Of a DNA stretch of 63,377 nucleotides, positions 1-63,377 are shown in pieces. Location: contig CAIRLC010000003.1 of assembly GCA_903879335.1 (NCBI GenBank), positions 1 through 63,377 of the forward strand, written 5' to 3'. Source of the stretch: an uncultured Pseudomonadota bacterium. GTDB taxonomy: Bacteria; Pseudomonadota; Gammaproteobacteria; Steroidobacterales; Steroidobacteraceae. The notes beneath the pieces were generated by a model. It did no database searches. It saw only the letters and a program-made list of their open reading frames with translations, and was not told where the DNA came from. Positions within the stretch are counted from its first letter, which is position 1. Each line of letters opens with the position of its first letter. A program made the position numbers and the translations under genes.

Positions 1-293
1 CTAAAAAACGGACACTCCGCTCACACTTTGGGCAAATACCCGTGTGCAGCATACCGAGTTTGACGCTCCGGTTATCAACGCTGATCGATGGGATCAAACA
101 GCACCGAATCGTGCGCTCCCGTTGATCGGATGCATTCGCGGCGCCGCCACCGCCACCGCTTCCGACCCTGCGCGGCACTCTGTACAGTACGGACCATTGC
201 CCGTTCACGATCATCGATGAAGTTCGCCACTGAGGCCACTGCATCGGCGCTCACGCGGACGTCTGTGGTGATTGAGAGGCCGAACGGTGTGCT
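1..293. other. Left-edge stretch without a supported gene
   Basis: I see no convincing coding region here. Reading frames that cross it have arginine-rich, low-complexity translations and run into the transporter gene in another frame. The promoter of the downstream transporter should lie here, but I could not place a good -35/-10 pair or a strong ribosome-binding site next to its start. Confidence 0.5.
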
Positions 294-1574
294 ATGCCAG
301 ATCAAACTCCCCCACGCCCGAATTCAACCGGTCGAGTGCTGCTTGCAAGCCTTGCCGGGACAACCATCGAGTACTTTGATTTTTACATCTACGGCACCGC
401 TGCTGTACTCGTCTTCCCGCGCCTCTTCTTCCCAGCGTCGGACCCTGGCGCTGCCGTGCTGCAATCACTCGCGACCTTTGCGCTCGCCTTCTTGGCGCGC
501 CCGATAGGCTCTGCGGTATTTGGTCATTTTGGTGATCGCATCGGGCGTAAGGCCACGCTGGTCGCCGCGTTGATGACGATGGGCCTCGCGACAGTAACCA
601 TCGGCTTAATGCCCACCTACGCCACCATCGGCATCGCAGCACCGACGATTCTCGCGATCTGTCGTTTCGCCCAAGGGCTCGGGCTGGGCGGCGAATGGGG
701 CGGCGCCGTATTGCTTGCGACGGAGAACGCGCCCCCTGGGCGGCGCGCATGGTTTGGGATGTTTCCGCAACTGGGCGCCCCGTTAGGCTTTGTGGCGTCG
801 AGCGGCCTCTTCTTACTGATGTCGCAAAATCTGTCGGACGCCGATTTTTTGGCCTGGGGCTGGCGCATCCCGTTTCTGGCCAGCGCATTCCTCGTGGTGA
901 TCGGCTTGTATGTCCGCTTGAAGATCACAGAAGCCCCTGAGTTCGTAAAAGCACTGTCCCACGACAAACCGATTCGCCTGCCGCTGGCGACCGTCGTCTC
1001 GCGGCACGGTTTTAAGCTCCTAGTCGGCACGTTCGCCGGGATCATGACTTTCGTGATCTTTTACATGATGACCGTGTTCTCGCTCGGTTGGGGTACCGTT
1101 CAACTGCACATCCCGCGCGCCGATCTATTGGAGATGCAAATCATCGGCATGGTCGGTATGGCGGCTGGGATCGTGCTCTCGGCGTGGTTGGCCGAGCGCA
1201 TCGGCTGTCGGCTGATGCTCCTCACCAGCGCGCTGCTCATCGCCGCATTTGGTTTCGCCTACGCACCGCTCTTCTCCAGCGGCGAAGACAGTCGGGTGTT
1301 GTTCGTGCTGGTATGTGGACTTGCGCTCATGGGCCTCAGTTACGGACCACTCGGAACCGCGATGGCGGAGCTCTTTCCAACGACCGTGCGGTACACCGGA
1401 GCCTCGCTGGCGTTTAACTTGGCCGGGATACTCGGTGCGTCGGTGGCGCCCTATGTCGCGACCTGGCTGGCGACTCAGTATGGATTGCGGGCGGTGGGTT
1501 ATTACGTGACGGCGAGTGGACTCGTCTCCTTGATCGCGCTGCTGGGATTCAAACGTTCAGGAACGACGGCCTGA
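294..1574 (+). CDS. MFS transporter, metabolite:H+ symporter (MHS) type
   Basis: This is a 426-residue inner-membrane secondary transporter. Hydrophobic segments run throughout, consistent with 12 helices. The N-terminal stretch TTIEYFDFYIYG and the loop motif GHFGDRIGRKATL (about residues 75-87) are hallmarks of the MHS branch, which includes proline/betaine, alpha-ketoglutarate, citrate and shikimate symporters. Substrate cannot be read from the sequence. The next genes encode a 3-ketoacid CoA-transferase, so uptake of a carboxylic or keto acid is a reasonable guess. No clear Shine-Dalgarno precedes the ATG, and the true start could be a little downstream, but the EYFDFYIYG helix must be included. 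Confidence 0.85.
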   Translation: MPDQTPPRPNSTGRVLLASLAGTTIEYFDFYIYGTAAVLVFPRLFFPASDPGAAVLQSLATFALAFLARPIGSAVFGHFGDRIGRKATLVAALMTMGLATVTIGLMPTYATIGIAAPTILAICRFAQGLGLGGEWGGAVLLATENAPPGRRAWFGMFPQLGAPLGFVASSGLFLLMSQNLSDADFLAWGWRIPFLASAFLVVIGLYVRLKITEAPEFVKALSHDKPIRLPLATVVSRHGFKLLVGTFAGIMTFVIFYMMTVFSLGWGTVQLHIPRADLLEMQIIGMVGMAAGIVLSAWLAERIGCRLMLLTSALLIAAFGFAYAPLFSSGEDSRVLFVLVCGLALMGLSYGPLGTAMAELFPTTVRYTGASLAFNLAGILGASVAPYVATWLATQYGLRAVGYYVTASGLVSLIALLGFKRSGTTA

Positions 1575-1621
1575 GGCCAGCCTCAGAATCGCCCCCAAAA
1601 CGGCTTGACGGTCGGCCCTCA

Positions 1622-1659
1622 CGCCGGCAGGAAGCGGTCCTGCGGCGGGCGCTATTTTT
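1622..1659 (+). terminator. Possible terminator after the MFS transporter gene
   Basis: CGCC-G-GCAGGA (1622-1632) can pair with TCCTGC-GGCG (1638-1647) around an AGCGG loop, with one bulged G. A run of five T follows at 1655-1659. The T run is several bases from the stem, so this is a weak call. Confidence 0.3.
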
Positions 1660-1689
1660 CAGCGACGAAGGTCAATTGAGCAGCAGAAT

Positions 1690-1698
1690 TGCTAAAAT
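1690..1698 (+). promoter_or_regulatory. Extended -10 element before the CoA-transferase genes
   Basis: TGCTAAAAT matches an extended -10 (TGn plus TAAAAT). It lies 43 bases before the start codon, leaving room for an untranslated leader with the Shine-Dalgarno AAGGA at about 1727-1731. No good -35 hexamer is visible, as is usual for extended -10 promoters. Confidence 0.4.
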
Positions 1699-1740
1699 CC
1701 GCGCGATTTTCGGTTCCGGTCACCTCAAGGACGGCCTCTG

Positions 1741-2448
1741 ATGAATAAGATTTTCCCCTCTGCGGCCGCGGCCCTCGATGGGCTGATTCGCGACGGGCAA
1801 TTGCTCGCGGTAGGCGGCTTCGGCTTATGCGGTATTCCAGAAGCGCTCATCGACGCTCTACGCGATACCGGCGCGAAAGATCTCACCGTGATTTCCAATA
1901 ACGCCGGTGTGGACGGGCTCGGTCTTGGCAAACTGCTCGAAACTCGGCAAATCAAGAAGATGATTTCTTCCTATGTCGGCGAAAACAAGGAATTCGAGCG
2001 CCAGTATTTAGCGGGTGAACTCGAATTGGAATTCACGCCGCAGGGCACGCTCGCTGAAAAGTTACGGGCCGGAGGCGCCGGCATTCCCGCCTTTTTCACC
2101 CAAACGGGTGTCGGCACTATCGTGGCGGACGGCAAGGAACTGCGCGAATTCGATGGCAAGACCTATGTGATGGAGCGTGCCTTAACGCCGGATGTGTCGC
2201 TGGTGAAGGCGTATATGGCGGACAAGAGCGGCAACCTGCGCTTCCGCCTGACCTCGCGCAACTTCAATCCCGCCGCGGCAACGGCGGGCAAGGTCTGCGT
2301 CGTTGAAGTGGAAAAAATCGTCGAGAACGGCGAGATCGCTCCCGATGATGTGCACTTACCCGGCATTTACGTGCACCGTATGGTGCTCAACGCCCATCCT
2401 GCCAAGAACATTGAAAAGCGCACCGTCACCGTGCGTGCCGGAGAATAA
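1741..2448 (+). CDS. scoA: 3-ketoacid CoA-transferase subunit A
   Basis: This 235-residue protein is subunit A of a two-subunit CoA-transferase (succinyl-CoA:3-ketoacid or acetate:acetoacetate type). It moves CoA from succinyl- or acetyl-CoA to a 3-oxoacid such as acetoacetate. The glycine-rich [16 protein letters not shown] (about residues 22-37) is the family's N-terminal CoA-binding signature, and length is normal. The ATG is preceded by AAGGA at a good distance. Subunit B follows after two bases, so the pair is co-translated. Whether the best substrate is acetoacetate or another ketoacid is not determined by the sequence; scoA or atoD naming is equally possible. Confidence 0.93.
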
Positions 2449-2450
2449 TC

Positions 2451-3095
2451 ATGGCTTGGACTCAAGAACAGATGGCCGCACGCGCGGCACTCGAACTGCG
2501 TGACGGCTTTTATGTGAATCTAGGTATCGGCATTCCGACCTTGGTCGCCAACTTCGTGCCCGCTGACGTTGAGGTCTGGTTGCAAAGTGAAAACGGCATG
2601 TTGGGACTCGGACCCTTCCCCACCGAAGACGCTGTCGACGCCGACCTCATCAATGCCGGTAAACAAACGGTGACGACGATTCCGGGGTCCTCGATTTTTT
2701 CCAGCGACCAGAGCTTCGCCATGATTCGTGGCGGCAAGATCAATTTGGCGATCTTGGGGGCTATGCAGGTCAGTGAGCACGGTGATCTCGCCAACTGGAT
2801 GATCCCCGGCAAAATGATCAAGGGCATGGGCGGCGCCATGGATCTCGTGGCCGGGGTCGAGCGGGTGGTCGTCGTCATGGAACATGTCGCTCGTAAGAAA
2901 GACGGGACGACCGACCTGAAACTGCTGCCGAAGTGCACACTGCCGTTAACCGGTCTACGGTGTGTGGACCGTGTCATTACCGATCTGTGCGTCCTTGACG
3001 TCACGCCGTCAGGGCTCAAGCTCGTTGAGCTGGCGCCTGGCGTAACTGTAGAAGAGGTTCGTGCCAAGACAGCAGTAGCGGTCATCGACGCCTAA
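2451..3095 (+). CDS. scoB: 3-ketoacid CoA-transferase subunit B
   Basis: This 214-residue protein is the catalytic partner of the preceding subunit. The motif [13 protein letters not shown] (about residues 43-55) contains the glutamate that forms the covalent glutamyl-CoA intermediate in this family (SENG signature). [11 protein letters not shown] near the N-terminus is also typical. The two-base spacing from subunit A implies translational coupling and equal stoichiometry. The enzyme feeds acetoacetate carbon into acetoacetyl-CoA in the cytoplasm; the upstream transporter could bring in its substrate. Confidence 0.93.
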
Positions 3096-3197
3096 AGCCC
3101 GCCGCGGCACGCTCAGCAAGCGGCGACTGCGGTCGCCGTTTCTTGATCGAGGCCTCAGTCGGCCAGGGGAGTGCCTGATTTTGGGTCGGAGTGCTCG

Positions 3198-3896
3198 ATG
3201 CTGAGCGATCTCGATCATGTGATTTGGAATAGTCTGAGCGGCTCGCATGCCCGCTACGCGGCAGGCACTGGCACCGCGCGACGGTATTTACCCGGCTTTT
3301 CACCAATCTTGGGCTTTGCCGATCCCGAGAATCCGGACTTCAGGTCACTGGAGGCCTACGCCCGTGCGGGCGAACATTTTTATGTGGATCGGTGGACGGG
3401 ACCTATCCCCGCCGGCTGGGGCCTCGTGAGCGAAGCGCAGATGCTCAAAATGGTCTATCGAGGCGCGCCAATCCCGCTACGGGTACCGCCGTATATCGTG
3501 CGTCTTGATGCTCGGCACTATCCTGAGGCCGTGGACCTCGCGGCCCTGACCCGTCCCGGGCCATTCGGACTGCGCACCCCAGAATTGGGTGTATACCTTG
3601 GAATCTTTGACGACGGGCGTTTGGTGGCGATGGCTGGCGAACGCATGCAGGTCGGCGAGTGGCGAGAGATCAGCGGCGTCTGCACGCACCCACGCTACAC
3701 CGGCCGCGGACTGGCCCAACAACTCGTTCAGGTGTTGATCGCGAATCAGCAATCTCGAGGCGAGCGCACCTTCTTACATGTGATGAGTGCAAACCACCGT
3801 GCACGCCAGTTATACGAGCGTTTGGGCTTCGAGAACTATTTGGAAACCACTGTGCGAGTCATCGAGCGCCACGCCGCTCCGGACCGGGACGACTAA
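3198..3896 (+). CDS. GNAT-family N-acetyltransferase
   Basis: I place the start at the ATG that follows GGAG with a six-base spacer; an in-frame GTG 27 bases upstream lacks a usable ribosome site. The 232-residue product has a C-terminal GNAT domain (about residues 120-225): ISGVCTHPRYTGRGLAQQL holds the acetyl-CoA pyrophosphate loop (RxxGxG/A-like TGRGLA), followed by an LHVMSANHRARQLYERLGF segment typical of the FR47-like subgroup. The first half is less conserved and probably binds the substrate, which is unknown. It converges on the membrane-protein gene on the other strand with about 20 bases between. Confidence 0.85.
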   Translation: MLSDLDHVIWNSLSGSHARYAAGTGTARRYLPGFSPILGFADPENPDFRSLEAYARAGEHFYVDRWTGPIPAGWGLVSEAQMLKMVYRGAPIPLRVPPYIVRLDARHYPEAVDLAALTRPGPFGLRTPELGVYLGIFDDGRLVAMAGERMQVGEWREISGVCTHPRYTGRGLAQQLVQVLIANQQSRGERTFLHVMSANHRARQLYERLGFENYLETTVRVIERHAAPDRDD

Positions 3897-3917
3897 AAAG
3901 GCCACGCACCAGACCGA

Positions 3918-5162
3918 TCAGACGCGCGCTTGTGCTTTGAACCGTTGACCGAGGCCCACGCCTACACTGGCCATCCCACCGGCCATCAACACAGCCAAGC
4001 CACCGAGGACCGGCAAGCCGGCGCCCAAGCCCGTCAGGAGCGCATGCAGCCAGCCCGCGGTCGTGTCGCACGCGCGATAGAACACCGTGTCGATGACGTT
4101 CTTTGCCTTGTATGTCGATTCCGTATCGACAGCGGTGTACAACACGTCCCGGCAGGGTTTGCCCACGCCGAACTCGAGCGTGCGCGTCATCACATTGATG
4201 GCCAGCAATAACGCGGCGCTCGGCCAGATCGTCAGCGCGCTGAACAAGGTGCCCACCACGCCCGCCACGACGACAAGGGCCACACCTACCCCCCACCGTC
4301 GCATTAACGGTGGCGCGAGGAACCACTGAATCGCGAGCGACAACCCGTTGACCCATAAATCTCGGCTCGCGAAGTAGGCTGTTCGCTGTGTGGTGTCGGG
4401 AAATAGAGCGGCCGCAGCATGGGCCACCTCGATGTAGACAAACATGCCGATGAAAGAGCCCGCGGCCACCAAGAGCGCGATGGCGCGCAAGTAGGGTGAT
4501 TCGGCCACCAGTCGCAGACCGGCGAAGGCGCTGCCTCCGACCGGTTCATTAAAGCGCAGACGCCGCGTCGCATCCGTACCCACCATCAAGCCGATAGCGA
4601 GCAGTGCGCAGAGTCCGAGCAGCACCGCCGCCGCCGCCGTTAAACCCGCCGTGCCCCAGCTGGTGGCGTAGTGACGGGCGAGCAGCGGTCCCAACATTCC
4701 GCCCGCGCTGCCGCCGGCCGCAATCCGTGCAAAATGGCGGGTGCCTTGGGCTTGCCAAAGATCCGCCATGAAACTCCAGAAGGACGCGACCATGACGAGA
4801 TTGAACACGGCCAGCCAGACGTAGAAAGCCTGCGCGAGCCAGCGACTACCGGGCAGCAGCATGAACAACACCGCAAAGCCCGCGGCCTGCAACGCAAAAG
4901 CGGCATATAGAATGGGTACCAAGCGGCGACGCGGCAGTCGGGCGACGAGCCAGCCATAGAATGCCGCCACCACGCCGCTGCTGACCAAGACCGCCGTCGA
5001 CAGGTACTTGATCGCCCCGCTCCCAAGACCCGCTGCGAGAGCGTCGCGGACGGGTCTTAAAAGGTAGTACGCGGCCAATAACAGCGCGAAGAACAGAAAC
5101 GACGCGGCAACCCGAGTCCGGCTTGCCGCATCCGTCGTGGCCGCGGAGGCCTCCCCGCTCAC
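3918..5162 (-). CDS. Nucleotide-antiporter-like (NTT/MFS) membrane protein
   Basis: This is a 414-residue polytopic membrane protein with about 12 hydrophobic segments. The N-terminal AYYLLRPVRDALA is characteristic of a bacterial group related to ATP:ADP antiporters of plastids and rickettsiae and usually annotated as MFS or NTP/NTP exchange transporter. The free-living members have no settled substrate. The GTG start overlaps the ccmI stop codon (GTGA), so it is the last gene of the cytochrome c maturation operon and is probably co-translated with ccmI. A role in heme or redox-cofactor handling would fit the location but is inference only. Confidence 0.75.
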   Translation of the reverse strand: MSGEASAATTDAASRTRVAASFLFFALLLAAYYLLRPVRDALAAGLGSGAIKYLSTAVLVSSGVVAAFYGWLVARLPRRRLVPILYAAFALQAAGFAVLFMLLPGSRWLAQAFYVWLAVFNLVMVASFWSFMADLWQAQGTRHFARIAAGGSAGGMLGPLLARHYATSWGTAGLTAAAAVLLGLCALLAIGLMVGTDATRRLRFNEPVGGSAFAGLRLVAESPYLRAIALLVAAGSFIGMFVYIEVAHAAAALFPDTTQRTAYFASRDLWVNGLSLAIQWFLAPPLMRRWGVGVALVVVAGVVGTLFSALTIWPSAALLLAINVMTRTLEFGVGKPCRDVLYTAVDTESTYKAKNVIDTVFYRACDTTAGWLHALLTGLGAGLPVLGGLAVLMAGGMASVGVGLGQRFKAQARV

Positions 5163-6247
5163 GGCACCTGCTGGTCGATCACGATCTTGACGGCCTTCGC
5201 TCCGGCGGTCACCGCGGCTTGGCCGTAGAGATCACCGCTGGCCTGCTGCGGCTGACCCGACGCCGAGTAGCGGGCAACGATCAGCAGTTGATGCGCATCC
5301 TTGATGGTGCGGCCCGGCATCATCGCGTCCTGCTCGGTCAGATCGATGTCGATCGGCAGGGCCTGTCCCGCGAATCGCTTGGCTGCAAACGGCGGGCCCG
5401 GCTGCGTGGGGTCCCGCGCCAGGACGAAGAGCGGTGCTCCGGCGGGCACCTTCGCCTTCATCGCGGGCGCAACATCAATATGCACGTGGATCGTCATGCC
5501 CGGAGCACTCGCGGCTGGCGGCGGTGCGGCGGCCTCGGCAACCGGCGCTGCGAGCGGCTTCGCTCCTGGCGCCGAAATCTTGTCGAGTTCCGAGTCCGAG
5601 GTGCGACCCATCGCCTTATCAAGTTCGCGTATACGATCCGCCAGCACCGGACGAATTTCCGCCGGCAAGTCTTGCCTGATCAGCGTCATCCAACGATCGT
5701 GCGCCACGGGATAGTTACCCTTGGCCGCTTGCGCCATACCACCGTACCAGAGGGCCTTCTGATTGGGCGGATCCATCTTCAGGGCGGACTCAAACAACTC
5801 CCCGGCCTTCGAGCCAAGCGCCGTCTGATCCGTGATGGTCAGTGCTTCCGCGTAGGAGACCATGGCTTCGACGTTCTGCCCCTTCGAGGCGTTGTAGGCG
5901 TGTTCAAAGGCTTGAGTCGCCTTCTGGAAATCATTGCGGACGAAATAGCTGCGTCCCAACATCAGCCAACCATCGACGTCGTCAGGGTTCTTGGCCAGCT
6001 TGGCTTCCAGGCGACCCACCATCTCTTCGATGGAATGCGGCGCACCCGCATCCGCCGCAGTTGGCGGCTCTTGCCAGGCGTGATTACCCAATTTCCAGTA
6101 GAGACCGGCGCTACCGAATATCAACACGGCGCCTGCGACACCTAAGGTGACCAAACCAAAGCGCGAGCGATCTTTAAATAAAGGCACCGCGATAAAGGCC
6201 AAGGCGATCGACAGCATCGCCGCAGCAATCAGAATAAACTGGTTCAC
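5159..6247 (-). CDS. ccmI: Cytochrome c maturation protein CcmI
   Basis: This 362-residue protein is the apocytochrome-binding chaperone of System I cytochrome c biogenesis. Two N-terminal hydrophobic segments (about residues 5-22 and 33-52) anchor it, followed by a TPR region (about 75-210) containing WLMLGRSYFVRNDFQKATQAF. A C-terminal beta-rich domain (about 250-362, starting MTIHVHIDV) matches the CycH-type module. In E. coli this part is fused to CcmH; here it is separate. The start is GTG and overlaps the ccmH stop (GTGA). It delivers apocytochrome c to the CcmF/H ligation complex on the periplasmic side. Confidence 0.92.
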   Translation of the reverse strand: MNQFILIAAAMLSIALAFIAVPLFKDRSRFGLVTLGVAGAVLIFGSAGLYWKLGNHAWQEPPTAADAGAPHSIEEMVGRLEAKLAKNPDDVDGWLMLGRSYFVRNDFQKATQAFEHAYNASKGQNVEAMVSYAEALTITDQTALGSKAGELFESALKMDPPNQKALWYGGMAQAAKGNYPVAHDRWMTLIRQDLPAEIRPVLADRIRELDKAMGRTSDSELDKISAPGAKPLAAPVAEAAAPPPAASAPGMTIHVHIDVAPAMKAKVPAGAPLFVLARDPTQPGPPFAAKRFAGQALPIDIDLTEQDAMMPGRTIKDAHQLLIVARYSASGQPQQASGDLYGQAAVTAGAKAVKIVIDQQVP

Positions 6248-6684
6248 GCGGACTCCTCAGTCTCGTCGTCTTCAAAAGGTTGGCGCGACCGGCGAATGAC
6301 CGTCCGCACGACGATGCCGACGGTCAGTAAGACCAACAGCCCGGGCGCTGCCCATAACAGCATCGTTCGCGCCGACAGCGGTGGGTCATACAGCACGAAG
6401 TCGCCATAGCGCGCCGTCAAGAAGGCCTTGATCTGCGCATCCGAATCACCGCGGCCGATCATTTCCTTCACTTCGCGGCGCAGATCACCGGCGAGCGAGG
6501 CGTTCGAATCCGCAATGGTCTGGTTCTGACAGACCAAACAGCGCAACTCGTTGGTCAGATGTTCATAGCGCGCTTGCAAGGCGGGATCGGGAAAGGCCGC
6601 TTCTGTATCGATAGCGCCGGCCGCGTGTGCAAGGAGCGCCAATGCGGCCGCTGCCAAAATCGCTCTGAATGATGAAAAACGCAT
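6244..6684 (-). CDS. ccmH: Cytochrome c maturation protein CcmH (CcmL-type)
   Basis: This 146-residue thiol oxidoreductase of the heme ligation complex reduces the CxxCH cysteines of apocytochrome c. A signal peptide occupies about residues 1-23. The family motif LRCLVCQNQTIADSNA (about residues 45-60) supplies the redox CxxC. One C-terminal membrane helix (about 105-127) anchors it with the active site in the periplasm. The start chosen forms a TGATG overlap with the end of ccmG; a longer in-frame extension upstream would overlap ccmG deeply and has no signal sequence at its start. Confidence 0.94.
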   Translation of the reverse strand: MRFSSFRAILAAAALALLAHAAGAIDTEAAFPDPALQARYEHLTNELRCLVCQNQTIADSNASLAGDLRREVKEMIGRGDSDAQIKAFLTARYGDFVLYDPPLSARTMLLWAAPGLLVLLTVGIVVRTVIRRSRQPFEDDETEESA

Positions 6685-7223
6685 CAGCCACCACCCTGCA
6701 AATACGGGGCAAATTTCTCGGCCCAGATCGCCTCGGTCAGCGCCCCGGCAAACTTCACGAGCACCTTGCCATCGGCGCCGACCAGGAATGTTTCGGGTGC
6801 GCCATAAACGCCCCAATCGATCGCAATACGTCCATCGGCATCCGCCACCGTCTCGGTGAAGGGATTGCCGAGTTGCGCGAGGTACTGCTGTGCCAACGCG
6901 TTGTCATCCTTCCAATCGATGCCGATGAACGGAATGTTCGCTTGACGGGCAATCACGAGCAGGGCCGAATGCTCGTCCCGGCAGGACGGGCACCACGTGC
7001 CCCAGACGTTGACCACGTAAGGCCTGCCTTTGAGCGAGGCCGAATCAAACTTGACTGCAGTGTTCGCGACGGTGGGCAGCACAAAGGAAGGCGCCGGCTT
7101 ACCGAGCAGCGGCGACTTGATCTCACGCGGGTCCAAGGTGCCGTTCTGAATGCGCACGAGGGCGTACGCAAATAATCCACCTAAGATCAAAAAGGCTGCC
7201 GCTGGTGTGAAATAGCGCCACAT
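6684..7223 (-). CDS. ccmG: Thiol:disulfide interchange protein CcmG/DsbE
   Basis: This 179-residue membrane-tethered thioredoxin-like protein passes electrons from the DsbD/CcdA pathway to apocytochrome c or CcmH. An N-terminal anchor spans about residues 5-22. The active site is in NVWGTWCPSCRDEHSALL (CPSC, about residues 80-83), rather than the more common CPTC. GVYGAPETFLVGADG carries the cis-proline and the DsbE-specific loop. It starts three bases after ccmF and ends in a TGATG overlap with ccmH. Confidence 0.95.
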   Translation of the reverse strand: MWRYFTPAAAFLILGGLFAYALVRIQNGTLDPREIKSPLLGKPAPSFVLPTVANTAVKFDSASLKGRPYVVNVWGTWCPSCRDEHSALLVIARQANIPFIGIDWKDDNALAQQYLAQLGNPFTETVADADGRIAIDWGVYGAPETFLVGADGKVLVKFAGALTEAIWAEKFAPYLQGGG

Positions 7224-7226
7224 CGC

Positions 7227-9170
7227 TTAACCCTCCCCGACCACGGTCACGGGTTCAACCACACCCCGGCGGTAACGTCGATCCAGGATAGCCACGAGAC
7301 CGCCGAGCGCCATGAACACACCGCCCAGCCAGATGTAACGCACCAAGGGCTTGTACTGCAGACGCAGGCTCCACTTGCCCGCGCCGAGTTCGTCGCCCAA
7401 GGCCACGAACAGATCGCGGTTCCAACCGACCGCAATGCCGGCGTGGGTCATCGCGTTGCTCTGGATCTTGAATTGGCGCTTCTGGGTCGTCAGTTCCGCC
7501 ACGGGTTGTCCGCCTTGCGTGATGGCCACGTGCCCTTCGCGCGCCGTGTAGTTCGGACCGCGCGCATCATTGGTCGACAAAAAGCGGAAGTCGTAGCCGG
7601 CGATGGAGGCGACATCGCCGGGCCCCATGCTGACGTCCTTCTCGATCTTGTAAGAGGCGACGCCCGAGACACCGATCACGAACAGGCCGATACCGAAGTG
7701 CGCAATCGCCATGCCGACCGCTGCCCGTGCTTGCGGCTGCTTGCGGATCAGCCGCACCACCGGCTCCCAGAGCGATGAGGCCATGAGGAAGAACCCGCCA
7801 CCGAAACCGATGATCGTGAGCGGCACGCCGTAACTGCCGTAGCAGACGAAGGCGACGAGCGCGCCCAACACCAATCCCGCGATGGCGAGCATGCCGAGTG
7901 TTTTACCCTTGGAGGCGTAGGACGCGCGCTTCCACGTTGAGTGCATACCGACCGCAACCAAGGCGACGAGCGGTAAGGTCGGCACCAGGAAGACCGTATT
8001 GAAGTACGGCGGCCCGACCGAGATCTTGCCCAGGTTGAAGGAGTCCATCACGAGCGGCCAGAGCGTGCCCAACAGGATGAGCCCGGCTGCGGCCACCAGT
8101 AAGGCGTTATTCAGGAGAAGAAAGGATTCGCGCGACACCGGCGCAAAGCCACCCTCCGACTGCAGGCTCGGAGCGCGTACCGCATAGAGCGTCAGCGACC
8201 CAACGATAAAGACCAACAGTAAGCCGAGCACAAACAACCCGCGCGATGGATCCGCCGCGAAAGAATGGACTGACACCAAGACGCCCGAGCGGACGAGGAA
8301 GGTGCCGAGCAAACTCAAGCTGAAGGCGAAAATGGCGAGTAGCAAGGTCCAGTTGCGGAAAAGGCCGCGCTTTTCCGTGACCGCCAGTGAATGGATCAAG
8401 GCCGTTGATGCGAGCCACGGCATGAACGAGGCGTTCTCCACTGGGTCCCAGAACCACCAACCGCCCCAACCGAGTTCGTAATACGCCCACCAGCTGCCGA
8501 GCGTGATGCCGAGCGTCAAACACATCCACGCGGCCACCGTCCAAGGGCGCGTCCAACGCGACCAGGCCGCGTCCATCCGCCCGGACAGCATGGCGGCGAC
8601 AGCAAAGGCGAAGGCCACCGAGGTGCCCACATAACCCATGTAGAGCATCGGCGGATGCGCGGCCAAGGCCGGATCTTGCAGAATCGGGTTGAGGTCAGCG
8701 CCGTCCAAGGGGGTTGGGAACAACCGTGTAAACGGCGACGAGGTGAACATCGTGAAGGTCAGAAAGCCGAAGCCGACGAGCCCCAGTGTTCCGAGCACGC
8801 GCGCTCTGAAATCATCAGGCAGGCCCTTCGACAAGCGAGAGACGAGCATGGACCAGGTTGAGAGGATCAGCACCCACAGGAGGAGTGACCCTTCATGCGC
8901 GCCCCACACGGCCGCCACTCGGTACAGCAAGGGCAACTCGTTGTTCGAATTGTGCGCGACGTATTCGATGGAGAAGTCGTGCACGATAAAGGCGTGCACC
9001 AAGATCAAGAACGCAAACAGCACGAAGGCAAACACGCCGGCCGTGATCGTGGTGGTGGCTCGCATCCACGCCGCGTCTTGACGGTGCGCGCCGACGAGAC
9101 CCAAGGTGGCCTGCAACAGCGTTAAGACGAGCGCGATGAGGAGCGCTAGGGTGCCAATCTCAGGAATCAT
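7227..9170 (-). CDS. ccmF: Heme lyase CcmF
   Basis: This 647-residue integral membrane protein is the core of the System I heme ligase, which attaches heme from CcmE to apocytochrome c at the periplasmic face. About 15 hydrophobic segments are visible. The tryptophan-rich signature WGGWWFWDPVENASFMPWL (about residues 230-248) is the WWD heme-binding motif. Length is normal for the family. Its ATG overlaps the ccmE stop (ATGA), and it is followed three bases later by ccmG. Confidence 0.97.
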   Translation of the reverse strand: MIPEIGTLALLIALVLTLLQATLGLVGAHRQDAAWMRATTTITAGVFAFVLFAFLILVHAFIVHDFSIEYVAHNSNNELPLLYRVAAVWGAHEGSLLLWVLILSTWSMLVSRLSKGLPDDFRARVLGTLGLVGFGFLTFTMFTSSPFTRLFPTPLDGADLNPILQDPALAAHPPMLYMGYVGTSVAFAFAVAAMLSGRMDAAWSRWTRPWTVAAWMCLTLGITLGSWWAYYELGWGGWWFWDPVENASFMPWLASTALIHSLAVTEKRGLFRNWTLLLAIFAFSLSLLGTFLVRSGVLVSVHSFAADPSRGLFVLGLLLVFIVGSLTLYAVRAPSLQSEGGFAPVSRESFLLLNNALLVAAAGLILLGTLWPLVMDSFNLGKISVGPPYFNTVFLVPTLPLVALVAVGMHSTWKRASYASKGKTLGMLAIAGLVLGALVAFVCYGSYGVPLTIIGFGGGFFLMASSLWEPVVRLIRKQPQARAAVGMAIAHFGIGLFVIGVSGVASYKIEKDVSMGPGDVASIAGYDFRFLSTNDARGPNYTAREGHVAITQGGQPVAELTTQKRQFKIQSNAMTHAGIAVGWNRDLFVALGDELGAGKWSLRLQYKPLVRYIWLGGVFMALGGLVAILDRRYRRGVVEPVTVVGEG

Positions 9171-9655
9171 CGGGATGTGCCCTCGTCCTTGGTTGCGGCC
9201 GGCGCAGTGGCTGACGCGCCGTCAGCCCCCAGGCCTTCGTGTCGCTTCTTCAACGATTTTGCGACTTCCGGTGGAGTGTATTTTTCATCGTGTTTCGCGA
9301 GAACTTCATCCGCGATGAAGGTGCCGTTCTTCAACTCGCCGTGGGCGATGATGCCCTGCCCTTCACGGAATAGATCGGGGAGCAAGCCAGTGTATTGTAC
9401 GGTCACGTTCTGCGCGAAATCGGTGATCACGAACTGCACTTGCAGACTGCCCGGGGCGCGCACGACGCTCCCTTTCGCCACCATGCCACCGACCCGGATT
9501 GCCTTACCCGACGGCGCTTTGCCGGCGCGTACTTCGCTGGGGTCGTAGAAATACTGCAGATTGCTGTCGAAGGCTTTGAGCGCGACAGCGGTTGCCAGAC
9601 CAAGTCCCGCCAGTACAGCCACGAGCGTCCACAAACGTTTTTGACGAGGGGTCAT
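9167..9655 (-). CDS. ccmE: Periplasmic heme chaperone CcmE
   Basis: This 162-residue protein carries heme covalently from CcmC to CcmF. An N-terminal signal anchor (about residues 8-28) precedes an OB-fold domain. The motif VLAKHDEKYTPPEV contains the histidine that binds the heme vinyl group and the nearby tyrosine (H-x3-Y), so this is the classic His-type CcmE. The C-terminal 30 residues are polar and alanine-rich, probably disordered. It follows ccmD by 12 bases and overlaps ccmF by four. Confidence 0.96.
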   Translation of the reverse strand: MTPRQKRLWTLVAVLAGLGLATAVALKAFDSNLQYFYDPSEVRAGKAPSGKAIRVGGMVAKGSVVRAPGSLQVQFVITDFAQNVTVQYTGLLPDLFREGQGIIAHGELKNGTFIADEVLAKHDEKYTPPEVAKSLKKRHEGLGADGASATAPAATKDEGTSR

Positions 9656-9667
9656 CGAATACTCCGA

Positions 9668-9847
9668 TCAGATCTTGCGTGCTGCAGTGTCGGCGGCGGC
9701 CATCGCGAGCGCTCGCTCCGCGCGGGCTTTCGCCTCACGGTGCGTACGGAGCGCCGACCAAATATTCCAGATCAAAACCATGCAGGCCAAGCCGTAGGAC
9801 GGCCAGACGTATTGCGCATAACCGCCCATCGCCAGAAAATCATTCAT
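9668..9847 (-). CDS. ccmD: Heme exporter protein CcmD
   Basis: This is a 59-residue small membrane protein, easily missed because of its size. Reading the minus strand from 9847 gives MNDFLAMGGYAQYVWPSYG at the start, then one hydrophobic helix (about residues 17-32) and a basic, alanine-rich tail ending AARKI. FLAMGGYAxYVWPSY is the family signature. CcmD stabilises the CcmABC-CcmE complex and helps release holo-CcmE. It sits exactly where expected, between ccmC (3 bases away) and ccmE (12 bases away). Confidence 0.93.
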   Translation of the reverse strand: MNDFLAMGGYAQYVWPSYGLACMVLIWNIWSALRTHREAKARAERALAMAAADTAARKI

Positions 9848-9850
9848 GCT

Positions 9851-10606
9851 TTACTCCGCCCGCCCCGCACGACCCGACCATTGGCTCAACCAACTCGCAT
9901 GCCGCTCGCGCCTCAATACCTCCGCGCGGACCCGAATGCTGGCAAGGGCCGCATAGAGCAGCGTGAAGCCGAGAAAGCACACCAAGAGCGGAATGAGCAT
10001 CGAGGGCGGCATGGCCGGTCCGCCGCGTCGAATCACGGTGGACCCTTGATGCAGTGAATTCCACCAGGTGACCGAGAAGTGAATGATCGGCACGTTGACG
10101 ATGCCGACGATCGCGAGCACGGCACTGGCGCGGTCGGCTTTACTGAGATCGTCGTAGGCTGAGCGCAGGGCCATGTAGCCTAAATAAAGGAACAACAGGA
10201 TCAACTGCGAGGTGAGGCGAGCATCCCACGTCCACCACGTACCCCACATGGGGCGCCCCCAAATGGACCCGGTCGCCAGGCATAAAAACGCGAAGGAAGC
10301 ACCGATCGGCGCGGTCGCCGCCGCCAAGGCATGGGCCAATTTAATGCGCCACACGAGCCCCACAGCCGCCGCCACCGCCATCACGGTGTAGCACATCAGC
10401 GAGAGCCACGCGGCGGGCGCGTGAACGTAAATGATGCGGAAGGCGTCGCCCTGCTGATAGTCCGCCGGCGCCAACACGAGGCCCGCATAGAGGCCGTAGG
10501 CCAAACACAGCGCGGCTGGAATGGCGAACCACGGGATCATCTTGCCGGCAATTCGATAGAAATGCGGTGGCGATGACAGCTTATGAAACCACGTCCAAGT
10601 TCCCAC
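9851..10606 (-). CDS. ccmC: Heme exporter protein CcmC
   Basis: This 251-residue six-helix membrane protein loads heme onto CcmE. The WWD motif appears as WGTWWTWDARLTS, flanked by the two heme-ligand histidines in YVHAPAAW and HFSVTWWNSLHQ. I chose the GTG start because it gives the family's N-terminus TWFHKLSSPPHFYR. AGGA of its ribosome site overlaps the ccmB stop codon 12 bases upstream. A longer frame would extend deep into ccmB without homology. Confidence 0.94.
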   Translation of the reverse strand: MGTWTWFHKLSSPPHFYRIAGKMIPWFAIPAALCLAYGLYAGLVLAPADYQQGDAFRIIYVHAPAAWLSLMCYTVMAVAAAVGLVWRIKLAHALAAATAPIGASFAFLCLATGSIWGRPMWGTWWTWDARLTSQLILLFLYLGYMALRSAYDDLSKADRASAVLAIVGIVNVPIIHFSVTWWNSLHQGSTVIRRGGPAMPPSMLIPLLVCFLGFTLLYAALASIRVRAEVLRRERHASWLSQWSGRAGRAE

Positions 10607-10617
10607 GCGTTTCCGTC

Positions 10618-11307
10618 CTATTCCAGGCTGATGCGCAGCGCCGCCGCCGACGCAAACGGCGTCAGGGTCAGCGCGAAAATCAACATTGAACCCAGCAACC
10701 ACAGCGGCCCGTTCGCAGCATCCCCATGCATGGCAAGGTCAGTCGCCCGGGCTCCAAAGATCAACACCGGCATCACGAGCGGCAACACCAGCAGCGAGAG
10801 CAGCACGCTGCCGCGCCGCGATCCCAGCGTCAGCGCGGCACCGATCGAACCGATCAGACTCAGCACACCCGTGCCGAGCGCGATCGACGCCATCAAGACG
10901 CCATTGGCCGTGCCTGATGCGCCAAAGGCGATCGCGACGATGGGCGACGCCAACACCAGCGGCACGCCACTCAGGATCCAATGGGCCACGGTCTTCGCGA
11001 GCAAGAGCAAGGCCAAGGGTTGTCCCGTCAGCGTCAACTGCTCCAGGGTGCCGTCGTCCACATCGGCGCGGTAGAGCGTCTCCAGCGCCAACATGGAGGA
11101 TAACAATGCGGACACCCAGACAACACCCGCCGCAATGTCCGCAAGCAGCGACGGTTTGGGGTTGAGCGCCAGGGGAAACAAGGTCGCGATCATCAGGAAA
11201 AAGATCACCGGATGGGTCACCTGTTCCCACCGACGAAAGGCCAGCGCCAGATCCCGCCGCAGCACTAAGCCGGCCGCCCGCATGGGTGAGGTTGTCGGTT
11301 GACTCAT
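10618..11307 (-). CDS. ccmB: Heme exporter ABC permease CcmB
   Basis: This 229-residue permease forms the CcmABCD complex with ATPase CcmA, which drives release of heme-loaded CcmE from CcmC. Six hydrophobic segments are visible, and RADVDDGTLEQLTLTG (about residues 79-94) is the family signature between helices 2 and 3. The start overlaps the ccmA stop as ATGA. An upstream in-frame extension is rejected because it lies inside ccmA. Confidence 0.94.
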   Translation of the reverse strand: MSQPTTSPMRAAGLVLRRDLALAFRRWEQVTHPVIFFLMIATLFPLALNPKPSLLADIAAGVVWVSALLSSMLALETLYRADVDDGTLEQLTLTGQPLALLLLAKTVAHWILSGVPLVLASPIVAIAFGASGTANGVLMASIALGTGVLSLIGSIGAALTLGSRRGSVLLSLLVLPLVMPVLIFGARATDLAMHGDAANGPLWLLGSMLIFALTLTPFASAAALRISLE

Positions 11308-11936
11308 GAGATCACCAAATCGCGTACGAGACCCGGCGCGAGATCGATATCCGAGTGGCTGGTCACGAGGGCAATGCCGCCTTGGGCGGCATGGGCCGCA
11401 ATGACCTGCGCAAAATCCTGGACGCCCACGACGTCGAGGTTCGTGAACGGTTCGTCCAGCAACCACAGCGACGCCTTGGAGAGAAGCACGCGTGCCATCG
11501 CCACGCGGCGCTTTTGCCCGGCCGAGAGCACGCGAGCCGGCAAATGGGCTTGCGCGGCGACGCCCAGGCGTTCCAAGGTCGCGACGATGGTCGCATCGGG
11601 CGTCTTGTGGCGGAGATTGGCCGAAAACCGCAGATTCTCAAGCGCGGTCAGGTCGGCTTTGAGTGCGTTTTCATGCCCGAGATAGGCCAAGGATGCCGCG
11701 TAAGCATCCCGGTCTGCACTGACTGGTGTGCCACACCACTGGATCTCGCCCTCTTCCGGCCAGAGGAAACCGGCCAATGTCCGCAACAGCGAGGTCTTGC
11801 CACAGCCATTCGGACCCTTGAGGTGGATAAATTCGCCGGCACGAGCGGTAAAACTCAAGCCCCGCAGGACGTGGCTCTGGCCACGCCACAGGTGCAATCG
11901 ATCAGCGCTGAGGCTCAGGTCGGCGGGATCCGCCAC
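11304..11936 (-). CDS. ccmA: Heme exporter ABC ATPase CcmA
   Basis: This 210-residue ABC ATPase is the first gene of the ccm operon. It has Walker A (GPNGCGKTS, about residues 40-48), the signature LSAGQKRRVAMAR (about 139-151) and Walker B with LWLLDEPFTNLD (about 157-168). The start is GTG with GGTGGAG seven bases upstream. A TATCAT or TATACC hexamer 40-60 bases upstream could be the operon promoter. The operon continues without a gap over 20 bases through ccmI and the nucleotide-antiporter-like gene. Confidence 0.95.
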   Translation of the reverse strand: MADPADLSLSADRLHLWRGQSHVLRGLSFTARAGEFIHLKGPNGCGKTSLLRTLAGFLWPEEGEIQWCGTPVSADRDAYAASLAYLGHENALKADLTALENLRFSANLRHKTPDATIVATLERLGVAAQAHLPARVLSAGQKRRVAMARVLLSKASLWLLDEPFTNLDVVGVQDFAQVIAAHAAQGGIALVTSHSDIDLAPGLVRDLVIS

Positions 11937-11989
11937 AGGGTTGCTCCACCTTCAAGAGGGGTTGAGGGTATACCGCTGAATGATACCGC

Positions 11990-12014
11990 ACCGGAACCAC
12001 CTCTCGGTTCCGGT
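11990..12014 (-). terminator. Hairpin downstream of acyl-CoA dehydrogenase
   Basis: ACCGGAACC (11990-11998) pairs perfectly with GGTTCCGGT (12006-12014) around a seven-base loop. It lies between the end of the acyl-CoA dehydrogenase gene and the ccmA promoter region. There is no T run on the minus strand, so it may be only a 3-prime-end hairpin. Confidence 0.4.
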
Positions 12015-12037
12015 TTCAGGCACCCGTGCGGCAAGAT

Positions 12038-13261
12038 TTAGGCCGGTTTTGCGGTCCGATAGCGCCGCAGCTCCAAGCGCGCGATGGTGCGGTTATGCAC
12101 TTCATCGGGGCCGTCGACCAAGCGCATGGTCCGCGCCCGCGCATACAGCGCGGCGAGCCCGAAATCATCCGTGACCCCGGCGCCGCCGAAAGCCTGAATG
12201 GCCGTATCGACGACCCGCTGGAACATCCGCGGCACCGCAACCTTAATCGCAGCAATCTCCGTGCGTGCGTTCTTATTGCCGCCCTCGTCCATCAGCCAAG
12301 CGGTGCGATAGACCAGCAAGCGGGCCATCTCAATCTCGGTGCGGCACTCACCAATCCGCTGCTCCCACACCGATTGCTCAGCCAATGCCGCGCCGAAGGC
12401 GCGCCGGTCTAATAACCGGCGGCACATCAGTTCCAGGGCTCTCTCGGCCGCCCCGATGGAGCGCATGCAGTGATGGACTCGCCCGGGTCCGAGACGGCCC
12501 TGCGCAATTTCAAAACCCCGGCCCTCGCCCAAGATCAGATGGCTCGCCGGTACCCGCACCTGATCAAACTCAATTTCCACATGCCCTGCGGGCGCCTCAT
12601 GAAAGCCAAAAACCGGCAGGTGGCGCATGATGCGCACCCCCGGTGTGCCGATGGGGACTAGGATTTGCGAGTGCCGCCCATGGGGCGCTGCCGCAGGGTC
12701 CGACAGACCCATGACGATTAAAATGCCGAGGTGCGGATGCATGCCGTTCGTGGTCCACCATTTGCGCCCTTCGATGACATAGTCACTGCCGTCGCGACGG
12801 ATCCGCGTCGAGATATTGGTGGCATCCGAGGAGGCGACCGACGGCTCGGTCATGCAGTATGCGGAGCGAATCTCAGCCTCTAACAACGGCGCCAGCCAGC
12901 GCGATTTTTGCTCCTCAGTGCCGTAATCATGGAGCAGTTCCATGTTGCCCGTATCGGGCGCGTTGCAGTTGAACACCTCAGGGGACCAGTACACTCGCCC
13001 CATGATCTCAGCGAGTGGCGCGTAGTCGACATTCTTAAGACCCGCGCCGTGCACAGGATCGGGGAGGAAGAGATTCCACAAGCCTGCCAGTCGAGCTTTG
13101 GCCTGCAAATCACGGAAGAACGAGGGATAGCGGAACTCCCCCGTCGCCGCTGAGACCATCTCGGTCTCAAAACGCGCTTCGTTCGGATAAATGTGCTCCC
13201 GCATAAAATCGCTCAGGCGGGCGATCAGATCGAGGGTGCGTTCTGAATGTCTAAAATCCAT
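12038..13261 (-). CDS. Acyl-CoA dehydrogenase family protein
   Basis: This 407-residue FAD enzyme introduces a trans-2 double bond in an acyl-CoA. Domains run in the usual order: N-terminal helical, middle beta (AYCMTEPSVASSDATNI contacts FAD), and C-terminal helical with AFGGAGVTDDF and the late DGPDEVH motif. The pattern resembles the long-chain ACAD10/ACAD11-like group more than the short-chain enzymes. The ATG is preceded by AAGGGGA. It starts 10 bases after the SDR gene, forming a two-gene operon; a beta-oxidation side pathway is likely, with substrate unknown. Confidence 0.9.
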   Translation of the reverse strand: MDFRHSERTLDLIARLSDFMREHIYPNEARFETEMVSAATGEFRYPSFFRDLQAKARLAGLWNLFLPDPVHGAGLKNVDYAPLAEIMGRVYWSPEVFNCNAPDTGNMELLHDYGTEEQKSRWLAPLLEAEIRSAYCMTEPSVASSDATNISTRIRRDGSDYVIEGRKWWTTNGMHPHLGILIVMGLSDPAAAPHGRHSQILVPIGTPGVRIMRHLPVFGFHEAPAGHVEIEFDQVRVPASHLILGEGRGFEIAQGRLGPGRVHHCMRSIGAAERALELMCRRLLDRRAFGAALAEQSVWEQRIGECRTEIEMARLLVYRTAWLMDEGGNKNARTEIAAIKVAVPRMFQRVVDTAIQAFGGAGVTDDFGLAALYARARTMRLVDGPDEVHNRTIARLELRRYRTAKPA

Positions 13262-13271
13262 GGCCGTCCCC

Positions 13272-14039
13272 TTAAGCGAGCATGCCGCCGTCAATGCGTA
13301 TGGTCGCGCCCGTCATGTAGCTGGATGCGTCGGACGCCAAATACAGGGCGGCGCCGGCAATATCCTCGGGTTCGCCGATCCGACCCAATGGAATCTGCGC
13401 GAGCGCGGCATCTCTCACCGGGCCATCAGTCTGCAACACGGCGGCAAATTTCGTGTTCACGATCCCCGGCACAATCGCGTTCACGCGAACGCCGAGGTTC
13501 GCGCATTCTCGTGCAAAGGCCTGCGTGAGATTAATAATGGCGGCTTTCGTGGCGCTATAGACACCGATGTTCTCCATCGGCCGCAAGGCCGTTACGGAGG
13601 ACAAATTGATGATGGAACCGCCACCGAGCGCACGCATCCTTGCCACCGCGTACTGGCACATAAACCAATAGCCGCGAAAGTTCACGTCGACGGTTTTTTG
13701 GAAAGCGACCGGGTCGGTGTCGCTCACGTGCCCGAACATCGGGTTGGTGACCGCATTGTTCACCAGGATGTCGAGACGGCCAAAACGCGCATCGATGGCA
13801 TTCCACAGGGCCAGGATCGCGTCCATATCACCGACGTTGCAGGCCATCGCGGTAGCTTGACCACCCGAGGCCGTGATCGAATCAACGACGGACTGACAGC
13901 TCTCGAGTCGACGACTCGTGACGATCACGTGCGCGCCGTTATCCGCCAACATCTGCGCAATGGCGCGCCCGATGCCCCGACTGGCACCCGTCACGAGCGC
14001 GATGCGTCCATTGAGATCAAATAACTGTGCCGCCCGCAT
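13272..14039 (-). CDS. Short-chain dehydrogenase/reductase (SDR)
   Basis: This 255-residue classical SDR oxidoreductase has the cofactor loop TGASRGIG (about residues 17-24), NNAV, catalytic Ser in INLSS, and YSATKAA with catalytic Tyr and Lys (YxxxK). The C-terminal IRIDGGMLA is typical. Arg residues after the first strand (VTSRR) favour NADP(H). The start follows AAGGTGG. It precedes the acyl-CoA dehydrogenase by 10 bases, so it may act on a hydroxyacyl- or 3-oxoacyl-CoA, but many SDRs look alike and the substrate is not known. Confidence 0.9.
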   Translation of the reverse strand: MRAAQLFDLNGRIALVTGASRGIGRAIAQMLADNGAHVIVTSRRLESCQSVVDSITASGGQATAMACNVGDMDAILALWNAIDARFGRLDILVNNAVTNPMFGHVSDTDPVAFQKTVDVNFRGYWFMCQYAVARMRALGGGSIINLSSVTALRPMENIGVYSATKAAIINLTQAFARECANLGVRVNAIVPGIVNTKFAAVLQTDGPVRDAALAQIPLGRIGEPEDIAGAALYLASDASSYMTGATIRIDGGMLA

Positions 14040-14086
14040 AATTGCTGCCACCTTCGCGAAGGACGGGCGTTGGTGCCCGCGGCAGC

Positions 14087-14092
14087 AGTATA
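14087..14092 (-). promoter_or_regulatory. -10 element of the SDR/acyl-CoA dehydrogenase operon
   Basis: On the minus strand TATACT lies about 48 bases before the SDR start codon, at a sensible distance for a leader with the AAGGTGG ribosome site. A matching -35 was not clear. Confidence 0.4.
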
Positions 14093-14195
14093 ACGGTGAG
14101 CTTCGGGGACACCGATGAACTTCGCCCGAGCAGTCCATGACATCGCCCATGGAAAACAGACGCGATCAAGCGTGCCGTCAAGGCCAGCATTCGGC

Positions 14196-14201
14196 TATGA
14201 T
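14196..14201 (+). promoter_or_regulatory. -10 element of tRNA-Leu gene
   Basis: TATGAT ends nine bases before the first base of the tRNA, the spacing expected for transcription starting just ahead of the mature 5-prime end. A CCGTCA hexamer upstream is a poor -35. Confidence 0.45.
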
Positions 14202-14210
14202 GGCGGCCCT

Positions 14211-14292
14211 GCGCGGGTGGCGAAACTGGTAGACGCAGCAGACTTAAAATCTGCCGCCGAGAGGCGTGCGGGTTCGATTCCCGCCCCGCGCA
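14211..14292 (+). tRNA. tRNA-Leu (anticodon UAA)
   Basis: The acceptor GCGCGGG (14211-14217) pairs with CCCGCGC (14285-14291). The anticodon loop CTTAAAA sits between GCAGA and TCTGC, giving TAA. A variable arm GCCGAGAGGC-like class II insert and the T arm GCGGG-TTCGATT-CCCGC are present. The 3-prime CCA is not encoded (the sequence reads A-CAC). In E. coli the equivalent leuZ is in the uvrC-pgsA tRNA cluster; here it stands alone, 10 kb from that cluster. Confidence 0.96.
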
Positions 14293-14329
14293 CACTTCCC
14301 TTCGTCCGTCCTCCGACCCGCAGCTACCC

Positions 14330-16096
14330 TCAGTAGCGCGGGCGGCGGCGGGCCGCGGCGGGATCAAAGTTGCGACGAGGACGATCCTCGGTCACCGCAA
14401 TCTCGAGCGCCTTGCCTTTCAGCTTGTACTTACGCAATTTCTCAATCAGGGCTGGCGGCAACTCCGGCAGACTGACGAGCGTGAAGTCATCGCTGATATC
14501 AATTTTGTTGATCTGCGACCCTGATAGATCGGCCTCGTGCGCCAATAGACCCACGATATTGCCCGGTTGTACGCCCTGGGCACGACCCACTTCTAAGCGA
14601 TAACGGACCTGCCGCTCGAAGCGACGGCCCTTGCCGCCTGAATCGTCACCCGGACCGTCGGCGAACATCGCTTTCGTGGCCGCCGACCGCTTGCCCTTGC
14701 CCTTGCCTTCAAAGCCACCGGAGTGACCCGAGTCGCCGTCACGCTGTTGCCCTCCCCCGTCATTGCCGCGTTCGGGCAATAAAAGGGAATGTCCACCTTG
14801 GCCTAAGCCTGCCAGCGCCGCGGCGACATCGACCACGTCAGCGCCGGTCTCGGTCACATACTCTTCAATGATGGAGCGGTACATCGCGTGTGGCGGCGAA
14901 GCCAACGCAGCGGTGAGCCCGACCTTCCATTTTTCAACGCGCTTACGGTTCACGTCATGCACGCTCGGCAGCGTCATCGCTTCAATCGGCTGGCGCGTGG
15001 CCCGCTCAATGATGCGCAGCATGTGCCGCTCGCGCGGCGAGATGAACAGAATCGCCTCACCGCTGCGACCCGCACGGCCCGTGCGTCCAATGCGGTGGAT
15101 ATAGGACTCGCTGTCGTACGGCACATCGAAATTCACGACGTGGCTGACGCGTGGCACGTCCAAGCCGCGAGCCGCGACGTCGGTGGCCACGATGATGTCT
15201 ATTTTGCCGGACTTGAGCGCTTGGACCGTGCGTTCGCGCTCGTTCTGCTGGATGTCGCCATTCAACGCGGCTGCGCCGAAGCCACGGGCTTCGAGCTTCT
15301 CAGCAAGCTCCACCGTCGATTGCTTGGTTCTCGTAAAGACGAGAATGGCGTCAAAGGTTTCGACCTCGAGTATGCGCGTCAGGGCATCGAGCTTATGCGT
15401 GCCTTCAACCATCCAATAGCGCTGACGGATATTGGTCGCCGTGCTGGTCTTGGATTTGATGTTGATGACCCGCGGCGAGCGCAGGTGACGGTCCGCAATA
15501 CGGCGCACGGCTGGCGCCATCGTGGCCGAGTAGAGGGCAATCTGCCGGGATTCAGGCAAACGCGCCAGGATGGATTCGATCGGATCGACGAAGCCCATCT
15601 GCAGCATCTCATCGGCCTCATCGAGGACCACACAAGACACCGTCGACACGTCTAAGGTCCCACGCTCCAAGTGATCGATCACCCGCCCCGGGGTTGCGAC
15701 GACGACGTGTGTGCCACGCTTCAAGGCATTCAGCTGCGGCGTGTAGCTCTGCCCGCCGTAGATTGGCAGCACATGGAAGCCCGGCATGTGGCTGGCGTAC
15801 TTTTGGAACGCTTCGGCCACTTGAATCGCCAGCTCACGGGTCGGCACCAGCACGAGGGCTTGAGGCTCCCGCCGCGCGATATCGATGCGCGACAGGATGG
15901 GCAAGGCGAAAGCACCGGTCTTGCCGGTACCGGTCTGTGCTTGGCCGAGCAAATCGCCGCCTTCCAGCAATGCTGGAATGCAGGCCGCTTGGATCGGCGA
16001 AGGGGATTCGTATCCGACATCGGCCAAAGCCGACAGGATGGACTCGGGCAGGCCGAGATCCGAAAAGCGTACCGCTTCCGTCGCGGAGGTGGTCAT
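14330..16096 (-). CDS. deaD: DEAD-box ATP-dependent RNA helicase, CsdA/DeaD type
   Basis: This 588-residue helicase remodels structured RNA such as rRNA or cold-stabilised mRNA. The Q motif region (RFSDLGLPESIL), motif I AQTGTGKTGAFALP, motif Ia PTRELAIQVAE, motif II VLDEADEML (the DEAD box), motif III YSATM and motif VI HRIGRTGRAG are all present in about residues 8-360. A glycine-rich linker (about 440-500) leads to a DbpA-type RNA-binding domain (about 505-575) with VGLLAHEADLSGSQINKI. The tail ends in RPRRNFDPAAARRRPRY. The exact start is not certain, as there is no good ribosome site. Confidence 0.92.
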   Translation of the reverse strand: MTTSATEAVRFSDLGLPESILSALADVGYESPSPIQAACIPALLEGGDLLGQAQTGTGKTGAFALPILSRIDIARREPQALVLVPTRELAIQVAEAFQKYASHMPGFHVLPIYGGQSYTPQLNALKRGTHVVVATPGRVIDHLERGTLDVSTVSCVVLDEADEMLQMGFVDPIESILARLPESRQIALYSATMAPAVRRIADRHLRSPRVINIKSKTSTATNIRQRYWMVEGTHKLDALTRILEVETFDAILVFTRTKQSTVELAEKLEARGFGAAALNGDIQQNERERTVQALKSGKIDIIVATDVAARGLDVPRVSHVVNFDVPYDSESYIHRIGRTGRAGRSGEAILFISPRERHMLRIIERATRQPIEAMTLPSVHDVNRKRVEKWKVGLTAALASPPHAMYRSIIEEYVTETGADVVDVAAALAGLGQGGHSLLLPERGNDGGGQQRDGDSGHSGGFEGKGKGKRSAATKAMFADGPGDDSGGKGRRFERQVRYRLEVGRAQGVQPGNIVGLLAHEADLSGSQINKIDISDDFTLVSLPELPPALIEKLRKYKLKGKALEIAVTEDRPRRNFDPAAARRRPRY

Positions 16097-16186
16097 AGGA
16101 GGTATCCGCACGGGAAGTTGGTCGCTAAGTCTATCTTAGATCGGCCTTTTCGGCTAATCCGCTTCTGCCGAAGCGCCAGAGGCGCC

Positions 16187-16215
16187 AAAAAAACAGGGGG
16201 CCATCAGGCCCCCTG
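16187..16215 (-). terminator. Rho-independent terminator of the TonB receptor gene
   Basis: The nine-base stem CAGGGGGCC/GGCCCCCTG with an ATCA loop reads, on the minus strand, into seven consecutive T. It lies about 25 bases past the stop codon of the receptor gene. This is the clearest intrinsic terminator in the left half of the window. Confidence 0.9.
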
Positions 16216-16240
16216 TTCCGTCTCATAAACGAGACAACCC

Positions 16241-19200
16241 TTAGAAGTGGGCGGCCAGAGACAGCTGGAAGTACCGACCCATCAGGCCCGAGAAGTACTG
16301 CGACACGCCCGTGGCGTAATTGCCACCGGAGCCCGCAATCGCCGGGAATGGCGGCAACTTGTTGAACACGTTGTCAACAATGAGGCGCGCCGTCACGGCA
16401 TGTGGCAACTCAAGCGAGACGGTCGAGTTGATCACCCACCACGCATGCACGGTCATGTAGTCCTGGTAGTTCGCCGCGTACTGGTTCGAGAAATTCGCAT
16501 TTCCCGTGTAGAGACCCTGCCAATCCCACGCAAAGCGGCCGTTGTGGTAGAGCACGTCCAAGGAACCACGACCCTTATTCGTGCCGATTTCGCCCGCAGT
16601 TTCACGGACAGGCACCGAGCCGATCTGTGAGGTCAGCTTCTTCGTGTCGAGATAGTTGGCCCGCAACGCCATGTCACCGAGGTCAGCTGGCAGAGTGAAG
16701 TGATAGTCCGCACCCATCTGCACGCCCGTGAAGTGCAGCACGCCCGCGTTCACGAAGCCCTGCTGGAAGTTCGTGACTTGGTGGGTGGTCGGATCACGCT
16801 GGAACAAGCTGCAGTACTGATTGTTCGGATACGTGGACGCGTCGTAGCAAGAGTCCATGATATTGGTCAGGGACAGTGACGAGATCGCATTGGTCAGATT
16901 GATGTCGATGTAGTCGACGGTCAGGTTTAAGTGCGGAATCCAGCGGGGCTGGATCACGACACCGACCGACTGCGACGCAGCCGTCTCACTGGTCAGATGC
17001 GGGTTACCCGAGTTCGTGCCGAGCGCCGTCGCGTTGACGACGTTCGAGTTGAAGCCCGTCGGGATGCCGGCTGCCGCGCAGTTCTTTGCGCGGGTCGCCG
17101 GATCCAAACCCTGGCCGATGTAGTTCACGTCACACGGATCGTTCGCGAAGCTGTAGGTCGGAACCGACGGCAGGAACAGTTCCGTGACGGCCGGCGCACG
17201 AATCGAGTGCGTCTTGTTGCCGCGGAACATCAGGTCCTGAATCGGTGACCAGTGCAGACCGGCCGTCCAGGTCGTCGAATTGCCGGCGATCGAGTTATTG
17301 ACGCGACGAGCCGACGCCTCAAACTCGGTCGAACGCAGCAGCGGCAGGTTCTGCGCCACCGAAGTGATCGGGATCAAGAGTTCACCGAACAACTCGTTGG
17401 TCGTGTAGGACCCACCGATCGGCAACACCGCCGCGCTCTCACCGAAGGCGCCGGTGTAGAACGAGTCTGGACGGAAGTCAGCGCTCTCACGGCGATTTTC
17501 AAAACCGAGGGAGCCTTTCGCTTCGCCGGCAGGCAACTTGAACAGGTCACCATCGATATTGGCGACGAAATCACGCTGCGTGGTGATCGAGGAGGCCGAC
17601 GCCAAGTGCGTGATGTAATCGCGTGACGCTTGGCTAGGCGAACCATTGCCAAACAGATTCAGCGGCGCGCAAGTCGACGACACCGACGATACCGCCGCAT
17701 TCACCGCCCCCGGCGCGCAGACGATGTGACCGTTGGCGTCCGTCACCGCATTCACGGCATTGAGGAAGTTCTGCCAGATGACCGACGGCTGGACCGAGGT
17801 ATTGCGGTTGTAGCCCCAGTTGCCCGAGACTTCCCAATGGTAATTGCGTTCCGCCACGCTGAACTTACCTTCCGCGCCGAGCACGAAGCGATCGGTGATC
17901 TGGTCACCGGTGGCCACGCCGCTCTGCAGGTCCATGTTGGCGCGCGACAGGTAGAACGTGTGATCGTTCCAGGCCGGATCCATCATACCGCCGCCCGCGC
18001 CGTAGGCATTCAGTGCCGACTGGATCGATGCGCGATCCGCTGCGCTCAGGAACGGGTTATTGACGTCGATCTTGATGTTGCCGTTCGGCTGACCGGCACT
18101 ACCGAAGAAGAACGTGTTGTACTGCGGCTGCGCAATCAGATTCTGCGCATGGGTCGACGAGAACCACGCTTCGCCGAAGAGACGCACACTGTCATTGAGC
18201 TGATACGAGCCGAGCACCTGCGTGTTCAGCTTCTGCAGCGGCGACAGTAGGTTCGTCGTCTGCGACAAGCGCTCGCCATCACCGTTCGATGAGAACACCG
18301 GGTTGTTGAAGAAGGTCGAGCCGAGGTTGTACGGCACCAAGGCGGTGCCGGCGTGCGGCACGCTGGGGAAGGCCAACACCTGCCCGGCTGCATTGGTCAC
18401 GCCAAAGGCGGCGGCCGGAATGCCGATGCCCGGGGCAAAGAAGAAATCATCCACGAGCGGCACGCCACCGAAGTTGATGCCGGTCACCGTCAGACCCGAT
18501 ACCAAGGTCTGCGTGTATGGGCTGCTCGTCAGCGGCTTGATGAACGACAAATCCTTCGCGTACTCCGGGCGTGCCGTGCCGAGCAGACCCTTCGCATCGG
18601 AGTATTCGGCTGACCAGGTCACATTGCCCTTACCGTCCGCGAAATTAGTACCCCACAGCGCGCGGATACGGCGCGATGCGGCATCCTGACGACCCGACTG
18701 GCCGACCTGCACGTCGAGGTCTAAGCCTTCGTAGTTGTGCTTCAGGATGATGTTGACCGTACCGGCGATCGCGTCCGCACCGTAAATCGGCGCGCCACCG
18801 ACCGAGATCGTCTCCACACGCTCGATCAATTTCGTCGGGATCGTGTTCAAGTCGACCTGACCACCCGGCGCCACAGCGCCGCCGGCGGCCGGCGAGTTGC
18901 CTGACACGAAGCGACGACCATCGACCAGGGTCAAGGTGCGCTGTGAGCCTAAGCCGTACAAATCAACATAGCTCTGCGCGATACCGTTCGTCGACTGGAC
19001 GTTCGACGCATTCGACGGGGGAACGCCGAAGCCCGGCAACTCCGACAGTGCCGCGCCGACGTCGGTGTAACCGCGCTGGTCCATCGTCGCCGCACTGACG
19101 ACGGTGGTCGGTTCGAGTCGGTCAAGGTCCGGACGCGCGATGCGCGAACCCGTGACGACCACTTCTTCCAAGACGTCATCCTTGTCCTGCTTGGCTTTTT

Positions 19201-19303
19201 GCTGCGCCAGTGCGAGCGTGCTCGCGATGGTCATGGACAGCAATCCTGCTGTCAGGACAACGCCCGAAAGTCGGCGGCGTTGCGGGTGGGCAGACGATGT
19301 CAT
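16241..19303 (-). CDS. TonB-dependent outer-membrane receptor
   Basis: This 1020-residue protein has a signal peptide (about residues 1-33, ending TLALAQQ), then the plug domain with LEEVVVTGSRIARPDL (about 46-61), and a long beta-barrel ending in the aromatic LSLAAHF, the BAM recognition signal. The type with VVTGSRI and a vitamin-B12/carbohydrate-or-peptide-like barrel is common in Xanthomonadales and relatives; the substrate is unknown. I chose the ATG after AGGAA. No TonB-linked FecR-type signalling extension is seen. The neighbours on the other strand are an amidase and a secreted protease, so peptide or amide uptake is possible. Confidence 0.92.
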   Translation of the reverse strand: MTSSAHPQRRRLSGVVLTAGLLSMTIASTLALAQQKAKQDKDDVLEEVVVTGSRIARPDLDRLEPTTVVSAATMDQRGYTDVGAALSELPGFGVPPSNASNVQSTNGIAQSYVDLYGLGSQRTLTLVDGRRFVSGNSPAAGGAVAPGGQVDLNTIPTKLIERVETISVGGAPIYGADAIAGTVNIILKHNYEGLDLDVQVGQSGRQDAASRRIRALWGTNFADGKGNVTWSAEYSDAKGLLGTARPEYAKDLSFIKPLTSSPYTQTLVSGLTVTGINFGGVPLVDDFFFAPGIGIPAAAFGVTNAAGQVLAFPSVPHAGTALVPYNLGSTFFNNPVFSSNGDGERLSQTTNLLSPLQKLNTQVLGSYQLNDSVRLFGEAWFSSTHAQNLIAQPQYNTFFFGSAGQPNGNIKIDVNNPFLSAADRASIQSALNAYGAGGGMMDPAWNDHTFYLSRANMDLQSGVATGDQITDRFVLGAEGKFSVAERNYHWEVSGNWGYNRNTSVQPSVIWQNFLNAVNAVTDANGHIVCAPGAVNAAVSSVSSTCAPLNLFGNGSPSQASRDYITHLASASSITTQRDFVANIDGDLFKLPAGEAKGSLGFENRRESADFRPDSFYTGAFGESAAVLPIGGSYTTNELFGELLIPITSVAQNLPLLRSTEFEASARRVNNSIAGNSTTWTAGLHWSPIQDLMFRGNKTHSIRAPAVTELFLPSVPTYSFANDPCDVNYIGQGLDPATRAKNCAAAGIPTGFNSNVVNATALGTNSGNPHLTSETAASQSVGVVIQPRWIPHLNLTVDYIDINLTNAISSLSLTNIMDSCYDASTYPNNQYCSLFQRDPTTHQVTNFQQGFVNAGVLHFTGVQMGADYHFTLPADLGDMALRANYLDTKKLTSQIGSVPVRETAGEIGTNKGRGSLDVLYHNGRFAWDWQGLYTGNANFSNQYAANYQDYMTVHAWWVINSTVSLELPHAVTARLIVDNVFNKLPPFPAIAGSGGNYATGVSQYFSGLMGRYFQLSLAAHF

Positions 19304-19522
19304 GGGATGATTCCTCGCGGTTGCTGATGTTGTTGCTCGGCAGAGCGGCGAACGAAGTGTAGTAGAACTGAAACAGTTTGAGAATTTTTCTCGGATTATC
19401 AACCCTGTACAGGACAGAAAGCTGTTGCCCTTAGGCGATGTGCGGCGAACTGATATTTCACGCATCGGCCTGCAGATCGCGATATTGTCACGGCGTACCA
19501 CCCCGACTGAGGATCACTCCCG

Positions 19523-21073
19523 ATGGATCGCAGAAGCTTCTTAACGACGATCGGCGCCGCCGGTGCTTTGGCCGCAACGGACACGGCGCTGGCCGCAGCA
19601 GCGACGGGTTTTGACCCGACAGAACGATCCATTGCCGAACTCAGCGCCGCGCTGGCGGCCGGTCAGACGACCTCGGTTGAACTCGTCCGTGCCTACACGG
19701 CGCGAATCGCACGCTTTGACCGCGGCCCGAATGGCTTGCACGCGGTGCTCGCCCTGAATCCAGAGGCAGAGCGGGCTGCGGCCGCCCTTGATCGCGAGCG
19801 CGCGCGGGGTCGAGTGCGCGGTGCGTTGCACGGCATTCCCGTTTTACTCAAGGACAACATTGAGACCAAGGATCCGATGCCGACCACGGCCGGATCCTTG
19901 GCCTTGGCGAACTCCACCCATACGGAAGACGCCCCGTTGGTGGCGCGTCTGCGCGCCGCCGGCGCGATCATCCTGGGCAAAGCCAATCTGAGTGAGTGGG
20001 CCAACTTCCGCTGTAATCAGTCCTCCAGCGGCTGGAGCGGCGTGGGCGGCCAGACGGGCAATGCCTATGATCACCGCCGTAATCCCTCGGGGTCGAGCTC
20101 GGGCTCCGGCAGCGCGGCTGCCGCCAGCTTCTGTGCCGCTGCGGTCGGCTCCGAGACGGATGGCTCGATCCTGTCCCCCGCCGCCAATAACGGCGTCGTG
20201 GGTTTTAAACCGACCATCGGCGTCGTCAGTGGCCAAGGCGTCGTGCCCCTGTCACCGCGTCAGGACACCGCCGGTCCGATGGGCCGCAGCGTCGCCGACG
20301 TTTTCCTGCTCGCGGAAGTCATGGCTGACAAGCCCCTCGGATTCAGCGGCCACGGCACGGCCCTGGACGCGGTAACGCTCAAGGGCTTACGGATCGGCGT
20401 GATGCCGCTCGACCCTTGGGCGCACCCGCGCACCGAGGCTATTCGCACGGCCGTGCTCAAGGATCTGCGCGCGCGCGGCGCGGAACTCGTTGAACTCAAG
20501 AACCCGGCCGGCTTTGAAGCGATGGGTAAGCCCGAATGGGAAGCCCTGCAGTTTGAGTTCAAGGACGCCATCAACGCGTACTTGGCCGGATTAGACGCGA
20601 GTCGTGTGCCTAGCCGCACCTTGGCCGATCTGATTGCCTTTAACAAAGCACACACTGAACAGGAGATGCCCGTCTTCGGCCAGGACATATTCGAAAGTTC
20701 GCAGGCGAAGGGCTCACTGACGGACCCGGCGTATCTCGAGGCGAAGGCGACGCTTGAGCGTCTGGCGGATCGCGAAGGGCTCGCAGCCCTGTTCGGTACC
20801 CCGGTTGATGTCCTGTTCGCAACAGGCGGCGGGCCGGCCAGTCTCATCGATCACGTGTGGGGCGACCGCGGTGCTGGCGGTGGTGGTGCGCCGATCGCCT
20901 CAGCGGCCGCGATCGCCGGTTACCCGAGCCTCACCGTACCGGGTGGCATGATTGGCGGGTTACCGGTCGGCCTCACCCTCGTGGCACCGCGCTTTCAGGA
21001 CGGATTCCTATTACAAGTCGGACACGCCTTGGAGCAGATCCTGCCCGCTCGCGTTCCGCCGCAGCTCAAATAA
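19523..21073 (+). CDS. Secreted amidase (amidase signature family)
   Basis: This 516-residue amidase has an [19 protein letters not shown] start that looks like a Tat signal peptide (RRSF). The Ser-cisSer-Lys triad is visible: Lys in [11 protein letters not shown] (about residue 111), the glycine-serine-rich [12 protein letters not shown] (about 190-205) and the nucleophile serine in [21 protein letters not shown] and VVGFKPT are typical. It would hydrolyse an amide bond in the periplasm or outside. Seven bases or so separate it from the following protease gene, so they form an operon that may process peptides or N-acylated compounds. Confidence 0.9.
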
Positions 21074-21094
21074 CGATCGTTGGGGAAAATCACG

Positions 21095-24000
21095 ATGTCG
21101 ACTATGAATCGTTTGGCGCTCGCCATGATGTTGGGCGCCGCCGCCGTTGCGCCTGCGCGCGCGATCGGACCTTACGTGCTATCCGATCCAACCTTGAGCG
21201 CGCATCAGATCGCCTTCACGCACGCCGGGCAGATCTGGACCGTACCGCGTGACGGTGGACGCGCAACGCGATTGATCACGGGTCAGTCGTCCAACAGTCA
21301 TCCGGTTTATTCGCCGGATGGCGAGATGATTGCTTATGCCGGCACCTATGACGGCAATACGGACGTCTATGTCGTCTCCGCACAAGGCGGTGAACCGCGG
21401 CGCCTGACCTATCACCCGGGCGTTGATGAGCCGATGGGCTTCACGGCGGACGGGCGTCAGGTGCTGATCCGCTCGATGCGCGGTACGGTCCGAGATCTGG
21501 CGCGCTTATACCTCGTGCCCGTTGATGGCGGCATGCCGACGCCCTTACCACTGCCCACCGGTGAGACGGGCAGCATGTCCGAAGATGGTCAGCATGTGGC
21601 TTACACACCGTTCTCACAGTGGCAGCCGGCCTGGAAGAAATATCGCGGCGGCCAAACCAGTCGCGTGTGGATCGCGGACCTCAAGACCTCGCACGTGACA
21701 CCGATTCCGCGGGATAACTCGAACGATACCTACCCCGCGTTCGTCGGCAACGACGTGTATTTCTTATCCGATCGTGATGGCACGGTGACGCTGTATCGCT
21801 ATGACGGTCATCGTGTGAATCGCGTGATCGACAATGCGACAGGCCCCGATCTGACCGGCCTCAATGCCGGGCCCGGTGGATTGGTATACACGCAATTTGG
21901 ATCCTTGCATGTCTATGATCTCGCCACGCACACACAACACCGCGTGCCGGTCGAGATTGGCGATGAGCCGACCGAAACACGCGCGCATTTTGCCCCCATC
22001 GAGCAGAAGGCGGTGTTGTCCTCCGCACTGTCGGCCAACGGCAAGCGACTCTATCTCGAGACGCACGGTGAGATCCTCTCCATTCCCGCGGAGAAAGGTG
22101 ATGTCCGCAATCTCACGCACAGCCCAGGGGTTGCTGAGCGCAGCCCTGCCCCGTCGCCGGATGGACACTCCGTGGCCTGGTTTTCCGATGTGTCGGGCGA
22201 ATACGCCTTGCATATCGCCCCGGCCGATGGTGAGGGCCCCGTGCAGAAGATCGCGCTGGGTGAGCCGCCCTCGTTCTTCTATGAGCCCACTTGGTCGCCG
22301 GACAGCAAGAAGATCGCTTACAGCGACAAGCGACTGAACTTGTGGATCGTCGATCTGGCGCATCCAACGCCGCTCAAGATCGATACCGATCGCTATGACA
22401 GCCCGCTGCATCAATTCTCGCCGGCGTGGTCGGCCGACAGCCAATATTTGGCTTATACGAAGCAGCTGCCGAGTCACCTGCACGCGGCCTACGTCTATGC
22501 GCTCGCCGATCATCACTCGCATCGCTTGACCGACGGCGCGAGCGATGTGCGCTCACCCCAATTCGATCAGGGTGGCACTGCGCTCTACTTCATCGCCTCG
22601 ACCGACGAAGGCGTCGGCGCGGGCTGGTTAGACATGAGTAGCCTCGGACGTGCTCGCTCAGCCAGCGTGTATGCACTCGTACTCACCCATGACGGCGCCT
22701 CGCCCGTCGCGCCGGAGAGCGATGAGGACAGCGACGCCGGCCCGAAAGCACCCGATGCTGCCGCGAAGAGCGATAAGCCCGCCGCGCCGACGCCGGTGAA
22801 GATTGACTACGACGGCTTGAGTGATCGAATCGTGCGACTGCCTCTGGCGACGGCGAATTATCGACGCCTTGAGGTGGGTGCAGATGGCGCGCTCTTCGCG
22901 ATCTCGAGCGCCGTCGCGACGACCGATGCCGACTACCTCGGCGAATCCGACAAAGAACCCGTGGATGTGGTCCGCTACGACGGCAAATCACGCAAGAGCA
23001 CGCCCTTTGTCTCGGGCATTGACCTTGAGAGCTTCCACGTCTCCGCGGATGGCAAGCATGTGGCCTTCAGGCAGGAGAGCAACTGGTCCATCGTCGATGC
23101 CGACAAGGCACCGAAAGCCGGCGATGGTGCGGTGAAGCTGGGTGACGCTCGATTGTGGGTGGACCCACGCGCGGAATGGCGGCAGATCTACCATGAGGCG
23201 TGGCGGATCGAGCGCGATTTCCTCTACGACCCGAATGCCCACGGTCTGGACCTGAAGAAGGCAGAAGCGGCCTACGAGCCCTTCCTCGCCAACCTCACCA
23301 GCCGTGCCGACTTAAGTGCCTTGATGCGTGAGATGACTGGTCTGATCGGCGTCGGTCACACCTTCATCACGGGTGGGCCGACCAACGATGGTCCACCGGT
23401 CTCCGTCGGCATGCTCGGCGCCGACTTCGTGGCCGATCAAGGGCGCGTTCAGTTCAGCCGTGTCCTCATCGGCGATCCGTGGAGCACCAAAGCCACCTCG
23501 CCGCTGACACAGCCGGGATCGACTGTGAAAGTTGGCGAATACTTACTGGCCGTCGACGGTGTATCGGTGGATAGCCAACACGACGTCTATCACTATTTCC
23601 AAGGCCTTGCCGGTCGCCAGGTGCATCTCACCGTGGGAGCGAGCCCCGATGGACGCAACTCGCGCCGCATCACGGTGGTGCCGGTTGCCTCCGAAGCGCC
23701 GCTACGGCTTGCCGATTGGATGGAACGGAATCGGCGCCATGTCGAGGCGCGCACACAAGGACGCATTGCGTACGTCTACCTGCCTGACACCGCATCCGGC
23801 GGCTTTCCGAACTTCAATCGGTACTTCTTCAGCCAAGTGGGTAAAGAAGGCGTCATCGTGGATGAGCGTTTCAACCACGGTGGCGATATCGCCGACTTCA
23901 TCGTCGATCAATTGAAGAAGACGCCGCAAATGATCAACGCGACGCGCGAGGGTGAAGACACGATTGAGCCCGCGCAAGCGATCTTCGGTCCGAAGGTGAT

Positions 24001-24385
24001 GATCATCAACGAGATGAGCGGCTCCGGTGGCGATGCCTTGCCTTGGCTGTTCAAAAAGGCGCAGCTAGGACCCTTGGTCGGCACCCAAACCTGGGGCGGC
24101 CTCGTCGGCATTTCCGGCTATCCGCCGCTGATTGATGGCGGTGGTATCACTGCACCGCGCTGGGCCATCTTTGGCACAAAGGGTGAGTGGGAAGTCGAGA
24201 ACATCGGCATCGCACCGACGATTCCGGTGGTGCAAGACCCAGCGCTGATGCGCGATGGCGGAGATCCACAACTAGACGCGGCGATCGACGCGGCGCTTGC
24301 GGGGCTCAAGACGAATCCCGCGCCTCACTTCGAGAAACCCAAAGCACCGGACTTTAAGCCGGTGATTCCTCACTTCGAACCCTAG
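21095..24385 (+). CDS. Secreted tricorn-like S41 peptidase
   Basis: This 1096-residue protein is a large oligopeptide-degrading serine peptidase. A signal peptide ends PARA (about residues 1-21). Beta-propeller WD40-like repeats fill about 25-690 (for example YSPDGEMIAYAG, WSPDSKKIAYSD). A helical tail domain (WRQIYHEAWRIERDFLYDP), a PDZ-like segment and the S41 core follow (about 860-1060). Tricorn catalytic residues are recognisable: His in GVGHTFI, Ser in NEMSGSGGDALPW, Glu in VENIGIAPTI. A poly-acidic, alanine-rich insert lies around residue 535-570. Start ATG follows GGGGA. It follows the amidase by about 20 bases. Confidence 0.92.
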   Translation: MSTMNRLALAMMLGAAAVAPARAIGPYVLSDPTLSAHQIAFTHAGQIWTVPRDGGRATRLITGQSSNSHPVYSPDGEMIAYAGTYDGNTDVYVVSAQGGEPRRLTYHPGVDEPMGFTADGRQVLIRSMRGTVRDLARLYLVPVDGGMPTPLPLPTGETGSMSEDGQHVAYTPFSQWQPAWKKYRGGQTSRVWIADLKTSHVTPIPRDNSNDTYPAFVGNDVYFLSDRDGTVTLYRYDGHRVNRVIDNATGPDLTGLNAGPGGLVYTQFGSLHVYDLATHTQHRVPVEIGDEPTETRAHFAPIEQKAVLSSALSANGKRLYLETHGEILSIPAEKGDVRNLTHSPGVAERSPAPSPDGHSVAWFSDVSGEYALHIAPADGEGPVQKIALGEPPSFFYEPTWSPDSKKIAYSDKRLNLWIVDLAHPTPLKIDTDRYDSPLHQFSPAWSADSQYLAYTKQLPSHLHAAYVYALADHHSHRLTDGASDVRSPQFDQGGTALYFIASTDEGVGAGWLDMSSLGRARSASVYALVLTHDGASPVAPESDEDSDAGPKAPDAAAKSDKPAAPTPVKIDYDGLSDRIVRLPLATANYRRLEVGADGALFAISSAVATTDADYLGESDKEPVDVVRYDGKSRKSTPFVSGIDLESFHVSADGKHVAFRQESNWSIVDADKAPKAGDGAVKLGDARLWVDPRAEWRQIYHEAWRIERDFLYDPNAHGLDLKKAEAAYEPFLANLTSRADLSALMREMTGLIGVGHTFITGGPTNDGPPVSVGMLGADFVADQGRVQFSRVLIGDPWSTKATSPLTQPGSTVKVGEYLLAVDGVSVDSQHDVYHYFQGLAGRQVHLTVGASPDGRNSRRITVVPVASEAPLRLADWMERNRRHVEARTQGRIAYVYLPDTASGGFPNFNRYFFSQVGKEGVIVDERFNHGGDIADFIVDQLKKTPQMINATREGEDTIEPAQAIFGPKVMIINEMSGSGGDALPWLFKKAQLGPLVGTQTWGGLVGISGYPPLIDGGGITAPRWAIFGTKGEWEVENIGIAPTIPVVQDPALMRDGGDPQLDAAIDAALAGLKTNPAPHFEKPKAPDFKPVIPHFEP

Positions 24386-24394
24386 AACCGGAAT

Positions 24395-24423
24395 GCGGAG
24401 ATCGCGCGTTGCGCGATCTCCGC
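24395..24423. terminator. 13-bp perfect hairpin after the S41 peptidase gene
   Basis: GCGGAGATCGCGC (24395-24407), loop GTT, then GCGCGATCTCCGC (24411-24423). The stem is unusually strong, but no T run follows on either strand, so it may act as a bidirectional 3-prime hairpin between the peptidase gene and the converging tRNA operon rather than a textbook terminator. Confidence 0.5.
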
Positions 24424-24533
24424 TCGATGGGCCTTGCACGTCACACCAACGCGATGACGAACAACGTTCGTGGCGAGGGTCTCATTCGATGGGATTTGGA
24501 TCGGGCTTGACGTGATTTCTGTGCAGGATCGTG

Positions 24534-24609
24534 TGGAGCGGGAAACGAGGCTCGAACTCGCGACCTCAACCTTGGCAAGGTTGCGCTCTACCAACTGAGC
24601 TATTCCCGC
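24534..24609 (-). tRNA. tRNA-Gly (anticodon GCC), distal copy
   Basis: On the minus strand the acceptor GCGGGAA pairs with TTCCCGC, the anticodon loop is TTGCCAA (GCC), and CCA is encoded. The 76 bases are the same as the proximal copy at 24764-24839. It is the last tRNA of the uvrC-pgsA-tRNA group, in the slot held in E. coli by tRNA-Leu (leuZ). Confidence 0.97.
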
Positions 24610-24682
24610 ACACGATCAACTACTCTTCCCCGACCACCACTCCGATCGGGTGACTGTTTGGTTCAGTCAGCACTGGAAGTGG

Positions 24683-24756
24683 TGGAGGCGTCGGCCGGAA
24701 TCGAACCGGCGTACACGGATTTGCAGTCCGCTGCGTGACCACTCCGCCACGACGCC
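24683..24756 (-). tRNA. tRNA-Cys (anticodon GCA)
   Basis: On the minus strand GGCGTCG pairs with CGACGCC; the anticodon loop holds GCA between CGGA and TCCG stems, with the T-arm GCCGG-TTCGATT-CCGGC and encoded CCA. The order Gly-Cys after pgsA is the same as E. coli glyW-cysT. Confidence 0.97.
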
Positions 24757-24763
24757 GAAGACT

Positions 24764-24839
24764 TGGAGCGGGAAACGAGGCTCGAACTCGCGACCTCAAC
24801 CTTGGCAAGGTTGCGCTCTACCAACTGAGCTATTCCCGC
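24764..24839 (-). tRNA. tRNA-Gly (anticodon GCC), proximal copy
   Basis: First tRNA after pgsA, 47 bases downstream of its stop codon and probably on the same transcript. Anticodon GCC, encoded CCA, seven-base acceptor GCGGGAA/TTCCCGC. It is an exact duplicate of the copy at 24534-24609. Confidence 0.97.
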
Positions 24840-24886
24840 CCGCGGCGATCACGAAATTCTAAACAAAACCCCTTCAGAGTCAAGAC

Positions 24887-25462
24887 TCATTTCACATTTT
24901 CATCACGTGCAAGGAGTTCAGGCCACGCTGCTTGCAGGTACGCCACCATCGACCACAGCGTTAAAACCGCGGCAATTCCCGTGAGTACGAGGCCCATCCG
25001 ATAAATCGGCAAGCCGAATAAATCTTCGCGGAATAACAGCATCGAAAGTCCAACAATCTGAGCGATCGTCTTGACTTTGCCCAGTGAACTCACCGCGACC
25101 TTGTGACGCGAGCCTATACCCGCCATCCACTCGCGCAGTGCCGAGACGGTGATTTCACGACAGATGATCACACTCGCGGCCAAGGTGACGTACCAAATCG
25201 GGTTACGACTGACGATCAGCACCAGCGCAACCGCGACGATCAACTTATCGGCGACCGGGTCGAGAAAGGCACCGAGCCTAGACACCTGACCGAGCTTGCG
25301 CGCGACGTAACCGTCAAAGGCATCCGTGATGCCCGCCACCGCGAACAACAGACCCGCCACGATATCCGCACCCGCGTAAGGCGTCAGGAAAGAAACCATG
25401 ATCACCGGGATCAGGAGGATGCGGATGGCCGTCAGCAAGTTCGGAATGGTGTAAGGCGTCAC
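24887..25462 (-). CDS. pgsA: CDP-diacylglycerol-glycerol-3-phosphate 3-phosphatidyltransferase
   Basis: This 191-residue integral membrane enzyme makes phosphatidylglycerol phosphate, the committed step to phosphatidylglycerol and cardiolipin. The CDP-alcohol phosphotransferase motif is intact (about residues 47-72): DGYVARKLGQ then GAFLDPVADK, with the conserved aspartates. Several hydrophobic helices follow. It sits immediately after uvrC (two-base gap) and before the tRNA cluster, a conserved gammaproteobacterial arrangement, so it is likely co-transcribed with uvrC. Confidence 0.95.
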   Translation of the reverse strand: MTPYTIPNLLTAIRILLIPVIMVSFLTPYAGADIVAGLLFAVAGITDAFDGYVARKLGQVSRLGAFLDPVADKLIVAVALVLIVSRNPIWYVTLAASVIICREITVSALREWMAGIGSRHKVAVSSLGKVKTIAQIVGLSMLLFREDLFGLPIYRMGLVLTGIAAVLTLWSMVAYLQAAWPELLARDENVK

Positions 25463-25464
25463 GG

Positions 25465-27393
25465 CTACTGATCCGGATGGAGGTGTTGGTAGATTGCTTC
25501 GGCCACGCGAGGCCCGATGCCTGGCACCGCAGCAAGATCGCTGACTCCCGCCCCGAGTATGCCTTGCAGACCGCCAAACCGCTTGAGGAGTTCCCTCCGT
25601 CGCGCAGGACCAAGCCCTGGCACTTCCTCTAAGACGGACGCTTGGCGCGCCTTAGAGCGCCGTGCGCGGTGACCGGCGATCGCAAATCGGTGTGCCTCAT
25701 CGCGAACCCGCTGAACCACGTGCAGGGCGCGGGAATCCGGTGGCAAGATCAAGGGTGTGTCTACACCGGCCAGAAACAGCCGTTCTTGACCCGGCCGGCG
25801 ATCCGCACCCTTGGCCACGCCCACCACCCGAGGCACCTGGATTTGCAATTCCGCGAGCACCCGCACGGCTTCAGCCAGTTGATAGGGGCCACCATCGATC
25901 AGCAGGACATCCGGCATCTTCGCCTCGCCCGCCTTGACCCGTTTGTAGCGGCGGGTCAGGGCTTCGCGCATGGCGGCGTAATCATCACCGGGCGCATCGG
26001 GAGAGAGATTAAAGCGCCGGTAGTCGGCCTTGATGGGACCTTCCGCGCCGAGCACGACGCAGGAGGCGACCGTCGCCTCACCGCGCGTGTGACTGATATC
26101 GAAACACTCGAGTCGGGCGGGCATGGTGCTCATCCCGAGGGCACGACCGAGGTCCTGTAACTGCGCCTCGATACCGGCCTCCGTTGCCAGCCGCAGGCGC
26201 AGGCCTTGATCCGCATTATCGGCCGTCATCTCCAGCCAACGAACCTTGATGCCGCGGGCCGGAACATGCAGCACCACCTTGTGGCCGGCCCGATCCCCCA
26301 ATGCGACCGCTAAGGCCTCCGCTTCTTTGGGTTGCGCGGCCAGCACGATCTCCTCGGGGGCTTCGTGCACCAAATAGTGCTGCACCAAAAAGGCCTCGAC
26401 GATCTCGTCGGCTTCGGCGAGGTGAGCGCGGGCGTAATAAGTGGTGGTTCCTAGACTGCGACCGGCGCGCACGAACATGACGCCGATGGCGTGCAGCGTG
26501 GGCCCGGTGACGACGGCCACCACATCACAGTCCACATCCGAGGTGGCGCTGACGATCTGGGAGGCTTGTATAGACTTTAAGGCACCCAGTTGATCGCGCA
26601 GCACGGCCGCTTTTTCAAATTCCAGCGCGTTAGCCGCCGCCTCCATGCGGTCACCCAAGCGCTTCGCCACTTCCTGGTCACGCCCTTCGAGGACGCGGAT
26701 GACCGATTGGACGTCCTCAGCGTAATCACTGTCGCTGATGTGACCGACGCAAGGCCCGGAGCAGCGCTTGATCTGGTATTGCAGACAGGCGCGCGAGCGG
26801 TTCTCGAAGTAGCTGTCCTCGCACTGACGGACCCGGAACAGCTTCTGCAGTTGCGAGAGCGTCTCACGCACCGCCACCGAATTGGGATAGGGGCCAAAGA
26901 AACGACCGGGCCCGCGCCGACTGCCACGGTAGAAACTGACGCGGGCAAAGCGCTGCTGTGTCGTGATGTGGATATACGGGAAGCTTTTATCGTCCTTCAG
27001 CAACACGTTGTAATGCGGACGATGCTTCTTGATCAGATTGCATTCCAGAATGAGCGCCTCGGTCTCCGAATCGGTGACCGTGACCTCGATACCCGCAATC
27101 TGGCGCACCAACGCGACGACTTTCGGCTGCACGACGTCCGCGCGGAAATAACTGGCCACACGGGCGCGCAGGTTCGCCGCCTTTCCCACATAAATAATCG
27201 TGCCGGCTGCATCCAGCATGCGATAGATCCCGGGCCGCGCCGGCAAGGCCGCCACGTATGTTTTGGGATCAAAGCTCGCCGGCTCCCGCACATCGAGTTG
27301 CAGGCCCTGCGGTTCACTCAGGGTCGCCGGTTCTGCGGGGACTGGGGGTTCATCGGATTGCATAGGGGGATTGTTCGGGTCTGTCGCGCACAT
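25465..27393 (-). CDS. uvrC: UvrABC excinuclease subunit C
   Basis: This 642-residue nuclease makes both incisions around bulky DNA lesions. The GIY-YIG domain is at about residues 53-95 (GIYRMLDAAG, IIYVGKAANLRARV), the cysteine cluster and UVR motif (KSIQ, LEFEKAAVLRDQL) lie in the middle, the RNase H-like nuclease domain contains VGVAKGADRRPG, and tandem helix-hairpin-helix motifs (VPGLGPARRRELL, VPGIGPRVAEAIY) close it. The N-terminal 50 residues are acidic and proline-rich; an in-frame ATG at 27363 is an alternative start. It is divergent from the pseudouridine synthase gene. Confidence 0.95.
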   Translation of the reverse strand: MCATDPNNPPMQSDEPPVPAEPATLSEPQGLQLDVREPASFDPKTYVAALPARPGIYRMLDAAGTIIYVGKAANLRARVASYFRADVVQPKVVALVRQIAGIEVTVTDSETEALILECNLIKKHRPHYNVLLKDDKSFPYIHITTQQRFARVSFYRGSRRGPGRFFGPYPNSVAVRETLSQLQKLFRVRQCEDSYFENRSRACLQYQIKRCSGPCVGHISDSDYAEDVQSVIRVLEGRDQEVAKRLGDRMEAAANALEFEKAAVLRDQLGALKSIQASQIVSATSDVDCDVVAVVTGPTLHAIGVMFVRAGRSLGTTTYYARAHLAEADEIVEAFLVQHYLVHEAPEEIVLAAQPKEAEALAVALGDRAGHKVVLHVPARGIKVRWLEMTADNADQGLRLRLATEAGIEAQLQDLGRALGMSTMPARLECFDISHTRGEATVASCVVLGAEGPIKADYRRFNLSPDAPGDDYAAMREALTRRYKRVKAGEAKMPDVLLIDGGPYQLAEAVRVLAELQIQVPRVVGVAKGADRRPGQERLFLAGVDTPLILPPDSRALHVVQRVRDEAHRFAIAGHRARRSKARQASVLEEVPGLGPARRRELLKRFGGLQGILGAGVSDLAAVPGIGPRVAEAIYQHLHPDQ

Positions 27394-27425
27394 CGCAAGT
27401 GCGGTCTTTGGGGAGTGACATGCGG

Positions 27426-27431
27426 TATCGT
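27426..27431 (+). promoter_or_regulatory. -10-like element six bases before rluE start
   Basis: TATCGT is followed by GCGTCC and then the ATG. This spacing would put the transcription start on or next to the A of ATG, predicting a leaderless or nearly leaderless mRNA. No Shine-Dalgarno precedes the ATG. The same arrangement recurs at four other genes in the window. Confidence 0.4.
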
Positions 27432-27437
27432 GCGTCC

Positions 27438-28124
27438 ATGCGCCTCATGCTCTTCAACAAGCCCTATGGGGTCCTGACCCGCTTTTCGCCGCAGGACGAC
27501 CGCCCCACCCTCGCCGATCACTTGCGCCTGCCCGAATTCCATCCGGCGGGACGCCTCGATCACGACAGTGAGGGTTTGCTGCTGCTCACGGACGATGGCC
27601 GCTTACAGGCTCGAATCACCGATCCACGCCATGCCGTGGCGAAGGCGTACTGGTCGCAGGTGGAAGGCCGGATCACGCAAGACGCCCTACAACGTCTCGA
27701 ACATGGGGTCCTGCTCAATGACGGGATCACGCGTCCCGCCCGTGCCCGCGCGCTCGGCACCGAGCCCGTGTTATGGCCGCGCGATCCACCCATCCGCTTT
27801 CGCGCGCAAATCCCGACCGATTGGTTGGAACTCGAGATCCGCGAAGGCCGAAATCGGCAAGTTCGGCGAATGACGGCCGCAGTGGGCCTACCCACACTGC
27901 GGTTGATCCGCGTGCGGATCGGCCCCTTTAGTCTCGACGGTTTAGCGCCGGGGGCCTGTCGCGAGGCCTCACCGGCAGAACTGCGGGCCTTCATTGCCCG
28001 CCTCGATCATCCTAGCGACGGTTCTGCCAGCGGGAGATCCGCATCGCCACCTCGAGCGCCTGCTCGTAGTTCAAGCGGGGGTCGACCGTTGAGAGGTAGG
28101 CCCGGGCCAAATCCTCATCGCTGA
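27438..28124 (+). CDS. rluE: 23S rRNA pseudouridine synthase, RluE-like
   Basis: This 228-residue protein converts a specific uridine to pseudouridine in rRNA. It belongs to the RsuA/RluB/E/F family: RLMLFNKPYGVLTRF at the N-terminus, the catalytic loop PAGRLDHDSEGLLLLTDDG with the catalytic aspartate (about residue 43), KAYWSQVEG, and IREGRNRQVRRMTAAVGLPTLRLIR near the end, split as conserved segments. The enzyme core ends near residue 192. The last 35 or so residues are Ser/Arg/Pro-rich and are encoded by DNA that is also the 3-prime end of the DAHP synthase gene on the other strand. Confidence 0.9.
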   Translation: MRLMLFNKPYGVLTRFSPQDDRPTLADHLRLPEFHPAGRLDHDSEGLLLLTDDGRLQARITDPRHAVAKAYWSQVEGRITQDALQRLEHGVLLNDGITRPARARALGTEPVLWPRDPPIRFRAQIPTDWLELEIREGRNRQVRRMTAAVGLPTLRLIRVRIGPFSLDGLAPGACREASPAELRAFIARLDHPSDGSASGRSASPPRAPARSSSGGRPLRGRPGPNPHR

Positions 28125-29367
28125 GGCCGCGGGCACCGCCCGTGCACTCGGTGACATTGTCGCCGGTCATCTCCAAGTGCACGCCGCCGAGCACGGAGCC
28201 CTGCTCCGCATGGATGCGGAACGAGGCTTCGATCTCAGCGAGGATGTTGTCGAAACGACGGGTCTTCACACCGGTCTTCGTGCTCTCGGTGTTGCCGTGC
28301 ATGGGATCACAGATCCAGACCACGCTCGCGCCGCACGCGCGGATACCGTCGATGAGGCCGGGCAACTTCTCTTCGACCTGCTTGGCACCTAAACGGTGGA
28401 TCAACGATAAGCGGCCCGGGATGTTGTCGGGGTTCAGGGCGAGACACAACTCACGCAAATAACCCGCATCCGTCGTCGGACCGACCTTGACCGCCACCGG
28501 ATTGGCGATCCCGCGGAAGTACTCGATATGACCGTCATCCAAACCACGGGTCCGCTCACCGATCCACGGCAGGTGGGTCGATAAGTTGTACCACGCACCG
28601 CGACGCTGGATGAAGCGGGTCTGCGCTTGTTCGTAGTGCAGCAGCAGGCCTTCGTGACTGGCGTAAAAATCGATGCGCTGGGTGTCGGACATGGCCCGTC
28701 CAGTCGCATGTTCAAAGAAGGTCAGCGAGTCCGCCAAGGAGTCGGTGATCTTGCGATATTCCTCGTAACGCGGGGAATGGCGCATGAAATCAAGATCCCA
28801 ATACTCCGGATGGTGCAAATCGGTGAAGCCACCGTCCACCAAGGACCGTACGAAATTCAAGGTCAAGGCCGCCCGCTCATAACCGCGCAGCAGCAAGCTC
28901 GGATCGGGTTCACGTGACTGCGCATCAAAGGGGGCGCTGTTGACGATGTCACCGCGATAGCACGGCAGCGTCACGCCGTCGCGAGTCTCCGTGTCCGCCG
29001 AACGCGGCTTGGCGTATTGACCGGCAATACGACCGACACGGACCACGGGCCGCTTGAGACCATGCGTGAGCACGAGGCTCATCTGCAGCAAGATCTTCAG
29101 CTGGCTCACGATCCGATCCGACGAGCAGGCGTCTAGGGATTCGGCACAGTCACCCCCTTGCAGAATAAACGCCTCACCCCGTCCCGCCGCCGCGAGTTGG
29201 TCACGAAGCGCATCAACCTCCCAAGACACCACCAAGGGCGGCAGTTTCGCCAAGGCCGTGACCGCTTGGTTGAGGGCGGCCGGGTCTCGATAGGTGGGCT
29301 GCTGAAGGGTCTTCTTCTGCTGCCACGAGTCCGGGGTCCAGGGTTTTGAGGTGCTTACGTTCGTCAT
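28012..29367 (-). CDS. aroG: Class II (plant-type) 3-deoxy-7-phosphoheptulonate synthase
   Basis: This 451-residue enzyme condenses phosphoenolpyruvate with erythrose 4-phosphate, the first step of aromatic amino-acid synthesis. It is the class II family, typical of plants, mycobacteria and Xanthomonas-like bacteria: WTPDSWQQKKTLQQPTY, FILQGGDCAES, VRVGRIAGQYAKPRS, VWICDPMHGNTESTKTG and HLEMTGDNVTECTGGA are all recognisable. Length is complete. The ATG lies eight bases after a TATGAT hexamer with only a too-close AGGG. Its 3-prime end overlaps the rluE-like gene by 113 bases in convergent orientation. The symbol is generic for the family. Confidence 0.94.
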   Translation of the reverse strand: MTNVSTSKPWTPDSWQQKKTLQQPTYRDPAALNQAVTALAKLPPLVVSWEVDALRDQLAAAGRGEAFILQGGDCAESLDACSSDRIVSQLKILLQMSLVLTHGLKRPVVRVGRIAGQYAKPRSADTETRDGVTLPCYRGDIVNSAPFDAQSREPDPSLLLRGYERAALTLNFVRSLVDGGFTDLHHPEYWDLDFMRHSPRYEEYRKITDSLADSLTFFEHATGRAMSDTQRIDFYASHEGLLLHYEQAQTRFIQRRGAWYNLSTHLPWIGERTRGLDDGHIEYFRGIANPVAVKVGPTTDAGYLRELCLALNPDNIPGRLSLIHRLGAKQVEEKLPGLIDGIRACGASVVWICDPMHGNTESTKTGVKTRRFDNILAEIEASFRIHAEQGSVLGGVHLEMTGDNVTECTGGARGLSDEDLARAYLSTVDPRLNYEQALEVAMRISRWQNRR

Positions 29368-29375
29368 AGCCCTGA

Positions 29376-29381
29376 ATCATA
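29376..29381 (-). promoter_or_regulatory. -10 element eight bases before the DAHP synthase start
   Basis: On the minus strand TATGAT is followed by TCAGGGCT and then ATG. Transcription would begin within a base or two of the start codon, so the transcript is probably leaderless or has a leader too short for an SD interaction. Confidence 0.45.
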
Positions 29382-29415
29382 ACATTCGAGTGGGGTTTGT
29401 TGCAGCGCGATGGGC

Positions 29416-32400
29416 TCAGTGACGAGCCAAGATTGCCGTGGTCTGCGCCTCAATACTGCTCAGTCGCTTCGCGGAAATCGTCACACGAGTGCGCAGATCC
29501 TGGGCGAAGAGTTGCACCGCATACTCCTCTAAGCTCCAGCGCCACTCGGCGAGCACGCTGGCATCGGCACCCAGCGCTTGCGCCCGCGCACTGGCGACGG
29601 CAAAGCGTTTGCGGGCGGCAAAAAAGTCGTACTGCGCCTCAGCCACCGCCCCGCGCATACCGGGCAGTTTCGCGACCCGGCGCCGGATCGCTTTGATATA
29701 GCGACCGAGGCCGTCGAGCCATGGCTCCGGCGTGCCGGCGATAAAGCCCTCGTAAATGAGACCGTGTAATTGCTGGCGCATATCGTCCACCAGCGTCGCA
29801 TCGCAGCCTTCCGGTACTTTATCCAGCTCGGCGCGCGCAGCCCGGTAATCCGTCAGCCAGAGCTTGGCGAGACCTGCCAGACGCTCGGCACTGGTGACGA
29901 TCGAGGCTTGGCCTCGAGCCTGACAGCTTTCAAAGGCGGCCCGATCGCGCGGCAGGGGGGTGCCCTCGGTGAAACACTCGCGCCGGACGGCCCGTTCCGC
30001 GATATCCCGCGCCAGACCCTTCGCCGTGCCAATGCCTTGGTGCGAGAGCATGAGGTCACGATCCGCGAGCACCAGCTTCTCGGCGTGGCGCACGGGGCCG
30101 GCTAAGCCGAGCACCCAAAGCCGAACAATACCCGCCAAGAGGCCGCGCTCAGCGGCATCCGCATCGGCAATGAGCCGACTCGCGACGTGCGTGGTGCAAT
30201 CCTCAAGCGTCGGATGCAGTTCCAATCGCACCCCTTGGCGAACCACCTCGACCGCCGCAGGGATGACGCCAAAGTCAAAGCTGCGGATGTGATCCCGCTC
30301 CCAGGGACCGGCCTCCGGCCGCGGCTCAACCGATGCAGACTGACCGCCGATTTGTCCGCCTATTCGGCGATGATCGCGCTTAATAGCCGCCAAATCACGA
30401 CCTTGGGCAATCGTGAGGCCACGACTATCCAGGATCCTTAAATTCAAGCGCAGGTAGGGCTCAAGGTCGACCGCTGCGACCTCATCGCGCGTAATGGGCT
30501 GTCCTGCGATGCGCGTCAGGGCGGCACTGAGGGCCACGTCGAAGGCGGTATCGGCACCATCGTCCAATAAGCCCATGGCCTTCACCGCCGCATCGGGCGC
30601 CGGCACCAACAACCGGCGTAAGGACTTCGGCAGTCCGCGGATGATCGCCGTGACTTTATCCAGACGCCAGGCCGGTACTCCCCAGCCCAACTCGCCGTCC
30701 GATAATCTCGGCACGAGGGCCTCCGGTACGGTGACGGTTGCGCCGTCATCCGGCTCTTGAGGCTCAAAACGGTAACGCACCGGCAGTCGATTGCCGGCCA
30801 GGCGCAGCTCGGTGGGATATAGCCGCCGATCCAGCGCCGTGACGCCCGGGCGCCGCAGATCCGACTCGGTCATGACCAACACGTCGCCGTCACGCGATCC
30901 CGGCATCTTCCGCCAGCGTTCGAAGGCGACCACGGAATGGATCGTGTCTGGCAAACGCTTCAGATAAAACTCAGCTTCCTCGGGCTCGTCGATCAAGACG
31001 GTGTGCTGGCGCAGCGCAGCCTCCTCCTCCCGCAGCCGTTCCTTCAGATCACGGTTGCGCGATAGGGCCCGCAGTCGCAGTCGTGCCCGGCCGTGCAGCA
31101 GCGCCTCCCGCACGAACACATCGCGCGCCTCCAAGGGCGCGACGCTGCCGTAGTTCGCACGCCGCCCGGCCGCCAAGGGCAGGCCCCACAGCGTGACGGA
31201 CTCGCAACAACTCACCATGCCACGCTGCTCGTCCCACTCGGGATCGGTGTAGTCCCGTCGCACCAAATGGCGAGCGACGGATTCGATCCAGGACGGCTCA
31301 ACAGCCGCCACCATGCGCGCGTAGACACGTTGTGTCTCAACGATGTGGGCGGCAACGATCCAGCGCGGTGCTTTGTTGCGCAGTGGCGAACCCGGCGCGA
31401 TCAAAAACCGTCGCCCGCGGGGTCCTAAGTAGTCGCCCTTCTCCGTTTTGAGACCCACATGGCCCAACAATCCGGCGAGAACTGCCCGATGAACCTGCTC
31501 CGGATCGGCGGCCTCGGCGTTCAGCGGCCAATCCAGTTCAACGGCGAGGGTTCGCAATTGGGCTTCAAGCTCTTCCCACTCACGCATGCGCGCCGCCGAT
31601 AAAAACCGCTCGGCACACCACCGACGCAAGGCATTGCGCGAGCGGCTGGCTCGCTCGTCGCGATAGCGGCCCCACACCATCAGCAGCGTCATGAAGTCTG
31701 ACTTCGGATCGGCGCCTTCGGCATGCACGGCGTCGGCTTTGTCTTGCCGGTCGCTCGGACGCTCGCGCGGATCTTGGATCGATAGACCCGCGGCCAGAAT
31801 CAGCACTTCAGACAAGGCACCGCTGTGGCGTGCAGCCACCAGCATCCGGCCGAGGCGCGGATCGACCGGAAAACGCGCGATCGTGCGACCGATCTCACTG
31901 ACGCGCCCTTGATCATCCACCGCCTCGAGCTCTTCAAGCAGTCGATAACCATCATTGATCAGGCGCGTATCAGGCGGATCGATGAACGGGAAGTCGGCCG
32001 GGCTGCCGAGCCCGAGCACTTCCATCTGCAAAATGACGCTGGCCAGATTGGTGCGTAGGACTTCTGGCGGCGTGTAGGCCTCGCGCAGTTCGAAGTCCTG
32101 CTCGCCGTACAAGCGTATACACAGACCCGGCCCGACGCGACCACAACGCCCGCGCCGCTGGTTGGCGCTGGCTTGCGAGACCGGCTCAATCGGCAGTCGC
32201 AGAATCTTGGTGCGCGGACTGTAGCGGGAAATGCGCGCCAATCCCGAATCAATCACAGCCCGAATCCCGGGCACGGTCAGGGAGGTTTCCGCGACGTTGG
32301 TGGCAAGGACCACCCGGCGCCCGCCGCGGCGGTCAAAGATGCGCTGTTGGTCGACCCACGCCAGCCGCGAGTACAGGGGCAACACGGAGAGCTTGGGACC

Positions 32401-33204
32401 AAAGGCCCGTTCAATCGCCTCCGCCGCCTCGCGTATCTCGCGCTCGCCGGGCAAGAAAACCAACACATCGCCACGGCCGATGTCGCCGCGCTCAGCGCCA
32501 ATCTCTTCGAGCGCCCGAATGATCCCCGCATTCAGGCCGGGATCGTAACGATCGTCGTCGTCAGCCTCGAGTGGGCGATAGCGCGTCTCAACCGGATGAC
32601 TCCGCCCGGACACCTCAACGATCGGCGCACCGCCGAAATAATCAGCGAAGCGTTGGGTGTCGATGGTGGCCGAGGTGACGACGAGCTTCAGGTCGCGCCG
32701 GCGCGTCAAGATGCGCTTCAGGCAGCCCAACAAAAAATCAATATTGAGGCTACGTTCGTGGGCCTCGTCGACAATGATGGCGTCGTACCGGCGCAGCAGC
32801 GGATCGTGCCGCGACTCGGCGAGCAGGATGCCGTCCGTCATGACCTTGATGGCCGTATCGCGCGACGTGCCGTCACTGAAACGAATCTTGTGACCGACAA
32901 AACGAGGCGGCGCGCCCGGCAATTCGGCCTCGAGACGGGCAGCCACGGCTCTTGCGGCGATCCGGCGAGGCTGCGTGTGACCGATAACCCCGCGACGCAG
33001 TACACCCGCCTCGAGCAGCATTTTGGGCAATTGGGTGGTCTTACCCGAACCCGTTTCACCGGCGATGATGACCACTTGCGAGGCCTGCAGCGCGGCGAGG
33101 ATATCCTCACGACGCGCACTGACCGGCAAATCGGGTGGATAGGTGATCGGCGGGAGCACGCGCTGCGGCGCCGGCGGACGCGGCGGTTGCGGGGGGCGCG
33201 TCAT
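29416..33204 (-). CDS. hrpA: ATP-dependent RNA helicase HrpA
   Basis: This 1262-residue DEAH-box helicase acts on RNA; HrpA homologues help rescue stalled ribosomes and process fimbrial mRNA. Motif I GETGSGKTTQLPKM (about residues 49-62), motif II VDEAHERSLNIDF, SATID, and motif VI-like QRRGRCGRVGPG are present in the first 350 residues, then helicase-associated domains and the family's C-terminal DUF3418-type region. I chose the ATG two bases after the mazG stop. Gene order nudix-mazG-hrpA is a tight operon on the minus strand. Confidence 0.94.
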   Translation of the reverse strand: MTRPPQPPRPPAPQRVLPPITYPPDLPVSARREDILAALQASQVVIIAGETGSGKTTQLPKMLLEAGVLRRGVIGHTQPRRIAARAVAARLEAELPGAPPRFVGHKIRFSDGTSRDTAIKVMTDGILLAESRHDPLLRRYDAIIVDEAHERSLNIDFLLGCLKRILTRRRDLKLVVTSATIDTQRFADYFGGAPIVEVSGRSHPVETRYRPLEADDDDRYDPGLNAGIIRALEEIGAERGDIGRGDVLVFLPGEREIREAAEAIERAFGPKLSVLPLYSRLAWVDQQRIFDRRGGRRVVLATNVAETSLTVPGIRAVIDSGLARISRYSPRTKILRLPIEPVSQASANQRRGRCGRVGPGLCIRLYGEQDFELREAYTPPEVLRTNLASVILQMEVLGLGSPADFPFIDPPDTRLINDGYRLLEELEAVDDQGRVSEIGRTIARFPVDPRLGRMLVAARHSGALSEVLILAAGLSIQDPRERPSDRQDKADAVHAEGADPKSDFMTLLMVWGRYRDERASRSRNALRRWCAERFLSAARMREWEELEAQLRTLAVELDWPLNAEAADPEQVHRAVLAGLLGHVGLKTEKGDYLGPRGRRFLIAPGSPLRNKAPRWIVAAHIVETQRVYARMVAAVEPSWIESVARHLVRRDYTDPEWDEQRGMVSCCESVTLWGLPLAAGRRANYGSVAPLEARDVFVREALLHGRARLRLRALSRNRDLKERLREEEAALRQHTVLIDEPEEAEFYLKRLPDTIHSVVAFERWRKMPGSRDGDVLVMTESDLRRPGVTALDRRLYPTELRLAGNRLPVRYRFEPQEPDDGATVTVPEALVPRLSDGELGWGVPAWRLDKVTAIIRGLPKSLRRLLVPAPDAAVKAMGLLDDGADTAFDVALSAALTRIAGQPITRDEVAAVDLEPYLRLNLRILDSRGLTIAQGRDLAAIKRDHRRIGGQIGGQSASVEPRPEAGPWERDHIRSFDFGVIPAAVEVVRQGVRLELHPTLEDCTTHVASRLIADADAAERGLLAGIVRLWVLGLAGPVRHAEKLVLADRDLMLSHQGIGTAKGLARDIAERAVRRECFTEGTPLPRDRAAFESCQARGQASIVTSAERLAGLAKLWLTDYRAARAELDKVPEGCDATLVDDMRQQLHGLIYEGFIAGTPEPWLDGLGRYIKAIRRRVAKLPGMRGAVAEAQYDFFAARKRFAVASARAQALGADASVLAEWRWSLEEYAVQLFAQDLRTRVTISAKRLSSIEAQTTAILARH

Positions 33205-33206
33205 GC

Positions 33207-33980
33207 TCAAATCTGACCCGACTCGAGCCGCTTGGCGCGCTGCCAGGCCTGTTCTAGGGTCTCCAGATCCGCGCCGGGCTCTGCCGCCGCCACCTGCTCA
33301 ACGGCGCTGAAGCGGCGGGCAAAGCGACCATTGGCGCCGCGCAGGGCGGCCTCCGGATCCACCTTCAGATGGCGTGCCAGATTGGCGAGCGCCAGCAACG
33401 CGTCGCCGAGTTCCGCTTCGATCCGCTCCGGTTGACCGAGCGCCACGGCTTCATCGAGCTCCGCCAGTTCCTCCGTGACCTTCGCCCGGGGTCCTGCGGC
33501 ATCCGGCCAATCAAAGCCGACCCGAGCGGCCCGCGAACCTATTTTGACCGCGCGGGTGAGTGCCGGCAGCGCAACCGGCACATCATCGAGCGCAGAGACG
33601 ACCACGCTCGGTTTCGATGCTTTCTCCGCCGCCTTGATCTCTTCCCAGCGTCGCTGTTGATCGGCAGCCCCCAGCACCGTCTCACCGGCGAAAACGTGCG
33701 GATGACGACGCACCATTTTCGCCACAATGCCATCCACCACCCGCGCGAAGTCAAAAAGTCCACGCTCCTCGGCCATGCGGGCGTGAAAGACGACCTGCAG
33801 CAACAGGTCACCGAGTTCTTCCTCAAGCCCTTGATAGTCAGCCCGCTCGATCGCGTCGGCCACCTCGTAGGCTTCTTCGACGGTGTAGGGGGCGATGGAG
33901 CGGAAGGTCTGCTCCCGATCCCAGGGGCAGCCGCCGTTCGGGTCGCGCAGTGTGGCCATGACGTCGATGAGGCGCTTCAT
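33207..33980 (-). CDS. mazG: Nucleoside triphosphate pyrophosphohydrolase MazG
   Basis: This 257-residue house-cleaning enzyme hydrolyses NTPs and (d)NTPs to monophosphates and pyrophosphate. The N-terminal MazG domain holds GGCPWDREQTFRSIAPYTVEEAYEV in pieces and the metal-binding EELGDLLLQVVFHA (ExxEx12ExxD-type) at about residues 49-70; a second, more degenerate MazG domain (about 150-225) has EELAELDEAV and EAELGDALLALANLA. The four-base overlap with the Nudix gene upstream and two-base gap to hrpA indicate one operon. Confidence 0.95.
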   Translation of the reverse strand: MKRLIDVMATLRDPNGGCPWDREQTFRSIAPYTVEEAYEVADAIERADYQGLEEELGDLLLQVVFHARMAEERGLFDFARVVDGIVAKMVRRHPHVFAGETVLGAADQQRRWEEIKAAEKASKPSVVVSALDDVPVALPALTRAVKIGSRAARVGFDWPDAAGPRAKVTEELAELDEAVALGQPERIEAELGDALLALANLARHLKVDPEAALRGANGRFARRFSAVEQVAAAEPGADLETLEQAWQRAKRLESGQI

Positions 33981-34624
33981 ACGGGGTCCGTCCAGGTATC
34001 GAGCAGTCGGGCCAAGGACGCGATCATCCCGGCCGTTGCGCCCCAGATGCGTCGATTGGCGTGATAAAGGTCAAAAAATCGCACGTGCTCGCCCCCCATC
34101 GACCAGCTGCGCGCGTGATAACGCCGGCTGTCAAAGGCTTTCTCGATCGGCAGTTCAAACACGGAATCCACTTCCCGAGGATCGATCGCCAGTTCGCCGT
34201 CGGGGTGCACCAAAGCCACCACGGGGGTCACCCGGTACCCCGTGAGAATCAGATGATCGCCCAAATAGCCCAGCACCTCGACGCGGCTAGGCTCGAGGCC
34301 GATTTCCTCGCGGGCCTCTCGCAGCGCGGTGGCCACGGCATCCACGTCCGTCTCCTCAACCCGGCCGCCCGGGAAGGAGACCTGCCCGGCATGGTGTTTC
34401 AGTGCCGCCGAACGTTGGGTCAAGAGGAAGGACAAGCCCGTCGGCCGATCGATAATCGGCACCAGCACGGCGGCCCGCTTAAGGTCCTTCGGCACCAGAT
34501 GCAGGTGTCGCAGCGTCTCGTTCCGTGACAAACCACCCATGGACAGGTGCGCGTCATCGCCCGGCACGGTTGCGGCCAGGGCGGTGCGCAGACGTCGGCG
34601 CCAGTCGTCACGGTGGGCGGTCAC
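33977..34624 (-). CDS. Nudix hydrolase, CoA pyrophosphatase type
   Basis: This 215-residue enzyme likely cleaves CoA or oxidised CoA to 4-phosphopantetheine and ADP. The Nudix box GGRVEETDVDAVATALREAREEIGLE is complete over about residues 80-105, and upstream LLTQRSAALKHHAGQVSFPGG contains the CoA-specific LLTxRSxxLxxHxGQVxFPGG pattern. I prefer the GTG at 34624 (AAGG nine bases upstream); a longer frame starting at 34714 would run back to the purB start and add a low-complexity N-terminus. It heads the nudix-mazG-hrpA operon and is divergent from purB. Confidence 0.88.
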   Translation of the reverse strand: MTAHRDDWRRRLRTALAATVPGDDAHLSMGGLSRNETLRHLHLVPKDLKRAAVLVPIIDRPTGLSFLLTQRSAALKHHAGQVSFPGGRVEETDVDAVATALREAREEIGLEPSRVEVLGYLGDHLILTGYRVTPVVALVHPDGELAIDPREVDSVFELPIEKAFDSRRYHARSWSMGGEHVRFFDLYHANRRIWGATAGMIASLARLLDTWTDPV

Positions 34625-34729
34625 GGCCGAGCGCCTTGAATCGGCGCTCGGCCTGCGTGGGTTCGGGTCGGGCTCATGCTCGGGGGATGGTAGACTGTCG
34701 CGGCATCCTACCATTTGGAAGTTTCAGCC

Positions 34730-36112
34730 GTGACCGATCGCGCCGCTCGAGATCCGGGCCTTGACGCCCTCTCCCCTATCGACGGGCGCTACGCGCCCCG
34801 TGTGCGCGAGCTGCGCGAGCTTTTCAGCGAGGCCGCTCTGATCCGCCATCGGGTCCGGGTCGAGGCGGAGTGGTTCCGGTTTCTGGCCTTGGACCTGAAA
34901 GTTCCAGAACTCGCCGGCGTGAAACCCGCCGTACTCGACGTCGCTGCAGCCCTCGCTCGCGAGGCGGGGGTTGATGAAGCCGACACCGTGAAGACGACCG
35001 AGTCCACGATCAACCACGACGTCAAAGCGGTCGAATACTATCTCCGCGACCAGCTCGCCCAGGCCGGCGCCACGCCGGCTGAACTGGAATTCGTCCACTT
35101 CGGCTGCACCTCGGAGGACATCAACAACCTGTCCTACGCGCTGATGTTGTCGCGCGCGCGCACCGAAGTCCTGCTGCCGGCCCTCCAGCGCGTCCACAGC
35201 TGGCTCATCACCCGCGCCCACGCGGACGCAGAAGTCCCGATGCTGTCGCGCACGCACGGTCAAGCCGCGAGTCCAACGACCCTCGGCAAGGAACTGGCGA
35301 ACGTGGCCGCGCGTTTGTCGCGTGGCATCACGGCATTCGCGGCGGTCGCACCGCTTGGGAAGATGAACGGCGCGGTGGGCAACTGGAATGCGCACTTGTC
35401 TGCCTACCCCGACGTCGACTGGCGCGCCGCCGGCAGCCGGTTCGTCCGTTCGCTCGGTCTTGAGTGGAACGAGTACACTATTCAGATTGAGCCGCATGAC
35501 TGGATCGCCGCCTATTGCGATGCGCTGGCTCGCATTGACACGATCCTGATCGATTTCTCGCGCGACGTGTGGGGCTATGTCTCCGTCGGCTACTTCCGCC
35601 AACGCGTGGTGGCGGGTGAAGTCGGCAGCTCCACGATGCCGCATAAGGTCAATCCGATCGACTTCGAAAATGCGGAGGGCAACCTCGGGATTGCGAATGC
35701 ACTCCTGAAGTTCTTTGCGGAAAAGCTGCCCATCTCGCGCTGGCAGCGCGATCTGACCGACTCCACCGTATTGCGCAATTTGGGCCCGGCGCTCGGACAT
35801 GCGCTGTTGGCCTTCAAGTCGCTGGAGAAAGGCCTCGGTCGCCTCGCGGCAGACCCTGCCCGCATGGCGGCAGATCTCGATCAGAACTGGGAGGTGCTCG
35901 GCGAAGCGATCCAGACGGTGATGCGCCGCTATGGCGTAGCAAACGCCTATGAGCGTTTGAAGGATCTGACGCGCGGTCAACGGGTGGATGGCGAGGCACT
36001 GCGCGCCTTTGTGGCCACCTTGCCCTTGCCTGAAGAGGTGCGCGCGCGCCTCAGTCAATTGACGCCGAGCCGTTATGTGGGCTTGGCCGCCGAACTCGCC
36101 CGGGATATTTGA
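34730..36112 (+). CDS. purB: Adenylosuccinate lyase
   Basis: This 460-residue enzyme of purine synthesis cleaves succinyl-AMP to AMP and SAICAR to AICAR, releasing fumarate. The fumarase/ASL signature GSSTMPHKVNPIDFENAEG (about residues 295-313) is complete and carries the catalytic serine; DALSPIDGRYA near the start and FGCTSEDINNLSYAL are typical of the gammaproteobacterial form. The GTG start has GGAAG eight bases upstream; a TTG 15 bases earlier is less likely. In E. coli purB follows mnmA-hflD; here it precedes mnmA with a different small gene between. Confidence 0.96.
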   Translation: MTDRAARDPGLDALSPIDGRYAPRVRELRELFSEAALIRHRVRVEAEWFRFLALDLKVPELAGVKPAVLDVAAALAREAGVDEADTVKTTESTINHDVKAVEYYLRDQLAQAGATPAELEFVHFGCTSEDINNLSYALMLSRARTEVLLPALQRVHSWLITRAHADAEVPMLSRTHGQAASPTTLGKELANVAARLSRGITAFAAVAPLGKMNGAVGNWNAHLSAYPDVDWRAAGSRFVRSLGLEWNEYTIQIEPHDWIAAYCDALARIDTILIDFSRDVWGYVSVGYFRQRVVAGEVGSSTMPHKVNPIDFENAEGNLGIANALLKFFAEKLPISRWQRDLTDSTVLRNLGPALGHALLAFKSLEKGLGRLAADPARMAADLDQNWEVLGEAIQTVMRRYGVANAYERLKDLTRGQRVDGEALRAFVATLPLPEEVRARLSQLTPSRYVGLAAELARDI

Positions 36113-36223
36113 TCGGGCCCGCCGATCGGTGCGAAGCGTGACGGAGGTCGCAGGGGCGTAGGCAAGCTTCGTCTACCCTCTGGATCGCTCGGACTTCGCC
36201 GGGCTTGTTCAGGAAGCCTGCGG

Positions 36224-36736
36224 ATGTCGGTGACTCCCTTTATGCCCACCCTTGGGCCGATTGCGCCGCGACTCTTGTTTGCGTCCCTTGAGGATGCCCG
36301 CTATGCCCTTCGGGTCGTGATTGGTCGTGCACAACGACGGATCACCATCCTCTCCCCGAATCTCGAACCGGAGCTGTATGAGCACCCGTCAGTGATCCAG
36401 GCGCTGACGCGGTTTATCCTGGCCCCACGCTTTGCCAGCGTACGCATTCTGCTGACCGCTGCGGAGGCGCAACCGGCGCCGCAGCACGCCCTGTTGGCGC
36501 TGTCGCGCAAGCTTTCAACCTCCTTTGAGATCCGGGTGATGCCGGCCGGCCGCGCGGCACCCACGGCCACGTACCTCGTCGCCGATCAATCGGCGACCGT
36601 ATTGCGGCTGGATACCGGTGATTGGAGCGGCATGTATGCGCTCGAAAATCCGGCCGCCGCGCGCTCCCACCTCAGCCACTTTCAATCCTTGTGGCAGGCC
36701 AGCCCCGCACCCGATGAGGCGGCCATCGCCATCTGA
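36224..36736 (+). CDS. Uncharacterised protein, PLD-like fold suspected
   Basis: This 170-residue protein of unknown function has a good AGGA-type ribosome site. The body (about residues 15-110) shows an alternating pattern, RRITILSPNLEPELYEHPSV then SVRILLTA, reminiscent of the phospholipase-D fold, but there is no HxKx4D catalytic motif, so it would be inactive or a different fold. The C-terminal third contains YLVADQSATVLRLDTGDWSGMY. It has no signal peptide. I recall similar uncharacterised proteins beside purB or mnmA in related bacteria (from memory, not searched). It ends 21 bases before mnmA. Confidence 0.75.
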   Translation: MSVTPFMPTLGPIAPRLLFASLEDARYALRVVIGRAQRRITILSPNLEPELYEHPSVIQALTRFILAPRFASVRILLTAAEAQPAPQHALLALSRKLSTSFEIRVMPAGRAAPTATYLVADQSATVLRLDTGDWSGMYALENPAAARSHLSHFQSLWQASPAPDEAAIAI

Positions 36737-36745
36737 TCCTCGGGG

Positions 36746-36751
36746 TATAAT
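36746..36751 (+). promoter_or_regulatory. Consensus -10 six bases before mnmA start
   Basis: TATAAT, a perfect consensus, is followed by CGCCCC and the ATG of mnmA. No Shine-Dalgarno is possible in that space for this transcript, so a leaderless mRNA is predicted. The upstream -35 position (about 36723-36728) reads CCATCG, a poor match. Confidence 0.55.
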
Positions 36752-36757
36752 CGCCCC

Positions 36758-37822
36758 ATGACCGCCCCTACGATCGTGGCCCTCTCTGGTGGGGTCGACT
36801 CTGCTGTTGCTGCTTGGTTGCTCGTTCGAGCCGGCCTTGAGGTCGAAGCCTTGCACATGACCAATTGGGACGAGGACGAGGACGGGTACTGCACGGCAGC
36901 CGATGACTGGCAGTCCGCACGTGCGGTGGCGGATGCGATCGGCATTCCCATCCATCGCGTGAGCTTTGCCGAGCAGTACCGCGAGCGTGTTTTTGCCGAC
37001 TTTCTCGCCGGATATGCCGCGGGCGTCACGCCTAACCCGGACATCCTGTGCAACCGTGAAGTGAAGTTTGGGGCGTGCCTCGACTACGTGGACCGTCTCG
37101 GTGGCGGCCACCTCGCGACCGGTCATTACGCGCGCATTGTCCATCACCCCAGCGGTCCGCGCTTGCAGCGAGCGGTGGATAAGAACAAAGATCAAAGTTA
37201 CTTCTTGCAGCAAATGCCGCGCAGCGCGCTCAACCGCGCCTTGTTTCCCTTGGGTGAACTACCCAAACCCGAAGTGCGCCGTTTGGCGCGCGAGGCCCGC
37301 TTACCCGTCGCAGAACGCCCAGACAGTACGGGCATCTGCTTTATCGGCGAGCGACCGTTCAAGGAGTTTTTAAGCCGCTACCTGCCGCCGAATCCAGGCC
37401 CGATCCTCACGCCAGACGGGGAAGAGATCGGCCGTCATGATGGCCTGATGTTCCACACCGTCGGCCAGCGCGGTGGTCTAAGGGTCGGCGGACTTAAAAA
37501 CCACTCCGATCTGCCCTGGTATGTGGCGGCCAAGGATGCAGAGCGCAACGCCCTGATTGTCGTGCAAGGCAAAGACCATCCTTTATTGCACACGCGCGAG
37601 TTCAGCACCGAACCGATGATTTGGATGATCGATCCCCCCGACCACTCCTTCTTGGCCGAGGTTCAAATCCGGCATCGCCAGACCGCAGTCGCGGCACAGA
37701 TCGATTGGAGCGCCGAGGGTGCGCGTATTACGCTGCGGGAGCCGCTGCGCGCCGTCGCCCGCGGCCAGTACGCCGCCGTCTATCGCGGCGATGAATGCCT
37801 AGGCGGCGCCGTCATCCGTTAG
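36758..37822 (+). CDS. mnmA: tRNA-specific 2-thiouridylase MnmA
   Basis: This 354-residue enzyme adds sulfur to U34 of tRNA-Lys, -Glu and -Gln using sulfur relayed from TusE/IscS. The P-loop SGGVDSAVAA (about residues 7-16) adenylates the uridine; the two catalytic cysteines are in NPDILCNREVKFG (about residue 98) and DSTGICFIGER (about 195). Length is normal. The ATG directly follows a consensus -10. It may also be reached by read-through from purB and the small upstream gene. Confidence 0.96.
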   Translation: MTAPTIVALSGGVDSAVAAWLLVRAGLEVEALHMTNWDEDEDGYCTAADDWQSARAVADAIGIPIHRVSFAEQYRERVFADFLAGYAAGVTPNPDILCNREVKFGACLDYVDRLGGGHLATGHYARIVHHPSGPRLQRAVDKNKDQSYFLQQMPRSALNRALFPLGELPKPEVRRLAREARLPVAERPDSTGICFIGERPFKEFLSRYLPPNPGPILTPDGEEIGRHDGLMFHTVGQRGGLRVGGLKNHSDLPWYVAAKDAERNALIVVQGKDHPLLHTREFSTEPMIWMIDPPDHSFLAEVQIRHRQTAVAAQIDWSAEGARITLREPLRAVARGQYAAVYRGDECLGGAVIR

Positions 37823-37842
37823 TTTTTGTTGCAGCGCAACGT

Positions 37843-37848
37843 TATAAT
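37843..37848 (+). promoter_or_regulatory. Consensus -10 element of acnA
   Basis: TATAAT lies 23 bases before the acnA ATG, leaving a short leader that includes the strong ribosome site GGGAGG. Just upstream a GTTGC-AGC-GCAAC inverted repeat (37828-37840) overlaps the spacer and could be an operator or part of the mnmA transcript end. Confidence 0.5.
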
Positions 37849-37871
37849 TGACCGGTTACCCGGGAGGTTCC

Positions 37872-40559
37872 ATGACCGACAGCTTCAAGACTCGCGCGAC
37901 GCTCAGCGTTGGCGACCGCCAGTACGCCTATCACCGATTGCCCGCCATCGCAGGTCACGACCTTGCGCGGCTGCCGTACTCGCTGAAGATTTTGCTCGAG
38001 AATCTGCTGCGCTTTGAGGATGGCGTCAACGTCACGCGCGCGGACATCGAAGCGGTATTGGCTTGGGACCCGAAGGCAACCCCGTCGTACGAGATCGCCT
38101 TCACGCCCGCGCGAGTGATCATGCAGGACTTCACCGGTGTGCCGTGCATCGTTGACCTCGCTGCGATGCGCGAGGCCATTGCGCGCCTGGGTGGTAATGC
38201 GAAGCTGGTCAACCCATTGGCGCCGGCGGAACTCGTGATCGACCACTCGGTGCAGGTCGACGAATACGGCGCCGCGGATTCGCTCAGCCACAACAACGCC
38301 ATCGAATTTGGCCGCAATGGCGAACGCTATGCGTTCTTGCGCTGGGGCCAAACGGCTTTCAACAATTTCAAAGTCGTCCCCCCGAACACCGGCATCGTGC
38401 ACCAGGTGAACGTCGAGCACTTGGGGCGCGTGGTGTTCAGCCAGGATGGCGCCGAGGGCGCGTGGGCGTATCCCGATACCTTGGTCGGCACGGACTCGCA
38501 CACGACCATGATCAACGGCCTCGGTGTGGTCGGCTGGGGCGTCGGCGGTATCGAAGCCGAGGCGGCCATGCTTGGCCAGCCGGTCACGATGCTGATCCCG
38601 CAGGTCATCGGTTTCCGCCTCAAGGGCGAATTAACGCCGGGCACAACGGCCACCGACCTCGTCCTCACCATCACCGAAATGCTGCGCAAGAAGGGCGTGG
38701 TTGACAAGTTCGTGGAGTTCTTCGGCGACGGCCTCGCCTCCCTGGCGCTGTCCGACCGCGCGACCATCAGCAACATGTCACCCGAGTTCGGCAGCACGAT
38801 CGCAGTGTTCCCGATCGACGACGAGACCATTCGCTACCTAGAACTGACGGCGCGTCCGGCAGAACAAGTGGCCTTGGTGGAAGCCTACGCGCGGGCCAAC
38901 GGCCTCTGGCGCGAGAATGGCGCACCGGATGCCCAGTACACAGACGTCCTTGAGCTTGATCTGGCGACGGTCGTGCCGTCCATTGCGGGACCGAAGCGTC
39001 CACAAGATCGTGTCCTGTTGTCGAACGCGAAAAGTGTCTCGCAAGCCGCGGTGAAAAAGGTCGCCGAGGAACGCGCGGCGAAGAACCCCGCAGCGTTGGG
39101 CCACGCCGAGGTCGCCGAAGGCGGCTACGACATCCGCGACAACCACGTCGTGATCGCGGCCATCACCAGCTGCACCAACACCTCGAACCCCAACGTTCTG
39201 GTCGCAGCCGGTCTCGTCGCACGCAAGGCCCGGGCCCGTGGTATCACGGCCAAGCCCTGGGTGAAGACCTCACTGGCGCCGGGCTCACGCGTGGTCACCG
39301 ACTACTTGACGAAGGCGGGCCTGCTCGCTGACCTCGAGTCGATCGGCTTCTACACGGTGGGCTATGGCTGCACCACCTGCATCGGCAATTCAGGTCCCTT
39401 GAAGCCGGAAATTTCCGACGCCATCCGTGCCGCAGATGCGACCACCGCCTCGGTGCTGTCGGGCAATCGCAACTTTGAAGGCCGCGTGCACCCGGAAGTG
39501 AAGATGAACTTCCTCGCCTCCCCACCGCTGGTCGTGGCGTATGCCTTGGCCGGCTCGATGGATATCGATCTGACGACCGAAGCGCTCGCGACGGCGGCAG
39601 ACGGCTCGCCCGTGTATCTGGCCGACATCTGGCCGACACCGGCGGAAGTTCAGGCAGCGGTGGCCGCCTGCGTGGACTCGGCAATGTTCGCCAAGAGCTA
39701 CGAGAGCGTGTTCAAGGGCGACGCGCTGTGGAACGCCATTGAAGTGCCGGCAGGCACGGCCTACGCGTGGGATGAGCAGTCGACCTACGTGCGCAATCCG
39801 CCGTACTTCGATGGCATGACGATGACGCCGGCACCGGTCGGCGCCATCGAGGGGGCCCGCGCGTTGGCGGTGCTCGGTGATTCGGTCACGACCGACCACA
39901 TCTCGCCGGCCGGCAACATCTCCAAGTCTAGCCCTGCCGCTCGCTACCTGATGGAGCATGGCGTCGCCCCTGCGGACTTCAACTCCTATGGCGCGCGCCG
40001 TGGCAACCATGAAGTCATGATGCGTGGCACCTTCGCCAACATTCGTCTCAAGAACCTCCTGGTGCCGGGCACCGAGGGTGGCGTGTCGGTGCACCTGCCC
40101 TCGGGCACGTCCGGCTCCATTTATGACGTGGCGATGCAGTACAAGGCCGATCACACCCCGCTGGTGGTCCTCGCCGGTAAGGAATACGGCACCGGCTCAT
40201 CGCGCGACTGGGCGGCGAAGGGCACGATGTTGCTCGGTGTCCGCGCCGTGATCGCCGAAAGCTTCGAGCGGATCCATCGCTCGAATCTGATCGGCATGGG
40301 CGTGTTGCCGCTGCAGTTCACGGATGCGGAGAGCGTGGCGTCGCTCGGACTCACCGGCCGCGAGACCTTCGATTTCGTCGGTCTCGATGGCGGTGGTGCG
40401 AAGACCGTGCAGGTGGTGGCGACGGCCGAGGATGGCAAGGTCACGACCTTCACGGCGCGCGTGCGCATCGATACGCCGAAGGAACTGGAGTACTACCGCC
40501 ACGGCGGCATCCTGCAGTACGTCCTGCGTAATCTGGCAGCGCGTGGGGACGCGGCCTGA
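37872..40559 (+). CDS. acnA: Aconitate hydratase A
   Basis: This 895-residue TCA-cycle enzyme isomerises citrate to isocitrate through aconitate. Iron-sulfur ligands are in SCTNTSNP (about residue 435) and CTTCIGNSG (about 501-504). [21 protein letters not shown] and [15 protein letters not shown] (swivel domain) are signature segments. The size and [10 protein letters not shown]-type N-terminus mark the AcnA/IRP1-like form, not AcnB. The chosen ATG follows GGGAGG; the frame opens 24 bases earlier without a ribosome site. A HAD-family gene follows closely. Confidence 0.97.
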
Positions 40560-40579
40560 ACGCGAAGCCGCACGGCACT

Positions 40580-41245
40580 GTGGCGACACCGCGCACGGGC
40601 GTTGGTGTCGCCATTTTCGATCTCGACGGCACGATCACCTTTCACGACACGCTCGTGCCGTATTTGTTTCATGTTCTGCGCCACCACCCCGCCCGGGCCT
40701 TAGGCCTCTGGCGTGTGCCCGTCGCGCTCGCCCGCTTTGCCCTGGATCGAGACCGTGGGCACTTGAAGGCGTCGCTGATCCGGGGCCTGATGGGGGGCCT
40801 GAGTCGCGCGGCGGTTCACGCGCTGACGCGATCATTTTTAGACGAGCGACTCAGCGCGCTGTGCCGACGCACCGCACTCGCGGCCATCGAGGCCCACCGT
40901 GCAGCCGGCGACCACTTGGTTCTGCTCTCGGCCAGCACCGACTTCTATGTGCCCGACATTGGCCGACGCCTGGGCTTCGATGAGGTCTACTGCACCGAAG
41001 TGCGCTGGAACGGCGATCGACTGGACGGACGCCTGGCCTCGGAGAACCGCCGCGGCGCCGAGAAAGCCCGTGTGGTTGAGACGGTCCGTGCGGGCCACCC
41101 GGGTCATTCGATCGCGGCCTATGGGAATTCAAGCTCGGACTTCGACCATCTGCTCGTCGTTGAGGCGCCCTTGGTGGTCAATGCATCGGCCGCGACGCGC
41201 CGCCGCGCACAACAACTCGGATTGCCGGTCGCCGATTGGAGCTGA
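40580..41245 (+). CDS. HAD-IB family hydrolase
   Basis: This 221-residue phosphatase-like protein has the nucleophile motif IFDLDGT (Asp at about residue 14), motif II in VLLSAS, and motif IV in YGNSSSDFDHL. An all-alpha cap between motifs I and II (about residues 25-95) places it in subfamily IB with phosphoserine phosphatase and phosphatidylglycerophosphatase-like enzymes. The GTG start is 20 bases after acnA with no clear ribosome site, suggesting coupling to acnA translation or a slightly different start. The substrate is not identifiable. Confidence 0.88.
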   Translation: MATPRTGVGVAIFDLDGTITFHDTLVPYLFHVLRHHPARALGLWRVPVALARFALDRDRGHLKASLIRGLMGGLSRAAVHALTRSFLDERLSALCRRTALAAIEAHRAAGDHLVLLSASTDFYVPDIGRRLGFDEVYCTEVRWNGDRLDGRLASENRRGAEKARVVETVRAGHPGHSIAAYGNSSSDFDHLLVVEAPLVVNASAATRRRAQQLGLPVADWS

Positions 41246-41282
41246 TGCACCCGTCAGCTCCCCACCCATTGCGCTTCGTAAA

Positions 41283-41303
41283 TGCGAACGATTATCATTC
41301 GCA
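41283..41303. promoter_or_regulatory. Fur-box-like palindrome
   Basis: TGCGAACGAT-T-ATCATTCGCA is a 21-base inverted repeat with one mismatch in ten base pairs. It contains the GATTATCATTC core characteristic of Fur boxes and lies 22 bases before the cupredoxin start codon, where it would cover a promoter. Iron-replete Fur would repress the downstream genes. Confidence 0.75.
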
Positions 41304-41325
41304 TAAATGATCCCTGGGAGCACCG

Positions 41326-41637
41326 ATGTCGACCGCCCTCGCCGTCACCGTTCTAAGTCTGATCGCCGCGCCACCCCTCTCGGTGGAGTTGCTGCTGCAG
41401 AACCATCAGTTTCACCCTGACCGCCTCGTGGTCCCGGCCGGAACCAAATTCGTGTTGCAGATCCGAAATGCCGACGATGCGGCTGAAGAGATCGAGAGCT
41501 ATGCCCTCAATCGCGAGCAAAAAGTCGGCTCAGCACGCACGCTCACGCTCTATTTAGGGCCACTCACAACCGGTCTATATGATCTCTACGGCGAAGATCA
41601 TCCGGACATCGCCCAGGCGACGATCGAGGTCCGCTGA
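41326..41637 (+). CDS. Iron-transport-type cupredoxin-domain protein
   Basis: This 103-residue exported protein has a short N-terminal hydrophobic signal (about residues 1-20) and one cupredoxin-like domain. NHQFHPDRLVVPAGTKF, then AAEEIESYALNREQ and LYGEDHPDIAQATIEV, match the small cupredoxins that accompany FTR1-type ferrous iron permeases (EEFES and GEFHP in that family). The classic blue-copper Cys is absent, so any metal site would use His, Glu and Asp. GGGAG precedes the ATG. It is the first gene after a Fur-box-like palindrome, but no permease gene follows. Confidence 0.8.
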   Translation: MSTALAVTVLSLIAAPPLSVELLLQNHQFHPDRLVVPAGTKFVLQIRNADDAAEEIESYALNREQKVGSARTLTLYLGPLTTGLYDLYGEDHPDIAQATIEVR

Positions 41638-41638
41638 G

Positions 41639-42358
41639 GTGCGGACACGGTGCATACCGCATGCATGGCCGGCCATGGTCCTGTCCCTGGGCTTCGCCGC
41701 TCACGCCGCGGCGGACGTCATCTACAGCCCGGCGGTGGAGCAAGGCGAGACCGCGATCGAGTGGCGCTCAACCCTCAACGCGGGCGGCACGAGTGAGCAC
41801 AAGCTTGAATGGGAAACCTCGCCCACCGCCTGGTGGCGCACCGAACTGCTCGCCACCGCCACACTCGCACCCGAGACCCCACGCCGCTGGGACGAAATTG
41901 CCTTTGAGAATGTCGTCAGCCTTAACCCGCAAGGCCGGGACGCCATCGACTTTGGCGTTCTGACCGAGATTTCGCGCAGCCTGCACGGCGATGCGGCCTG
42001 GGCGGCTGAACTCGGGGTATTGGCGGAGGTCGCGACGCCGCACACCGTGACGACACTGAATGTCTCCAGTGAGCGCGCATTGACCGCCGGGGCGCCTGTC
42101 GCTGGCGCCTTTGCCGCCCGCTGGCGGTGGCGACGGGGCGCCCGATTCGAGCCCGGAGTCGAGTACCATGCGAACGTTGAGTCGGTGGAGCACATGGGCT
42201 CCGTGCGCTCTCAGCGCCACTCATTCGGTCCAAGCGTGCTGGGTCGGATCCGTCTGGGGCGCGAGGTGCTGCGCTATGAAGCGGCTTGGCTGGTGGGTCT
42301 CACGCAAGGCTCGCCGGCCAGTACCGCACGGCTGCAACTGGAATGGGAATTTCGATAA
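41639..42358 (+). CDS. Exported protein of unknown function
   Basis: I do not recognise this 239-residue protein. A GTG start just after the cupredoxin stop codon gives a signal peptide MRTRCIPHAWPAMVLSLGF followed by AAHAAADV; an ATG 36 bases later would also keep a short one. The mature part alternates short hydrophobic strands and charged turns (TAIEWRSTLNA, HKLEWETSPTAWWRTELL, RWRWRRGARFEPGVEY) and ends RLQLEWEFR, an outer-membrane-beta-barrel-like pattern with a terminal aromatic residue. Start spacing shows it is coupled to the cupredoxin gene, so an iron-related outer-membrane role is inferred. Confidence 0.8.
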   Translation: MRTRCIPHAWPAMVLSLGFAAHAAADVIYSPAVEQGETAIEWRSTLNAGGTSEHKLEWETSPTAWWRTELLATATLAPETPRRWDEIAFENVVSLNPQGRDAIDFGVLTEISRSLHGDAAWAAELGVLAEVATPHTVTTLNVSSERALTAGAPVAGAFAARWRWRRGARFEPGVEYHANVESVEHMGSVRSQRHSFGPSVLGRIRLGREVLRYEAAWLVGLTQGSPASTARLQLEWEFR

Positions 42359-42387
42359 GCGCCTGACTAGGCCGTTGGAGACTGCGA

Positions 42388-43338
42388 ATGACCTATCGAC
42401 GTAGCGATGAACCGAAGGGCAGCGAAATTACGCCCGAGTCGATCTGGACGGATCGGCGCCAAGTCGTCAGGACCTTGCTGGCCGCAAGCACGGTCAGTCT
42501 CGCCGCGCCAAGCGTTGCGGCCGGCAGCCCCACGGGCCGTATTTTAGAGGCCAAACGCAATCCCGCCTATGTCGCCGATGAACCGCTCAATAGCTGGGAC
42601 GACATCACGACGTACAACAATTTTTATGAGTTCGGTACCGACAAATCGGACCCTGCGCGCAGCGCCGGAACCCTGCGCCCGTCGCCATGGTCCGTCACCG
42701 TGGGCGGTGAGGCTGAGGTGCGGGGCACCTTCAGCCTGGAAGATCTGTTGAAGCCGCATGCCTTGGAAGAACGGGTCTATCGCTTCCGCTGCGTAGAAGC
42801 CTGGTCGATGGTGATCCCATGGGTCGGGTTTCCGCTGGCGGAGCTGATCAAGCGTTTCAAGCCCACCTCGAAGGCCAAGTTCGTGGCGTTCACGACCTTA
42901 CGGGACCCCGTGCAGATGCCCGGCCAGCGCAGTGCCGTGCTGGATTGGCCTTACGTCGAGGGCTTGCGCATGGATGAAGCGGTCCATCCGCTCGCCTTCC
43001 TGGCCGTCGGCGTCTATGGCCGCGCCTTGCCCAACCAAAATGGCGCACCTTTGCGCCTTGTGGTGCCCTGGAAGTACGGCTTCAAGAATGTAAAGTCGAT
43101 CGTCCGCATTGATTTCGTGGAGCACGCACCGACGACCACGTGGGCCGCGGCGAACCCGCGTGAATACGGCTTCTTTGCCAACGTCAATCCAGCGGTCGAC
43201 CACCCGCGCTGGAGTCAAAAGACGGAACGGCGCATCGGCAGCGGCGTCTTCGCGCCGCGCATCGCCACACGCCCTTTCAACGGCTATACCGAAGTCGCCT
43301 CACTGTACTCGGGGCTCGACCTGAGCAAGTGGATCTGA
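42388..43338 (+). CDS. msrP: Protein-methionine-sulfoxide reductase catalytic subunit MsrP
   Basis: This 316-residue molybdoenzyme repairs oxidised methionines in periplasmic proteins. A twin-arginine signal is visible ([13 protein letters not shown] at about residues 23-35). The molybdopterin-ligating Cys is in [20 protein letters not shown] (about residue 133). [21 protein letters not shown] is another family block. GGAG precedes the ATG. It is followed after four bases by msrQ, the heme partner. The genes upstream may belong to the same Fur-controlled transcript. Confidence 0.95.
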
Positions 43339-43342
43339 GCGC

Positions 43343-43999
43343 GTGACCTTGAGTAAGTCGTTCTGGCAGCGTTGGGTCGCAAAAACGCTGCTGCACCTCG
43401 CCGCCGCGATGCCGCTCGCGCTGCTCGGATTTCGGGTCGTCCTGCACCCGGAGTCCTTGGGCGCCAATCCAGTCGCAACCCTGATCCATGAGCTGGGACT
43501 CTGGGCCTTGCGTTTATTGCTCCTCACACTGGCGCTCACGCCCCTGCGTCACCTGACGCACTCAGCCGTGTGGTTGTTGTACCGGCGCATGCTGGGGCTG
43601 TGGGCGGCCGCCTACACCCTGCTCCATCTGCTCGCCTATGTCGGTATCGATCAGCGCTTTGATCTGCCGGTATTGATCGAGGACGTGCTCAAGCGGCCGT
43701 GGATCACGATCGGCTTTGCTGCGTCGCTGATTTTGCTGGTGCTGAGCATCACGTCGACCCACGCCATGATGCGTCGGCTTGGCCGCCGCTGGCAGACGCT
43801 GCACAGCAGCGTCTATGCTGCAGCGCTCTTGGGGCTCTGGCATTTCTATTGGCAGGTGAAGAAAGACATCCGCGCGCCGCTGGCCTACGCGATCGTGTTC
43901 GCCGTCCTGATGCTGATCCGCGTCGTCCGTAGCCGCCGGTTTAAAGCGAAGTTCGCACCTGCCACAGTTCCGGGAAAAACCTCAGCTCGAGTGCTTTAG
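43343..43999 (+). CDS. msrQ: Heme-binding membrane subunit MsrQ
   Basis: This 218-residue inner-membrane protein passes electrons from the quinone pool or a flavin reductase to MsrP. It has about six hydrophobic helices and conserved histidines in AYTLLHLLAYVG and TLHSSVYAAALLGLWHFYWQVKKD, heme ligands in the family. The start is GTG. Its last 19 codons are antiparallel to the end of the tryptophan dioxygenase gene (59-base convergent overlap). Confidence 0.94.
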   Translation: MTLSKSFWQRWVAKTLLHLAAAMPLALLGFRVVLHPESLGANPVATLIHELGLWALRLLLLTLALTPLRHLTHSAVWLLYRRMLGLWAAAYTLLHLLAYVGIDQRFDLPVLIEDVLKRPWITIGFAASLILLVLSITSTHAMMRRLGRRWQTLHSSVYAAALLGLWHFYWQVKKDIRAPLAYAIVFAVLMLIRVVRSRRFKAKFAPATVPGKTSARVL

Positions 44000-44804
44000 C
44001 TAAATAGTTGACGCCACTGGTGCCACCCGTGCCGGGCTTGTTGCCGATGATGCGCTCGACCGTTTTCATGTGGGAAAAACGCCAGTCCTGGAATCGATGA
44101 TCGAGTTCCATCAAGCGCTCGGCCAATTCGTACAGGTCCCAATGCGCCTTTGTGCTGTGATACACCGCAAGCCAGGCTGCGGCCACGGACTTATGCGGCG
44201 CGTAGGGCTCAGCGTAGTCCCGCACCAAGACCTCATCCGCAATGCCAAAGCCCCGCCGTGACAGCAGCTGCAAGCATTCATCGTAGAGACTCGGCGCCTC
44301 AAGCGCTTCAGCCAGTTGCTCGTACACCTCGGGATGACCTCGATGCACAGCAATCATCGCGCGGTTCTTATTGCCAATCGTGAATTCGAGCAGACGGTAC
44401 TGCCACGATTGAAAACCGGATGAGCGGCCGAGCGTATTGCGAAAGCGCGAGTAGTCGAACGGCGTGAGTGTGGCGAGCACATCCCACACCTGGGTCAATT
44501 GCGCCTGGATATGCCCAATGCGGGTCAGGGTGGTGAAGGCGCGCAATAACTCATCGCGACGCAGCGCGTCGATGGTCACCTGCAACTCGTGCAGGGCCAA
44601 CTTCATCCACAGCTCACTCGTCTGATGCACAATGATGAACAGCATCTCATCGTGCTCGGCGGAGCGCGGATGCTGCGCATTCAGGATGCGATTGAGATCC
44701 AGGTAGTCGCCGTAAGACTGCGCCTTCGGCAGATCCCAATGGATCGGCTCATTGGATAGATCCACTTGCCGCTGCGCAGGATTGGATTCTGGATGGTCAC
44801 TCAT
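43941..44804 (-). CDS. kynA: Tryptophan 2,3-dioxygenase
   Basis: This 287-residue heme enzyme opens the indole ring of tryptophan to give N-formylkynurenine, the first step of the kynurenine route. FIIVHQTSELWMKLALHEL (about residues 51-69) is the substrate-binding block, and RFSHMKTVERIIGNKPGTGG contains the heme-ligand histidine and the GTGGTSG loop. No kynureninase or formamidase is nearby. Its ATG overlaps the stop of the zinc-peptidase gene upstream, so it is the last gene of a three-gene operon. Confidence 0.95.
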   Translation of the reverse strand: MSDHPESNPAQRQVDLSNEPIHWDLPKAQSYGDYLDLNRILNAQHPRSAEHDEMLFIIVHQTSELWMKLALHELQVTIDALRRDELLRAFTTLTRIGHIQAQLTQVWDVLATLTPFDYSRFRNTLGRSSGFQSWQYRLLEFTIGNKNRAMIAVHRGHPEVYEQLAEALEAPSLYDECLQLLSRRGFGIADEVLVRDYAEPYAPHKSVAAAWLAVYHSTKAHWDLYELAERLMELDHRFQDWRFSHMKTVERIIGNKPGTGGTSGVNYLAKALELRFFPELWQVRTSL

Positions 44805-45532
44805 GGCGATGGCCTCGCGGTGAGCCAGGACGGTACCAAGCGCCAGCCCTCCGTCAGTTGTCGGTCCAAGCTTCGATAGTCGGGCTCATGGGACTCCACC
44901 AACTTCCAGAAACTCGCCGAATGATTCATATGCCGCGTATGCGACAACTCATGCACGAACAGATAGCGCACCACCTCGGGCGGCTGAAAAAGCACCGCAA
45001 CATTGAGGCTCAGCGTGCCACTGCGCGAATAACTGCCCCAACGGGTCCGTTGCCGTCGCCAATGCACGTCGCGATACACAAGCCCGGTCTCCGCCGACAC
45101 GGCAGCAAGCCAGGGCTCCAGTGAGCGCCGCGCCTCGGCGATGGCCCAGGCCGCCAAGGCGCGATGGGCCATCTCGCGGTCCTCATCCGCATGACGTATT
45201 TCAAGGACCCGATCGGCCACCACGCGAAAGCCAGGGCGACCGCTGCGGTAATGCACAATCCAGGTGTCACCGGTCGAGGGCAATTCGATGGACGTCGGCA
45301 GTTCATAGTCTTCATCGAGCGAAAACTGCGCCACCTTGCGGGAGATCCAGTCCTGATGGCGCGTGACAAAACGCTGCACTTGCGCCGGTGAGGTACCCTT
45401 AGGCACGGTTACCGTCACCCGGCCACCGGGATAGACGCGCACCGTGAGGCGCCGCACCCTGGCGTGTTCACGAATCTCCACCGGCACGACCGCCGATTTG
45501 AAGAGCTCGCCTTGTGGCTCCGCCGCCATCAA
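44801..45532 (-). CDS. YgjP-like zinc metallopeptidase domain protein
   Basis: This 243-residue protein of the DUF45/M48-like group has the zinc motif HELSHTRHMNHSASFW (HExxH with a third His, about residues 190-205). WRRQRTRWGSYSRSGTLSLN just upstream is the conserved R-W-G-S block of the family. The N-terminal half has a KGTSPAQVQRFVTRHQDWI helix. Members are cytosolic and of unknown biological role. It overlaps the tryptophan dioxygenase start (four bases) and starts three bases after the reductase gene. Confidence 0.9.
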   Translation of the reverse strand: MMAAEPQGELFKSAVVPVEIREHARVRRLTVRVYPGGRVTVTVPKGTSPAQVQRFVTRHQDWISRKVAQFSLDEDYELPTSIELPSTGDTWIVHYRSGRPGFRVVADRVLEIRHADEDREMAHRALAAWAIAEARRSLEPWLAAVSAETGLVYRDVHWRRQRTRWGSYSRSGTLSLNVAVLFQPPEVVRYLFVHELSHTRHMNHSASFWKLVESHEPDYRSLDRQLTEGWRLVPSWLTARPSP

Positions 45533-45535
45533 CGC

Positions 45536-47728
<2,193 letters not shown>

Positions 47729-47762
47729 TCAGCCAACCCGCCGCCTAGGACCCGCGCGCGGG

Positions 47763-48152
47763 TCAATTGGACTGGGCCAACAGCTTTCGTGTCCGCGCGA
47801 GCGCCTCGGAGGCGACCGTCTCGACACAGGCCCGTTCGGCGGAACGACTCGGCTGGCCTCGCGCCTTTAACTCATCACACACCTCAACGGCCGCCGCATG
47901 CACCCGGGTCTCGAGGGTGAGCAAACCTTCGCGGGTATTGAGATCGAGGTCTCGCGACGTGACGCGACTGGTCACAATCACCTCGGGCACCCGCGCGCCT
48001 CCGGTATGGGGCTGGGTGACGTAAGCCGTCCTGATTTCGAGCTTTTTGGAGGACTCTGGATGGGGGCCCTGCGACTCCGCGAACGCGGTTGCGGCCCCCA
48101 ATAAAAAGGTTCCGGTATAGACGCCGGAACGCACGCTGAGTGAAACGTCCAT
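47763..48152 (-). CDS. UrcA family protein
   Basis: This is a 129-residue exported protein with a signal peptide (cleavage after TAFA, about residue 25). The mature part shows the UrcA pattern: VTSRDLDLNTREGLLTLETRVHAAAVEVC is spread over about residues 62-90, with the second conserved cysteine in AERACVETVASEALA. The family is common in Caulobacter, sphingomonads and Xanthomonadales-related bacteria and has no established function. The ATG follows GAGGA. It is monocistronic as far as can be seen. Confidence 0.85.
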   Translation of the reverse strand: MDVSLSVRSGVYTGTFLLGAATAFAESQGPHPESSKKLEIRTAYVTQPHTGGARVPEVIVTSRVTSRDLDLNTREGLLTLETRVHAAAVEVCDELKARGQPSRSAERACVETVASEALARTRKLLAQSN

Positions 48153-48481
48153 GTGGTGATCCTCGTAATCCCGCGCGCGTCATTGCGCTTGGGGTTAGGG
48201 ACAGTGCGCTCTTTAGGCGTAATAGACGTGAGTACTTACGCGTATGAAAATATGAACATTACGCATAGACCGTGCGACGCCATCGTGACCCTAAGGCTCA
48301 CTCAGGCACGGCGTCATGGCGCCCATCGGGGCCACCGTGCCTGTCTCGGCACGCTGTCCTGCGCCTACCTCCTGCTGAGGACCAGGCGCCGTTCCGGTGC
48401 TTAAGGCCGGCAACGAAGACGCTGAAGGCGCCTCAGCGGCTCGGACCCCATCCGGGCCCGGCAATCCCTAGGCGGCGACGG
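48153..48481. other. Intergenic region between UrcA gene and tatD
   Basis: About 330 bases without a supported gene. It holds the UrcA promoter (minus) and an AT-rich core around 48235-48265 that contains the pair GCGTAAT (48217-48223) and ATTACGC (48258-48264), a widely spaced inverted repeat of uncertain meaning. Short frames across it are not convincing. Confidence 0.5.
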
Positions 48482-48487
48482 TAACAT
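48482..48487 (+). promoter_or_regulatory. -10-like element six bases before tatD start
   Basis: TAACAT is followed by AGGGCC and the ATG. AGGG is too close to the ATG to act as a normal Shine-Dalgarno, so a leaderless transcript is suggested. Confidence 0.4.
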
Positions 48488-48493
48488 AGGGCC

Positions 48494-49312
48494 ATGGACG
48501 CACCGCTTATCGACATCGGCATTAACCTCACCCACGACAGCTTCAATGCGGACCGCGCCGCGGTGCTGCAGCGCGCCCGTGAGGCCGGCCTGGTTCACTT
48601 GGTGATCACCGGCGCCTCGCTCAGTGGTGCCGAGCAGGCGGTTGCGCTGGCTGAGACCGATCCCGCCTTCTTATCGGCCACGGCCGGCGTTCATCCGCAC
48701 CATGCCAGCGAACTGACAGCCGCCACGCTGCCCCGTCTGGCAGCGGTCCTCGACCATCCCGCTGTGCGAGCGGCCGGCGAGTGCGGGCTCGACTACTTCC
48801 GGGATTACTCCCCCCGATCGGACCAGCACCGCGCCTTCGAACTGCAACTGCAGCTGGCCGTAGACCGGCAGCGGCCGGTGTTTTTGCATCAGCGGGACGC
48901 CCACGGCGATTTTCTGGCCATCCTGCGGGCGGCCGGCTCCTTGCCACCGGCCGTCGCGCATTGTTTCACCGGTTCGGTGGCGGAAGCCATGGATTACCTG
49001 GAACTCGGCTTGTACATCGGCATCACCGGTTGGATCTGCGACGAACGGCGCGGTCGGCATCTGGAGGAGGTGGTTCGGCACATTCCGGCCGACCGGCTGA
49101 TGATTGAGACGGACGGCCCTTATCTCCTGCCCCGCACCTTGCCGCAGAAGCCCGCCTCCCGCCGGAATGAGCCGGCGTACCTGCCGGAGGTTGCCCGGGT
49201 CGTTGCGGCCGCTCGCGGCGAGTCCATCGCCACCCTCGCCCATGCCACCACCGCCACGGCCACACGTTTTTTTGGTCTTAATGCGACCTCCTGGACAGCG
49301 GCGAATAGTTAA
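48494..49312 (+). CDS. tatD: TatD-type metal-dependent nuclease
   Basis: This 272-residue TIM-barrel hydrolase is of the TatD DNase family (3-prime exonuclease/DNA repair, quality control). The N-terminus LIDIGINLTHDSF has D-x-G-x-N instead of the HxH of YcfH-like members, which matches E. coli TatD itself. Other metal ligands are visible: AGECGLDYFRDYSPR (Glu), FLHQRDAHGDF (His), VAHCFTGS (His) and IETDGPYLLPR (Asp). Length is normal. No other tat genes are nearby. Confidence 0.92.
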   Translation: MDAPLIDIGINLTHDSFNADRAAVLQRAREAGLVHLVITGASLSGAEQAVALAETDPAFLSATAGVHPHHASELTAATLPRLAAVLDHPAVRAAGECGLDYFRDYSPRSDQHRAFELQLQLAVDRQRPVFLHQRDAHGDFLAILRAAGSLPPAVAHCFTGSVAEAMDYLELGLYIGITGWICDERRGRHLEEVVRHIPADRLMIETDGPYLLPRTLPQKPASRRNEPAYLPEVARVVAAARGESIATLAHATTATATRFFGLNATSWTAANS

Positions 49313-49359
49313 TCTAATTTATCATCTATCGATATCAAGTCTCTGTTACGGAAGTATTT

Positions 49360-50775
49360 ATGATTAATCCAAAACTGCTGGCGCAGCGCATTGATGAAGA
49401 ATGGACACAGTCCATTGAGGGACTGCTGGCGGACTACGTCCGCATCCCCAACAAGTCGGTCCTGTTCGATCCGGACTGGGAAGCCCATGGACACATGGAC
49501 CGCGCCGCCGCGTTATTGGCGGGCTGGGCATCCACCCAACCTATCGCCGGCCTGACCGTGGAGGTCCTGCGTCTGCCGGGCCGTACACCGGTGATTTATG
49601 CCGAGGTGCAGGGCACCGCCCCCGGACGCGTGTTGCTGTACGGGCATTTTGACAAGCAGCCCGAGTTCACCGGCTGGGAGCCCGGCTTGAGCCCATGGGA
49701 GCCGGTCTTCCGCGACGGCAAGCTCTACGGCCGCGGTGGCGCGGATGATGGCTATGCCATCTTCTCCAGTTTGCTGGCGATTCGTCTGCTGCAGGAACAG
49801 GGGGTGCCACACGCCGCCTGCTCCATTTTGATTGAGGGCAGCGAGGAGTCCGGCAGCATCGACCTGCCCGCCTACGTCGAGCATCTGGCCGACCGCCTCG
49901 GCGAGCCCGATCTCGTCGTCTGCTTGGACGCCGAGTGCGGCAACTACGACCAGTTCTGGCTCACCACCAGCCTGCGCGGCAACTTGGTCGGCACCTTGAG
50001 CGTCGAGGTGCTGACCGAAGGGGTGCACTCGGGCATGGGCACCGGCATCGCCGCCTCGCCCTTTCGACTCTTGCGCGGACTGCTGGATCGGCTGGAAAAC
50101 GTTCACAACGGCGATATCGCGCTCGAATCCCTACACGTCCCGACGCCCGCCCACCGCGTGGCCGAAGCCCGGGCGGCTGCACAGGTGCTGGGTGATGAAG
50201 TGGCCGGCAAACTGCCTTTTGCCGAAGGCGTTCATCCGCTCTCCGACGATGCGACCGAATTACTGATCAACAGCACCTGGAAGCCGACCCTGACGATTAC
50301 CGGTGCCGAGGGTCTACCCGCCTTGGGTAGCGCCGGCAATGTGTTATTGCCCCGGGTGGCGGTGAAGGTGTCGATGCGTTTGCCGCCCACCTTGGATGCG
50401 CAGCTTGCTGCGGCCCAGGTGAAGTCGACCCTTGAGCGCGACCCGCCGTACGGCGCACGCGTGCAATTCGACATCAATTCATCACTGGGCGGCTGGCACG
50501 CGCCCGCCCTGGCGCCTTGGCTGGATCAGGCCTTGCAGCAGGCCTCGCAGCATCACTTTGGCAAGCCCTGTCTTGCGATGGGGACCGGCGGCAGCATTCC
50601 CTTCATCGGGATGTTGGCTGCACGCTATCCGAAGACGCAATTCTTGGTCACCGGCGTCTTAGGCCCGAAATCGAATGCCCATGGCCCCAATGAGTTCTTG
50701 CACCTCGGCATGGTGCGCGGCGTCACGGCCTGTGCGGCCGAGATTTTGGCCGCCCACGGGGCCCGACCGGTCTGA
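49360..50775 (+). CDS. M20 family dipeptidase/metallopeptidase
   Basis: This 471-residue di-zinc peptidase is probably cytosolic. The metal-site blocks are LLYGHFDKQPEF (His, about residue 89), GRGGADDGYAIFSS (bridging Asp), IEGSEESGSID (catalytic Glu-Glu) and the late HGPNEFLHL (His). A lid or dimerisation domain is inserted in the middle, starting after the NLVGTLSVEVLTEGVHSGMG block. GGAAG lies before the ATG. The substrate is likely a dipeptide or a modified amino acid; family members include CNDP-like dipeptidases. Confidence 0.9.
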   Translation: MINPKLLAQRIDEEWTQSIEGLLADYVRIPNKSVLFDPDWEAHGHMDRAAALLAGWASTQPIAGLTVEVLRLPGRTPVIYAEVQGTAPGRVLLYGHFDKQPEFTGWEPGLSPWEPVFRDGKLYGRGGADDGYAIFSSLLAIRLLQEQGVPHAACSILIEGSEESGSIDLPAYVEHLADRLGEPDLVVCLDAECGNYDQFWLTTSLRGNLVGTLSVEVLTEGVHSGMGTGIAASPFRLLRGLLDRLENVHNGDIALESLHVPTPAHRVAEARAAAQVLGDEVAGKLPFAEGVHPLSDDATELLINSTWKPTLTITGAEGLPALGSAGNVLLPRVAVKVSMRLPPTLDAQLAAAQVKSTLERDPPYGARVQFDINSSLGGWHAPALAPWLDQALQQASQHHFGKPCLAMGTGGSIPFIGMLAARYPKTQFLVTGVLGPKSNAHGPNEFLHLGMVRGVTACAAEILAAHGARPV

Positions 50776-50787
50776 GGATGAAATCAC

Positions 50788-51372
50788 TCACGCCGAGCGG
50801 CGCAATGCCCTCGGCGTGGGTTGGGTCTGGGTGCTGACCTCTCGCCAGGCGGTGCAGTAGAGATCACCCACCTCAGTGGCCGGAGCGGCCAAATCAGCCA
50901 CCGACTCCATCAAGAGCGTGCGGGGCGGCGCGGCAGTCGCAAACCGTGCCCGCGACAGCAGCACCACACGGCCCTCCACCGGCACATCGTCACCGCCCAA
51001 GGCGCGCACCGCAGCCATGCGATCGTAGAGCGTCTCGAGGGGATTTAAGAAGGTGCGTCGGCTCGACCGATCCATGACTGTCCACTCCGACATGTGCTCG
51101 CCACCAAAGACTGCACCGCGCACGTCGCGCACATCCAAGATCACCAGGCCTATTGAGGTGCGTAGCAGGAAGTCGACGTGATACCAGCCATCGAGGCCAT
51201 CCGGGATCAGTACGTCACGCTGATAATCCGGGGCGATTGACTCAATGAGTTGCACTAAGCGGCGACGCTGCCGTTGCGCACGGCGCCACGCCCACACGGC
51301 CAGCCCGATGAAAGCCGCCGCGCAGAGCGCGGCGCCCCCGTAGAGCGCCAAGCGCAGCGTCGCCTCGTTCAC
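50788..51372 (-). CDS. Membrane-anchored NERD-domain protein
   Basis: This 194-residue protein has an N-terminal transmembrane helix (about residues 10-28), an arginine-rich juxtamembrane segment, and a domain with YQRDVLIPDGLDGWYHVDFLL and IGLVILDVRDVRGAVFGG that matches the nuclease-related NERD fold (D...E/D-x-K-like, here ILDVRD lacks the usual lysine). It may be catalytically impaired. The GTG start overlaps the thrC stop (GTGA), so it is co-translated with the threonine genes. A functional link to threonine synthesis is not evident. Confidence 0.75.
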   Translation of the reverse strand: MNEATLRLALYGGAALCAAAFIGLAVWAWRRAQRQRRRLVQLIESIAPDYQRDVLIPDGLDGWYHVDFLLRTSIGLVILDVRDVRGAVFGGEHMSEWTVMDRSSRRTFLNPLETLYDRMAAVRALGGDDVPVEGRVVLLSRARFATAAPPRTLLMESVADLAAPATEVGDLYCTAWREVSTQTQPTPRALRRSA

Positions 51373-52664
51373 CGCAGTACCGCAGCCAGTGCCTCTAGGG
51401 TGGCCGGCACTTCAGTCACCGAGCGCGGCAACTCAAGCAGACGCGCCAAAGAATCCGGTACCGGCACGGTATGCCCGACCAAGGGCTCGACCGTTTCGGG
51501 GAACTTGGCCGGATGAGCGGTGCCAACCAGCACCCAAGGCCCCTTAACCTTGTCCGCCGCAGACAGGCGATCATAGGTCTCGGCCGCGCAGGCCGTGTGC
51601 GGGCACCAGGTTTCACCGAGCGCCGTGCGGTCGTGGGTGATCCGCGCGCGGATGGCCTCATCGCTCACACTGTCGGCGCGCACGGCCGCGGTGATGTCAT
51701 CGTGTACCGGGTGCAAATAACGGAGGCGCTCCATATTCGACGGATTACCGACGTCCATCGCCGAGGCAAGCGTAGCCACCGACGGGCGTGGCTCCCAGAC
51801 ACCGGTCTCGAGAAAATCGGGCACGGTGCGGTTGGCATTGAAGGTGATCACGAGCTCGCCGATCGGCAAGCCCATCTTCCGGGCCCAGACCGCTGCCAAG
51901 ACATTGCCCAGGTTGCCACTCGGCACAATGAAGTTGACCTTTTTGCCGGTCCGCCTAAACCCTTGCAAGCTGGCCGCCACGTAGTAGCAGGCCTGTGGCA
52001 GGAGACGACCGATATTGATGCTGTTGGCCGACGACAGTTCGCGGTGGGCTGCGAGCTCCGGGTCGGCAAATGCCGCTTTGACGAGGCGCTGACAGTCGTC
52101 GAAGGTGCCCGCCACCGAGAGGGAGCGAACGTTACCGCCCCAACAGGTCAACTGCAGCTCTTGGCGCGGCGAGACGAGGCCCCGTGGGAATAAGACAACG
52201 ACCTCAATACCCGGCCGATCATGGAACGCTGCCGCGACCGCACCACCGGTGTCGCCTGAAGTGGCGACCAATATGGTCAACGTGCGATCCGTCGCACGCG
52301 GGATCCGCGCCATGCACGCCGCCAAAAAGCGTGCGCCGAAATCCTTAAACGCAGCCGTCGGGCCGTGAAACAACTCGAGCACGGAGGCGTCGCCGGACAC
52401 CGGCAGTGCCTTCAAGGGCACCGGAAAATCAAAGGCCTCGGCCACGATCGCCGGCAGTTGGCTGGCCAGCGGATCACCCGCAAACAAAGGCGCCAGGAAC
52501 TTCGGCGCCACCGCTGCGATCCCGTCCAAGCCGTCGAAATCCGCCACGGTGAAGCTTGGGAACTCATCGGGCACGTAGAGCCCACCGTCCGGGGCGATGC
52601 CGCGCGCCAATGCTTCCGACAGGGTCGCCGTTTCGCCGGCGTTACGCGTCGAATGAAAACGCAT
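51369..52664 (-). CDS. thrC: Threonine synthase
   Basis: This 431-residue PLP enzyme converts O-phosphohomoserine to threonine. The PLP lysine is in HGPTAAFKDFGARF (about residue 107); PSGNLGNVLAAVWARKMG is the phosphate-binding segment. It is the gammaproteobacterial-type short form (E. coli ThrC-like), beginning MRFHSTRNAGETATLSEAL. It shares a TGATG junction with thrB upstream and a GTGA junction with the NERD gene downstream. Confidence 0.96.
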   Translation of the reverse strand: MRFHSTRNAGETATLSEALARGIAPDGGLYVPDEFPSFTVADFDGLDGIAAVAPKFLAPLFAGDPLASQLPAIVAEAFDFPVPLKALPVSGDASVLELFHGPTAAFKDFGARFLAACMARIPRATDRTLTILVATSGDTGGAVAAAFHDRPGIEVVVLFPRGLVSPRQELQLTCWGGNVRSLSVAGTFDDCQRLVKAAFADPELAAHRELSSANSINIGRLLPQACYYVAASLQGFRRTGKKVNFIVPSGNLGNVLAAVWARKMGLPIGELVITFNANRTVPDFLETGVWEPRPSVATLASAMDVGNPSNMERLRYLHPVHDDITAAVRADSVSDEAIRARITHDRTALGETWCPHTACAAETYDRLSAADKVKGPWVLVGTAHPAKFPETVEPLVGHTVPVPDSLARLLELPRSVTEVPATLEALAAVLR

Positions 52665-53593
52665 CAGTCGATCACCCGGGCGCCGGTCTGCTCAATCGCC
52701 GAGATCCAGCTGTCGGACTCCAGTCCATTGGCTGCAAAAGCGGCCACCATGTCGGCGCGAATCGCCTCAGCGGCGCTTTCCTCACACCACGCAAACACCG
52801 TGGGGCCGGCGCCCGAGATGGAGCAACCGAGCGCACCGTGCGCCATGGCTGCGGCCTTCACGGCCTTAAATCCTGGAATCAGCGTTTGTCGCTGCCGCTC
52901 AATGATCACGTCCTCGAACGCATCGCGGATCATGTCCAAATCATTGGTGTAGCACGCCGAAATGAACCCGGCCAGGTTGGCGCACTGCCAGACCAGATCC
53001 GACATCTCGACCGTCTTCGACAAAATGCCGCGCGCCTCCTTGGTCGAGAGGAACATGTGCGGATGGACCAGCACCGCTTTGATACCCGGCGGCACTGGGA
53101 TTTGCTTCGTACGAGGGTGATCGACGCCCACCGTCAAAACCAAGCCGCCGAAGAGGCTGGGTGCAATGTTGTCAACGTGTACCGAGCCCGAGGCCACCGC
53201 CTCGCCCTTCATCGCGTACTTCAAGAGTTCGATTTTGGACAGGGGCGTCGCTAACAGCGCATTGCCCGCCACCACCGCGGCGACCGCGGATGCGGCCGAG
53301 CCGCCCAGACCGGACCCGAGCGGTATGCCCTTCTCGATCGTCATTTCAAAACCAAAATCGAGCTTCTCGTCTTGCGCGAGACTCAACAAGGCGCGACCCG
53401 CCGTGTTCTTTTCTGCCTCGAGCGGCAAATCCACGGCCACGCCGGTAATCGCCTTAATGGTGACCCCTGGGGTTGCCGTGCGCACCACGTGCACGCGATC
53501 GCCAATGGCTTCGACCGTGTGACCCAAAATATCGAAACCGATACCGACGTTGCCGACGCTTGCAGGTGCGAAGGCGGTAGCTGAGTTACGCAA
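52664..53593 (-). CDS. thrB: Homoserine kinase
   Basis: This 309-residue GHMP kinase phosphorylates homoserine. The ATP-binding loop GIPLGSGLGGSAASAVAAV (about residues 85-103) is perfect; SATAFAPASVGNVGIGFDILG is the N-terminal block, and GCSISGAGPTVFAW the C-terminal one. The start is TTG with GAGGTG seven bases upstream, 14 bases after thrA. It overlaps thrC by TGATG. Confidence 0.95.
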   Translation of the reverse strand: MRNSATAFAPASVGNVGIGFDILGHTVEAIGDRVHVVRTATPGVTIKAITGVAVDLPLEAEKNTAGRALLSLAQDEKLDFGFEMTIEKGIPLGSGLGGSAASAVAAVVAGNALLATPLSKIELLKYAMKGEAVASGSVHVDNIAPSLFGGLVLTVGVDHPRTKQIPVPPGIKAVLVHPHMFLSTKEARGILSKTVEMSDLVWQCANLAGFISACYTNDLDMIRDAFEDVIIERQRQTLIPGFKAVKAAAMAHGALGCSISGAGPTVFAWCEESAAEAIRADMVAAFAANGLESDSWISAIEQTGARVID

Positions 53594-53607
53594 GAGACAC
53601 CTCAGAA

Positions 53608-56112
53608 TTAAATGTTCGCGCCGACATAGGCGGCAAGTCGCAGCAGGTCAGCGAACACACCACCCGCCGTCACCTCAGGACCCGCGCCGGGTCCCTGCAC
53701 GATGAGTGGGTTATCGCAGTAACGCATGGTTTCAAAGCGCACGACGTTGTCCGTCAATGCGATGTTGGCAAAGGCGTGCTTGCGATCCAGGCGCACGAGG
53801 CCCACGGTAGCGGTCCCTGCCCGCGCGTCCAAACGGCCCACGTAGCGCAGCACTTGACCGGCGGCTGCAGCCTCGGCGTAACGCGCTTGCATCGCAGCAT
53901 CGAATTCGGGCAGTCGGTTCAGGAACTCCTCGACCGAGCAGTCGACCAGCGCATCCGGCACCAAGCTTTCGACCTGCACGTCGGGCAATTCCAGCTTGAG
54001 CCCGATTTCGCGGCCCAAAATGATCAACTTACGCGCGACATCGGTGCCCGACAGATCGTCGCGCGGATCCGGCTCGGTGTAGCCCTTCTGCTTCGCAGTC
54101 TTTACGATCGACGAGAAGGCCTCGGAGCCGTCGTAGACGTTGAACAAATAGGCCAAGGTGCCCGAGAAAATGCCCTCGATCGAGCGCACTTGATCTCCGG
54201 TCTCCCGCAGGTCACGCAGCGTCTGGATCACGGGCAGGCCCGCGCCGACGGTCGCCTCATAGAGGTAGTGCGACCCAACCGCTCGACGGGTCGCGCCGAG
54301 CGACGCGTAATACGCATAGGGGCCGCTATTGGCTTTCTTATTCGGCGTGACGAGGTGAATCCCGGCCGCCAACCAGTCACGGTAGTTTTGCGCGACATCA
54401 GCGCTCGCCGAACAATCGATGATCACGGCATGCGGCAGATGTTCAGCCTGTACGTGGCGCGCAAAAGCGGCCAGATCCAAGGGCTGCCAACGGTCGGCCG
54501 GCACTTCTTTCCAGGCGTCCGGGGCAATCGGCGCATCTGACAACAGCATCTTCGTCGAGCGCACGATTCCGCGCACGCGCAAGTCCAAGTGCGCGCCGCC
54601 AGAGAGTCGCTCCATCTGGCCGGCCAGTTGTCCTAAGAGCGCACTACCGACGAGGCCAGGCCCAATAAGGCCGATCGAAATGGTGTGCGGCGAGAGATAG
54701 AAGCCGGCGTGCACGGATTGCAGCGCGCGAGTGGAGTGCTTCGCATCGATAACGACCGAGATATTGCGCTCGGAGGCACCCTGTGCGATCGCACGGACGT
54801 TTATGCCCGCGTCGCCGAGCGTCTGGAAGACCTTGGCCGCCACGCCATGGCTGCCGGCCATGCCGTCGCCGACCACCGCGAGAATCGCGCAGTCGCGACT
54901 GACCTCGACCCGCTGGATTTGCCCTTCACGCAACTCAAGGTCGAAGGCGCGCCGGACCACCTCGCCCGCCGCGACGGCTTCGGCGTCCGGCACCGCGATG
55001 CAGATCGAGTGTTCGGAGGATCCCTGCGAAATCAAAATCACCGAGATACCCGCTTCCTGGAGCGAGCCGAATAGGCGCTGCGCCGTACCCGGTACACCGA
55101 TCATGCCGGCGCCTTCCAGATTGACGATCGCCACTTGATCGATGGTCGTGATGCCCTTGACTTTGTGGGCTGAATTCGGCCGCGCGCAAATGACCGTGCC
55201 CGGCATCTGCGGTCGGAAGGTATTCTTGATGAGGATCGGGATCTCGCGCGAGACGGCGGGCGCCATCGTTTGCGGATGGATCACCTTCGCACCGAAGTAG
55301 GCAAGCTCCATCGCTTCGCTATAGGACAGTGAGTCGATGACCTTCGCATCCGGCACGCGCCGCGGATCGGCCGACAGAACACCATCGACGTCCGTCCAAA
55401 TCACGATCTCTTGCGCGTTCAACAAGGCGCCGAAAATCGACGCGGAGAAATCGCTGCCGTTACGACCGAGGGTCGTCTGGATGCCGCGGCTATCGGCGGC
55501 CACAAACCCGGTGATGACCAAGGTGCCGGCAAAATCAGCCGGGACCAGTTTGGCCAAGGCCGCTTGTGAGGCTTCCCACTGTACGGATGGGCCCAAGGGG
55601 CCCCACTCCACGACCACCGCCAAGCGGGCATCGATCCACAGCACCGGCGCCGCGCTTTTGCCGCGTTCAGCCAAGACGCGCGCAAAGAGCCGCGTCGACC
55701 AGATCTCGCCGTAACCGGCCACGAGGTCGCGGATATTCTGCCCAGCTGAGCGCAATAGGCTCACCGCTTGCAGGAGACCCGCAATATCCCGGCAATCGGC
55801 CTTCAGGACGTCGATGTAGGCAGCCGCACCGGCCGCACTCAGCAGCGTTTGCGCGATCTGAATATGTTTATCTTCAAGCGCTTGCAAGCTTGCCGGCGCT
55901 GCGGGGTCGCGACGCTCTGCCAGGGCCACAAGATTTAACAAGCCGTCCGTGACGCCTTTGCAGGCCGAGAGCACCACACCCACGTGCGGCACCGGCGTCG
56001 ATTCGATGATGTCGGCCACACGCGCAATGCACTCGGCATCCGCCACCGACGAGCCGCCAAATTTGTGAACCACCCAGCGGCGGTCGGCGACCGCTTTTGC
56101 GTTCAAAGTCAT
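53608..56112 (-). CDS. thrA: Bifunctional aspartokinase / homoserine dehydrogenase I
   Basis: This 834-residue fusion enzyme catalyses the first and third steps from aspartate to threonine. The kinase domain starts WVVHKFGGSSVADAECI (about residues 13-29) and runs to about 300; two ACT domains (about 315-460) with GAGMIGVPGTAQRLF and VALG-type segments are the threonine-binding regulatory site; homoserine dehydrogenase follows with IGLIGPGLVGSALLGQL and GTLAYLFNVYDG. I chose the ATG giving the KFGGSS block near the N-terminus. No leader peptide or attenuator is visible in the 75 bases upstream, so feedback inhibition may be the main control. Confidence 0.95.
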   Translation of the reverse strand: MTLNAKAVADRRWVVHKFGGSSVADAECIARVADIIESTPVPHVGVVLSACKGVTDGLLNLVALAERRDPAAPASLQALEDKHIQIAQTLLSAAGAAAYIDVLKADCRDIAGLLQAVSLLRSAGQNIRDLVAGYGEIWSTRLFARVLAERGKSAAPVLWIDARLAVVVEWGPLGPSVQWEASQAALAKLVPADFAGTLVITGFVAADSRGIQTTLGRNGSDFSASIFGALLNAQEIVIWTDVDGVLSADPRRVPDAKVIDSLSYSEAMELAYFGAKVIHPQTMAPAVSREIPILIKNTFRPQMPGTVICARPNSAHKVKGITTIDQVAIVNLEGAGMIGVPGTAQRLFGSLQEAGISVILISQGSSEHSICIAVPDAEAVAAGEVVRRAFDLELREGQIQRVEVSRDCAILAVVGDGMAGSHGVAAKVFQTLGDAGINVRAIAQGASERNISVVIDAKHSTRALQSVHAGFYLSPHTISIGLIGPGLVGSALLGQLAGQMERLSGGAHLDLRVRGIVRSTKMLLSDAPIAPDAWKEVPADRWQPLDLAAFARHVQAEHLPHAVIIDCSASADVAQNYRDWLAAGIHLVTPNKKANSGPYAYYASLGATRRAVGSHYLYEATVGAGLPVIQTLRDLRETGDQVRSIEGIFSGTLAYLFNVYDGSEAFSSIVKTAKQKGYTEPDPRDDLSGTDVARKLIILGREIGLKLELPDVQVESLVPDALVDCSVEEFLNRLPEFDAAMQARYAEAAAAGQVLRYVGRLDARAGTATVGLVRLDRKHAFANIALTDNVVRFETMRYCDNPLIVQGPGAGPEVTAGGVFADLLRLAAYVGANI

Positions 56113-56186
56113 CGTACTACCGTCCAGTGCAAATTCGTTGCGGCGCACAATTTACTGTCCGGGTGGAGCCCGGGCAAGCAATTAAC

Positions 56187-56363
56187 TTATTTTCTGCGAG
56201 ATCGCGCACGGTGCCAGGCTGCGAGCAAGCCGATCACGGCGGGAAAACGCACCAACCGAACCAACATTAAGGCAATCCAGCGATCCTTCGGCGACAGCGC
56301 AAAGCGGCTCAGAAGCCCATCATAAAAGCCCGGCTGCGCCTCATGGACGACCGGCGCCCTCAA
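56187..56363 (-). CDS. Possible small protein coupled to ygiQ
   Basis: A 58-residue reading frame starts at a TTG that overlaps the ygiQ stop codon as TTGA, with a GGGGG stretch upstream. The translation [19 protein letters not shown] continues with a hydrophobic and then strongly basic end ([11 protein letters not shown]), which looks like a small membrane-associated protein rather than random sequence. The frame is also open further upstream within ygiQ, but there it is arginine/alanine-rich. I do not recognise it; it could be spurious. Confidence 0.4.
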
Positions 56364-58549
56364 CGGCGCCCCCGTGGTTTTGACCCCAATCGTGGCTGCG
56401 GCGGCATCCCGGTATGTTGCGTCAGCATTTGACCGGGACGAGCGCGTCGCGGTGCACCGGCGACCACTGGGGCATCTTTCGCCGGCATGCCACCGGTGCC
56501 TGCCGGCTGCCAAGCGGGGACCAACTGATGTTTGGCATTGCCGATCAAATCCGAGCGACCCATCCGTTTCAAGGCCTCGCGGATCATTGGCCAATTGTTA
56601 GCGTCGTGATACCGCAGCAGCGCCTTGTGCAATCGACGTTGGGCGTGACCCTTCGGCACGATGACGGTTTCACTGTCGCGGGTGACTTTCTTCAGTGGGT
56701 TTCGACCCGTGTGCCACATGGCCGTGGCCGTCGCCATGGGACCTGGCAAGAAGGCCTGGACCTGATCCGCTCGGAAGCCGTTGGCTTTGAGCCAGATGGC
56801 AAGATCCAACATGTCTTGATCGGTCGTTCCGGGGTGGGCGGCAATAAAATATGGGATCAGGTACTGCTCTTTGCCCGCCTCGGCGGAGTACTTATCGAAC
56901 AGTTCTTTAAAGCGATGATAGGTGCCGATGCCGGGCTTCATCATCTTCGACAAGGGCCCTTCGGCAATGGCCTCTGGCGCAATCTTGAGATAGCCGCCGA
57001 CATGATGCGTCGCCAGCTCCTTCACATACTCCGGCGACTCAACCGCCAGGTCGTACCGCACGCCCGAGGCGATTAAGACCTTTTTGATCCCAGGCAAGGC
57101 CCGCGCTCGGCGATAGAGTTTGATCAGCGGGTTGTGATTGGTATTCAGGTTCGGGCAGACCCCGGGGAACACACACGAGGGCCGACGGCAGGCCGCCTCA
57201 ATCTCACGCGATTTGCAGGCCAACCGGTACATGTTGGCGGTCGGGCCGCCGAGATCCGAGATGATCCCGGTAAAACCGGGCACCGTATCGCGGACTTTTT
57301 CGACTTCGCGAATGATCGAATCTTCCGATCGGCTCTGGATGATCCGGCCCTCATGCTCAGTGATCGAGCAAAAAGTACAACCGCCAAAACAGCCGCGCTG
57401 AATCGTGACCGAGAAGCGGATCATCTTGTAAGCCGGAATCTTGGCATCGCCATACGCGGGATGCGGGACCCGCTGGTACGGCAACTCATACACCGCATCC
57501 ATGTCCTTGGTATCGAGCGGGATCGGTGGCGGATTGAGCCACACGTCCTGCTCCCCATGACGCTGCACGATCGCGCGCGCGTTGTGGGGGTTCGCTTCCG
57601 CATGGACGATCCGCGAAGCATGGGCGTACAACACCGGGTCATCGCGCACCGCTTCAAAGGCGGGCAATCGAATCACGCTGCGATCGCGATCAACCGTCTT
57701 CACTTTGCGGCGCAGACGCACCACGGGTATCACGGTCTCCGTCACAGCCGTGACTGGCGCAGCAACGGGTTGCTCCGGCGCGCTCGGTTCCATCAGATAA
57801 GGATCGATGGGCGGATCGATACGACCGGGTTCGTCCACCTCCGTCGAGTCGATCTCAATCCAGCCGTCAGCGGTCTGGCGACGCAAGAAGGCGGTACCGC
57901 GGATGTCGGTGATGGCGTTGATGGGTTCACCGGCGCCCAGTCGATGTGTGAGTTCCACCAAGGCACGTTCAGCGTTGCCGAACAGCAAAATATCCGCCTG
58001 CGCATCGATCAAGACCGAGCGGCGTACTTTTTCCGACCAATAGTCGAAATGGGCCACGCGACGCAGTGACGCCTCGATGCCGCCGATCACCACGGGCACG
58101 TCAGGAAATGCTTCACGACACCGTTGGGTATAGACAATGACCGAGCGATCCGGTCGTTTGCCGCCCTCACCGTGCGGCGTATAGGCGTCATCGCTGCGCA
58201 TCTTGCGATCCGACGTGTAGCGATTCACCATCGAGTCCATGTTGCCGGCGGTCACCCCGAAATACAGATTCGGTGGGCCGAGCTCGCGGAAGGCATCCGC
58301 ATTACGCCAATCGGGCTGAGCGATCACGCCGACACGGAAGCCCTGCGCTTCGAGCATTCGCCCGATCAACGCCATACCGAAGCTCGGATGGTCCACATAG
58401 GCATCGCCGGTGACCAGAATGACGTCACACGAATCCCAGCCCAGCTCATCCATTTCGGCTCGGGTCATCGGCAGGAAGGGCGCGGTGCCAAAGCGGTGCG
58501 CCCAATACTTACGGCGCCCAAAGAGCGGAGTTATTTCAACGGCAGACAT
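56360..58549 (-). CDS. YgiQ family radical SAM protein
   Basis: This 729-residue radical SAM enzyme has the cluster-binding [15 protein letters not shown] (Cx3Cx2C, about residues 375-381) in the middle, preceded by a long N-terminal DUF3362/UPF0313-type region ([30 protein letters not shown]) and followed by the family's [17 protein letters not shown] block. An unusual feature is a proline/valine linker around residues 265-300. The ATG chosen gives the family N-terminus [16 protein letters not shown]. The function of YgiQ proteins is unknown. Confidence 0.92.
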
Positions 58550-58690
58550 GCGGATCTCACACTCGGTCGGACTCGGCCGGCCAAAAGCCGCTGCGAGGGT
58601 TAGCGAAGGCGCCAAGCCTAGCAAATTAGGCTGCAATCGTCCATTAGATGCCTGTTTTTACAAAGATTTCAGCGGCTGCTGCAAGCCACG

Positions 58691-58712
58691 AAAAAAAGAC
58701 CCGGATCGGGCC
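58691..58712 (-). terminator. Terminator of the GH17 glucanase gene
   Basis: On the minus strand GGCCCG-ATC-CGGGTC (six pairs, one G-U) is followed by seven T. It begins about 20 bases after the glucanase stop codon. Short stem, but the T run makes it plausible. Confidence 0.65.
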
Positions 58713-58730
58713 CTCTTCCGCTGCAGCCGA

Positions 58731-60839
58731 TTAAGGATAGTAACCGAGACCGAGATAGGGATCCGGCGACTGGCAAGGACCAATATCGGCCATGATGCCG
58801 CACAGGGCATAGCGAGAATTGCGCGCCGCATCCCACAGACCCCAGCCGTCGTCGGTGCCCTTCCAAGCCTCGTCAAAGGCCTCGAAATAGAAGATGTTGA
58901 GCGGGCCGCCGGCGGTCGCCTTCCACGTCGCCATCAGGTCCAAATAGACCTTAGGGTTAATGACGGTGGCCGTGTAAAGCTCAATCGCTGAGGTCGGATT
59001 GGTCCAATTGGCCTTCCAGCCCGTTTCGCCGATCACGATCGGCATCGCGGCGCCGACCGTCGTCTTGCTGCCGGTCAAGGTCGTGAAGGAATGCGCCGAG
59101 GCAGCCGACATATCGCCTTTGGCAAAGGTTAACGCGGCATTCATCATGGCGATGCCGCGCGCTTCGCTCGAGGCAACCGTCAATTGCTGCCAGTTCCACA
59201 AGGTGGGGTTCAGAAGCGCATAGGTGTGGATCGAGGCAAAGTCTAAATACGGCAGGATCGTGTCCGGCTTTTCACCGTTGGAGGCCGTGCCGGCGTAAAA
59301 GCTGGCCGTGTCATCCGCCGTGATCGGCTGGGTCACGGCCGCCCGCACTTGTTGCACGTAACTCAGCAAGCAAGTCACCGGCAAATTGTTCGCCAGTGAG
59401 GTCTCATTGCCTACGCTCAGCGACACCACTTGGGCCGCATAGGTGGTGGCTAGACTAATCGCCGTGGCGATTTGGGCTGAGTTCACCGCATCAACACAGG
59501 TGGCAGGCGCGCCTTCCAGATAAATCCCGAGTTGTACACTCATCGTTGGATAGTTGGCCGCGATCAGACGCAGGATATTGCTCGAATTGCCGTCCGAACC
59601 GTATAGACGGAGCAAGTTGTAGCCCGCCGACTGCAGCAAACCAAGGTCTTGCAGGATCTGTGCATCGGTCGGCACTTCACCAAGCCCCGGACCACCGGCG
59701 CGGTACGGGCTGTAAGCGATCGCCTTACCCGTGGTGTAGACCGACGGCAATGGCCGCAAGGTCGACGCCGCCGTGGCGGTGCCCGTCAGTGCCACCGCCG
59801 TGGCTTTGCCGCCTGCCGTCACCGTCAGCGTCGCCGTCGCATTACCCGCCGCCGTCGGCTTAAACGCTACTCCGAGCGTACAGGTCGCATTCGCCGCGAG
59901 CGCGGCCGTGCAGCCATTGGTCACCACGAAGAGCGCACTCGACGTTCCGGAGAGGGCCGCGGATGTCACGCTCAATGAGCTCGTTCCCGTGTTCTTCAGC
60001 GTGATGCTTTGACTGGCCGAGGTCTGCCCTGCCGCTTGGGAGGCAAAGTTCAGCGAGATCGGCGTCAGCGTGTAACTGGCGGACGCCGCCGCACCGGTGC
60101 CGCTTAGGGCCACGACGAGCGGACTGCCGGTCGCGTTACTGGCAATGGACACTGACGCCGTCGCGGCACCGGTCACGGTGGGCTTGAAGGTGACGGACAC
60201 CGTGCAGGTCGCCTTCGCCGCGAGCGCGGCCGTACAGGTGTTGGTCTGGGCAAACGCCGTCGCATTGGTTCCCGTGAGCGTCACGCCGGACACGGTGACT
60301 GAACCGGTGCCGGTGTTAGTCACCGTAATCGATTGCGCTGCACTGGTGCTGCCCACCGAGGTGGACGTATAGGTCAGCGTGCTCGGCGCGGCCGTGGCGG
60401 TCAGGGTAGTCGCGGCAACGCCCGTGCCGGTGAGTGCTGCTGTCTTTGTCGTGGCGCCAGTCGCGGCAACCGAGAGCGTGGCACTCGAGGCCGACGCGGT
60501 GGTGGGCGCAAATGTCAGCGTGATCGTGCAGGTCTTACCGGCCGCCACGGATGCCGCACAGGTATTGGTTTGCTTGAAGGCCGCAGCGCCCGTGCCGCCA
60601 AGGGATACCGAGACCGCGCCTGCCGTCGTTCCCGAATTCGTCACCGTGACCGTCTTCGCCGCACTGGTGGTCGCGACGGTTTGGTTACCGAAGGCCACTG
60701 AGGTCGGGCTTAGCGTGAGCGTCACCGCGGCATTCGATGCGGCCGCCGCCAAGGTGCATAGCAATCCACTTAACAGAATCTGGCGACCCATCACGGCAAC
60801 GGCTTTGAGTGCGGTCGGCGTACAGGACAGCTTCAGCAT
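58731..60839 (-). CDS. Secreted GH17 beta-1,3-glucanase with Ig-like repeats
   Basis: This 702-residue exported protein has a signal peptide (about residues 1-37), then three Ig-like choice-of-anchor/ASPM-SPD2-Hydin-type repeats (about 38-140, 141-249 and 250-354), each with a C-x9-C pair (for example NTCAASVAAGKTCTI). The C-terminal 345 residues form a glycoside hydrolase family 17 barrel: LLRLYGSDGN, the acid/base Glu in VVSLSVGNETS, the nucleophile Glu in IVIGETGWKANW, and FYFEAFDEAWKG. GH17 enzymes cleave beta-1,3-glucans such as laminarin. GGAA precedes the ATG. It is divergent from a related secreted protein. Confidence 0.88.
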   Translation of the reverse strand: MLKLSCTPTALKAVAVMGRQILLSGLLCTLAAAASNAAVTLTLSPTSVAFGNQTVATTSAAKTVTVTNSGTTAGAVSVSLGGTGAAAFKQTNTCAASVAAGKTCTITLTFAPTTASASSATLSVAATGATTKTAALTGTGVAATTLTATAAPSTLTYTSTSVGSTSAAQSITVTNTGTGSVTVSGVTLTGTNATAFAQTNTCTAALAAKATCTVSVTFKPTVTGAATASVSIASNATGSPLVVALSGTGAAASASYTLTPISLNFASQAAGQTSASQSITLKNTGTSSLSVTSAALSGTSSALFVVTNGCTAALAANATCTLGVAFKPTAAGNATATLTVTAGGKATAVALTGTATAASTLRPLPSVYTTGKAIAYSPYRAGGPGLGEVPTDAQILQDLGLLQSAGYNLLRLYGSDGNSSNILRLIAANYPTMSVQLGIYLEGAPATCVDAVNSAQIATAISLATTYAAQVVSLSVGNETSLANNLPVTCLLSYVQQVRAAVTQPITADDTASFYAGTASNGEKPDTILPYLDFASIHTYALLNPTLWNWQQLTVASSEARGIAMMNAALTFAKGDMSAASAHSFTTLTGSKTTVGAAMPIVIGETGWKANWTNPTSAIELYTATVINPKVYLDLMATWKATAGGPLNIFYFEAFDEAWKGTDDGWGLWDAARNSRYALCGIMADIGPCQSPDPYLGLGYYP

Positions 60840-60898
60840 TTTTTTATCGTTCCGTGGATTGAAATCACGAATTTCGGCGTGTACGCTCAAATCATGGC

Positions 60899-60914
60899 TT
60901 GAAAGCGGTTTCAG
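60899..60914. promoter_or_regulatory. LacI-like operator between the divergent secreted-protein genes
   Basis: TTGAAAGCGGTTTCAG is an inverted repeat (TTGAAA/TTTCA with a GCGG centre). It lies about 42 bases before the plus-strand start codon and 60 before the glucanase start, and the first 15 bases are identical to the element at 62750. LacI/GalR-family sugar regulators bind sites of this kind. Confidence 0.55.
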
Positions 60915-60955
60915 GTCAATCATCACAATATCAGACTATTTACTGGGGTAAACGC

Positions 60956-62473
60956 ATGAACTCTTTGTGTACTGGACGCGACCTTTTCCGTCGCTGCCTG
61001 ATCGCGCTTGCGGGCTTCGCCGGTCTTGCAGCCGCGGGAGCGGCTAACGCGACCTTAAGCCTCACGCCTGCCACCCTGACCTACGGCGCCACGCAAATGG
61101 GCGTTGCCGCTGCCACGCAGGCCATCACCGTCAAGACTACCACTGCTCTTGCGGCAGGTGCGGTGACGAACGCGTTGAGCGGAACGGGCGCGACTTCATT
61201 TTCCGTGGCGAATGGTTGCACGGCGGCACTCGTGATCAACGGCACCTGCACATTGACCGTCACGTTCAAGCCCGCCTCCGTCGGCGCACTGGCTGCAACC
61301 CTGACAGTGGGCGCGACCGGCCAGACATCGGTGACCGCAGCCTTGGCAGGCACCGGCACGTCGCCGTTGTCGCTGACGCCCGCGTCGCTCTCCTTCACCG
61401 GCACGGTCGGTACGGCAACGGCTGCTCAGACCATCAGCGTCAAGACCACTGCGGCCCTGGCGGGTGTGTCTGTCGCGATTACGGGTGCCGGCTTCACGCA
61501 GACCAACACCTGCGCCGCCACGCTTGTGGCCAACGGCACTTGCGCGATCAACGTGGTCTACACCGCGAGCGGTACGGCTGCAGCGACGGGTACCATCACG
61601 GTATCATCGACAACGGCCACCGTGACGGCCGTCACTGGCACGCTCTCGGGTACCGCAGCGGCGCCGATCCCAGCATGGGAATACACCAACACCCTGGGGA
61701 CCCAGACCGCGTCGTTCATGGCCGGTCCACCGATGCGCTATGCCTTGCCAACGGGTAACACAACAGGCCTGCCGGGCTGCGGCAACACCACCGGCGGCGC
61801 CTACGTCCACACGACCGAAGGCGGTGATATCTGCGCATTTGCCAGCACCAATTACGCCTACAGCTATGACTCGTCACAGCTGGGAACGGCATACGGCGAC
61901 TATTACATCTACCAGGCTGCAGCGGGCGCAACCTACACCTCTGCAACGGGCTACTTCGGCTTCTCGATCTTGGCCCCCTATGCCAAGTCGAACGCAGCGA
62001 TCACGCCAATTTCGATCACTAACTCGAAGGCGGTGTTGATCAAGCTGGCTAATATGGTGACGCCATCGGCCACGAACGGTCAGGCCAATGTGATCACCGT
62101 GACGCTGAAGAACGCAGGCATCACCGGCGTATGGCCAACCACAAACCCTGCGGCCTGCTCGACCGATGTCACCCTGCTCACACCGGCGACGGGCACCACG
62201 ACCGGCCCCGGCACGGCGACTTTCACCGGCACCTATCTGGGTCAAGCGTCGGGTGCCTACGTATCGCAGACCGGCCTGCTCGATTACGCCATTCCGTTCT
62301 CGGCATTCACCTGCCTGACCAATGATTCCGGCACCGGCACGGCGACAACCATCGCCGCGCTCCAAGCCACCGGCGTCACGCAAGTGGCCGTATCGGTGGT
62401 GGGAACGAAGAACCCGAAGGTTGTCGTCGGCTCAATCGACGCGATTTCGGTGGGCGGGATCTCCTTCCAATAA
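60956..62473 (+). CDS. Secreted repeat protein with unrecognised C-terminal domain
   Basis: This is a 505-residue exported protein. A signal peptide (about residues 1-32, ending AANA) is followed by two Ig-like repeats (about 33-133 and 134-233) with the same C-x9-C spacing (NGCTAALVINGTCTL, NTCAATLVANGTCAI) as the repeats of the divergent glucanase. The C-terminal 270 residues (from AAPIPAWEYTNTLG) are of no family I recognise; they contain paired cysteines, many Tyr/Gly/Thr, and the block SKAVLIKLANMV. The same domain recurs in the next gene. GGGG precedes the ATG. An extracellular carbohydrate-binding or adhesive role is inferred from the neighbours only. Confidence 0.85.
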   Translation: MNSLCTGRDLFRRCLIALAGFAGLAAAGAANATLSLTPATLTYGATQMGVAAATQAITVKTTTALAAGAVTNALSGTGATSFSVANGCTAALVINGTCTLTVTFKPASVGALAATLTVGATGQTSVTAALAGTGTSPLSLTPASLSFTGTVGTATAAQTISVKTTAALAGVSVAITGAGFTQTNTCAATLVANGTCAINVVYTASGTAAATGTITVSSTTATVTAVTGTLSGTAAAPIPAWEYTNTLGTQTASFMAGPPMRYALPTGNTTGLPGCGNTTGGAYVHTTEGGDICAFASTNYAYSYDSSQLGTAYGDYYIYQAAAGATYTSATGYFGFSILAPYAKSNAAITPISITNSKAVLIKLANMVTPSATNGQANVITVTLKNAGITGVWPTTNPAACSTDVTLLTPATGTTTGPGTATFTGTYLGQASGAYVSQTGLLDYAIPFSAFTCLTNDSGTGTATTIAALQATGVTQVAVSVVGTKNPKVVVGSIDAISVGGISFQ

Positions 62474-62497
62474 AAGACTGAGACCGATGTCGATAAG

Positions 62498-62554
62498 CCC
62501 CAGTTGAACGAATCAACTGGGGTACTTTAAGGGCGGCTTGATGCCGCCCTTTTT
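62498..62554 (+). terminator. Double-hairpin terminator
   Basis: Two perfect stems follow the stop codon: CCCCAGTTGA/TCAACTGGGG (62498-62522) and GGGCGGC/GCCGCCC (62531-62549), the latter followed by TTTTT. The second is a standard Rho-independent terminator; the first may strengthen it or protect the transcript end. Confidence 0.92.
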
Positions 62555-62747
62555 ATTGGATGACCATGACAGAACCTTCAGTTCTTCATGAGTCAATTGC
62601 GTGAATCCGGTGCACGGTCACTCAGCTTAGCGCCACGGCAATTTGCGGCACAGGACAAAAAGTGATTATGTCCAATTGCCTATTTTTCTCGAAAAAAAAT
62701 GATTTTTATCTAGCCTATCGGGAAATGTTGTGATAAAAAATGACAAG

Positions 62748-62767
62748 CGTTGAAAGCGGTTTCAACG
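62748..62767. promoter_or_regulatory. LacI-like operator before the last gene
   Basis: CGTTGAAAGCGGTTTCAACG is a 20-base inverted repeat with perfect eight-base arms around GCGG. Its core of 15 bases is identical to the element at 60899-60913. It lies 50 bases before the ATG at 62818, similar to the spacing at the other gene. Confidence 0.6.
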
Positions 62768-62817
62768 ATTCATCCAGAACAACTGATAAATCCGACATTC
62801 ATTTTTGGGGATCAAAC

Positions 62818-63377
62818 ATGTTCAAATCTTTCTCATTAAAAACCACGCTCGCGGCCGTCTGCCTCGTCGCGGGAACTTCGGCCATGGCCGATGGCACAAT
62901 GCTCTTTGGCTCCGACCTCTCGATCGGCGCCGCACCGAGCTACACCATTTCGACGACCCAAGGCGGCCTCGTCTATGGCTATAACTCCTGCTTCGGCGGT
63001 GCGTCGGCTTGCGGAGCCGGTGGTGACGACTGGCATTACTACTATTCGACGCCAGATTGGTACGTCGCAGGCTTCGATGAGTTCGGTTTGATGGACGGCA
63101 CGCGGGGCGCAGCGGCGCCGGGCAGCTACTACGGCATCGCGATGACGGCTCCAGGCTCGGTTGGCGCCACCGTCGCTCCGAAGGTCAACGTCTCGGACGC
63201 CAAGACCGTGCTCGTCAAGATGGGTAATTTCTGCGGTCCAGTGAACAGTCCACCGGCCTGCCAAAACACTGCAAACGTCCTGACGGTTGTTGTGTCTAAC
63301 GGCACGAAGACGCTCACCATCTATACGGATCCACGTTGGGACACGACCGCCACCGCCGTATGCTCAGCTGACGCGAC
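62818..63377 (+). CDS. Exported protein related to the 60956 C-terminal domain (cut by window end)
   Basis: A reading frame from an ATG with GGGGATC upstream stays open to the window end (186 codons visible, no stop). It starts MFKSFSLKTTLAAVCLVAG, a signal peptide ending AMA, and lacks the Ig-like repeats. Visible blocks YYGIAMTAPG, SDAKTVLVKMGNF, TANVLTVVVSNG and AVCSAD line up in the same order with YFGFSILAPY, NSKAVLIKLANM, QANVITVTLKNAG and AACSTD of the previous protein, so the two share a domain. Several cysteines (for example CFGGASACGAGG) suggest disulfides. Function unknown. Confidence 0.85.
   Translation, partial: MFKSFSLKTTLAAVCLVAGTSAMADGTMLFGSDLSIGAAPSYTISTTQGGLVYGYNSCFGGASACGAGGDDWHYYYSTPDWYVAGFDEFGLMDGTRGAAAPGSYYGIAMTAPGSVGATVAPKVNVSDAKTVLVKMGNFCGPVNSPPACQNTANVLTVVVSNGTKTLTIYTDPRWDTTATAVCSADA

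Follow-up and report, generated by a model that had tools for sequence, protein, structure and literature searches.

The window, meaning the whole stretch of 63,377 nucleotides that was analysed, carries three genes for secreted proteins (the triad) near the end of its contig, in a genome of 3.14 Mb that is 96.8% complete. The features are listed below, with signal peptides judged by eye.

58731 to 60839, minus strand: secreted GH17 beta-1,3-glucanase-like enzyme of 702 aa, with a signal peptide, three choice-of-anchor D/ASH repeats and a C-terminal GH17 domain
60899 to 60914, no strand: candidate operator 1, TTGAAAGCGGTTTCAG, in the gap shared by gene 2 and the divergently oriented GH17 gene; matrix score 25.5
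60956 to 62473, plus strand: gene 2, secreted protein of 505 aa, with two choice-of-anchor D repeats and a shared C-terminal domain
61670 to 62470, plus strand: shared C-terminal domain in gene 2, from the family alignment; predicted to be mainly beta
62529 to 62551, plus strand: intrinsic-terminator-like hairpin after gene 2; nine pairs, then T-rich
62750 to 62765, no strand: candidate operator 2, TTGAAAGCGGTTTCAA, before gene 3; matrix score 23.5
62818 to 63377, plus strand: gene 3, secreted protein made of the shared domain alone, with a signal peptide; cut by the contig end

The initial annotation of this DNA had described a GH17 enzyme whose Ig-like repeats recur in the divergent gene 2, and both points were borne out. 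The enzyme scored 27.8 bits against PF00332, just under the cut-off of 28.2, and its sole sequence match in the PDB (E up to 0.001) was 6fcg, the bacterial GH17 enzyme FbGH17A (E 3.4e-10), with which both of its catalytic-glutamate motifs, VGNE and ETGW, align. GNE and ETGW were present in all 12 GH17 sequences compared, a set in which the rows G157 and G080 had been trimmed by length and not by motif. The GH17 domain is 76% identical to that of C19 in a second species, G007, and 60% identical to a paralogue in the C10 locus described below, which at 29.4 bits lies above the Pfam cut-off. The repeats are of the choice-of-anchor D/ASH type, in three stretches in the enzyme and two in gene 2. 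With regard to the third secreted protein, the C-terminal domain that it was said to share with gene 2 is indeed present, clearly so in the family alignment although the pairwise match is weak (E 3e-7 over 56 aa), but gene 3 is incomplete, as the contig ends at 63377. A second copy was seen on C38, and in G007 an intact counterpart encodes 271 aa.

A near-palindrome with 15 identical bases had been reported ahead of both plus-strand genes, and TTGAAAGCGGTTTCA was found there, at exactly these sites. The position close upstream also held, although by measurement the start codons follow after 41 and 52 bases rather than 42 to 50. Operator 1 additionally lies 59 bases from the start of the GH17 gene (ATG, minus strand, 60839), so that two operators cover three genes. 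The hairpin after gene 2 suggests that genes 2 and 3 may be separate transcription units; it is weak on its own, as shuffled sequence gave 2.8 terminator-like sites where the region has three. In both operators one central position departs from perfect symmetry.

That the two 15-base matches arose by chance can practically be dismissed; the initial annotation had likewise judged chance a poor explanation. One such match is possible somewhere in a large genome, but TGAAANCGNTTTCA occurs exactly twice in this one, both times in the window, against about 0.05 exact relaxed sites per genome expected from base composition, and the reversed control gave none. Both sites are also conserved in G007, where the same three-gene arrangement is kept, operator 1 lying within an identical block of 26 bases and operator 2 within one of 17. 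When scored by a matrix to which neither this genome nor G007 contributed, the next-best position in the window reached 9.3, and none of the CG-centred positions, the only ones scored, in 60 simulated windows reached the score of the lower site. The matrix leans towards TGAAANCGNTTTCA, since the 42 sites used to train it had been chosen beforehand for differing from that motif by one mismatch at most.

The genome holds four LacI-family genes, one of which sits in a beta-1,3-glucan locus, C10, on a contig other than that of the triad.

L021:6194-7249: C10 LacI-family regulator; PF00356, PF13377 and PF00532 (helix-turn-helix and periplasmic-binding-protein-like sensor domain)

The gene order at C10 is GH81, porin-like protein, GH17, LacI, abhydrolase, secreted protein, GH1, GH16, Big_2 protein and GPH symporter; the secreted protein carries the C-terminal domain of the window genes. 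The porin-like protein, a guess by eye, had no Pfam or PDB match. The sites of the C10 LacI, GAAAGCGCTTTC, differ from the window sites by one central base, so that affinity may differ. C10 is the sole LacI locus with strong sites, scoring about 27, whereas the stretches around the other three regulators score at most 12.8. The C19 and C22 regulators were rejected as candidates on these scores and because their loci look like other sugar systems, by eye alpha-glucan and alpha-galactoside systems (TonB receptors with GH97- and GH13-like enzymes, and a GH27-like enzyme). Eight places in the genome match with one mismatch, two of them at C10. The other six, none of which matched any of the 17 reference proteins, were rejected; three of them (two on C31, one on C41) fall within or close to unrelated genes, two lie near the C22 LacI, and one, at C13:45807, is among catabolic genes, where no sugar enzyme was recognised by eye.

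The motif was also recovered in other genomes by a de novo palindrome count, an unbiased test. AAAGCGCTTT was found in 19 of 19 regions upstream of the shared-domain gene, whereas the next palindromes reached 2 of 19 and the largest count in 200 shuffled sets was 3; the regions include related genomes, but not L144, where the gene begins right at the end of a contig. LacI orthologues were found in 32 of 200 genomes (E up to 1e-90), 16 of them with at least 65% identity and 16 with 50-56%. The former 16 were compared with 16 controls picked from the 168 genomes without an orthologue, of which 10 belong to the same genus and 6 to the same family. TGAAAGCGSTTTC was present in 15 of the 16 genomes with the orthologue, G085 being the one in which it was absent, against 1 of 16 controls. 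These 15 genomes hold one to four exact sites each, mostly at glucan genes, with one adjoining the regulator gene; TGAAAGCGSTTTC also stands by unrelated genes at G010:C86, in a genome with the LacI, and in G002. The operator, an even palindrome with a central CG, stands before both regulator and target genes. Among 20 named loci found with the shared domain (nine repeat contigs of the G genomes, L136-L143 and L154, and 11 are additional), all carry the operator, nine of them in the window variant, and glucanase or GH1 genes are seen at most of them. The exact window variant lies beside LacI orthologues of other genera, and beside both LacI and GH17 in G071, G087 and G101. Of 11 LacI orthologues compared, which use either site variant, 9 have an identical recognition-helix stretch, SPSTVSRILNGTA; the exceptions are L149, with SASTVSR, and G010, in which the script did not find the stretch.

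As the window sites outscore the rest of the window and the operator recurs beside LacI orthologues, the triad is most plausibly a satellite belonging to a LacI regulon. We consider it highly probable that this is a beta-1,3-glucan (laminarin-type) regulon and that its regulator is the C10 LacI. This explanation draws support from the operators and how rare they are, from their conservation in G007, a regulator gene with matching sites, the co-occurrence across genomes and the enzyme families. The proposal that the triad forms one regulon thus holds in so far as the sites and the regulator locus support it, and the suggested check for a LacI-family regulator with a nearby site turned up a candidate; the unit was drawn too small, however, as the regulator and core locus lie on another contig.

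Control of the triad might instead fall to a second LacI, whether the C13 one, which has a GH3 gene as neighbour, or one encoded in the 3% of the genome that is missing, and the C10 LacI would then control its own locus only. The central G of the window sites is absent from the C10 sites, the C13 LacI adjoins GH3-like and GH30-like genes (by eye) that are possible beta-glucan enzymes too, and the C10 regulator lies apart from the triad in a genome with room for a missing paralogue. We regard this as very unlikely: no strong site was found in the 8.5 kb around the C13 LacI (best score -1.9), its recognition helix reads GLGTASR against SPSTVSR, and the window variant has C10 LacI orthologues next to it at nine named loci (52-55% identity) as well as in three g16 genomes. 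Other LacI-type proteins can use such sites, since TTGAAANCGNTTTCA occurs exactly in G040, G042, G049, G050 and G051 (same order, other family), in G004 (same genus) and at C8:128980 of G007, at loci without a match to core or window proteins, one of which carries a C22-like LacI.

It is likewise unlikely, though somewhat less so, that the regulator is an activator or a catabolite-type (CcpA-like) protein and not a repressor released by substrate. The optimum CcpA site TGAAAGCGCTTTCA, as given in PMC5483248, is nearly the same as the operator, and the candidate promoters in the window, two against 0.8 expected, could not be placed with confidence. Against this, the C10-type LacI looks local in its few sites, mostly at glucan genes, and in the site at its own gene, and more than three-fourths of the local LacI regulators studied are autoregulated, according to PMC4052901.

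In the favoured reading, the C10 LacI would be a repressor that, without substrate, occupies both window operators as well as the GAAAGCG(C/G)TTTC operators of the core locus and shuts the transcription units, operator 1 controlling the GH17 gene and gene 2 divergently and operator 2 controlling gene 3. Entry of an inducer, putatively a short beta-1,3-gluco-oligosaccharide such as laminaribiose, would make the repressor leave, and extra glucanase and glucan-capturing secreted proteins would be made, their presumed substrate being a laminarin-type glucan. The triad is probably switched on together with the distant laminarin-type gene cluster.

The role of the shared domain is less certain. No significant sequence match was found in Pfam, NCBIfam or the PDB, including a PDB profile search, and when 17 members were searched against Pfam the sole match to a carbohydrate-binding module family was CBM_X2, for one member (E 0.029). 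Two models, with pTM of 0.72 and 0.75 and a mean pLDDT of 62 and 69, are mainly beta and of middling confidence. The Foldseek matches are weak and mixed, with query-normalised TM-scores of at most 0.36 among the matches listed and virus capsids among them. These results leave an appreciable chance that the proteins have another surface job, such as adhesion, envelope structure or an enzymatic activity of unknown type. The best structure matches, weak as they are, are however carbohydrate-related, core-locus members resemble lipoproteins with Gly/Ser-rich linkers (by eye), and the named loci combine the domain with the operator and mostly with glucan enzymes. Glucan binding by these apparently non-enzymatic proteins is an inference, for which the fold evidence is weak.

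The kind of system is already known, whereas one secreted protein family is undescribed in the libraries searched; among the matches listed in the literature on LacI, laminarin, GH17, GH81 and Steroidobacter regulation, no description of the present regulon was recognised. In PMC5483248, GlyR3 of the celC-glyR3-licA regulon of Clostridium thermocellum is described as a LacI-family repressor that laminaribiose releases at the operon to which the glyR3 gene belongs. The present system resembles it in its LacI-family regulator and CcpA-like 14-bp site but differs in phylum, in the site itself (TGAACGCGCGTACA at celC) and in having secreted non-enzymatic proteins encoded at a satellite locus that is unlinked. 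In site layout, with an even palindrome, a central CG, a site by the regulator's own gene and most sites lying 30-140 bp ahead of the starts, it resembles the BglR-type local LacI regulons for beta-glucosides (PMC4052901, in the main text of which 'laminari' does not occur). GH17 laminarinases are part of the laminarin PULs of Muricauda lutaonensis and Formosa, according to PMC13188888, and the window enzyme matches FbGH17A; unlike Bacteroidetes-type PULs, which have a SusC/SusD pair, C10 showed no SusD or TonB-receptor Pfam match among its ten proteins (E up to 0.01), having the porin-like protein and the GPH symporter instead. VvGH17 of Vibrio has a predicted beta-sandwich glucan-binding C-terminal region attached to the enzyme (PMC9026390), whereas the present domain, likened to it by description, sits on proteins separate from GH17. 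The characterised bacterial GH17 endo-beta-1,3-glucanases listed in CAZy are all from marine genera, according to PMC12915301.

We tentatively propose, as an idea that falls a little short of an even balance, that the shared domain founds a new beta-1,3-glucan-binding family, whose members would be lipoproteins in the core laminarin-type loci of proteobacteria, the Steroidobacteraceae among them. One lineage would have copied the domain, along with its operator, to an unlinked satellite with a second GH17, so that a regulon at first surface-bound would come to capture and cut laminarin with secreted proteins as well. The analysis names a candidate regulator, operator and set of members for a laminarin-type regulon; the proteobacteria concerned are known here from metagenome-assembled genomes alone, some of which, judging by isolate names, probably come from lakes, and the regulatory context singles out an undescribed family of secreted domains.

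The window, which spans contig C3 in full, closes with three genes, here called the triad, each encoding a predicted secreted protein with a signal peptide recognized by eye:

58731-60839, minus strand, GH17 gene
60956-62473, plus strand, gene 2
62818 to contig end, plus strand, gene 3

The initial annotation had described the same Ig-like repeats in the GH17 protein and in gene 2, and a common C-terminal domain in genes 2 and 3. Both descriptions held: the repeats are in each case of the choice-of-anchor D / ASH type, and the shared domain, although weak by pairwise BLAST (E 3e-7), is evident in the family alignment. 6fcg aligns with residues 373-677 of the GH17 enzyme, in which both catalytic motifs are kept. 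Inside gene 3, positions 63119-63377 are 92% identical, with a 12-base indel, to the start of C38, another contig of the same genome (L046 1-247), which suggests that the assembly probably stopped at the window end on account of a second gene 3 copy or a strain variant. Beyond this gene 3-like start, C38 carries a response-regulator/GGDEF-EAL-like gene (by eye).

TTGAAAGCGGTTTCA is present at 60899 (site 1) and 62750 (site 2). Site 1 is located 59 bases from the GH17 start and 41 bases from the gene 2 start, and this putative operator serves both genes of the divergent pair. Site 2 lies 52 bases from the gene 3 start; a weak hairpin resembling a terminator was observed between genes 2 and 3. 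These palindromes had been proposed to act as a common operator, and a scan of the 3.14-Mb genome strengthened this proposal: exact TGAAANCGNTTTCA is found at only two places, both before triad genes, compared with none for the reversed control and 0.05 per genome expected from base composition. With up to two mismatches, 111 places were found versus 58 in the control; motifs of this general class are thus over-represented, as expected given the four LacI-family genes of the genome.

A scoring matrix was built from 42 sites, leaving out this genome and G007, a second species of the same genus. The window sites scored 25.5 and 23.5, the next-best window position scored 9.3, and the largest CG-centred score in 60 simulated windows was 18.1, none reaching 23.5; as the 42 sites were preselected by resemblance, this test alone is partly circular. 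No third site in the window exceeds that next-best position, unlike in G007, where a weaker extra site (score 16.9; L037 5330-5347) is found as the GH17 coding region begins. An unbiased test, in which all perfect 10-bp palindromes were tallied with no preselected motif, revealed AAAGCGCTTT in all 19 upstream regions of the shared-domain gene; the next palindromes were found in 2 of 19, and the highest count in 200 shuffled sets of these regions was 3.

With regard to the regulator, the anticipated LacI-family gene with a nearby site was found on contig C10, where the gap between GH17 and LacI and the region before a shared-domain gene contain near-exact sites. No strong site was found in the stretches examined around each of the other three LacI genes (at most 12.8). 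The neighbours of the C10 LacI gene encode GH81, GH17, an abhydrolase, a secreted shared-domain protein, GH1, GH16, a Big_2 protein, an MFS_2/GPH symporter and a protein that looks porin-like by eye but matches no family. Solved laminarinases match the GH16 of this core locus (L021), and its GH17 shares 48% identity with the window GH17 over the aligned length and 60% in the domain. By eye, no clear signal peptide could be recognized in the reading frame of this laminarinase-like GH16 protein (L021 10533-11501); it may act inside the cell, or the start codon may have been wrongly assigned. Close to the end of contig C13, another LacI gene adjoins GH3-like and GH30-like genes (by eye; region L022 3423-7253); this group may form a second beta-glucan system that lacks the laminarin operator.

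LacI orthologues (at least 65% identity) were found in 16 of 200 family genomes and the shared-domain family in 13, one of them weak (G161). Eleven of the 12 clear domain-family genomes have such an orthologue, and the twelfth, G090, has a partial one at a contig edge. Of these 16 genomes with a LacI orthologue, 15 contain TGAAAGCGSTTTC (absent in G085), versus 1 of 16 picked without the orthologue (G002), a co-occurrence with a Fisher p of 4e-7 among genomes that are related and so not independent. Behind most of these sites stand GH17/LacI, the shared-domain gene, GH1 or the gene of the Big_2 protein; the exceptions, on contigs G010:C86 and G002:C6, adjoin unrelated genes. The 13-base window variant lies between LacI and GH17 in three g16 genomes, in two of which it also precedes GH1. 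Exact TTGAAANCGNTTTCA also occurs in five genomes from other families of the order, in the same-genus genome G004 and at one further place in G007, in all cases with no core or window protein match nearby, which counts against a tight reading.

Scanning GTDB genomes with the shared domain yielded 20 loci, 9 on contigs of genomes already compared and 11 additional. The titles across the 20 are Steroidobacteraceae, Thiomonas, Ferrovum, Rhodanobacter, and unclassified Proteobacteria or Gammaproteobacteria. In all 20, a site differs from TGAAANCGNTTTCA by at most one base, and a LacI gene is visible in 17, the other three being cut by contig ends near the domain gene. Nine loci, all among the 11 additional ones, contain the window variant TGAAAGCGGTTTCA exactly, on one strand or the other. 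In these additional loci (L144-L153, L155; Thiomonas, Ferrovum, Rhodanobacter and Proteobacteria MAGs), domain family and operator are both present, and LacI identity is 52-55% in the nine showing the gene.

G007 exhibits the identical triad order and both sites, flanked by ygiQ-like and GNAT/queC-like genes (named by eye). Each operator sits in a stretch that is unchanged between the two genomes (26 bases at site 1, 17 at site 2), while the remaining upstream DNA has diverged. Relatives of gene 3 were found by single-sequence search in 2 of 15 genomes of the genus (own genome included), namely this one and G007. In the GH17 tree, the window enzyme and that on G007 contig C19 form one clade (support 100/100), apart from the core-locus GH17 of both genomes. 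This separation fits a scenario in which part of a core locus was duplicated together with its operators in a common ancestor of the two species; the tree does not fix the attachment point of the clade. The further exact TTGAAACCGATTTCA of G007, at G007:C8:128980 (L031), is far from the core locus and has no reference-protein match nearby.

The shared domain has no significant sequence match in Pfam, NCBIfam or PDB. Two AlphaFold models (pTM 0.72 and 0.75; mean pLDDT only 62 and 69) predict mostly beta structure. A structure search with the first returned nothing at E 0.001, its weak matches being alginate lyases, lectins and CBM86. With the second, two matches passed this threshold, at E 1.7e-4 and 4.1e-4 with TM-scores of 0.28 and 0.36; both are Bacteroides proteins whose titles call them putative glycoside hydrolases. 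Among its weaker matches are CBM28, an SGBP-B and lectins, along with virus capsids. That the domain is a beta-sandwich which binds glucan is a reasonable guess and no more.

A precedent for the proposed working of the C10 LacI regulon is GlyR3 of C. thermocellum, reported to be a LacI-family repressor that is released by laminaribiose (PMC5483248). That the triad and the core locus would together represent a known kind of system is well supported by comparison. The new details are that one protein family of the regulon is undescribed in the libraries searched, and that the regulon would include an unlinked satellite.
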